The position numbers and the translations under genes were made by a program. A stretch of 39,965 nt of DNA from Candidatus Omnitrophota bacterium (lineage in GTDB: Bacteria > Omnitrophota > Gorgyraeia > Velamenicoccales > Velamenicoccaceae). The DNA lies in assembly GCA_028717105.1 (NCBI GenBank), contig JAQUOM010000002.1, forward strand, positions 1-39,965, given 5' to 3'. A model generated the notes under the pieces. It worked only from the letters and a program-made list of their open reading frames with translations, searched no databases and was not told where the DNA came from. Shown in pieces: positions 1 to 39,965 of the stretch (positions within the stretch are counted from its first letter, which is position 1; every line of letters starts with the position of its first letter).

Positions 1-1072
1 CGGCCAGGGCAAAGACCTTGGTGCCCTTGCTCTTCTCGGTGCCGATCGAGCGGAACCATTCCGGGGTATCCAGGATGACGACCGGGACATTGGCTAAAGT
101 TTCGACGTTGTTGATCACCGTCGGTTTACCCCACAGACCGGATACGGTCGGGTAGGGCGGCCGCGGCCGCGGCATCCCGCGATCCCCCTCGATGGATTTG
201 ATCAGCGCCGTCTCCTCGCCGCACACGAAAGCGCCGGCGCCAAGCCGGATTTCGATATCGAAATCCATCGGGGATCCGAAAATATGCTTGCCCAGGAACC
301 CGGCGGCGCGTGCGACTTCGATGGCCTTGGTCAACCGTTCGACCGCCAGGGGATACTCGGCGCGGATGTAGACGAATCCGCGTGTGGCGCCGATGGCGTA
401 GGCCCCGAGCATCATGCCTTCGAGCACCGTGTGCGGGTCGCCCTCGATCGTGCTGCGATCCATGAAGGCGCCGGGGTCTCCCTCATCGGCATTACAGATA
501 AGAAATTTTTCAGTTGTTTTCTGGCGGGCCGTCAATTCCCACTTGATGCCGGTGGGAAAACCGGCGCCGCCGCGGCCCCTCAAACCCGACTTCTTGACCT
601 GGGCGATGACCTCTTCCGGGCGCATCTCCGTCAAGACTTTAGCCAAGGCCTCATAACCGCGCACAGATAAATAATCATCGATCTTTTCAGGATCAATGAT
701 ACCGCAATTTCTCAGGACGATGCGCATCTGCCTGCCGAAAAAATTCACATCCCCAAAGACACGGAAAAACCTGTTATACAGATGGTCCTCATCTATGCTC
801 AACCGCGCCACCGGCCTCTTCTTCAGGATATGGCCCTCGATGATCTCCGGGATGTCCTGTATCCCGACATTCCCGTAAATCGTGTATTGGGGATTGATAA
901 CCATGATAGGCCCCTTGGCGCACATCCCCAGGCACCCCGAAAGATGGATGCTCACCCGGCCCGAAAGCTCATGCTTGGCCAGCTCCGCTTCAATCGCCGC
1001 TTCCAATTCTTTGGACCTCTTGTGGATACAGGTCGGTCCGTCGCATAATGTAATCACGTATCGTCTTGGCAT
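1..1072 (-). CDS. NuoF/HydB-like NAD(H)-binding flavoprotein subunit with N-terminal thioredoxin-like [2Fe-2S] domain (partial, runs off left edge)
   Basis: Hand translation of minus strand: MPRRYVITLCDGPTCIHKRSKELEAAI...GCLGMCAKGP...GLRGRGGAGFPTGIKWE...NADEGDPGAFMDRS...GAGAYVCGEETALI-like motifs typical of the NuoF/HoxF/HndC family. Confidence 0.9.
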   Translation of the reverse strand, partial: MPRRYVITLCDGPTCIHKRSKELEAAIEAELAKHELSGRVSIHLSGCLGMCAKGPIMVINPQYTIYGNVGIQDIPEIIEGHILKKRPVARLSIDEDHLYNRFFRVFGDVNFFGRQMRIVLRNCGIIDPEKIDDYLSVRGYEALAKVLTEMRPEEVIAQVKKSGLRGRGGAGFPTGIKWELTARQKTTEKFLICNADEGDPGAFMDRSTIEGDPHTVLEGMMLGAYAIGATRGFVYIRAEYPLAVERLTKAIEVARAAGFLGKHIFGSPMDFDIEIRLGAGAFVCGEETALIKSIEGDRGMPRPRPPYPTVSGLWGKPTVINNVETLANVPVVILDTPEWFRSIGTEKSKGTKVFALA

Positions 1073-1098
1073 CTCTTCGTCCCTTCCCGCTGATTGTT

Positions 1099-1210
1099 GT
1101 CACCAGGTCACCATGTCACTCGTCACCCGTCGGATTTCCAATAACCAATCACCAACGACCAATCAATAAACAACCAAGGAACAAATTGGAAATTGGTAAT
1201 TGGACATTGA
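1099..1210. repeat. TTGG/CCAA-rich intergenic repeat, copy A
   Basis: Aligns with copy B; imperfect terminal inverted repeat CCAATAACCAAT/ATTGGTAATTGG. Confidence 0.8.
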
Positions 1211-1236
1211 TAATTTTCTTGTATCCTGCCGTCTTT

Positions 1237-1596
1237 TCAATGAATAATCCACTCCTTGACCACTTCGCCCTTCTTCAAATGCCGATCGATGATCTGGCGC
1301 GCCATGTCCGGGGTCACTTTGCCGTATTTGATGGGAATCTTGCCCTCCTCCACCACCTCCACCGTCGGCTCGAGGTTACAGCGCCCGGCGCACCCCTTCT
1401 GGCTTAAATAAACATCCGTCAATCCTTCTTTTTTGATCGCGTTCTCAAAAACCTCCATGACATCTTTTGAACCGGCCGCGACCTCACACGTCGCCATGCC
1501 GACATAAACACGCTTCGTCGAAAGATATCCCCTGCTTAAGATACGGTTAATCGCCTCAGCCCTTTTCTTTTTAATTATATCCAATGGCGTCGTCAC
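1237..1596 (-). CDS. (2Fe-2S) thioredoxin-like ferredoxin domain protein, hydrogenase/NuoE-like
   Basis: Track ORF 1237..1665; internal GTG at 1596 is preceded by AAGGAGGT. Motifs VGMATCEVAAGS...LSQKGCAGRCNLEPTVEV; precedes the NuoF-like gene. Confidence 0.8.
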   Translation of the reverse strand: MTTPLDIIKKKRAEAINRILSRGYLSTKRVYVGMATCEVAAGSKDVMEVFENAIKKEGLTDVYLSQKGCAGRCNLEPTVEVVEEGKIPIKYGKVTPDMARQIIDRHLKKGEVVKEWIIH

Positions 1597-1671
1597 GCTA
1601 AGCACCTCCTTCATTTTGCCCATATCAAGATATTTTTCCCTAAAAGCTCGAACAGGAGACGACACGGCCTC

Positions 1672-3507
1672 TCATCCTACTTCAAACACAAATGCATTGC
1701 CGTTCGGACGCGGCTCTGCCCAAATACTGCCCTCGTGCTTCTCGATGATCTCTTTACTGACAAACAACCCCAGACCCGTCCCCTGGACCACCCTCGTCTC
1801 TTCGCTCTTGAGGCGCGAGAACCTCCGAAAAAGTTTGTCGATCTCCTCCTGTGAAAGAGGACGGCCGTCGTTATAAATCTCGACGCGCACCCGGCTGTCC
1901 GTCCTGGAGGCATCGACGACGATTTGGCCGTCCTTCTGCCCATATTTAACGGCATTCCCGATCAGATTATTGGCGACGATCTGCAAAAGGTCGGCATCGG
2001 CCATGATCTTGAGGCCTGCCGGGACCTTATTGACCACCTGCATCCCCTTGTCAGCCGCCTGCTTGGCAAAGGCGTCCAGGGCTGCGTCCAGCACGTTCTC
2101 CTTTAACAAGATGTCTGCTTTATGGACGACAATCTCGCCTTTTTCGAGACGGCTCAGGTTCAGGAAATTTTTGACGGTCGCCTCCAGGTAATCCAGGTTA
2201 CGCGCCACGGAGTCCAAGGCCTTGCGCTGTTTAAAATTCACCATGCCCAGGAAACCGTCGCGGACCGTGTAAGCGTTCATGATCGTCGAAGACAAGATTC
2301 CTTTAAGCTCATGAGACACAAAGCCGACCAGGTCCAGATAGTTCTTGTTCAAAACGGCCAGTTCTTTATTGAGTGCTTCCAGTTTCTTTTCGCGTTCATC
2401 GATCTTTCCGGCCATATCGTTAAAGGCCTCCGCCAACACGTCGATCTCCCGGACGCGGCTGTTGAACATTCCTATCCTGTGAGATAAATCTCCCTGGGAC
2501 AGACGCCCCGCAGCTACCAACAATTTCGTCAAAGGCCGCGTCATCGCCTGGGCAATGACAAGAGCCAGGGCGATCGCCAATAACGACGCGCAGACAACGA
2601 TTGCCAAAAAACCAAAAAAGATGTTACGCCGCATATCCGTAAAAGGCTTCTCGAGAATCCCGACATACAGGATCCCGATAACCCTACCTTCAATATTACG
2701 GATCGGCTCATATGCCGTCAGGTACCAGTCGGTAACCACGAACGCGCGGTCCAGCCACGTCTGCCCTTCTTCGACGACCTTTTTGTAAACGGTTTCAGAA
2801 ACCCTCGTGCCGATGGCGCGCTCTCCGCTCTTGTCTAAAACGTTAGTCGCGATCCTGACGTCGTCCAAAAAGATCGTCACCGTCCCCGTCGGACGGCCTT
2901 CATACATCTGATCTTCAAAAACGAAATAGCGGATCTTGTCCACCAGGTCGAAATCCCTGTTGACGATCTTGCCGCCGTACATGACGGCCCGCACATGGCC
3001 GGCGCCGTCCAAAAGCGGCTTGGCGTACCCTGCCGCCATCGCGCTATCTAAAACCTTGCGATCCGTAGGCCGGGCTTTCGGCGTCGGCCTGATATTGATC
3101 ACAGACTTCTGGTATAACGATCGGCCCATCTCTTTTAATTCCTGCGGGCCGATGATGCGGGTCGCGGCCAGGGCCTTGCCCTCGAACGCCGCGCGGACAA
3201 CTTCACTGCTGACGCCGCGAAGCCCGCTCCTGTCGACGACCGAAATATAATCCAGGCCGATCTGATCTTTGAGCTTTTCCAGGTCATTGGACGGCCCGAC
3301 GAGGTTAAACGCCAGGCGGATCCTGTCGATCTCCGTGTTGTAGGCCCATCGGGCCACTTTCAGGTCGTTCTTGATCTGTCTCTGCGCCCGCTCGATGATG
3401 TTGCTTTTGATGACGCAATAGCCGAAAATGGCCAGGGATACCGCCAAAAGAAAAATGACGGCGAAAAACGATAAAATAATATTCGTTTTAAGATTTCTGC
3501 TCTTCAT
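1672..3507 (-). CDS. Membrane sensor histidine kinase (extracytoplasmic cache-like sensor, HAMP, HisKA, HATPase_c)
   Basis: N-terminal TM, large extracellular domain, second TM, LVGFVSHELKGILS H-box, GTGLGLFVSKEIIEKHEGSIWAE G-box. Confidence 0.9.
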   Translation of the reverse strand: MKSRNLKTNIILSFFAVIFLLAVSLAIFGYCVIKSNIIERAQRQIKNDLKVARWAYNTEIDRIRLAFNLVGPSNDLEKLKDQIGLDYISVVDRSGLRGVSSEVVRAAFEGKALAATRIIGPQELKEMGRSLYQKSVINIRPTPKARPTDRKVLDSAMAAGYAKPLLDGAGHVRAVMYGGKIVNRDFDLVDKIRYFVFEDQMYEGRPTGTVTIFLDDVRIATNVLDKSGERAIGTRVSETVYKKVVEEGQTWLDRAFVVTDWYLTAYEPIRNIEGRVIGILYVGILEKPFTDMRRNIFFGFLAIVVCASLLAIALALVIAQAMTRPLTKLLVAAGRLSQGDLSHRIGMFNSRVREIDVLAEAFNDMAGKIDEREKKLEALNKELAVLNKNYLDLVGFVSHELKGILSSTIMNAYTVRDGFLGMVNFKQRKALDSVARNLDYLEATVKNFLNLSRLEKGEIVVHKADILLKENVLDAALDAFAKQAADKGMQVVNKVPAGLKIMADADLLQIVANNLIGNAVKYGQKDGQIVVDASRTDSRVRVEIYNDGRPLSQEEIDKLFRRFSRLKSEETRVVQGTGLGLFVSKEIIEKHEGSIWAEPRPNGNAFVFEVG

Positions 3508-4144
3508 GGATCTCAGCAATGGATTTTTCCAGCCCGTTGACAATAAAATAAATCACGGTCTCAAGTTCCAGCACCAGGTTGACATTATTGATGAAGCAGT
3601 CGCTGGACGCCCTCAGGCGGATGGGGGCAAAATTAACGATTCCCTTGATACCGGCCGAAAGCATCAAATCCAGCACCTGCTGGGCGGCGATATCCGGGAC
3701 GGCGATAATGCCGATCCTGATGTGGTTGGCCCGGGAAAAATTTTTCAACTCTTCCAACGGCAAAACCGGGATATCACCCTCTTTGTGGTGATACTTGGCC
3801 GGATCGATATCAAAACACGCCGCGATCTTGACGCCTTCTTTTTCAAACCCCTTATATTTCATCAGCGCTGCGCCGATATTTCCGCCCCCGACAATGACCA
3901 CTTTCTGCTGTTCATTCTTTCCCAAGATATGGTTCAATTTCTCAAGGAGCGCTTCGATCTGATAACCGCCGCGCTTGTTGCCGCAGATACCAAAGAGTGA
4001 AAAATCCTTGCGCACCTGAGATGCCGTCACGCCAACAGCATCTGCCAGATTATCGGAAAAAACCTTCACAAACCCCAGGCTGTGGAGCCTATGAAGGGCA
4101 TTCTTATACCTGAGCAGCCTGATAATACACTTTTTATTGGCCAT
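3488..4144 (-). CDS. rex: Redox-sensing transcriptional repressor Rex
   Basis: HTH VGVTASQVRKDFSLFG, NAD-binding VVIVGGGNIGAALM; start MANKK at 4144 preferred over the TTG start at 4189, which would swallow an operator-like site. Confidence 0.9.
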   Translation of the reverse strand: MANKKCIIRLLRYKNALHRLHSLGFVKVFSDNLADAVGVTASQVRKDFSLFGICGNKRGGYQIEALLEKLNHILGKNEQQKVVIVGGGNIGAALMKYKGFEKEGVKIAACFDIDPAKYHHKEGDIPVLPLEELKNFSRANHIRIGIIAVPDIAAQQVLDLMLSAGIKGIVNFAPIRLRASSDCFINNVNLVLELETVIYFIVNGLEKSIAEIHEEQKS

Positions 4145-4160
4145 AGAAGGAAAATATTTA

Positions 4161-4178
4161 TTGTTATTAAATTCACAA
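4161..4178. promoter_or_regulatory. Rex-box-like operator TTGTTATTAAATTCACAA
   Basis: 11/12 match to TTGTGA-N6-TCACAA, just upstream of the rex start codon. Confidence 0.65.
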
Positions 4179-4189
4179 TAACCAAACAA

Positions 4190-4217
4190 AATATACCATA
4201 TATCAGGCCATTGTCAA
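4190..4217 (-). promoter_or_regulatory. Predicted sigma70 promoter for rex operon (TTGACA-N16-TATATT)
   Basis: Minus strand TTGACAATGGCCTGATATATGGTATATT between the two Rex-box-like sites. Confidence 0.6.
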
Positions 4218-4224
4218 TATAGTT

Positions 4225-4242
4225 TTGTGAATAATTTCACTA
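4225..4242. promoter_or_regulatory. Rex-box-like operator TTGTGAATAATTTCACTA
   Basis: 11/12 match to TTGTGA-N6-TCACAA, upstream of the predicted -35. Confidence 0.65.
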
Positions 4243-4318
4243 TAAAATGGCCTATTCTTGGACTAAAAGGATCTGCCTTAAAGCGCGGCCAGAAGAGGTT
4301 AAGAAAGGCTATGGGAGA

Positions 4319-5497
4319 TCAGGAAGGAACGGAGCGTCCGGAGCGTCTTAAAAAAACCCAAAAAACGGCAAAAGCAGCGGCTTCCAATAGCCCGACAAAG
4401 AAAAACACAAAGCGGATGTCGCCATCATAAAAAGAACCGACGATAAAACTTCCCAGAAACCAGGCGCCGCCGTAAATCGCATTGAAAAAACCATAAGCGA
4501 AACCTCTTTTCTGAAGATGCGTGAGGTCGGCAACTCCGGCCCGCATGATCGTCTCGTGCATCCCCATGATAATACCCCACATGACGGCGGCGGCAACGAC
4601 CAGGGCGACCGCCGAAGATAAAAATACAAAAAACGGCAGCAAGGCCGTCATAAGAGGAATAAGCCCCAAGGTCTTGAGCCCCCAGCGATCATAGGCGCGG
4701 CCGACGATCAATGCCGCCCCCCCATCGACAGCCATGGCCAGCGCATAGATCAACGGAATCCAGGCATCGGGAAGCAATGCGAGCGTTTTCCAGTGGTAAG
4801 AAATGATCTGGAAGTTCACGAAACCAGCGACACACAAAGAGCTGAAGATCATGTAATGCCAATAGGCTGCGGGCAACTTCGCCTTCTCGTCGGTGTCTTT
4901 GGCGCTTTGGGGAGCCTCGAAATCTTCGGGCCTTTGTGCCTGCGACCTGGCAAATATCAAAGATACTAAAGTGAAAACAGCCGGAATGACCAAAACAGCG
5001 AACCCGAGGCGAAAATTGTCTTTCCAGAAAACGATCCCTGCGAAGAGAAGCGGACCGGCGATGGCGCCGATCTGGTCCAGGGCCTCATGGATGGCGAACC
5101 CCCAGCCGCGGCCGACCTGCTTGGTCGCATACGACAGGATCGTATCGCGCGCCGGAGAGCGGACAGCTTTTCCCACACGCTCCAGAATGATGAATAACGC
5201 TGCAACCTGCCAATGGCCGGCCAGGGCCAAGAGCGGGATCGCAAAAATCAGGCCGTAACCAAGAAACGTCAGAGGCCAGTAAGCGCGCGTCTTGTCGGCA
5301 GCAAACCCGAAAACCAGCCTCAATCCATAACCGAGAAATTCACCCAGCCCGGAAACAAAACCGACCGCGGCGGCGGAAGCCCCCAGAAACGCCAGATAAG
5401 GGCCCGTCATGCTGCGGCCGCCCTCATAGGCGATGTCGCCGAAGAGGCTGACAAGCCCCATGATCATAATGAAACGCATGGCGGAACTTTTATTCAT
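4319..5497 (-). CDS. MFS transporter
   Basis: About 12 hydrophobic segments; GDIAYEGGRSMTGPYLAFLGAS, RVGKAVRSPARDTILS. Confidence 0.85.
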   Translation of the reverse strand: MNKSSAMRFIMIMGLVSLFGDIAYEGGRSMTGPYLAFLGASAAAVGFVSGLGEFLGYGLRLVFGFAADKTRAYWPLTFLGYGLIFAIPLLALAGHWQVAALFIILERVGKAVRSPARDTILSYATKQVGRGWGFAIHEALDQIGAIAGPLLFAGIVFWKDNFRLGFAVLVIPAVFTLVSLIFARSQAQRPEDFEAPQSAKDTDEKAKLPAAYWHYMIFSSLCVAGFVNFQIISYHWKTLALLPDAWIPLIYALAMAVDGGAALIVGRAYDRWGLKTLGLIPLMTALLPFFVFLSSAVALVVAAAVMWGIIMGMHETIMRAGVADLTHLQKRGFAYGFFNAIYGGAWFLGSFIVGSFYDGDIRFVFFFVGLLEAAAFAVFWVFLRRSGRSVPS

Positions 5498-5532
5498 AAA
5501 ACCATTATACTTGGCGTTGGCCCAAAATAAAC

Positions 5533-5582
5533 AAAAAAGAGGCCTGGGCCGAAAGACCGTTTTCCCGGACCCAAGCCTCTTT
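5533..5582 (-). terminator. Intrinsic terminator after the Amt-PII operon
   Basis: Imperfect hairpin AAAGAGGC...GCCTCTTT with T6 tract on the minus strand. Confidence 0.7.
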
Positions 5583-5612
5583 ATCTTTTTTTCCTATGAA
5601 CGAGAAACACAT

Positions 5613-5954
5613 TTACCCGATAGCCACGCTACCGCATTCTTCCGTGCGGATACGGATACACTCTTTTAAGTCCAAGACGAAGATCTTGCCGTCTCCCGTC
5701 TCCCCTGTCTTGGCCCCCTTGACGATTGCTTTGATCGTCGGCTCAACATAGTTCTCGTTGACCGCAATCTCAAGGCGGATCTTGCGCAGGAGGTTCCCCA
5801 TTTCTTTAGCGCCGCGATAAACCTCTGTAACGCCTTTCTGGCGGCCATGGCCTAAAACTTCACTGACCGTCATCAGGTTGATCCCGGCCTCATAGAGCTC
5901 ATCCCGCACCGCCTCAAACCGGCCGGGCTGAACAATAGCGATAATAAGTTTCAT
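5613..5954 (-). CDS. P-II family nitrogen regulatory protein (copy 1)
   Basis: [20 protein letters not shown]...[14 protein letters not shown]...[14 protein letters not shown]. Confidence 0.95.
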
Positions 5955-5987
5955 GATCGACCCTCTCCTTTCTTGTCTAGAGATCGC

Positions 5988-7214
5988 CTATTCTATGATC
6001 GTATAGGCCCGTTCGTGGTGTTGGCTGAGATCCAAGCCTGCCTCTTCATCATTTTGCTCGATACGGATCCCCATCAACACGTCGATGACCTTATAAATGA
6101 CCAGGGTCGCGATGATGCAATAGGCCAACGTCGCGCCGACCGCGATCAACTGCTTCAAGAACAACTCGGACCCGCCGAAGAACAAGCCGTCCGCGCCGGC
6201 GGCATTCACGGCCCTGGATGCGAAAAGACCGGTAGCCAGAGCCCCCCAAATGCCTCCCACGCAATGAACGCCGAACGCGTCAAGCGCGTCGTCATAACCC
6301 ATCCTGGGCTTGATGATGGTCGCAGCGACATAACAAAAGACGCTGACCGCCAGGCCGATAATGATCGCAGGCACAACACTCACGAAACCGGCGGCGGGAG
6401 TAATCGCCACCAGCCCCGCCACGGCGCCGGACGCCACGCCGAACATCGTCGGTTTACCCACGCGCAGCCATTCGATCACCGCCCAGCTCAGGCCCGCGGC
6501 CGCCGCGGCTGCATGGGTCACGACAAACGCGTTGGCCGCCAGACCATTGGCCCCCAGAGCGCTGCCGGCGTTAAACCCGAACCAGCCAAACCACAATAAA
6601 GCCGTTCCCAAAACGACAAACGGCAGATTGTGCGGGGGCGGAATGCTCTTATCCAAACATTTTCTGCGGCCGATGACAACGGCTGTTACAAGGGCCGCAA
6701 TGCCGGCGTTGATATGGACAACTGTCCCGCCGGCAAAATCCAGGGCGCCGAGATTCCGGATCCATCCGCCGATACCCCAAACCCAATGGCACACCGGGTC
6801 GTAAACAAACGTTGCCCACAAGAGCGTAAAAACGACAAAGGCCGAAAATTTCATACGCTCGGCAAAAGCACCGATGATCAAAGCCGGCGTAATCACTGCA
6901 AACATCGCCTGGAAGATCATAAACGCCATATGCGGGATCGTCGCCGCGTAATCGGCGAACGGTTCCTGGCCGACGCCGTTGAGGCCCGCCCATTGCAGGC
7001 CGCCGATAAAGCTGTTTCCAGGAGCAAACGACAGGCTGTAGCCGAACAAAACCCATTGCAGACTCATCACGCACAAAATAATAAAACACTGCATCAAAAC
7101 ACTCAAGATGTTCTTCCGCCGGACCATGCCTCCGTAAAAAAATGCCAGGCCCGGGGTCATCAGCATGACCAAAGCCGATGAGATCAAAACCCATGCCGTA
7201 TCCCCAGAATTCAT
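5988..7214 (-). CDS. amt: Ammonium transporter (Amt family, copy 1)
   Basis: MTPGLAFFYGGMVRRKN, FAGGTVVHINAG, LWFGWFGFNAGSA. Confidence 0.95.
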   Translation of the reverse strand: MNSGDTAWVLISSALVMLMTPGLAFFYGGMVRRKNILSVLMQCFIILCVMSLQWVLFGYSLSFAPGNSFIGGLQWAGLNGVGQEPFADYAATIPHMAFMIFQAMFAVITPALIIGAFAERMKFSAFVVFTLLWATFVYDPVCHWVWGIGGWIRNLGALDFAGGTVVHINAGIAALVTAVVIGRRKCLDKSIPPPHNLPFVVLGTALLWFGWFGFNAGSALGANGLAANAFVVTHAAAAAAGLSWAVIEWLRVGKPTMFGVASGAVAGLVAITPAAGFVSVVPAIIIGLAVSVFCYVAATIIKPRMGYDDALDAFGVHCVGGIWGALATGLFASRAVNAAGADGLFFGGSELFLKQLIAVGATLAYCIIATLVIYKVIDVLMGIRIEQNDEEAGLDLSQHHERAYTIIE

Positions 7215-7226
7215 AACATTTCCTCC

Positions 7227-7251
7227 TTAATTCCGCCTCTGGCGGAATTAA
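7227..7251. repeat. Perfect 11-bp inverted repeat TTAATTCCGCC-TCT-GGCGGAATTAA next to the amt SD
   Basis: Direct reading; SD TCCTCCTT (complement) at 7221-7228 overlaps the arm. Confidence 0.85.
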
Positions 7252-7347
7252 CTCCGCAGCCTACGCAGTCAATTTCAGGAGCAGCCTCTGGCGCTTGCGA
7301 GTAAAATTGACGAGTGGTCAGGCAAGGAGTCTTTGTTCTAATTATCA

Positions 7348-7362
7348 TCCGCCTCGGGCGGA
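7348..7362. repeat. Hairpin TCCGCC-TCG-GGCGGA related to the 7227 element
   Basis: Direct reading. Confidence 0.6.
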
Positions 7363-7497
7363 ATGAGACCCTTCGCTGCTTTGAAATATCTCCCGTGACC
7401 TTTTGTTAATCCAATTGAATAAAAAAAATAAAAAAACCCTCCTTTCTATTTTTGAGGCCTTTTAAAAAACCACCCTTCATCACACAGGTTTAAAGCA

Positions 7498-7674
7498 TCA
7501 AATATTCAATCTCTCCTGCACAAGGCGAGCATAAACCCTGTTGATCCTGCCCGTCCTGAACCAACGCTCGATTGTTGCAACCTGGATATCCAGGATGCGC
7601 GATAGGTCGTATAACGTATAGTGCTTCTGCGCTTTTAATATTTGCACCCTCCGTATTAATTCAGGATCTCTCAT
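7498..7674 (-). CDS. 58-aa helix-turn-helix mini-protein between PII and Amt genes
   Basis: Hand translation: MRDPELIRRVQILKAQKHYTLYDLSRILDIQVATIERWFRTGRINRVYARLVQERLNI*; HTH-like LYDLSRILDIQVATIERWFRTG; absent from the track, whose shortest entries are 60 aa. Confidence 0.75.
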   Translation of the reverse strand: MRDPELIRRVQILKAQKHYTLYDLSRILDIQVATIERWFRTGRINRVYARLVQERLNI

Positions 7675-7704
7675 GATGACCTTTGCCTTGCGCGCGACGG
7701 GCCG

Positions 7705-8046
7705 TCAGATAGCGCCCTCGCCCGTTTCTTTGGTGCGTATCCTCATGACATCCGAAACAGGCGAAACAAATATCTTGCCGTCTCCTATCTCACCCGTCTG
7801 GGCCGCCCTGGCGATGACCTCCACGAACCTCACCGCGTCGCCATCGCTCACCACCGTCTCGATCTTGATTTTCGGCAGGAGGTCCACTTTGTATTCCCTG
7901 CCGCGGAATTGTTCCATCAAACCTTTCTGACGCCCGTGCCCTTCGATACGCATTACCATTAATCCCGGCGCGCCGGCACTTTTCAGGGCTTCCACAACGT
8001 CTTCCAATTTCTCTACGCGGATCACTGCTTCAATTTTTTTCATCAT
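7705..8046 (-). CDS. P-II family nitrogen regulatory protein (copy 2)
   Basis: MKKIEAVIRVEKLEDVVEAL...GHGRQKGLMEQFRGREYKVDLLPKIKIE...TGEIGDGKIFV. Confidence 0.95.
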   Translation of the reverse strand: MMKKIEAVIRVEKLEDVVEALKSAGAPGLMVMRIEGHGRQKGLMEQFRGREYKVDLLPKIKIETVVSDGDAVRFVEVIARAAQTGEIGDGKIFVSPVSDVMRIRTKETGEGAI

Positions 8047-8117
8047 GGCACCTCTTGTGGCAGATCAAAGAGGACCGGCGGTACGCCGAAACCGGCGCGC
8101 CGCCGGCCTTTCCTCGA

Positions 8118-9494
8118 TTATTGATTTAGCGTAACAAAATTCGGGTATGCGGGCGTCCCGTGTTCCGGGATATCCAACCCCTTAATCTCTTCAGCCGGAG
8201 AAACACGGATGCCGAAGAGTTTGTCCATGGCCTTAAACGCCAAAAACCCCAGGCCAAAAGCCCATGCCACACAGACAGCCGCGCCGATCGCCTGCGCCAG
8301 CAACTGGCCGAAACCGCCGCCGTAAAACAATCCGCGCACGAACGGTTCGCTCGTCGTCGCTAGTCCATAAGTCCCATCCGCGAAGAGGCCGACGCTCAGC
8401 AAACCCCAAACACCATTGATCCCATGAACGCTGACCGCACCGACAGGATCATCGACGCCTCTGGCCTCCCAGAAATAAACACCCATAACAACCAGAAAAC
8501 CGGCGACAATGCCTATGACGACAGCAGCCCATGCCTCGATCCATGCGCAAGGCGCTGTGACAGCAACCAGGCCTGCCAGACAGCCGTTCAGCATCATGCC
8601 CACATCCCATTTCTTCGTGCGGGCAAAAACCAAAAGGATCGCCGTTGCCGCTCCGGCTGCTGCAGCCAGGTTCGTGTTGACAGCGATGACAGCAATACGC
8701 AGCTGATGCGCCGAAAACGTAGAGCCGGGATTAAACCCGAACCAGCCGAACCAGAGAATAAATGTTCCCAGGGCAGCCAGAGTAATGCTATGGCCTGGAA
8801 TCGCCTTGGGCTTCCCGTCTTTGCCGAATTTACCAAACCTGGGTCCCAGGACCATGGCGCCTGCCAATCCGACAAAACCGCCGATGGTATGGACAACGCC
8901 GGAACCGGCGAAATCCAGATGGCCCAAGCCAAGAGGCAGCTTGGAAAGCCACCCGCCGCCCCAGACCCAATGGCCATAGATAGGATAAATCAGCGCGCTC
9001 ACAATGAGACTGTATAGAAAATACGCGCCAAATTTTAAGCGCTCCGCTACGGCCCCCGAGACGATCGTCGCTGCCGTTCCCGCAAAAACCAGCTGCCAGA
9101 AAAACATGAGATATCGTCCGACATCATAATTATCGCCGTGCAAAAACCAGCCCGTCGTCCCAAACAGGCCCTTGTAATCCTGCCCCATCATGAGAGCAAA
9201 ACCAAAAGCCATGAAACATAACGATGCGACGACAAAATCAATGGTATTTTTAGCCATGAGGTTCGTCGCATTTTTGACGCGGCAAAAACCAGCCTCCACC
9301 ATCGCAAAGCCGGCTTGCATAAAAAATACAAGAAAACCGCATAGAAGCACCCATGCATAATCGACGGGGGCTGTCGGCGTTGCGGCAAGGGTCGCGGCCC
9401 CGCCCGGATCCGCCGCCCAAACGACAGGCGCAAACCCCAGCGCTGCCGCCGCCAGCCCAAAACCGCTTCGGACTATTTTCCATAATGTTTTCAT
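8118..9494 (-). CDS. amt: Ammonium transporter (Amt family, copy 2; signal-peptide-bearing form)
   Basis: FFMQAGFAMVEAGFCRVKNATNLMAKN, FAGSGVVHTIGG, LWFGWFGFNPGST. Confidence 0.95.
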   Translation of the reverse strand: MKTLWKIVRSGFGLAAAALGFAPVVWAADPGGAATLAATPTAPVDYAWVLLCGFLVFFMQAGFAMVEAGFCRVKNATNLMAKNTIDFVVASLCFMAFGFALMMGQDYKGLFGTTGWFLHGDNYDVGRYLMFFWQLVFAGTAATIVSGAVAERLKFGAYFLYSLIVSALIYPIYGHWVWGGGWLSKLPLGLGHLDFAGSGVVHTIGGFVGLAGAMVLGPRFGKFGKDGKPKAIPGHSITLAALGTFILWFGWFGFNPGSTFSAHQLRIAVIAVNTNLAAAAGAATAILLVFARTKKWDVGMMLNGCLAGLVAVTAPCAWIEAWAAVVIGIVAGFLVVMGVYFWEARGVDDPVGAVSVHGINGVWGLLSVGLFADGTYGLATTSEPFVRGLFYGGGFGQLLAQAIGAAVCVAWAFGLGFLAFKAMDKLFGIRVSPAEEIKGLDIPEHGTPAYPNFVTLNQ

Positions 9495-9553
9495 GTGAAC
9501 CGCCTCTCCATCATTCATCATGTCTTCGGAATCAATGTTAAAACTCGATCTCC

Positions 9554-10333
9554 TTAAAACGTATACGCCAAACTGAATCCGCCCCAGAAACGCGATTTTT
9601 GAGCGCCGTCATCCGAAGCCGAAAGATCCGCAAAAGGGATCGTATAGTTCGCCTTGGGCTTGAACGAAAGGGATTTCATCAACGGGACCGTCAACCCTGC
9701 GCTCATGGTCGCCTGCCCTCCGTCTCCATTGATAAAGAGATGGTGGTTATACCCTGTGGTCACACCCAGGTCGAGCGAGATCCCGGGGTCCTTCATGACG
9801 ACCGTGCTATAGCCAAGCGCCAGCTCAAGATAATTCCCCGTACCGCCGCCGTTCTCCGTCGATCCGTAATCACGATAGAATTTCAGGCTGGTCGTGATGG
9901 GGATATCGGTCAACGGCAAGGTCGGACTTCCAATCCCTATATAGAATTCCCTGCTGTAACCGTTCGTCCCGGGAAAATCATAATAGGTATGGCCGATCGA
10001 GAGGCTGAACTTATCGAAGCTCTTGGTATAATCCACGATGAAATCCATCTCATCGGAATTAACCCCGTCCTCATTGTCTGCATCCCAGTTTGACCAGAAG
10101 CTGAAGGTCAACCCCTTATAGCTCATGTTAAAGGAAGGCTGGACAACGGGATCGCGGTCAAGCGTGAAACCCCTCCAGATATACTTCGAGTAAAAATCAA
10201 CGGCGCCTGAAGCCGTGATGCCGATTTTGGAAAATAACCCCTCCCCTTCTTCTGCGAATACACTACCCACACAAACCATCGCGAACAAACAACATAGAAC
10301 AAACCCGAACGATTTACGCATGCGCCGACTCAT
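9554..10333 (-). CDS. Putative outer-membrane beta-barrel protein (porin-like), first gene of the Amt/PII cluster
   Basis: Signal peptide, SGAVDFYSKYIWRGFTLDRDPVVQPS, alternating beta-strand pattern, C-terminal aromatic ...GGFSLAYTF. Confidence 0.7.
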   Translation of the reverse strand: MSRRMRKSFGFVLCCLFAMVCVGSVFAEEGEGLFSKIGITASGAVDFYSKYIWRGFTLDRDPVVQPSFNMSYKGLTFSFWSNWDADNEDGVNSDEMDFIVDYTKSFDKFSLSIGHTYYDFPGTNGYSREFYIGIGSPTLPLTDIPITTSLKFYRDYGSTENGGGTGNYLELALGYSTVVMKDPGISLDLGVTTGYNHHLFINGDGGQATMSAGLTVPLMKSLSFKPKANYTIPFADLSASDDGAQKSRFWGGFSLAYTF

Positions 10334-10409
10334 ATAAGCATCCTTTTTTGGCATATGATTTGTATTTTCAATTCTTAGTCAAGAGCACAGCCATGTGCCA
10401 AATGATCCG

Positions 10410-10431
10410 CCCGCCACAAATCTCTGGCGGG
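10410..10431. repeat. Hairpin CCCGCCA-N8-TGGCGGG
   Basis: Perfect 7-bp arms; near copy of the 10619-10642 hairpin. Confidence 0.7.
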
Positions 10432-10454
10432 TTGTTATCTCCGGACTAGTCCGG

Positions 10455-10498
10455 AAAAAACAAAACGTCCAAAAAGACTTCTTGGTCTCTTTGGACGT
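10455..10498 (-). terminator. Leader terminator T2 (candidate attenuator)
   Basis: 14-bp stem ACGTCCAAAGAGAC/GTCTTTTTGGACGT (one G-T wobble), loop CAAGAA, then TTTTGTTTTTT on the minus strand. Confidence 0.85.
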
Positions 10499-10500
10499 CA

Positions 10501-10591
10501 ATATCCACTTATCGGCAACAACTGCCGCTATCTTTTAGGCCCTCACCGGCCCCGGGTCACTGCGGTATTTCTTTTTCGCAGTTATACCGCA
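10501..10591 (-). ncRNA. Structured leader segment (candidate cis-regulatory RNA)
   Basis: Hairpins TGCGGTAT-N15-ATACCGCA and CGGCA-N5-TGCCG plus a GC-rich junction directly upstream of T2. Confidence 0.4.
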
Positions 10592-10618
10592 CATATATCT
10601 CATCCTTGGCACTGATCC

Positions 10619-10642
10619 ATCCGCCACAGAACGTTGGCGGAT
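10619..10642. repeat. Hairpin ATCCGCCA-N8-TGGCGGAT
   Basis: Perfect 8-bp arms; near copy of the 10410-10431 element. Confidence 0.7.
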
Positions 10643-10655
10643 TTTGTTCGGACAA

Positions 10656-10689
10656 TTAACTTACGTCAGCCATCGTTTCCGTAAGTTAA
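10656..10689. repeat. Perfect 10-bp inverted repeat TTAACTTACG...CGTAAGTTAA
   Basis: Direct reading. Confidence 0.8.
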
Positions 10690-10697
10690 GTCCTCAC

Positions 10698-10734
10698 AAA
10701 AAAAGAGGCATCCTCCGACGGAGAACGCCTCTTT
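10698..10734 (-). terminator. Intrinsic terminator T1 downstream of the ABC-F gene
   Basis: AAAGAGGC...GCCTCTTT with nested CTCC/GGAG, T7 on the minus strand. Confidence 0.8.
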
Positions 10735-10768
10735 GCTGCTTGACACACACACTGTGCCTTACAATGTA

Positions 10769-10796
10769 ACTATATCACATAACGGATGGATGTCAA
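10769..10796 (-). promoter_or_regulatory. Predicted sigma70 promoter TTGACA-N16-TATAGT
   Basis: Minus strand CCTTGACATCCATCCGTTATGTGATATAGT between the ABC-F stop and T1. Confidence 0.55.
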
Positions 10797-10825
10797 GGTA
10801 TTCTGCGAAAATAGGCAATATTTTT

Positions 10826-12763
10826 TTAGGTCAGCTTCTTCTCCATCTCCCCGACCTCGGCATCGATCTGGCGACACCGTGATTCTATCTCCTTGAGCCG
10901 CTGGCCGTAGCCCCTGGCTTTGGCCTGGTTGGCATATGTCCGCGGATCGGCCAGGGCGCGCGCCTTGGCGTAACTTTCCAGCTCAAGGCCCTGTCTTTCC
11001 TTCTTCAATTTCTGGATATCATTGCCGATGGCCGTATTATGCGCTTTACGCCGGCGCTCTTCTTCCTTTTTGCGCTTTTCCTCTTCCCGGACCTTTTCAC
11101 GTTCCATCTGTAAAGGGCTCTTGCCGTGTTCGGTTTTAACCTTCTTGGGCTTTAGTTCAACGGACCCCTGTTCTCTCTTCTCAAGATAATAATCGAAATT
11201 ACCGAAAAACTTGCGCACGCAGGCCCCGGCCCCTTCTACGGCAGACACCTCATAGACGACATTGGCGGCTGAACGCACAAAATGGATATCATGGCTGATA
11301 AAAACCAATGTCCCCTGATAATGTTCAAGCGCGCGGATGAGGGCATCCACCGCATCGACATCCAGATGGGTCGTCGGTTCGTCCAAGAGAAGGAAATTCG
11401 GCGGATTGATGAGGAATTTCGCCAGGTTCAGGCGGCTTTTTTCGCCGCCCGATAAAATGCTCACTTTCTTATCTACGTCTTCGCCCGAAAAAAGAAATGC
11501 CCCCAGGATCGTTCGAAGGGTCTCCTGAGACATGGTGCCGGGGGCCGCGTTATAGGCCTCCTGCAAAACCGTATTTTCGGGATTCAGCGTATCCAGCCGC
11601 GTCTGTGAAAAATAGCCGATATCGACGTTGTGTCCGACGCGCCTGTCTCCGGCATCCATGGACACAACCCCGGCAAGGATCTTCAAGAGCGTTGATTTTC
11701 CCGCGCCGTTCTCGCCGGCCAGCACCGCTTTTTCTCCGCGCTCGATCTCAAAATCCATGTTCTGATAAACACGAATATCGCCATAAGATTTTGAAACCTT
11801 CTCTAAAGCGATCACGCGGTGGCCGCTTGGGCGCGTCTGAGGAAAATGAAAAAAACGGATGCTTTCGCGCACATCGGGCGGCAAGACGATCTCTTCCATG
11901 CGCTCTATCGTCTTGCGCTTATTACGTACAGCCGCCGCTTTATTGGGCTGCGCATGGAAACGTGAAATGAACTGGTCGAGCTGTTTGCGCTTCTTCTCCT
12001 GCTGCTCAAAACGCCTCTCCAAGGTCAAACGCCGCTCTTCACGCATCTGCTCATAATGTTCATAGCTGCCCGTGACTTTTGCGATCTGGCCGTGCTCAAG
12101 GACGAGCGTCTCATTCGTAACCTCTTTCAAAAACGACTTGTCGTGAGAAATCATGAGAAACGTCCCTTTGTAGCCGGCCAGATAGCTCTTGAGCCACAAT
12201 GCGGCATTCAAATCCAGGTAGTTCGTCGGTTCATCCAGAAGCAAGATGTCGTAAGGCAAAACCAGGAGCTTTGCCAAAAGGACACGCATCTGCCAACCGC
12301 CGCTCATCTGGGCGATAGGCCTGTGGAAATCCTTTTCCTTGAACCCCAGGCCCATGAGCACTTTTTCCGCCTTATGTTCAAGTTCGAAATATCCGAGGAT
12401 ATCGAGCTCGTGAAGGATCTCGCCGTAACGGTAGGAAGCAGCCTGTTCTGCGTGCTCCAGCTCCTCTTTCTCCCTCAACAACTTCTGGATCCCCTCATCG
12501 CCGCGCGTCAATTCGTCTAAGACCGTACGTTCGGAATGGAAACTCGACTCCTGCGGCAAATACCCCATACGCACGCCCTTTTGGACCTGGATCGTGCCTG
12601 CGGACGGTTCGATATCGCCCAGGAGCAAATGGAAAAACGTGCTCTTGCCGGCGCCGTTAGGGCCGACCATGCCGGTCTTTTCTCCGCGATTGATATTGAG
12701 CGAGATCCCCTCGAAAAGGGTCCTCTTGCCGTACGTTTTGGAAAGGTTATTAATGAAAATCAT
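10826..12763 (-). CDS. ABC-F family ATP-binding protein (Uup/YheS-like)
   Basis: Two ABC domains (GPNGAGKST, GENGAGKST; MSGGWQMR, LSGGEKSR), no TM segments, charged C-terminal coiled coil. Confidence 0.95.
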   Translation of the reverse strand: MIFINNLSKTYGKRTLFEGISLNINRGEKTGMVGPNGAGKSTFFHLLLGDIEPSAGTIQVQKGVRMGYLPQESSFHSERTVLDELTRGDEGIQKLLREKEELEHAEQAASYRYGEILHELDILGYFELEHKAEKVLMGLGFKEKDFHRPIAQMSGGWQMRVLLAKLLVLPYDILLLDEPTNYLDLNAALWLKSYLAGYKGTFLMISHDKSFLKEVTNETLVLEHGQIAKVTGSYEHYEQMREERRLTLERRFEQQEKKRKQLDQFISRFHAQPNKAAAVRNKRKTIERMEEIVLPPDVRESIRFFHFPQTRPSGHRVIALEKVSKSYGDIRVYQNMDFEIERGEKAVLAGENGAGKSTLLKILAGVVSMDAGDRRVGHNVDIGYFSQTRLDTLNPENTVLQEAYNAAPGTMSQETLRTILGAFLFSGEDVDKKVSILSGGEKSRLNLAKFLINPPNFLLLDEPTTHLDVDAVDALIRALEHYQGTLVFISHDIHFVRSAANVVYEVSAVEGAGACVRKFFGNFDYYLEKREQGSVELKPKKVKTEHGKSPLQMEREKVREEEKRKKEEERRRKAHNTAIGNDIQKLKKERQGLELESYAKARALADPRTYANQAKARGYGQRLKEIESRCRQIDAEVGEMEKKLT

Positions 12764-12769
12764 AATTAC

Positions 12770-12885
12770 GAGTCACCATATCACTCGTCACCCGTTAAAT
12801 TTCCAACAACCAATCATCAATGACCAATCAAAAAACAAATAACCAAGAAACAAATTGGATATTTAAGAATTGGGGCTTCATTGGA
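12770..12885. repeat. TTGG/CCAA-rich intergenic repeat, copy B
   Basis: Aligns with copy A at 1099-1210: GTCACCATRTCACTCGTCACCCGT...TTTCCAAYAACCAATCAYCAAYGACCAATCA...ACCAAGRAACAAATTGGA. Confidence 0.8.
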
Positions 12886-12920
12886 CATGGGTCATCGTCT
12901 TGTGTACTGTGTCTTGGTGT

Positions 12921-13889
12921 CTATTTTTTGTACGTCGATAGAATTTTGATCCGTTTGAGCATGTTCGGATGTGTGCTCATGAGCTCCATCAGCTTGTCTC
13001 CGATCGTCAACCGAATGCTCCGGCGGCGGATCGCATCCATTTCCGCGGCATCGATCGTACCGGACCGGTCCAGATCCAGCTGGCGGATCTCCGTGATCTC
13101 TTTGGATGCGCGCGACGGGTCGTTGAGAAAGAATGCTTTTAAGCCCTCAACGTCCCTGACGGCATCTTTGTCCGAACGCGCGGCGCCATAGACGAGTTTA
13201 TACAAAGCGCTGGCGAGCTTGTCCGGAGGATTCCCTAAAGCCACGGACCCTTTGTCCGCGAAATACTCACGGATACGCGAAGCATAAAGGACAAGCAGGT
13301 TGGTCACAAAATAAAACAGCAGGGCCGCCAGGCCGATCAGGGCCGTGTTGGCGGACGAATTGTCCCGGCGCCGGCCGCCGCCGCCCCAAAAAAGAAAATA
13401 CCAGGCGATGCGATACAGGACCATCGGGATGACCGATAAAACCGTGATCGTCAGGACATCACGGTTCTTGATATGGCTCAACTCATGGCCCAAGACCGCG
13501 CGCAGCTCTTCTTCGTTGAGCAGCCCCAGGATCCCATCCGTAACGCAAACCCGGCTGTCCGCCATCCATCGGCCGAAAGCGAAAGCATTCGGCAAACCCA
13601 CGTGCGCGATCCCGACTTTCGGCTTGGGGATCCCTGCCCGCCGCGCCAGTTCTTCCGTCATCTGATGAAGCGCCGGATACCTGTTTTTGTCCACATATTC
13701 GATACGCATGGACCATTCCACCAGTTTCGGCCCCACCATATACTGGATCGCCATGAGCACCAAAGCAATCCCCAGATAGAAATAAAAATTATCCATTCCC
13801 ATGCTCGTGCCGATCATGGTTACGATCATATACACGATGCCGAAAAGGGCCGCAAGCAAAAGATACATTCTCATTTTTAAGCTAAACAT
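12921..13889 (-). CDS. M48 family (HtpX-like) zinc metalloprotease with EF-hand-like motif
   Basis: VLGHELSHIKNRDVLT (HEXXH), TM segments, DLDRSGTIDAAEM near C-terminus; SD AAGGAGGT before ATG. Confidence 0.9.
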   Translation of the reverse strand: MFSLKMRMYLLLAALFGIVYMIVTMIGTSMGMDNFYFYLGIALVLMAIQYMVGPKLVEWSMRIEYVDKNRYPALHQMTEELARRAGIPKPKVGIAHVGLPNAFAFGRWMADSRVCVTDGILGLLNEEELRAVLGHELSHIKNRDVLTITVLSVIPMVLYRIAWYFLFWGGGGRRRDNSSANTALIGLAALLFYFVTNLLVLYASRIREYFADKGSVALGNPPDKLASALYKLVYGAARSDKDAVRDVEGLKAFFLNDPSRASKEITEIRQLDLDRSGTIDAAEMDAIRRRSIRLTIGDKLMELMSTHPNMLKRIKILSTYKK

Positions 13890-13913
13890 GGCACCTCCTT
13901 GAATGAATGTCAA

Positions 13914-14015
13914 ATTCCTAATGCCGGATGTCTAATAAATGTCTGATTTTCCAATATCGCAAAAAATCTTTGGTCATTGGATATTGAAATTTTATTCGTC
14001 ATTAGGATTTAGAAA
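13914..14015. repeat. Imperfect long inverted repeat between divergent genes (possibly same family as copies A/B)
   Basis: AATTCCTAATG...CATTAGGATTT and TTTCCAATATC...GGATATTGAAA arms. Confidence 0.5.
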
Positions 14016-14062
14016 TTAAACATTTCGTCTTGTGACTGTCTATTATACCATCCACCTTTATA

Positions 14063-14091
14063 TTGACAATCCCCCCACCCATGGCTAATAT
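14063..14091 (+). promoter_or_regulatory. Near-consensus sigma70 promoter TTGACA-N17-TAATAT
   Basis: Direct reading; about 29 nt before the preferred hemerythrin ATG. Confidence 0.75.
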
Positions 14092-14119
14092 AACACCAGA
14101 GAGAGAAAGGAAATATTTT

Positions 14120-14659
14120 ATGCTACCCGCTGGTCCTTTAATGAAAGAACACAGGCTGATTGAAAAAATGATCGAAATCCTGAAATCAGGAGTCGTCCGG
14201 ATACAGGAAACCGGACGATTCAATCCGTCTTTTATCGAAAAGACCGTCGATTTCTTCAGGATCTATGCGGACCGCACTCACCACGGCAAAGAAGAAGATA
14301 TCCTCTTCAAGGCGTTGGCGCAAAAAAAAATGAGCGCGCCGCTCGCAACGATCATGGAAGAGCTCATCCGGGAACACGTCTTTGCGCGCGACAAAGTCCA
14401 CAGCCTTGAAGAAGCGGCGCAGAGGTTCGCGAATGACAAAACGGCCCTCAAAGACGTCGCCGAAAATATCCGGACCCTGACGTCATTTTATCCGGCCCAC
14501 ATCCAGAAAGAAGACAAAAAGTTCTTTTTGCCTGCCATGGACTACCTCACCGATAAGGAAAAAAATGAGATGCTTGGAGATTTCGAACAATTCGACCGCA
14601 AGATGATCCACGAAAAATATGCGCAAGCGATCGAAAACTTCCCGGAAGCCGCCTCATGA
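14120..14659 (+). CDS. Hemerythrin (HHE) domain protein
   Basis: LMKEHRLIEKMIEIL...RTHHGKEEDILFKAL...LIREHVFARD...FYPAHIQKEDKKFFLPA; SD AAAGGA upstream of ATG 14120. Confidence 0.9.
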   Translation: MLPAGPLMKEHRLIEKMIEILKSGVVRIQETGRFNPSFIEKTVDFFRIYADRTHHGKEEDILFKALAQKKMSAPLATIMEELIREHVFARDKVHSLEEAAQRFANDKTALKDVAENIRTLTSFYPAHIQKEDKKFFLPAMDYLTDKEKNEMLGDFEQFDRKMIHEKYAQAIENFPEAAS

Positions 14660-15291
14660 CCCGGCATACCCGCGCCGCCCTTGTCTCGGCCCTGAATCCC
14701 TTGGCATGGATCCGCAAATCCTACGACTGGACCGTGCACTGGGCCCGCACCCCAAAAGCGCCGTTCGCCCTGTTCAGCATCGCGTTCATGGAAAGCTCCT
14801 TCTTTCCCGTCCCGCCGGATGTTCTTTTGATCGCCATGGTCGTAGCCGACCGCAAAAAGTGGCTGCGTGACGCATCGATCTGCACCGCAGGGTCTGTGTG
14901 CGGTGCCTTTTTAGGATATTTTATCGGATGGGGACTTTATGAAACCGCGGGCAAATGGATCGTAGCGACGTATCACCTGGAATCCGCGGTAAATTTCATC
15001 GGCATCCAGTTTGAAAAAAACGCGTTCCTGGCTATCTTTACGGCGGCGTTTACGCCCATCCCTTACAAAGCCTTCACGATCTCGGCCGGGCTCTTTCACA
15101 TCCCTCTTTCGGTTCTTGTGCTCGCCTCCGCCTTCGGCAGGGCCGGCCGGTTTTTCATGGTGGCAGCCGCGTTGCGCGTCTTCGGCAAAAAAATCGCCGA
15201 CTCCATCGAAAAATACTTCAATATCTTCTCCGTTATTTTCATCCTCCTCGTCATCGCCGGAATCATGCTGATCAAACACGGATCCCGCTGA
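14656..15291 (+). CDS. YqaA/VTT (DedA-like) family membrane protein
   Basis: FMESSFFPVPPDVLLIAM, FTPIPYKAFTISAGLF, FGRAGRFF; ATGA overlap with the hemerythrin gene. Confidence 0.85.
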   Translation: MTRHTRAALVSALNPLAWIRKSYDWTVHWARTPKAPFALFSIAFMESSFFPVPPDVLLIAMVVADRKKWLRDASICTAGSVCGAFLGYFIGWGLYETAGKWIVATYHLESAVNFIGIQFEKNAFLAIFTAAFTPIPYKAFTISAGLFHIPLSVLVLASAFGRAGRFFMVAAALRVFGKKIADSIEKYFNIFSVIFILLVIAGIMLIKHGSR

Positions 15292-15445
15292 CTCTCGAGC
15301 CCTCATCTGCTTTTACAATCCGCAGCCGCGTCTCGCTGAAAACCATGCTTTTTACGAGACATCAGCTGGTGTCACAGCGAACTTCACGGTATTGCATGCA
15401 GCCCCCGCGGGTTCACACCCGCGGTTTTCCGCGTGAAGGCCGGAT

Positions 15446-15476
15446 AAAAAACAGCCGCCGAGTTCATCGGCGGCTG
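15446..15476 (-). terminator. Intrinsic terminator of the superoxide reductase gene
   Basis: Perfect 10-bp hairpin CAGCCGCCGA-N5-TCGGCGGCTG followed by T6 on the minus strand. Confidence 0.85.
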
Positions 15477-15508
15477 CCCGAGACGAACAAAAACCTAAAA
15501 ACGCCGGA

Positions 15509-15901
15509 TTATGCGACGTCCAGGTCTTTGGAGTTTTCCCACAACCCGTGGATATTGCAATAAGACACGGCGAGGATCTTTCCGGATTTATCGGTCTTAA
15601 AGACAACAGCACCCTCAGGATGTGTATAAACCGAACTTGTGTCCGGGCCTCCAACGGAAGCGCCGTGCGTTGTAAATTCTAACCGGGCCAGCTGATAAGG
15701 AAATTTTTCTCCGTGGGGATGAAAGAAGACATCGATCCAACAGATATGATGCTCCGTCTTGTTCGGATGCGGCACTTCCCTGCCTACGCTGACCGTCAAA
15801 CGAATATTTTCACCTTTCTTCGCCTTATCCGGGGCGTCGATGACAGGAACGTGTTTTTCCGTCTTCCAATCCGCGCTCTGAAACAGATCTTTGATCGTCA
15901 T
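15509..15901 (-). CDS. Class II superoxide reductase (neelaredoxin-like)
   Basis: EKHVPVI, HPNKTEHHICWIDVFF, SYCNIHGLWENS. Confidence 0.92.
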   Translation of the reverse strand: MTIKDLFQSADWKTEKHVPVIDAPDKAKKGENIRLTVSVGREVPHPNKTEHHICWIDVFFHPHGEKFPYQLARLEFTTHGASVGGPDTSSVYTHPEGAVVFKTDKSGKILAVSYCNIHGLWENSKDLDVA

Positions 15902-15919
15902 GAAGTCTCCTTTCGCATT

Positions 15920-16306
15920 TTAAGATGAATGAGAATCGGACGGCTCCTTAAAGCACTCTTCGATTTCCGCGATCGCATCCAAGGGATTAAAGGGTTTCTT
16001 CAGGCATCTCTTGATGCCGCAGATGCTTAAAAGATAATTAAAATCTTCTTTATAATACCCCGACATGGCGATGATCGGGATGTCGAGCATCTCCGTGAAA
16101 TACTTCAGTTCCGAGGCGATGTCGAACCCGCTTTTTTTGGGCATCTTGATATCCAGCATAACGACGTCCGGTTTGTCTTTCTTGATGATCTCCACCGCCT
16201 TCTCGCTGTCGTCCACCGAGACGACGTCATAACCGCCCTGCTCCAGGACCTCATGAAGCTCGCGCAAAAAATCCTTATCGTCGTCTATGAGCATGATCTT
16301 CTTCAC
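15920..16306 (-). CDS. CheY-like single-domain response regulator
   Basis: KKIMLIDDDKDFLREL, DVVMLDIKMPKKSG, KKPFNPLDAI. Confidence 0.93.
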   Translation of the reverse strand: MKKIMLIDDDKDFLRELHEVLEQGGYDVVSVDDSEKAVEIIKKDKPDVVMLDIKMPKKSGFDIASELKYFTEMLDIPIIAMSGYYKEDFNYLLSICGIKRCLKKPFNPLDAIAEIEECFKEPSDSHSS

Positions 16307-16439
16307 AAAAACGTCTCCTTGTTCACATGGATGGACGGTCTATGGCTTCCATCATAATACATTGCAACATCCATGAAAAGGGCGAAAATCCGCTTTTTAT
16401 TGACCTCTTTCTCCTTCGCACAACTGGGCGAGACTACGG

Positions 16440-16761
16440 CAGGGAAGGCGCCCAAGCGCCCCCTTTTTGAGACCGGCGCGTAGACCCGCCGTCGGGCGAG
16501 AGGGCGCCCGCGCAACCTCAAGTAACCGACGAAAGCAAACTCAAAAAGGAAAAAATAAGAAATAACCGAAAAAAGGGGAGGACTTTCAGAAAGTCCCCGG
16601 AGAGGCCGTATGTCACGATCAGCCGGCCGGCCCATTCGTTCAATCCCTGCACCAGAGCGAAAGAGCCCAGCAAAAACCAGGGCAGTTTTGAGAATTCTTT
16701 GCGGTCAAGACAAAAACAAATCATGGCTAAAAATAAAAAGCCGGCAAAAAAAATAAAACAT
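16440..16761 (-). pseudogene. Frameshifted remnant of a membrane protein (possibly a sensor N-terminus)
   Basis: CFIFFAGFLFLAMICFCLDRKEFSKLPWFLLGSFALVQGLNEWAGRL...FLKVLPFFRLFLIFSFLSLL, continuing in another frame as FLFEFAFVGYLRLRGRPLARRRVYAP; the SD-linked ATG (16761) is out of frame by one T. Confidence 0.6.
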
Positions 16762-16873
16762 GTGACCCGTCCTCCGCCAAGAACCGGCTCGCCTGCTCTT
16801 GAGCGCAAAATGCCGGGGCTTCTTGCGTCTGCGCCGCCCCTCAAAGGACCTCACCGCAATGGGCAGGAAAAAT

Positions 16874-17308
16874 CTAGGACTTTCCGATATCTTCATTCCA
16901 AAGGTCAGGATACTTACGGATGAAATCTTCCATCATTTCCCGGCATTCCGGCAAATCGAGATCGGTCACACTGACACCGTGTTCTTCCAGAAACGTCCTG
17001 GCGCCGGCAAACGTCCGCGACTCACCGGCAACGACCTTTTTTATACCAAATTGCACGATAGCGCCCGCACACAGATAGCAGGGCATCAGGGTCGAATACA
17101 TCACCGTTCCCCGATAGGACCCCACCCTGCCTGCATCCTGTAAACAGTGGATCTCGGCGTGGAGGACCGGATCGTCCTTCTGGACCCTCTGGTTATGCCC
17201 CTTCCCGATCACCTCGCCCGCCCTGACAAGGACCGAACCGATAGGAATGCCGCCTTCTCCCAGGCCCTTTTTTGCCTCGGCGATCGCGGCCTGCATGAAT
17301 GGATCCAT
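16874..17308 (-). CDS. Nucleoside/cytosine deaminase (CDA fold)
   Basis: HAEIHCLQDAGR and PCYLCAGAI zinc motifs. Confidence 0.92.
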   Translation of the reverse strand: MDPFMQAAIAEAKKGLGEGGIPIGSVLVRAGEVIGKGHNQRVQKDDPVLHAEIHCLQDAGRVGSYRGTVMYSTLMPCYLCAGAIVQFGIKKVVAGESRTFAGARTFLEEHGVSVTDLDLPECREMMEDFIRKYPDLWNEDIGKS

Positions 17309-17329
17309 AAAAACCTTCTGCTCCTGCTC

Positions 17330-17494
17330 TTACGCTCCTTGCGGCGCGTTATCGGCGACGAATTTCTTGATATCTTCAATATGTTCCAGGATCAATTTTG
17401 CCTTGTTTAAACCGAAGGAAAACGGATATCTCTCGTCCTCGCTCCTTTTAATGATCAGGACAGGCTTGCCTCTAAACTCTCCTCTCTCAACCAC
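17330..17494 (-). CDS. 54-aa conserved-looking small protein (PC4/YdbC-like signature)
   Basis: Hand translation from GTG with SD AAGGAGG: (V)VERGEFRGKPVLIIKRSEDERYPFSFGLNKAKLILEHIEDIKKFVADNAPQGA*; missing from the track. Confidence 0.7.
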   Translation of the reverse strand: MVERGEFRGKPVLIIKRSEDERYPFSFGLNKAKLILEHIEDIKKFVADNAPQGA

Positions 17495-17524
17495 ACGGAC
17501 CTCCTTGTTTTATAGAAACACACA

Positions 17525-17962
17525 TCAGATAGGGCAGCCGCTCACGCCGCTTTTTTTGACTTTAAAAGAAGAATACGCCTGTTCGCTCTTTCTGTCCATA
17601 TAAACTTGCTTGAGGCCCCAGGTATAGGCCTGGCCGTCCTCAAAGACCTTGGCATCGATGACGACGGAATACTGGTCTTTGGGGACCTGCTTGACGATCA
17701 TCTGGGCGTCTTCGACCCTGTCGCGGCCCTTATAAAGACGGAAATCGTAATACTGCCGTTCCCACATACGGCCCACAAACGGGCTCCATTTGAATGTCAG
17801 CGTCTGCTTTCCCGTCAGGTCTACAACCTCTCCTGCCGGCTCCAAAAGCTGCGGTTCGGGAGCCAGGTCCGGCCAATCCGATGAGGCCACGACAAGACCC
17901 CCGGCCAATCCTACGAACCCCACCACGATCGCCAACCACGTCAACGCCCTTGTCTTTTTCAT
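17525..17962 (-). CDS. Secreted hypothetical protein, Ig/FN3-like
   Basis: N-terminal signal peptide; last gene of the MMPL cassette. Confidence 0.75.
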   Translation of the reverse strand: MKKTRALTWLAIVVGFVGLAGGLVVASSDWPDLAPEPQLLEPAGEVVDLTGKQTLTFKWSPFVGRMWERQYYDFRLYKGRDRVEDAQMIVKQVPKDQYSVVIDAKVFEDGQAYTWGLKQVYMDRKSEQAYSSFKVKKSGVSGCPI

Positions 17963-17997
17963 GGCTCCTCCCTGTTGACCTCGTCATCCTCCATGCC

Positions 17998-19296
17998 CTA
18001 GAAACTATAGCGGACGCGGACATAAACATTCTTGTCCCTGCGCATCTGGGCGAATTCCGTATGCGTATCTCCACCCCAGGGAATATTGACGCCCCAGGTC
18101 AATTTCCACTGGTCCGTCATATCATAAGACACATATCCGCGGAAATACCCGTCCAGGTCCGACGGCGAAAAAAACGTGAACAAGGAAACGGCCACGGTCT
18201 GGTTCTTAAAAAACTTGGTGATCCTGTTGGTCAACAGGTGCCGGTATTCATCCCAGAAATAATCCAACGGCAGAAGCGCCTCCGTATACCCTTCATAATC
18301 CAGCTTCTGTTCATAATAATACTGGAAGCCGATCTTCAGGTCGCCGCCGAGGTCTTTTTCGTAACCGGCCATGGCCTTAAGCATAGAATTTTCGATCAGG
18401 CGGTTGTCCCCGTGATCGTCCTGGGGAGAATGAACATAACCAAACTCGACATTGCCGATGCCTCCGGCAAAAGGCCCCCGGATGCTTGCGCCGAAAATAT
18501 CCTGGCGTTCATAGAAAAGCTCGCGCGCCGCTTCGTTCAGATAACTGCGCGGCGACTTGTCAAACCCTCTAAAGACATACAGGGCGCCTTCGTTAGAGCC
18601 GAAATTACGGAAAAACCTGAGCGCGTATTCAAAGTTCTCCGCCTGCCACCCCGGCTCCACAAGCATGCGGTCCGAATTCGTGCCGGCGACCCCCCGCTGA
18701 AAAGAATCAAAAAAAGACAAGCGTTGGCCGTCCGGCAGGGTGTTAGGCTCGGCATGCGTGATGAGGACGAAATCCGCGTTTGCCGCATCCGTATAAAACG
18801 AAAACCGCAGGGCGTCCGACGGTTTTTTCAGATATTCATCATCGCGTCCGATATAGAAAGAAACATAATCTTTAGGGAAAGCGTCGTTGATGAACAGGTA
18901 ATCTCCCGTCCCCCACGTCAGGACCTGGCGGCCAACCCTGACATCCATGAAATCCGCCGGGCTCATCACCATATTGGCTTCGCGCAATGCGAAGTCCGTC
19001 TTGCCGCCGAAATACTCATCCACCAGGAAATCGCCCTTAAAAACAAACTGACTCTTCCATCGCCCGAGAATATCGCCCCCGGAAAAAAAATAATCGGTCT
19101 TCAGCTGCAGCCGCTGCTCCAGCATATTGTAGCGGTCGTGTTTGGTCTGGTCTTCGACCCAGCGGCCGCCGAAGGCATACTCAAAAAACCCGTGCCACCG
19201 CAAAGGCTCGGCACGGAGGCCGGGCGCAAAAACACCGATCAGGGCCGCGCCCGCCGCGGCCCAAATCATCCGACGAAAGATCAATCTTTGATCCAT
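17998..19296 (-). CDS. Outer-membrane beta-barrel protein of the MMPL cassette
   Basis: Signal peptide; VRVGRQVLTWGTGDYLFINDAF; repeated amphipathic strands; C-terminal YVRVRYSF. Confidence 0.8.
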   Translation of the reverse strand: MDQRLIFRRMIWAAAGAALIGVFAPGLRAEPLRWHGFFEYAFGGRWVEDQTKHDRYNMLEQRLQLKTDYFFSGGDILGRWKSQFVFKGDFLVDEYFGGKTDFALREANMVMSPADFMDVRVGRQVLTWGTGDYLFINDAFPKDYVSFYIGRDDEYLKKPSDALRFSFYTDAANADFVLITHAEPNTLPDGQRLSFFDSFQRGVAGTNSDRMLVEPGWQAENFEYALRFFRNFGSNEGALYVFRGFDKSPRSYLNEAARELFYERQDIFGASIRGPFAGGIGNVEFGYVHSPQDDHGDNRLIENSMLKAMAGYEKDLGGDLKIGFQYYYEQKLDYEGYTEALLPLDYFWDEYRHLLTNRITKFFKNQTVAVSLFTFFSPSDLDGYFRGYVSYDMTDQWKLTWGVNIPWGGDTHTEFAQMRRDKNVYVRVRYSF

Positions 19297-20078
19297 TGGA
19301 AAGGCGGCTTACGCAGGTAACGTTCGCTGAAGACATCTTCCTCCAAACCGATATCGTATTCCACGTTGTCGAAAATGGCGATCGTGGAACTCGATGCATT
19401 GAGGTCTGTTGCCTTCATCTTTGTGATCGTGAGATATCCCTGGATCTCTTTGGTCTCTACGGCTTCCATGCGGCGATACAATTTGCCGTTTTTATCGTAA
19501 TACTCGGCCATGACGGGGACAAAGCTGTCCTTATTGATACGGGTGACGTAATAGGAAAACTCCACCGTGCCTTTGTCTTTCGGGGTATTTTTGATCTCGT
19601 ATGTCTTGTCATCGCCGCCCGCGAGTTCGTGTGTATCCAGGGCCAGGCCGCGACCCGAGATATCTTCATAGAGGAAATTCGTCCCGGCAAAACTGGAACG
19701 CTTGTCAGAGGCGGCGATCCGGCGCACGAGGTCTAACGCCGGCAGATATAACCACCTGTCGTCATCCAGGCCCGGATGTTTCCAGACGATATACGCCATC
19801 CCCTTGACATCGGTGGGCCTGTGGAAATAAACGTAATACTTCTGTTCGGCATCATCACCGATATCAAGCCGCAAGATGGACATGACGCGCTGCCGGGCGC
19901 GGCCCTGGGCGTCCGTCACGGTCATTTCGACTCTGGCGCGGCCGTCCTTACCCTGATAATAAGCGATGCGATTGGCCTTCCGTACGATCTCCTCTGCTGT
20001 CGGATCCCCCGCCTCAACGCGAACAGCCGTTCCCAAGAGAAGTCCGCATCCGAAAACAATACATAATACTTTTTTCAT
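19281..20078 (-). CDS. Outer membrane lipoprotein-sorting (LolA-like) protein
   Basis: Signal peptide; VEMTVTDAQGRARQRVMSI, WLYLPALDLVRRIAASDKRSSFAGTNFLYEDISGR. Confidence 0.88.
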   Translation of the reverse strand: MKKVLCIVFGCGLLLGTAVRVEAGDPTAEEIVRKANRIAYYQGKDGRARVEMTVTDAQGRARQRVMSILRLDIGDDAEQKYYVYFHRPTDVKGMAYIVWKHPGLDDDRWLYLPALDLVRRIAASDKRSSFAGTNFLYEDISGRGLALDTHELAGGDDKTYEIKNTPKDKGTVEFSYYVTRINKDSFVPVMAEYYDKNGKLYRRMEAVETKEIQGYLTITKMKATDLNASSSTIAIFDNVEYDIGLEEDVFSERYLRKPPFQWIKD

Positions 20079-20140
20079 GGTCATCCTCCCCTGGACATAT
20101 GACACAAGGATTCCCGCCTCTCGATCAATGAACGCACGGT

Positions 20141-22654
20141 CTAAACCGCCCTGTTACGGATGCGGCCGGCGATAAAACAAGCGCCCCCCAACACCGCAAC
20201 AACCATGACCGCGATGACCGTTGCGACATTCCATCGCGTCACGGAATAACCCAAAAGAACATAAAGGACAGCCGCGGCCAGCATCGCCGCCAGCAACATA
20301 CACTGACCGCAGGCGCAACGGCTGATCTTCTTCCCGGGATCCAGATGTCCGAAAACTACCCGTGGTGCCGCAGAAATAATGGCCGGCAAGACCAAAAGCG
20401 TGCCGATACTGGAAACAATCATGATCATCAGCATAAAAAAACCAACGGTCTTGTAAGGCACCAGGGACGACAAGAAAAGCGGCGAGAAAGCGATCGAGAT
20501 GACCAGGGCATTGCGGACCAGGGCGCGCGCCGGCGGGCCGAACATCTCCCGTGCCGCATCCGGCCAATTCAATTTTGTCTTATAGGCCTGGCGCGACCGT
20601 TCAATGAAATGGATCGCATAGTCGATGGAAAGCCCCAGGGTGAGCGCAGAAAGTACGGCCACAGGCATATCATATTCTTTGCCTAAAAACCCGAGCATGC
20701 TGTAAATAAAAATGATCGTCACCGTCATGGGGATCATGGACAGCAATCCCACCAAAGGCGACCGGAACAAGATCACCATCATCAACAACACGATAAGGAA
20801 ACTTCCCAGGAAGTTCACGAACATCCCGACCACCATCTTGTCCTGCCAAACCATATTGATATAGGTCAAACCCGACCAGTGATAGGCCAGAGGGCGCGGC
20901 GCCGGATGCTCCGTTAAAAATGCTTCGACCTGCTTGACGACCTTCGCCATATCGCGGTTATCGCCGGACTTCAGCTGCAGCCAGAGATTGGCCTTGCCGT
21001 AATCCGGCGTCACAAAATGCCAAAGATCGTCGGGCTTGTGGGAATTCTGGAACAAAAGAAGGCATTGCGCCACCGCTTCTTTCGTCGGCGGGATCACACG
21101 GTTCTTCTTGCCGCCTCCCAAAAGTTCATCATAAACCTTAGAGGTAATATCAGAAAGCGACGTTGATTTTCCCACGCTGCCCCGGCGCAATAGATCCTCC
21201 TGTAAATCGCGGACATAGTTGAGCAAGGCCGGATCAAGAAAAACTTCTTCGGTTTCGTCTTGAGACTGCAGGACAAGGTAAGCGCCGTAGGTACCGCCGA
21301 AATGCCGGTTCAGCACGGCATCGGCCACGCGGATAGGATGTCCGGGAGAAAACCATTTCGTAGGATTGTCGTTAACTTTGATACGCAGGAGGCCGAAAAC
21401 GGAGACGACCACCACAAGGACCGTCCCTGCCAGTACAAGCTTCCAGCGTTCAACAGCAAGGCGGCGCACCTGTTCTAAAATGATATGCTCCAGGCCGGTT
21501 GGGTCCTCCTTATGGTCTACTCCGAAAGATGCCATGCGCGAAGCATCCATAAGGGCCACATAAGCGGGGATAAAAAGGACCGTCGTCAACCATGCCAGGG
21601 CAACGCCGATCGCCACAAAGATCCCGAACACCTGGACCGGCGGAATAGGTGCGAAAGAGAGAGAAAAGAACCCGGCGACGGTCGTCAAGGACGTGAACAG
21701 ATTGGGCAGAAAGAGCTTGCGCATCACATGACGGATGGCCTCCTCCTTATTGGGAAAAAGGCGGTACTCTTCATAAAAATCACTTAAAAGATGGATGGAG
21801 TCCAGGACGCAGATCGGCAGAAGAAAAATGGGGATCATGGAACTCATGATATGGATAGGGAATCCCAGGCCGACCATCAGCCCCATTGTCAAGATGACGA
21901 CATCCGCAGCCATGAGCAACGGAAGAACGACAAGCCGCGCGTTCTTGAAGAAAAACCACATCAAAAGAAAAATAACGATCATCGCCGCCGGCGCCGAGAC
22001 CCCCATCTGAACGAACATCTCATGCCCGAAAGCATCTTCAGCCAAAGGCAACCCTGTCATATAATACTGCTCTTCTCCCGCCATAGCCTGCGTCAGGCCT
22101 CCGATTTTCCCGGCGATCGCATAACTCAACTTCTTCTCTTTAATGGGGACATAGATCGCCAGCGCGCGGCCGTCCTCGGAGACAAGCGTATTGTAAAACA
22201 TGGGGTTATCCATGGCCCGGGAACGGATCCACCGGGCCTCCGTTTCCGTATAGGGCGGCGCATGCATGAGCCACTGAAAACGCACGGAACCGGCCTCATC
22301 ACCCTGGACGTCGTCCTTTGTCGAAAGGCTGATCATATCATAGGCAATGACGCCTTCGATCCTGCCGATCTCCCGGGTAAGGTCATAGACGTGTTCGAGC
22401 GTTTGCGGGTTAAAGACGCCTTCGGGATGGGATTCGTTGACCACGCCGACAACGATATAATCATAAAGGGCAAACTCCTTCTTGACCTCCTGATGGAATC
22501 GCCGGACGAACTCGTTTTCCGGAAGCATGTTCTCAGGGTCCGTGTCGATCCGGATGCGCAAGAATTGAGCCAGCGCGGCAACGGTCAGAATCCCCGCGAT
22601 CAAAAAGACGATCTTCGGCTTCTTTAAGGCAAAGGCAACCATTCTATCCAGCAT
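20141..22654 (-). CDS. RND/MMPL family transporter
   Basis: RIDTDPENMLPENEFVRRFHQ, two TM blocks, LTLGLSIDYAIHFIERSRQA. Confidence 0.92.
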   Translation of the reverse strand: MLDRMVAFALKKPKIVFLIAGILTVAALAQFLRIRIDTDPENMLPENEFVRRFHQEVKKEFALYDYIVVGVVNESHPEGVFNPQTLEHVYDLTREIGRIEGVIAYDMISLSTKDDVQGDEAGSVRFQWLMHAPPYTETEARWIRSRAMDNPMFYNTLVSEDGRALAIYVPIKEKKLSYAIAGKIGGLTQAMAGEEQYYMTGLPLAEDAFGHEMFVQMGVSAPAAMIVIFLLMWFFFKNARLVVLPLLMAADVVILTMGLMVGLGFPIHIMSSMIPIFLLPICVLDSIHLLSDFYEEYRLFPNKEEAIRHVMRKLFLPNLFTSLTTVAGFFSLSFAPIPPVQVFGIFVAIGVALAWLTTVLFIPAYVALMDASRMASFGVDHKEDPTGLEHIILEQVRRLAVERWKLVLAGTVLVVVVSVFGLLRIKVNDNPTKWFSPGHPIRVADAVLNRHFGGTYGAYLVLQSQDETEEVFLDPALLNYVRDLQEDLLRRGSVGKSTSLSDITSKVYDELLGGGKKNRVIPPTKEAVAQCLLLFQNSHKPDDLWHFVTPDYGKANLWLQLKSGDNRDMAKVVKQVEAFLTEHPAPRPLAYHWSGLTYINMVWQDKMVVGMFVNFLGSFLIVLLMMVILFRSPLVGLLSMIPMTVTIIFIYSMLGFLGKEYDMPVAVLSALTLGLSIDYAIHFIERSRQAYKTKLNWPDAAREMFGPPARALVRNALVISIAFSPLFLSSLVPYKTVGFFMLMIMIVSSIGTLLVLPAIISAAPRVVFGHLDPGKKISRCACGQCMLLAAMLAAAVLYVLLGYSVTRWNVATVIAVMVVAVLGGACFIAGRIRNRAV

Positions 22655-22680
22655 GGACAGATCTCCTTGAATACGGGACA

Positions 22681-22938
22681 TTACTTCAGGATATTGAGGA
22701 TTTTGAGCGCGCGCTCATCGACAACCCGATAGCAGGTCTTAACGCCCTTTTTCTGCGGCACGATGACGCCGCATTTACGCATCACCGACAGATGCTGCGA
22801 AACGGTAGACTGCGGCAACCCGAGCGCCGCGACGATCCTGCCGACGTTACATCCGTGGCGGGCAAGCCCTTCGAGGATCTGCAGGCGTACCGGGTGCCCC
22901 ATCGCTTTCAACAATTCGCTGGCCGACTGTTTATTCAT
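22681..22938 (-). CDS. ArsR-family winged-helix regulator
   Basis: LLKAMGHPVRLQILEGLARHGCNVGRIVAALGLPQSTVSQHLSVMRKCGVI. Confidence 0.92.
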   Translation of the reverse strand: MNKQSASELLKAMGHPVRLQILEGLARHGCNVGRIVAALGLPQSTVSQHLSVMRKCGVIVPQKKGVKTCYRVVDERALKILNILK

Positions 22939-22998
22939 CGGGGATCTCCTTTATCGCATTATCTAAATAATACGATAAATAGAGAGGTTCGTCAAGGG

Positions 22999-23778
22999 TT
23001 ATTTTTGTCTCTTTTCCAGGAGGCCCTGCAGGGCATGCAAGGCCTCTGCCGCCCCCAGGGAAATCTTCACATCGACGATCTCCGATATCTCCGTCTCTCC
23101 CGGATTGATCTCGATCGTTGGTTTACCGTGCCGCCGCGCATCCACCATCGGCCGCTGGATATAAGGAAAAATACTGGTTGTGCCGACGCTCACATAAGCG
23201 TCAAAACCCTTTTTTAATTCCCCATGGAATATCCCGAGTTTTTCTTCCGGGAGAAATTCACCGAACAAAACGACGTCCGGCCGGACGACGCGTCCGCAAA
23301 AAGGACACAATGGCGGGATCTGCAGCCCTGAAAAATCCCCGATCGTCCGACGCCAACCGCACGCCAGACACAACAACCGATGCATGTCTCCGTGGATGTC
23401 AATGACGTGACGCGAACCGGCCGCCTGGTGGAACCCGTCGATATTTTGCGTCAGAACCCACAGACGATCCATGCGCGCCTCCAGGCGAGCGATCACTTCA
23501 TGGGCGCGGTTAAATTGGGCATGACGGCACTTCTCTTCGATCTGCGCCAGATATTTCCATGTCACCTCAGGATGATGAAGAAGCGTTTCACCTGTGAGGG
23601 CCGCCTCTATAGAAATACCTTCTTCGGTCAATCGACCGTTATAGAGCCCGCCGATCCCACGATAGGTAGGAAGACCGGAATCAGCGGAAATGCCGGCCCC
23701 TGTAATGAAAAGCACGCTGCGGCTGCCGGCCAGAATTTCCGCCGCCCGATCCAGAGTTTTTTCAATAGATAAACTCAT
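22999..23778 (-). CDS. Sir2-family NAD-dependent protein deacylase
   Basis: FITGAGISADSGLPTYRG, TQNIDGFHQAAG, CLAC...CPFC zinc site, RPDVVLFGE. Confidence 0.94.
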   Translation of the reverse strand: MSLSIEKTLDRAAEILAGSRSVLFITGAGISADSGLPTYRGIGGLYNGRLTEEGISIEAALTGETLLHHPEVTWKYLAQIEEKCRHAQFNRAHEVIARLEARMDRLWVLTQNIDGFHQAAGSRHVIDIHGDMHRLLCLACGWRRTIGDFSGLQIPPLCPFCGRVVRPDVVLFGEFLPEEKLGIFHGELKKGFDAYVSVGTTSIFPYIQRPMVDARRHGKPTIEINPGETEISEIVDVKISLGAAEALHALQGLLEKRQK

Positions 23779-23936
23779 CTCAAGATAACCGTTTCTAAAA
23801 TGGGGCTTTTTTAAGACTTTGATCCAGGGATCCGGGGGGCGAAATACTTCAAGCGGCCAAACCACCGGCAGCCGAGACGTTCCATCGGGGACAGCCGCAG
23901 ACGGCCATCCCCGATGCCTTGGAACCCATACGGGTT

Positions 23937-24281
23937 TTACTTGGCCATCTCGCCCATGGTCTTCTTCATATCATCCATCATGCCCTTGGCCTCTGCCGAC
24001 AACATGTTCTTGGCTTTTTCTATGATCCCCTGGGCTTCCTGAGAATCCTTGTCGAGGTTCGCGAGGACATACTTGGCTGTCTTGATCGCCTCATCATACT
24101 CCTTGGAGTTCAGGAACGCGTTCGCCTGGCCGACAAGATAATCGACTTTCTGATCGGCCGTCTGCATCGTTTCCGCCTGGCTGATCGCCTCTGAGCTCGA
24201 TGCCGCCTTCTTGGCGCACCCTGCGGCGATGAACGACGCAATAACAGCGCCTACCGCAAACACAACCGCTATCTTTTTCAT
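23937..24281 (-). CDS. Small lipoprotein, DUF4398-like
   Basis: Lipobox IAAGC; helical QADQKVDYLVGQANAFLNSKEYDEAIKTAKYVLANLDKDSQEAQ. Confidence 0.8.
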   Translation of the reverse strand: MKKIAVVFAVGAVIASFIAAGCAKKAASSSEAISQAETMQTADQKVDYLVGQANAFLNSKEYDEAIKTAKYVLANLDKDSQEAQGIIEKAKNMLSAEAKGMMDDMKKTMGEMAK

Positions 24282-24313
24282 ACCTTCCCCCTTTCTTTTA
24301 TTGGGCCGTAAGA

Positions 24314-24343
24314 GAAAAAAATAAGGCAACCCCCCCTGCCTTA
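24314..24343 (-). terminator. Intrinsic terminator in the 5' leader of the lipoprotein gene (candidate attenuator)
   Basis: TAAGGCA-GGGGGGGT-TGCCTTA followed by T7, about 33 nt before ATG 24281. Confidence 0.75.
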
Positions 24344-24610
24344 CGTAAGAAGAGTTACCTTGTTGTCTCACGGCTCAAAAAGCGTCCCTCTTTTTTGCCG
24401 TACATTTTCAGTTTACGTTAAACCCAAAAAAAGTCAACGGAAAAAATGCTTCCCGCCGCGCGGATCGTTGTGCATCCATCCTGCGGCTTGTCCCGCTTCC
24501 CATCATCTTTTGTCTGAGCGGGATCCCGCAGGGCGCAGAAAAGCCCAAGGATTCTCGAGCGCCGATTAAAAAACCTTGCTACAACAACCTCTTTGAATAT
24601 AAAATGGGGC

Positions 24611-26110
24611 ATGGGGCAAAACATATTGGGAAGGACCATCGAGAACTTGTCGCTCCAGGACATCCGCAGGGCGTCTTTCCGTGTCTTCGTCCTGCTCTAT
24701 TGCCTGCTTTGCCCCCTCATCCTCTTCTACGCCTTCGGTTATATCATCCACCCGCAGCAACAGAAGATCGTTCAAACAGGGTTGGTTTCCGTCGCTTCGT
24801 TCCCGTCGGGAGCTTCCATTTATCTCGGGCCCAGCCGTTATGCCCAGCGCACCCCGGCCGTTATCTCCGAGCTGTTGCCCGGCCGATACAACCTGCGTGT
24901 CTCTTTGATTTCTTACAGGCCATGGGAAAAAACTTTTACCATTACAGCCGGCAAAGCCGTCCTCTTCGATTCCATCCTGCTTTTGCCAAAGATCCTCACC
25001 CCCGGCAATGTCATCACGCAGCCCTTTCGGGACATCATTCCCCTGGAAACCACGCCGCCGTCCTGCATCCTGGTCCGGGGGCGCACGCTTAAAGAACACC
25101 TTCTTTTCAATGCGCGCAAGAATGATATCGAACTGTTATCCGGGGTATCTCCCGCCATGCTTGAGGCCAAGGTCCTCGATATGGCCGTAGCCACCGACGA
25201 CCCCCGCATCATCTTGACGCTCTCGGGCAGGAAAGGAAAACAATATGTGCTTGTTGATACCGGGGAACAAACCGTTACAGACATTTCACCGGTCATCATC
25301 CGGCCGCCGGACGAGTTCTTCATGGATACCGAAGACACATCCCGGATTTATTTCCTTTCCCAGGACAATATTTCCATGGTCAAGCCTCAAACAGGGGCAT
25401 TGTACCCCGGATACATACCCCATACGCGCGGATTCGGCGTCAAAAACAGAAAACTCTACATCCTCAGCGAAGATGGGGTCTTGTTACGCATGGACCAAGA
25501 CAAAACAAACCCCGTCCTCTTTTTTTCCGGCCGATCATCACACGCCTCCATTTTTGATCCCAGGGGATTTTACAGAATTTACCCCCTGACGCCTGAAATC
25601 TTCGCCTTCCTCGGCCCATCCGGACAACTGGCGATCAATCGCCTGCCCTACAGGATATGCGACCGCGGATGTCGCGGTATCTCCTTTAACGACACGCAGG
25701 ATCAACTGCTCTTCTGGACAAAAACAGAGATCGCGGCGGTTGATTTTCTCTCTGAAGACCGGCAGAGTCATCTCTTTCCCGACAGCCCTGTCATCCGATA
25801 CGCCACCAAAACAGGCAGGGATATCCGGCAATGTTTCTGGGCCTACGAAGGCTCTCATGTCCTTTTCCGGGATTCTGACAATATTTTCCTGGCGGAACTG
25901 CTGCCCCAGGGAAAACCTCAGATAGAATTCCTGGCTCGCGCCAGGGCTGGAACGAACATCTATTATACAGAGGAAACAGGTACCGTTTATTATCTGGATC
26001 CGAAAAAGGAAGGATTGCAGGCGCTCAAGATATGGACCGGCGACAGTTCCACATCGTCTGCGCCGAAAGAAGAATCTCCGGCCGCCGAAAAACAGGACCA
26101 AAAACGATGA
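24611..26110 (+). CDS. Membrane-anchored PEGA-domain protein with beta-propeller-like C-terminus
   Basis: Single N-terminal TM; VSVASFPSGASIYLGP...TPAVISELLPGRYNLRVSLISYRPWEKTFTI (PEGA pattern). Confidence 0.75.
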   Translation: MGQNILGRTIENLSLQDIRRASFRVFVLLYCLLCPLILFYAFGYIIHPQQQKIVQTGLVSVASFPSGASIYLGPSRYAQRTPAVISELLPGRYNLRVSLISYRPWEKTFTITAGKAVLFDSILLLPKILTPGNVITQPFRDIIPLETTPPSCILVRGRTLKEHLLFNARKNDIELLSGVSPAMLEAKVLDMAVATDDPRIILTLSGRKGKQYVLVDTGEQTVTDISPVIIRPPDEFFMDTEDTSRIYFLSQDNISMVKPQTGALYPGYIPHTRGFGVKNRKLYILSEDGVLLRMDQDKTNPVLFFSGRSSHASIFDPRGFYRIYPLTPEIFAFLGPSGQLAINRLPYRICDRGCRGISFNDTQDQLLFWTKTEIAAVDFLSEDRQSHLFPDSPVIRYATKTGRDIRQCFWAYEGSHVLFRDSDNIFLAELLPQGKPQIEFLARARAGTNIYYTEETGTVYYLDPKKEGLQALKIWTGDSSTSSAPKEESPAAEKQDQKR

Positions 26111-27753
26111 TCTTCGCATTCAGCCGACAAAACCTGGGCCGTAAAGACGCCATCCTCCAGCGCTTCTTTGAGGTCCTTCCCGGCGCCTTCAGCTGGGCCA
26201 TTCTCCTGGGCGTCACGCTTCTGTCGATCTTTCAGCCCTTCCTTGCCGCTGCCCTGATTATCGCCTTTGACCTCTACTGGATCATGAGGCTCTTTTACAT
26301 GAATATTTTTCTGGCGGTCTCTTATGCCAGGCTTGCTTCGGAAAGCAAAACCGACTGGAACAAAAGGATCGATGATCTAAAGGACATGGACGGCGCCGTC
26401 GCACGGCTCAACGGGCTCATACCACAGGCCCGCCTGCCGGAAAAACTGTCTCTTATCTCATGCCGCCGGGAACTCATGGAGCTAAAAACCTGCGGGCGGC
26501 CGATCCCATCCTATGACGGGATTTACCAACTCGTCATCATCCCGATCGTCCGCGAAACGCGGGACATCGTAGAGCCGGGAATCAAAAGCCTTTGTGAAGG
26601 GAATTTCCCTTCACAAAGGATCCTCGTCATCCTGGCCGTGGAAGAACGCGCCGAGGGCGAGATCCGGCAGGCCTCTGAACAGCTCGCGGCGCAATACCGC
26701 GGCCGCTTCCTCGACCTCCTTGCCGTCCTTCATCCCGACGGCATCGCAGGGGAAGCGCGCGTCAAAGGGGCTAACGCGACATACGCCGCAAAACAAGCGG
26801 CAGAATTTTTAAAAAACAAAGGTATCCCCTTCGAGAATGTCATCGTCTCTTGTTTTGACGCCGATACGGTGGTCAAGCCGGAGACCCTGGTCTGCCTGGC
26901 CTATACGTTTCTGGCCACGCCGGACCGCACCCAGGCCAGCTACCAGCCCATCCCCGTCTACCACAATAATATCTGGGAGGCCCCTGGTTTCGCGCGCGTA
27001 CTCGACGTCGGCTCCTCGTTTTTTCAGCTCATCGAAGCAACAAATCCGGACCAATTGGTCACATTTTCCAGCCACAGCATGAGCTTTAAAGCATTGATCG
27101 ACGTCGGATATTGGCCGGTGGATATGATCTCGGACGACTCCGCTATCTATTGGAAATCCTATATCCACTTTGACGGACACTATCGCGTCGTCCCCTTAGC
27201 GACCACGCTATCCATGGACGTAACCGAAGCCAAAACCTGGGCGAAGACATTCGTTAACGTCTATAAGCAAAAACGGCGCTGGGCATGGGGCGTGGAGAAC
27301 TTCCCCATCCTTATGCGCGCGTTCACGGTTTCGCGCACCATTCCCGTTTCTCAAAAATTACGGCACACCTTCAAGCTTCTTGAAGGCCACATCTCCTGGG
27401 CCACGTGGCCATTTCTCTTGACCTTCATCGGCTGGCTCCCTACGCTCTTTGCCGGCAGGGAATTCAGCCGCTCGGTCCTCTACTACACGGGCCCCCGTAT
27501 CACGACGATGATCTTCAGCCTTGCCAGCATCGGATTACTCAACTGCATTGTCTTAAGCATCCTTCTGTTGCCCAAAGGCACCAAAAAAAATACCTGGCTG
27601 CGCAAAACAGGCCAGGCCCTGGAATGGCTCCTTGTCCCCGTCATCATGATCTTCTTGAGCGGCATGCCGGCCCTGGACGCCCAGACACGCCTCATGCTGG
27701 GCAAAAGGCTGGAATTCTGGGTAACAGCCAAGGAAAGAAAACAAAAAGCCTAA
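26107..27753 (+). CDS. Membrane glycosyltransferase family 2 protein (processive-type motifs)
   Basis: CFDADTVV, SDDSAIYWK, QKRRW (QxxRW); C-terminal TM segments; ATGA overlap with the PEGA gene. Confidence 0.85.
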   Translation: MIFAFSRQNLGRKDAILQRFFEVLPGAFSWAILLGVTLLSIFQPFLAAALIIAFDLYWIMRLFYMNIFLAVSYARLASESKTDWNKRIDDLKDMDGAVARLNGLIPQARLPEKLSLISCRRELMELKTCGRPIPSYDGIYQLVIIPIVRETRDIVEPGIKSLCEGNFPSQRILVILAVEERAEGEIRQASEQLAAQYRGRFLDLLAVLHPDGIAGEARVKGANATYAAKQAAEFLKNKGIPFENVIVSCFDADTVVKPETLVCLAYTFLATPDRTQASYQPIPVYHNNIWEAPGFARVLDVGSSFFQLIEATNPDQLVTFSSHSMSFKALIDVGYWPVDMISDDSAIYWKSYIHFDGHYRVVPLATTLSMDVTEAKTWAKTFVNVYKQKRRWAWGVENFPILMRAFTVSRTIPVSQKLRHTFKLLEGHISWATWPFLLTFIGWLPTLFAGREFSRSVLYYTGPRITTMIFSLASIGLLNCIVLSILLLPKGTKKNTWLRKTGQALEWLLVPVIMIFLSGMPALDAQTRLMLGKRLEFWVTAKERKQKA

Positions 27754-27770
27754 AAATATCGCCGAAGGAT

Positions 27771-27809
27771 AAAAATAACCCCGGTGAGACATCCACCGGG
27801 GTTATTTTT
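27771..27809. terminator. Bidirectional intrinsic terminator between convergent genes
   Basis: Perfect 16-bp arms AAAAATAACCCCGGTG...CACCGGGGTTATTTTT. Confidence 0.93.
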
Positions 27810-27843
27810 ATGTCTTTGACCGAGGCGCGGGCCCGATCAGGTC

Positions 27844-29811
27844 TTACTCATATCTTAAGGCTTCGATCGGATCGAGATCAGACGCCTTGTGCGCGGGCCA
27901 GAGGCCGAAAACGATACCCACGACCAAAGAAAATGTCGTTGCCAGAACGATGGAATAAACGGAAACCCTGACGGTCCAGCCGGCAAAAACAACCATGAGC
28001 ATGGCGATCCCGCTCCCTAAAAGGATGCCGACGGCGCCGCCGATGACCGCCATAAGGACAGCTTCGATCAAAAACTGAATCATGATATCTTTGTTGGTGG
28101 CGCCGATCGCCTTGCGCAGGCCGATCTCCCGCGTGCGCTCTGTCACGGACACGAGCATAATGTTCATGATACCGATGCCGCCGACTAACAATGAGATAGC
28201 CGCAATCGACCCCAAAAGCATCGACATGGTCTTGGTTGTCGATTCCAGGGTCGCCTTGATATCCGACATGTTACGGATCTGAAAAGACTCCTCCTCGTCT
28301 TCAGCCAGACGGTGCCGCTTGATGATCATCTGCGAGATGGCCTCTTCTGCCTCATGCGTCAGGCTGGCGTCTTTAGCCTCCACATAAATCATATCAATGT
28401 ACTCCTTGCCGAAAACACGGTACATAGCGGTCGTAATCGGGATGAGGACCGTATCATCCGGGTCGTGAAACGAAACCCCTCCCTTGGGCGCAAGAACACC
28501 TATGACCTTGAAATTCTGGAGATTGATCTTGATCGTCGCTCCGACAGGATCGGCGGCTCCGAAAAGTTCTTTAGCGACTGTGGCGCCAATGAGGACCACC
28601 TTATCGCGCCGGCGCACCTCCTCCTCGCTGAAAAACCGTCCTGCCGATGGAACGCTCGCGCGCACCGTCTCGTAATCCACGGCGACGCCTTCGACCTGTG
28701 TATTCCAGTTCTTGTTGCCGTATACCAACTGCCCCCGGCCCGAAACAGAAGGGCTGACGCGGCTGATGACATCCCGGAGCTTCTGGATCTCCGTGACGTC
28801 CTGGAAAGTAAAACGCGTCACCGTCCCTGACTCCATCGCCACGCCACCCATTCTGTGCGATCCCGGCCGCACAACAAGAAGGTTCGAACCCAGCGACGCT
28901 AATTGACTTTCGATGGACTCTTTGGCGCCTTGACCCAAGGCCAGCATGGCAATAACAGCGGCCACGCCGATCAAAATACCCAGGATGGACAAAAACGAAC
29001 GCATCTTATGCGACACCATCGCTGCGAGCGCCTGGTGCAGATAATCAAAAAATTTTGTTTTTCGGGCGACAGCCAGGCCATGCGAAAGGGCCTCGTTCAC
29101 GACCGCATCGGCGCTACTGTCGGCCCGGGCGACTGCGACAGTCCTTCGCTTCTCATCAGAAACAATACGGCCGTCGCGCATCACGATGACGCGATCGGCA
29201 TAGGCCGCCACGTCCTGTTCATGTGTAACGAGAATGATCGTCTTGCCCTGTTTGTTTAATTCTTTCAAAAGCCCCATGATCTCAACCTGGCTCTTTGAAT
29301 CCAGGTTTCCCGTCGGCTCATCTGCCAGGATGATCAGGGGGTCATTCACGAGAGAACGCGCGATCGCCACGCGTTGTTGTTGGCCGCCGGAGAGTTCATT
29401 CGGACGATGACGGACGCGTTCGCTTAACCCCACCTGAGCGATCCTCTGGGCAGCAAGTTCTTTTAAGTGCTGTTTACCGGCATAAATCAGGGGAAGTTCC
29501 GTATTCTCAAGGGCTGTCAGCCGCGGCAAGAGATGAAACTGTTGAAAGACAAAACCTGCGATGCGGTTACGAATGGCAGAAAGCTCATCGTCTTTAAGAT
29601 CGTTGATGCGTCGCGCGCCGAGATCGTATGCGCCGCTGTCCGGACGGTCCAAAAGACCCAGGATATGCATCAGCGTCGACTTGCCTGAGCCTGAGGGGCC
29701 CATGATCGCGACAAACTCACCCGCCGCGATCGTCAAAGACACCCCCTGCAAGGCCTTGACCTCGACTTTGCCCATCAGATATGTTTTTGAAATATTTTTT
29801 AACGTGATCAT
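27844..29811 (-). CDS. MacB-like ABC transporter (ATPase fused to permease)
   Basis: [37 protein letters not shown]-terminal FtsX-like permease region. Confidence 0.95.
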
Positions 29812-29815
29812 GCGT

Positions 29816-30790
29816 CTAGCTTTTGGTTTTCTTTTCGCCGGGCCGTTTCGGCATAAAGGGATTCGTGCCTGTTTCGGCGGTCTTCGGGATCGCGTATGTC
29901 GTTGTCTTCACGGCCACTTGATCGTTTTCGTTCAAGCCGGAGAGAACCTCGACATTCGTTTCATCCGACAGGCCTGTCTTGATAGCGCGTTTTTCCATCC
30001 CTCCCTGGCCTCCGGCCACCCAGACGAATGTACCGCCGCTTTCGGTAAAGACCGCCTTCTGCGGGATCAAGAGACGGCTCGCCTCACCATCCTCGATGAA
30101 ATCCACGGTTGCATTCATGCCCGAACGGAAAAAAAGCGGCACTTCTTCGGGTTTGAGGTCGGCTTTATAGATCGTCACGTTGTTAACAGTTTCTGATTCA
30201 TAATAAATATGCTCTACGTCGGCCTTGATCTCCGTATCAGGATAGGCATCCAGCGACACGACCGCCGCCTGGGCGACCTCGATCTTGCCGATATCGGTCT
30301 CATCCACCTGCGCGCGCACGATCAAATGGTCCGACAGCACAACGACGGCATCGCTGGTCGTGACGGTCTGACCCGGCTGCGTCGTGGCCACGATCACCTC
30401 TCCGTCGATGGGTGCGGACAGCGGGATCGGCTTATAGGCGTCTTCCCAGTATTTCAGGGTTTCTGCGCCTTGCCCCCTGGCATTATCCAAAAGCGCGGCG
30501 CGTTCGGTGGAGCTCATCCACGCCAGGATCTGGCCGATCTTGACCTGCTCTCCCTCCTTTACCAGAACACTCTCGATGCGGCCGTTCACCGGCGGCTTGA
30601 TCTCCAGGCGGTTCTTCGGCAGGACTGTGCCGGTGGTCGAAATCACCGCCCTGATCGTTCCGGCAGACGGCTTGATCAACTGCACTGTCTCCCGGTCCGC
30701 ACCTTTACGCGGGGCGACGATCCTGATAACCGCGATACCCGCAACGAGGAACAAGACTGCCAACCCGATATTGCGCCATTTATTCTTCAT
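29816..30790 (-). CDS. HlyD/MacA-like periplasmic adaptor
   Basis: N-terminal TM, GTVLPKNRLEIKPPVNGRIESVLVKEGEQVKIGQIL lipoyl-like pattern. Confidence 0.93.
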   Translation of the reverse strand: MKNKWRNIGLAVLFLVAGIAVIRIVAPRKGADRETVQLIKPSAGTIRAVISTTGTVLPKNRLEIKPPVNGRIESVLVKEGEQVKIGQILAWMSSTERAALLDNARGQGAETLKYWEDAYKPIPLSAPIDGEVIVATTQPGQTVTTSDAVVVLSDHLIVRAQVDETDIGKIEVAQAAVVSLDAYPDTEIKADVEHIYYESETVNNVTIYKADLKPEEVPLFFRSGMNATVDFIEDGEASRLLIPQKAVFTESGGTFVWVAGGQGGMEKRAIKTGLSDETNVEVLSGLNENDQVAVKTTTYAIPKTAETGTNPFMPKRPGEKKTKS

Positions 30791-32057
30791 ATTCTAAGGT
30801 TTCTCCTTTCGCCAGGACCCAATTGGCTTCTGCCTGCAGGGCATTGGCCTGGGCATCCAACAAATCTTTTTTTGCCTGCACCAGATCATCTTCAATGATC
30901 GTCCAGTTATCATAAGACATCATACCGATGGAATACTGCGCTTGGGCGATCCTGGAACGCTCTTCTGTAGCAACCAGGAATTTCTGTTTGACCGCCACGG
31001 TCTCCGCTGCATCCTTTAAGGAGGCCCAGGACTGTTCAAGGGCAAGGATCACGCCGTCATAGGTGCTGCGTTCATTGGCTTGGGCTTCGGTGAGCACGGA
31101 CTTCGCCTGGTCGAGTTGCGCCGTCTTCAACCCGCCTTCAAAAAGAGGCAAAGACAATCCCAGCCCCACGCTCCACGTATTGCTCTGAGGCGGCCAGTGA
31201 GAACTGGTCTTGCCGATATCCGCATCGCCTGTGACGACAGGGAAAAAATTCTCCTTCGCCGCCTTAACGCCGTAGACCGCCGCGTTTTTCTGCGCCACCG
31301 TGACCTGCAAAGAAGGATGGATTGCAGCCAGGGCCTTAAAATCGGGATTTTGGTCCCCGGAAACGTCCACTCCGAATTCTCCCTGGACGGCAACCGCCAT
31401 AAAATCAGTCCGGCCCAGTTCTTTTGTCAGCTGCCACTGGGCCACGATCAGGTCCCTCTTGGCCTGCTCCACCTCAAATTTCGCCTGGGCAAGGTTGGCT
31501 TCAGCAGTCAACAGCGCACCTTTGTGCTCCAGGCCTGATTGGTACCGCAGGGTGATCAAAACGAGGTTATTCTTGCGGATGCGGGCGATATCTTCCGTCA
31601 CTTCGATAAGTGCCTGGGCCCGAAGCAGGCTGATAAACGCCGTGCGCAGACGCTGACGGACGTCGGATGAAACAAATCTGTAATTCTCTTTTGCGGCCTG
31701 GATGTTTTGTCCGGCGGCCTTGACGTCGCTGACCGTTTTAAAACCGTCAAAGATCAACTGGGAACCGGAGACGCCATAAGAATACGTGTCCTTCGTGCCC
31801 GATGCGGCAGACTTGGCCGTGCCGGCACTGACGTCGCTTGTAACCTGGGGATAAAGGGTGCTGGCAGTGATCTGTTTCTGGGACACGGATTGACTGACAT
31901 TCTCGACAGCCACAATCAGGTCGGGATGGTTTTTCGCCGCCTCCTGGACGCAGTTTTCCCACGTCAGGATCTCATGGACCTCTTGGGCCCCCGCGGGGCC
32001 GGCCGGAGAGCATGCGGCAAAAACAATAAAGAGAAAAACAAAAATTCCTGGCTTCAT
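30780..32057 (-). CDS. TolC-family outer-membrane efflux protein
   Basis: Signal peptide, two heptad-rich repeats, SVGLGLSLPLFEGGLKTAQLDQAK. Confidence 0.93.
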   Translation of the reverse strand: MKPGIFVFLFIVFAACSPAGPAGAQEVHEILTWENCVQEAAKNHPDLIVAVENVSQSVSQKQITASTLYPQVTSDVSAGTAKSAASGTKDTYSYGVSGSQLIFDGFKTVSDVKAAGQNIQAAKENYRFVSSDVRQRLRTAFISLLRAQALIEVTEDIARIRKNNLVLITLRYQSGLEHKGALLTAEANLAQAKFEVEQAKRDLIVAQWQLTKELGRTDFMAVAVQGEFGVDVSGDQNPDFKALAAIHPSLQVTVAQKNAAVYGVKAAKENFFPVVTGDADIGKTSSHWPPQSNTWSVGLGLSLPLFEGGLKTAQLDQAKSVLTEAQANERSTYDGVILALEQSWASLKDAAETVAVKQKFLVATEERSRIAQAQYSIGMMSYDNWTIIEDDLVQAKKDLLDAQANALQAEANWVLAKGETLEYEE

Positions 32058-32058
32058 C

Positions 32059-32289
32059 TTATTTTGTTTTCGCTTCAAACGACTCGCGCAAAATGGATAT
32101 TTCAGCCAGAAACCTGCTGAATTCCTCAACGGGGACAAGACCAATCATGTCTCTTCCCTTGGAAAGGACAACCAGCTTGTCATTCGCGTTGATCTTCAGC
32201 AGTTTGCGCAGTTCCACAGGGATAACCACCTGCCCTTTGCCGCCGACCGTCACGGTCCCGTAAACTTTAGGATGCATCAACCGGCTCAT
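32059..32289 (-). CDS. AbrB/SpoVT-family DNA-binding protein
   Basis: GTVTVGGKGQVVIPVELRKLLKINANDKLVVL. Confidence 0.92.
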   Translation of the reverse strand: MSRLMHPKVYGTVTVGGKGQVVIPVELRKLLKINANDKLVVLSKGRDMIGLVPVEEFSRFLAEISILRESFEAKTK

Positions 32290-32357
32290 TGAACGTCCTC
32301 CTTTATTTCTCCGTTTAACAGGCTGCGATTCTAAAGCCCTTGTTGATCGCGCCTGAG

Positions 32358-32400
32358 GTATAATTTGTATGAATGGTATGAATTGTTAAATAAATTATAC
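32358..32400. promoter_or_regulatory. Candidate operator: perfect 9-bp inverted repeat GTATAATTT...AAATTATAC with internal direct repeat GTATGAAT
   Basis: Direct reading; overlaps the predicted -10 and start region of the abrB-efflux operon. Confidence 0.55.
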
Positions 32401-32421
32401 TACTCCACGAAAACAAATCAA
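32394..32421 (-). promoter_or_regulatory. Predicted promoter TTGATT-N16-TATAAT
   Basis: Minus strand CCTTGATTTGTTTTCGTGGAGTAGTATAAT. Confidence 0.55.
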
Positions 32422-32487
32422 GGATTTTTTTCAAAAACAGGGGTGAAAAACCGGCGTAAAAAACCGCGCGGACAACCAGGAAGGGTA

Positions 32488-33246
32488 TTATTCTCCAAAA
32501 AACACTTTGAACGGCAGAGAGGCGACCTGAACGGCACTTTTGAGCCCTGACTTGGCCGTGCCCCAGGCGGCGTCGACCGTGTCGGAAACGCCGGAGAGGG
32601 CCGGCGAAAGAGTCAAGTGGATCAATTTCCCGATCTCCGTATTCTGGATCGCTTTATAAATGATCAGCTTGACGACCTCGTTCTCATCCTGCAGCCGGAC
32701 GAACGCCTGGTCTTTTATACCGATGGTATAAATATGGATTTTTTTACCGGAGGGCGCATATTCCGTATAATGGACTGTCCCGATGCTCAAGACAAAGACG
32801 TCGAAAAAGAAAGGGGTGGTGTCTTTAGCGGCAAGGTCCGGGTCTTTGATCGGCACCAGTTCCTTGATATTCACCTTACCCTCATGGTTCTTGATGATGG
32901 AAAGCCGTTCCAGATCGATGGCCAGAAGATAAATGTTCGGTTTCTTGAGGAAAACCAAATTCCCCGGATCCCAGACGATATGGATCGCATTAATATAAGC
33001 CAACTCCTTCTCATCAAAACCGGCCGGATTGTCAATGGTTATCCCCTTGGCAAAAATATGGGTCAAGAACGGCGAGTGTTCCAATTTTTGGATGGCGACC
33101 TCGATCCCCAGTTGTTGTTCGATCTCACGCTCGACTAAATCCTTCAACTTCAGGTGTGCGGCAACGACAAAGGTCGCCGCGGACAAAAGAACGATAAGAA
33201 AAAAAATGATGCCCAGGGCGATGATGAAAAATTTGAAGATTTTCAT
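32488..33246 (-). CDS. AsmA-like/DUF748-like membrane-anchored protein
   Basis: N-terminal TM then LVEREIEQQLGIEVAIQKLEHSPFLTHIFAKGITIDNPAGFDEKELAYINAIHIVWD. Confidence 0.7.
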   Translation of the reverse strand: MKIFKFFIIALGIIFFLIVLLSAATFVVAAHLKLKDLVEREIEQQLGIEVAIQKLEHSPFLTHIFAKGITIDNPAGFDEKELAYINAIHIVWDPGNLVFLKKPNIYLLAIDLERLSIIKNHEGKVNIKELVPIKDPDLAAKDTTPFFFDVFVLSIGTVHYTEYAPSGKKIHIYTIGIKDQAFVRLQDENEVVKLIIYKAIQNTEIGKLIHLTLSPALSGVSDTVDAAWGTAKSGLKSAVQVASLPFKVFFGE

Positions 33247-33256
33247 AGATAAAAGA

Positions 33257-33976
33257 TTAGCTGTCAAACCCCAGATAATCAGAAGCCGTCAGGATGACAT
33301 CGGCAATGCAATTGGCAAGGGCAATCCAGAAAAAGACCCAATACAGAGGAACGCCCGCATGGATAACGAACGCGGCCTCTTTGGCAAAGAACAGGCCGAA
33401 GAAAGATGCCGCGCTGCCGCTCCATATATAAGACGCGATAAAAAACAAAACCACGGAAACAAAATTATTCACGCACCATTTGATAAAGGTCCCGTAGTGA
33501 GTGTGCCTGTGGAGGAGATGCATCCTCAAGGCAATGAAAAAAAGCCAGACGACATTCGCCGACAAAAGAATAATAAACCACTGAAAAAACCTGTAAGCGT
33601 TCTCCTCGCTCCCCCGGACGGCAATACACATCGTGTAATACGCGAAGGAATGGAATATCAAAATCGGGAAGTCCAGCGTAAACACGACCCAACGCCACGA
33701 TTTATGCCTTTCGGAAAGAAGGGCGGCGGCATGGAGGTTGCGGGTCGGCGCAAAGAAAAACCTGATCAGGACAAACGTGCTGATGGCCAAGAGCGGAAAC
33801 CCTTTCCAGTTGTCCGCCCGGATCACCGCTTCCGCCGCGGCCGCGTATCCCCAGGCCATAAAGATCGCATAGATGATCTCTGCCCGAAGAATAAAATCAT
33901 CAAAGCGCCTGTGCAGCTCCGCCCCGCAAACACGGCAAACGTGCTTATGGCTCCCGCAAACCTTGCAATGCTCCAT
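33257..33976 (-). CDS. Multi-TM membrane protein with N-terminal Cys/His ribbon-like motif
   Basis: MEHCKVCGSHKHVCRVCGAELH followed by about 5-6 TM segments. Confidence 0.7.
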   Translation of the reverse strand: MEHCKVCGSHKHVCRVCGAELHRRFDDFILRAEIIYAIFMAWGYAAAAEAVIRADNWKGFPLLAISTFVLIRFFFAPTRNLHAAALLSERHKSWRWVVFTLDFPILIFHSFAYYTMCIAVRGSEENAYRFFQWFIILLSANVVWLFFIALRMHLLHRHTHYGTFIKWCVNNFVSVVLFFIASYIWSGSAASFFGLFFAKEAAFVIHAGVPLYWVFFWIALANCIADVILTASDYLGFDS

Positions 33977-33990
33977 AAAACCGCCCTCTC

Positions 33991-34554
33991 CTAAAATTTT
34001 TCAACCTTGGCGATTTCTTCCTTGAAATACGTCAAGATGATCCCTTCGGATTCAACTCTGACATCATTTTCCCGTTCTTCTACCAACCTGCCTTCGATGA
34101 CAGGGCCAGACTTAAAATGAACCCTGACCTTTTGACCGGATACGGCGGCCTCATCGCCCTGCGCTTCATCCGGCCCCGTGCCGGCGGCGTCTTCTTCAAA
34201 CGTAATGACTTTGGCTCCGGACGATGGCCCCGCTTCCTCTCCGGTGCCGCTGACCGCGTTTTGGGCCGCCGGACCGGAACCGACCTGACTCAAGAAACGC
34301 GGCCCCTTGGACGCCAGGGCCTGGCCGCTTTCGCTATAAAGTTGCGTCATGGCCTCGCCGACGATCCCGGAGGCATCGCCGCCGGAGCCTGCAGCCTCTT
34401 CTTCGTTTGAAACCCGGGCCTTCTGCCTGCCGGCCTTGGCCGCTGCCGCCATCCCGCCGGTGAGCGTCGTATATTCCAGCGTAGACTGCGCCAGCACCCC
34501 ATCGCAAAAAGCAAACAAACAAAAAAAAGATATGATGCCTTTCAAGATTTTCAT
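33991..34554 (-). CDS. Secreted hypothetical protein
   Basis: Signal peptide; low-complexity linker; C-terminal KVRVHFKSGPVIEGRLVEERENDVRVESEGIILTYFKEEIAKVEKF. Confidence 0.65.
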   Translation of the reverse strand: MKILKGIISFFCLFAFCDGVLAQSTLEYTTLTGGMAAAAKAGRQKARVSNEEEAAGSGGDASGIVGEAMTQLYSESGQALASKGPRFLSQVGSGPAAQNAVSGTGEEAGPSSGAKVITFEEDAAGTGPDEAQGDEAAVSGQKVRVHFKSGPVIEGRLVEERENDVRVESEGIILTYFKEEIAKVEKF

Positions 34555-34847
34555 CGTTGATATCCGTATAACCCTATTCTTTTCCTGTTGGACTGGTGCT
34601 TAAAATGGACGAAAATACGGCCAAAATTCTTATCGTCTTTCTCGACCCTGTGATAGAGCTGTTTAAACTTAGGCTGGTCCAAAAAACGCAGGACGCGCTT
34701 TTTTAGCTCACCGCTCCCCTTGCCGGTAATGATCTCAACCAAAGGGATCCTTTTGCTTATGGCTTCCTCCATGATCCGGTGAAGCTCCGCGTCGATCGCC
34801 CGGCCTTTATTGAAGATGTCATGCAGATCGCATTTGATCTTTGCCAT
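34551..34847 (-). CDS. Smr-domain protein
   Basis: CDLHDI...EIITGKGSGELKKRVLRFLDQ. Confidence 0.85.
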   Translation of the reverse strand: MAKIKCDLHDIFNKGRAIDAELHRIMEEAISKRIPLVEIITGKGSGELKKRVLRFLDQPKFKQLYHRVEKDDKNFGRIFVHFKHQSNRKRIGLYGYQR

Positions 34848-34859
34848 GGTCTCCTTTTT

Positions 34860-35396
34860 TTAAGATTTCCGGGCCGATATCTTCCGCTTGCAGGCGGCAC
34901 AGAAGGCGGCTTTCTTTGCGTCCGTGTCGTTGACGGAATCAGAAAAGAACATGGCGCAGCGACGATGCGAACAATGGGAAAGCCGCAGGGTATGGCCAAG
35001 CTCGTGGATCGATTCTTTGATCGCCCGGGAATAAAACAATTCCTTGTCCTGTTTTCGACCGTAGAACTCCGGCTTCAGGCGCGCAAGCGACAGCAGGCAA
35101 CACCCTGTCCTGCGATTAGCCAGGCCGAAAATAAAATTCATAGGGTCCGTATGCATGTCCGCGTCCATGACGCCCAGCACCCTCTCCTCTTTTGTATTGA
35201 TGATGAATTCGCCGGCAAGGTCGTCTAAAATGGCATTGGCGTAATACTGGCGCCTCCTGAAGTCATAGGCCTCCTCAGGGATAGGCCTTTTGGGTTCGAT
35301 CGCCACGTCCGCAGAAAACGATCTGGCAAGCCCTGCAGCCAGGCGGTCAAACACCTCATGCCTCGGCATGCCTATGGGGATCAAAAAAATCTTCAT
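34860..35396 (-). CDS. Archaemetzincin-like zinc protease
   Basis: KESIHELGHTLRLSHCSHRRCAMFFSDSVNDTDAKKAAFCAACK; Cys-rich metzincin signature. Confidence 0.88.
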   Translation of the reverse strand: MKIFLIPIGMPRHEVFDRLAAGLARSFSADVAIEPKRPIPEEAYDFRRRQYYANAILDDLAGEFIINTKEERVLGVMDADMHTDPMNFIFGLANRRTGCCLLSLARLKPEFYGRKQDKELFYSRAIKESIHELGHTLRLSHCSHRRCAMFFSDSVNDTDAKKAAFCAACKRKISARKS

Positions 35397-35438
35397 GGTT
35401 TTCCCCTATCTCATCGCATCGCGCAGGCAAACGAGAAG

Positions 35439-35475
35439 GCCTGCCTGCCCGCTTGTCTTCGACAAACAGGCAGGC
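35439..35475. repeat. REP-like palindrome GCCTGCCTG-CCCGC-TTGTC-TTC-GACAA-A-CAGGCAGGC
   Basis: Direct reading; 9-bp outer and 5-bp inner stems. Confidence 0.8.
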
Positions 35476-35489
35476 GTGCCGGCAAAGCT

Positions 35490-36131
35490 TCATTCCCCTG
35501 CCTTGCCGGCCAGGCCGGCGACAGCTTCAGCGATCTGGCGGCTCAGGGACGTCATCGCGACGCTCAAGGCGTCGGTCAATCCTTCGTATGTAGCCGACCC
35601 GATCGGCTCGTTGAAGGCGGAACGTTTCGTCATGACGACATCTTTGGCTTTCACGTCCAGAACAGACCACTGCACCACCAGCCCAAGGTTCTCATCCAGG
35701 CGCGCATCCCAATCAAGCAGCTCGACGATCACCTGATACCGCACGGAGACAAAAAAGTTCCACGGAAAAGTCTCGATCACCGCCGTCGGGAACATCCCGG
35801 CAAGCTCCTCGTTAATGCGACGCGCCATCGCCGCATCCAGGGATTCGCCCCAGCGGTCGAATTGGGCAATCACAAGCCTCTTGTTTCTGTCGCGTGTCAC
35901 GATCTGCGGACGGGCCAGATAAGCCGGGATCTTCACGGGCCCCACGCTGATCACCGTGCCGTCGGGAACGCCGGAAATTTGATCACCGCTGCCTTGAACG
36001 CTCACAGGGCTGTCAAGCATGTAAAACCGTGCATCCGGGCTATTGCCGACAGACACGCATCCGCCGCAAGACAAAACTGCCCCTGCGCACAAACAAAAAC
36101 ACAATAAAAGGACCACCATGGATCGTCTCAT
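35490..36131 (-). CDS. PqiC/ABC-type transport auxiliary lipoprotein
   Basis: Lipobox-like SCGGC; FYMLDSP...ISVGPVKIPAYLARPQIVTRDRNKRLVIAQFDRWGESLD. Confidence 0.87.
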   Translation of the reverse strand: MRRSMVVLLLCFCLCAGAVLSCGGCVSVGNSPDARFYMLDSPVSVQGSGDQISGVPDGTVISVGPVKIPAYLARPQIVTRDRNKRLVIAQFDRWGESLDAAMARRINEELAGMFPTAVIETFPWNFFVSVRYQVIVELLDWDARLDENLGLVVQWSVLDVKAKDVVMTKRSAFNEPIGSATYEGLTDALSVAMTSLSRQIAEAVAGLAGKAGE

Positions 36132-36132
36132 A

Positions 36133-36840
36133 TCATTCGCCTCCTCTGGGAACCTGCTTGCCTTTGATGATCGCCTCCGGATGTTCTTCAAGATATTCAG
36201 CCAGCAATCTCATGGAGCGCGAGGCCATCGTTACCTCCCCAACGGCTTTTTCCAGTACGTAGAGCCCCTCGGGGCTGACCAATTTATTGATCCCCTCTAC
36301 CGTTTTTTCCAGGCTGTCGGCGATCTCCTTGATCGGCAATTCGTTCATCAGCTCAAAGATATCCGGCGAGGTAGGCAGGGCCGGCAGCTCCGGATATTTT
36401 TTGACGATCCCGTGCAGTTTCACCTCTTTATCGGGGTAAAAATCAAAAGAAATCATCAGCTGATTGGTGATAAAATTCTGAATATCCAGGCGCGCCTTAA
36501 GGCCCCGCTCGATCAGGGTCTTATACTCGGGGTAACCTATCTTGTCCGGGAATCCCTCCACGCGCGACAATTCTACATCAACGATGGTCGCAATCAGGAC
36601 ATCCCCGGTCCCGGGATGATAGACCAGATGGATCCGGTCGACATTCCCGATCTGAACCCCCTTAAAAATGACGGGCGAACCTTCAGACAACCCCTTGACC
36701 GAACCTTCAAAATACAAAACATATTTGTCCGATTGCGGAAAGAGAAGCCCCGAACCAAAAAAGACGATTGCGGCCACGAATAGAACGACGGCCCCCACCA
36801 CAAACGCACCGATCAACCTTTTGTTCGCTTTCTTTATCAT
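36133..36840 (-). CDS. MlaD/MCE-domain protein
   Basis: KYVLYFEGSVKGLSEGSPVIFKGVQIGNVDRI. Confidence 0.92.
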   Translation of the reverse strand: MIKKANKRLIGAFVVGAVVLFVAAIVFFGSGLLFPQSDKYVLYFEGSVKGLSEGSPVIFKGVQIGNVDRIHLVYHPGTGDVLIATIVDVELSRVEGFPDKIGYPEYKTLIERGLKARLDIQNFITNQLMISFDFYPDKEVKLHGIVKKYPELPALPTSPDIFELMNELPIKEIADSLEKTVEGINKLVSPEGLYVLEKAVGEVTMASRSMRLLAEYLEEHPEAIIKGKQVPRGGE

Positions 36841-37613
36841 GAAACCGCTCCTTCTTGTCTCTCGCCCCTCGTCAAAAACTCGATCACCTTAGGATCCCGA
36901 GACGTTCTCAGCAATTCCTTGGGATTGCCGATCGCGCCCATCGTCTTCTTACGGTCATCCAAAAACAAGGCATTCGTGCCAACGGCAAAAATGCTCGCCA
37001 ATTCGTGCGTAACGATCAAAATGGTCGCGCCCAGGGTATCGCGCAACTGCAGGATCAGGTCATCGAGCATTCTGGCGCTGACAGGATCGAGCCCCGCAGA
37101 CGGTTCGTCAAAAAAGATGATCTCCGGGTCCAGCGCAATGGCGCGCGCGAGCCCCGCGCGCTTACGCATGCCGCCGGAGATCTCCGATGGATAGAAATCT
37201 TCGTAACCCGAAAGGCCCACCATCGCAAGCTTCAAGGCGACGATGTCGCGGATCTGCCCACGCGATAAACTCGCGTAAATCTCGAGCGGCAAGGCGATAT
37301 TCTCGCTCAGGGTGAGAGAACTCCACAGGGCACCGCCTTGATACAAGACGCCAAAACGCCGCATGACCGCTTTCTGCCCTTCATCGTCTAAGGCCCAGAG
37401 GTCTATGCCGCTATAAAGAACCTCTCCTTTTTGCGGCCGAAGCAATCCGATCAAAGCCTTGAGCAACGTGCTCTTGCCGCAGCCGCTCGCTCCCATCACG
37501 ATGAAAATATCGCCCTTTGTGACGCTGAAATTGATATCGCGCATCACGACATAATCGTTGTAAGCAAGTTCCAAATTCCGGACTTCAATGATCGGTGTTT
37601 GTGTTTGATCCAT
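36837..37613 (-). CDS. MlaF-like ABC ATPase
   Basis: VMGASGCGKSTLL, EISGGMRKRAGLARAIALDPEIIFFDEPSAGLDP. Confidence 0.94.
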   Translation of the reverse strand: MDQTQTPIIEVRNLELAYNDYVVMRDINFSVTKGDIFIVMGASGCGKSTLLKALIGLLRPQKGEVLYSGIDLWALDDEGQKAVMRRFGVLYQGGALWSSLTLSENIALPLEIYASLSRGQIRDIVALKLAMVGLSGYEDFYPSEISGGMRKRAGLARAIALDPEIIFFDEPSAGLDPVSARMLDDLILQLRDTLGATILIVTHELASIFAVGTNALFLDDRKKTMGAIGNPKELLRTSRDPKVIEFLTRGERQEGAVS

Positions 37614-37639
37614 AGGTTCCTTAAAAACCCCTCGGGCTG

Positions 37640-37760
37640 CCCTCCGGCCAACCGGCCGGGGCCTACCCGCCTGTCTTTTTTGTCCGCCCAGCGGGGCGCG
37701 ACGCCCCTATCCGCCATGGCTTTGCCTGCAAAACAAAGGCAGCCTGCGGCCCGGCCTCAA
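37640..37760. repeat. Cluster of GC-rich hairpins (REP-like) between mlaE and mlaF
   Basis: CCGGCCAACCGGCCGG, GGGGCGCGACGCCCC, TGCCTGCAAAACAAAGGCA. Confidence 0.55.
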
Positions 37761-37766
37761 GGGTCT

Positions 37767-38891
37767 CTAAACACCCAGCATCTGGCACACAAAGGTAATG
37801 ACGGCTGTCGCGACCACAATGGCTGTGACGGCCGTGACGACCGCCGACGTCGTCGCCTCACCGACACCGGCCGCGCTGCGTTCACACTGCATGCCGCGCA
37901 AACATCCCGAAACAGCGATGATCACGCCAAAAACCACGCTGTGCGCCAAACCGATCCAGAGATTACTCAAGTTGACAGCGGCCTGCGTATGATGCAGGTA
38001 TTCAACGGGATTGATCCCAAGCACCGAGGCGCTGATCATAAACCCGCCCGCAATCCCCATCAGGTTCGCATAAAGCGTCAACAACGGCATCATGATCACC
38101 ATCGCCAAAACGCGCGGCATGACAAGAAACTCAATAGGCGAAACCCCGAGGGTCCTGAGCGCGTCGATCTCTTCATTGGTCTGCATGATCCCGAGTTCGG
38201 CCGCAAACGACGCGCCCGTCCGGCCCGACATGATAATACCGGTCATGATGGCGCCCATCACACGCACCATGGCAATACCTACGATGTCCGCGATAAAGAT
38301 CTGTGCACCGAACATCTCAAGCTGGATAACGCCGATAAAAGCCAGGATCACGCCTACGAGAACGCTGATCAGCGACACCAGCCCCAGGGCATGAACGCCG
38401 CAGCGCTGGACGATCATCACAAAATCATCCCGTCTGAAGAATGACTTCCCTCCGGCCAACCGGCCAAAGGCCACAGCCAACTCTCCCAGGAAATCGATAA
38501 GAACAAACATGCCATTCTTGACGCGAACAGCCTGGTCGCCGATGCGCTCCAGGAATGACAACGGCTCAGGCTCCGGTGCCGCAACCTTTTCTTTCGTCCT
38601 GGAAGCAAGGTCCAGAAACTTGCGCACGCCTTCGGGCAGGCCGTCCTGCGCGACCCGGATGTCCTTCTTGCGGCAAAGCTTGGCGGCCTCGAGCACAAAC
38701 GCGATCAAAGCGCTGTCCCACTTCTTGACGCCTGATACATCAAAAGCGGCTTCTTGAATATCTTTATGTTGATCTAGCTGAAGGACAACGGTATCTATGG
38801 AAGGCGTGCGCGAAGACATCTGCCACTCCCCTGACAATTTGATCAGGAGCCTGCCGGGCCGGGAACCATCGAAAAAAATCTGATCTGCCAT
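37767..38891 (-). CDS. MlaE-family permease with N-terminal STAS-like domain
   Basis: C-terminal MlaE pattern IMTGIIMSGRTGASFAAELGIMQTNEEIDALRTLGVSPIEFLVMPR; N-terminal STAS-like region. Confidence 0.94.
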   Translation of the reverse strand: MADQIFFDGSRPGRLLIKLSGEWQMSSRTPSIDTVVLQLDQHKDIQEAAFDVSGVKKWDSALIAFVLEAAKLCRKKDIRVAQDGLPEGVRKFLDLASRTKEKVAAPEPEPLSFLERIGDQAVRVKNGMFVLIDFLGELAVAFGRLAGGKSFFRRDDFVMIVQRCGVHALGLVSLISVLVGVILAFIGVIQLEMFGAQIFIADIVGIAMVRVMGAIMTGIIMSGRTGASFAAELGIMQTNEEIDALRTLGVSPIEFLVMPRVLAMVIMMPLLTLYANLMGIAGGFMISASVLGINPVEYLHHTQAAVNLSNLWIGLAHSVVFGVIIAVSGCLRGMQCERSAAGVGEATTSAVVTAVTAIVVATAVITFVCQMLGV

Positions 38892-39082
38892 GAAGTCAAT
38901 AAAGCTGTTGCCTCAAGAGTAAGCGCAGACTTTTCACCCCGCGCTCCGAGGGCATGGGTTGGAAAAGCTAAGTGTTATTGTAACAAACGAATGGGGAAAG
39001 GGAAAGGAATAATGGGGGACCGTTGGCGTCAGGCAGGATGATCGATAATCACCCCCGTCACCATGGCCGTCCGGGACATCTG

Positions 39083-39965
39083 TCAGGCTTTTCCATGGAT
39101 AAACCAGCCTTGCGTCCTTACACAAAATTTCACGAGCATCAGCATAACCGGGACCTCAATCAAAACGCCCACAACGGTGGCCAGCGAAGCCCCCGAAGAC
39201 AGGCCAAAAAGTATCGTTGATGTCGCGATAGCGACCTCAAAATGATTGCTGGCGCCAACCAGGGCCGATGGGGCCGCGTCTCGATATGACAATTTCAGCC
39301 ATTTAGCCAACCCGTATGTTACGGCAAAAACGAGACAGGTCTGAATAAATAATGGGATCGCAATCAAGAAGATCATCTGCGGCTGGTTGATGATCAATTC
39401 GCCCTTAAATGAAAACAACAAAACAAGCGTGAGCAACAGGGCGCCAATTGAAACCGGCGTCAGATAATGCAGGAATTTTTCCTCAAACCACTTAAACCCC
39501 CTCCTGGCAATCAACCATTTCCTTGAGTAATATCCCAATAACAACGGCAGGCCGACATAAATAACCACGGACAGCACAATCGTCTGCCATGGAATGGGCA
39601 TCTTGTTGACGCCCAATAGCCACCCGCCCAAAGGCGCGTAAAGAAATAACATGGTCAGCGAATTGATCGCTACCATCACAAGCGTATGGCCGTCATTGCC
39701 GCGGGCCAGATGCCCCCAAATTAAAACCATGGCTGTGCAAGGCGCTATACCCAGCAAGATGCACCCGGCGATATAAGACCTGAACAGTTCTACCTGGGCC
39801 CCGCCTTTGACGATCTCCGTTCCCGGAAGCCATCCCTTGAACAACAGCCCGAGAAACAACCACGCGATCGCAAACATGGTAAACGGTTTTATGCACCAAT
39901 TGACAACAAGCGTCAAGATGACCGGTTTGGGGGCCTTGCCTGCCTTGACGACCTCGGCAAAATCG
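39083..39965 (-). CDS. ACR3-family arsenite efflux transporter-like protein (partial, runs off right edge)
   Basis: [60 protein letters not shown]; frame open to the window edge (...[23 protein letters not shown]). Confidence 0.9.

Follow-up and report, generated by a model that had tools for sequence, protein, structure and literature searches.

The leader of an ammonium-uptake operon in a Candidatus Omnitrophota genome is very probably an ANTAR-type antitermination switch arranged in series, whose two default-on terminators would be cancelled by a GAF-ANTAR protein under nitrogen limitation; by this reading, the switch is bound by a protein and is not a riboswitch. Leader and operon lie on the minus strand of the window, the 39 965-nt stretch of DNA that was analysed, which belongs to a 1.6 Mb draft genome in 160 contigs. 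Downstream of the leader, the operon (5613–10333) contains, in order, a porin-like outer-membrane gene (9554–10333, from its translation) and, by domain match, Amt (8118–9521), P-II (7705–8046), a second Amt (5988–7214) and a second P-II (5613–5954). The porin-like gene starts at the ATG at 10333, with a second in-frame ATG at 10354; it is present in 31 of 197 genomes, and its product has no Pfam family match. The best matches to the window's Amt (86 and 84% identity) are in Candidatus Omnitrophota. Proteins 69–73% identical to it are found on Caldatribacterium, Thermodesulfobacteriales and Dehalococcoidia contigs (four loci), a distribution that suggests transfer of Amt between phyla.

The leader region folds at z = −7.1 relative to 100 shuffled sequences, and six terminator-like sites were observed against 0.5 expected by chance. 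Every feature named in the original prediction, from the promoter to the hairpin at 10410–10431, is present on the minus strand where it had been placed, and its anatomy is real as far as it went; it missed the hexaloop hairpins on the 5′ arms of both terminators. In line with its statement that the second terminator, T2, has no upstream open reading frame, the minus strand between T1 and T2 contains none of at least 60 aa. A search for tRNA and tmRNA genes found none.

In published ANTAR targets, each of a pair of hairpins presents a hexaloop with A1 and G4, and P2, the downstream one, overlaps an intrinsic terminator (PMC3369931); the linker between the hairpins is 2–25 nt long (PMC8164766), being 5–12 nt in Enterococcus faecalis eut. 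The first module of the leader follows this layout in outline. A promoter at 10769–10796 (TTGACA-N16-TATAGT, 11 of 12 consensus positions) predicts a transcript start at about 10762. It is followed by P1 (10742–10758), an ANTAR-type hairpin with A1 and G4, GGCAC-AGTGTGT-GTGTC, identified by alignment A3 and by a match to the R2 model (see below), and by P2 (10726–10737), an ANTAR-type hairpin AGC-AAAGAG-GCG identified by alignment and fold. The intrinsic terminator T1 (10698–10734; 15 pairs, −22.6 kcal/mol, T7) begins about 25 nt into the predicted transcript, so that RNA polymerase would be through it after about 60 nt, and its 5′ arm is overlapped by P2. The 4-nt linker between P1 and P2 is within the 2–25 nt range and just below that of eut. 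Most of the class has a P1 loop of 6 nt; in the window's genome it is 7 nt long, or 5 nt when folded for minimum energy. P2 has two firm pairs and a folding energy of −0.8 kcal/mol in the window's genome, and three pairs (TGC-AAAGAG-GCA) in G006 and G007, the other two members of the genus.

The same design recurs across the class. Leaders share a block composed of an (A/G)CAC-A..G..-GTGT hairpin, a short linker, an AAC-A..G.C-GTT hairpin and a terminator whose 5′ arm starts inside the second hairpin. In A3, an alignment of 19 leader sequences of the same operon, G4 is invariant in the P1 and P2 loops (19 of 19) and A1 is present in nearly all. Changes on both sides are seen at four of the five P1 pairs and at three pairs of the T1 stem, which is 98.5% paired in the 19 sequences. 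None of the three P2 pairs shows such changes; the P2 sequence is nearly constant, and consequently P2 has no covariation support of its own. Conservation and covariation thus both extend outside this strain, and attenuation, as originally proposed, stands unrefuted.

The second module repeats the arrangement about T2 (10455–10499), an intrinsic terminator with TTTTGTTTTTT, 15 pairs including G-U and −21.4 kcal/mol. Its 5′ arm is overlapped by P2′ (10492–10507), a strict A1/G4 hexaloop hairpin TGGAT-ATTGAC-GTCCA with five pairs and −4.4 kcal/mol, whose counterparts are GGAT-AGAGAC-GTCC in G006 and GGAT-GGCGAC-GTCC in G007. A candidate first hairpin, P1′ (10513–10527; CGGCA-GTTGT-TGCCG), was found by genus alignment and fold, and is separated from P2′ by a 5-nt linker, again within the 2–25 nt range. 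In G006 and G007, its stem is CGGCT/AGCCG and CGGC/GCCG, respectively, and its loop is ATTGA; the GTTGT loop of the window's genome lacks A1.

Hexaloops on terminators that follow T1 recur in many families, three loci even having a third terminator, and several families have a T2 hairpin with no obvious first partner. In T2-type loops, G4 is present in 25 of 25, position 1 varies (14 A, 8 G and 3 T), and one stem pair alternates between A-U (15) and G-C (11); the covariation of the whole helix scores above most, not all, shuffles. An A1/G4 or G1/G4 hexaloop on the 5′ arm of a terminator was found in 24 and 29 of 96 cases in the leader loci, compared with 0 of 62 control terminators from elsewhere in the same genomes. 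We therefore read T2 as a putative second attenuator of the ANTAR kind on the same operon. The original prediction offered attenuation of the nitrogen operon as one role for T2, and this is the best reading, a conserved hexaloop hairpin overlapping its 5′ arm.

Several further elements accompany T2. A palindrome, TCCGGACTAGTCCGGA, follows it (10440–10455) and is kept within the genus. The next hairpin, CCCGCCA-N8-TGGCGGG with GGATCA (10410–10431), is identical to the second hairpin of a dispersed repeat described below, yet every one of the three genus members retains it. About 50 nt before the porin ATG is a third hairpin with an A1/G4 hexaloop, GGCAC-ATGGCT-GTGCT (10384–10399), which is conserved in G006 and G007 and has no terminator; it is possibly an element of translational control or a remnant. 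A sigma-54 promoter at TTGGCAC...TGTGCT near 10400 was considered and rejected, since its −24/−12 spacing is off by one and the genus-conserved hairpin fits better. Upstream of T2, an 8-bp hairpin, TGCGGTAT/ATACCGCA, with a 15-nt loop (10560–10592) sits in non-conserved spacer.

The proposed regulator is encoded in the same genome. The ANTAR domain (PF03861) occurs in 143 of the 197 genomes of the class, nearly always once per genome, and the window's genome has exactly one such protein (E 6.9e-22), a GAF-ANTAR protein of 231 aa (contig C12; L236 2874–3569) whose gene is directly upstream of an NAD synthetase gene with a carbon-nitrogen hydrolase domain. In its ANTAR part, this protein is similar in sequence to the EutV, Rv1626 and NasR structures; the GAF part matches NifA-like GAF domains. 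R2, a covariance model of P1-P2-T1 with a seed of 19 sequences, matches in 122 of the 197 genomes; its match in the window has a score of 47 bits (E 2.8e-8), a value that, like those of several other leaders, is partly by construction because these sequences are in the seed. Both R2 and ANTAR are present in 115 genomes, ANTAR only in 28, R2 only in 7 and neither in 47 (Fisher p = 2e-18, kinship ignored), and for 30 of the best 82 R2 matches an ANTAR gene lies no more than 5 kb away. Six genomes have the ANTAR gene just upstream of the porin-Amt operon. One R2 match, before a CrcB gene (contig C60), was without the hairpins and was set aside.

According to the proposed mechanism, a transcript from about 10762 would meet T1 and, some 240 nt further on, T2, and by default T1, T2 or both would end transcription before the porin-Amt-PII-Amt-PII genes. 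By the folding energies given above, both terminators outcompete P2 and P2′, and therefore a protein that holds the loops would be needed. Once activated by a nitrogen signal, GAF-ANTAR would bind the A1/G4 loops of P1 and P2, and those of P1′ and P2′. As the 5′ arms of T1 and T2 start within P2 and P2′, holding these hairpins would prevent the terminators from forming, and the operon would be expressed. The signal is probably nitrogen status, perceived through the GAF domain. Here, we infer binding, default termination, the direction and nature of the signal and the cooperation of the two sites. The weak points of the ANTAR reading are the 7-nt P1 loop and 2-pair P2 of the window's genome, and the partner hairpin of T2 that is missing in several families.

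Other nitrogen genes of the genus carry similar leaders. R2 matches precede gltB at orthologous places in all three members, each of them weak (E 0.03–0.08), and the terminator in the gltB leader carries GGAT-AAAGAC-GTCC, with the same stem as P2′. A gltD-like operon likewise has a weak R2 match (E 0.03–0.08) and GAC-AAAGAC-GTC on its terminator at three loci; because the locus is at a contig end in the window's genome, we infer its gltD-like gene from G006 and G007. Both gene names were assigned by reading translations. A nitrogen-assimilation regulon of this kind is what an ANTAR system predicts. Elsewhere in the class, one genome (G172) has an ANTAR-type leader directly before a gene named from its translation as a hydroxylamine-reductase-like (hybrid cluster) protein.

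Just upstream of 23 of 27 class leaders is a rigid motif, GTTACCA-N15-TACTT, which in several families overlaps the 3′ end of an ECF-like sigma factor gene (encoding ..GYQK); an ECF-like sigma factor dedicated to the nitrogen operon is possible. The window's genus has a sigma-70-like promoter in its place. A broader scheme, which we put forward tentatively and would not yet bet on, is that one GAF-ANTAR protein and serial attenuators, with two or three terminators per leader, run ammonium uptake and glutamate synthase in Omnitrophota. Downstream terminators would be served by a single hexaloop, forming a relay of three loops that would break with the two-hairpin rule, and many families would add a dedicated upstream ECF-like sigma factor with its own promoter motif.

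How the two terminators share the work can be read differently. T1 may be the only working ANTAR site, with T2 and its hairpins as back-up or decaying copies; R2 picks T1 best, the P1′ loop is altered in the window's genome and T2 hairpins have no clear partner in several families. However, within the genus P2′-T2 is as conserved as T1, its G4 is found throughout the 25 T2-type loops, T2-type stem pairs change together and the P2′ stem is reused at gltB, all of which makes this reading unlikely, if one to be kept in mind. A converse division, whereby T1 is a plain ABC-F terminator and T2 acts alone, either in controlling the operon or as the end of a small RNA of its own, is very improbable. 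T1 does lie about 90 nt past the ABC-F stop and could end read-through transcripts, in line with the original view that it can serve ABC-F, and it may indeed also stop ABC-F read-through. However, between T1 and the ABC-F stop is a promoter that is conserved in the genus. From the −35 and −10 elements through P1 and P2 to T1, the sequence hardly differs among the three members of the genus, unlike that from the ABC-F stop to the promoter, a pattern that places T1 in the operon leader. In other families, the promoter-P1-P2-T1 block precedes the operon behind unrelated genes, and P1-P2-T1 lies directly upstream of Amt at four loci. On the strength of these arrangements, we regard T1 as a predicted attenuator of the porin-Amt-PII operon, and not mainly as the ABC-F terminator.

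Two other explanations concern what else the leader RNA could be. The hairpins between T1 and T2 fold strongly, and their two-hairpin unit is found in many places with compensating stem changes, as would be expected if they formed a functional structured RNA of their own. However, they belong to a dispersed repeat, whose copy here (10613–10697, 85 bases, from a covariance model and the genus alignment) includes both the perfect 10-bp repeat TTAACTTACG/CGTAAGTTAA and, at 10619–10642, the 8-bp hairpin ATCCGCCA/TGGCGGAT, two elements that had originally been counted as parts of the leader. The covariance model finds about 30 copies in the window's genome and tens in several relatives, and of 59 class genomes 38 have matches; its E-values are rough and its weak copies possibly generic hairpins. 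Other copies are in unrelated intergenic places, among them the fabG–acpP interval and a site upstream of a ketosynthase gene, and the repeat is absent from the leader site in G006 and G007. We consequently treat it as an insertion in the T1–T2 spacer; its hairpins are, by this evidence, not part of the switch, the two-hairpin element was dropped as a regulatory RNA and a separate structured RNA at this site has very little chance of being correct. Least probable of all is a riboswitch that binds a ligand such as glutamine, an ammonium-related metabolite or a cyclic dinucleotide. The leader is a structured nitrogen-operon leader with terminators, as a riboswitch could be. However, none of the Rfam covariance models matched it at gathering score, and a relaxed threshold gave chance-level matches, in keeping with the original view that it fits no known riboswitch class; what is conserved in it amounts to minimal A1/G4-loop hairpins, with no larger conserved core, and the spacer between T1 and T2 is unconserved even within the genus.

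The dispersed repeat has the consensus ATGAG-NNCC-ATAACTTACG...CGTAAGTTAT-NN-GGNC-GAATT followed by the second hairpin. Many Omnitrophota genomes contain it, and its copies often lie directly behind stop codons or ahead of ribosome-binding sites; some copies form inverted pairs with a common second hairpin. It resembles REP/BIME elements in being short, palindromic and intergenic, with tens of copies that are sometimes in inverted pairs. It differs from them in its TGAG-type foot, in its two hairpins with a GAATT-type joint and in not lying beside Y1 transposase genes. No Y1_Tnp genes were found in the window's genome, and 20 Y1 loci in relatives gave a single weak repeat match (E 0.009); with no Y1 transposase gene nearby, classification as a RAYT REP element was rejected.

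The preferred reading, serial ANTAR-kind antitermination, replaces a guess at a new riboswitch with a known protein-based mechanism. For an uncultured phylum, it supplies a concrete and testable rule of nitrogen control, and it names the regulator and part of the regulon (porin-Amt-PII, gltB and the gltD-like operon). The serial layout also raises the question of whether one ANTAR dimer, or two, would serve two terminators, and whether a single hexaloop is enough. ANTAR control as such is known; the phylum is one for which we found no paper on it, in a search that covered literature outside subscription journals, and the arrangement is a serial variant of that control.

As seen across the class, the Omnitrophota leader shares with the targets of EutV (Enterococcus faecalis eut), NasR (Klebsiella nasF) and AmiR (Pseudomonas amiE) two A1/G4 hairpins with a short linker (PMC3369931), the second on the 5′ arm of a terminator; its genes are likewise nitrogen genes, and an ANTAR protein is present in the genome. 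Unlike those targets, it has two attenuators in series, the second often with one evident hairpin. Its regulator is a GAF-ANTAR protein rather than a receiver- or NIT-ANTAR protein, and its phylum is Omnitrophota. In other phyla, ANTAR targets have been predicted ahead of genes for P-II, ammonium transporters and glutamate synthase, and the predicted regulons of Desulfotomaculum and Pelobacter comprise these genes and also nitrogenase (PMC3369931). Several ANTAR sites per unit are already known, since D. acetoxidans has 13 sites in six transcription units (PMC3369931). The Omnitrophota arrangement differs from these regulons in its retention across a class. What may be new here is this class-wide retention of serial attenuators, of which the later ones often carry a single hexaloop hairpin.
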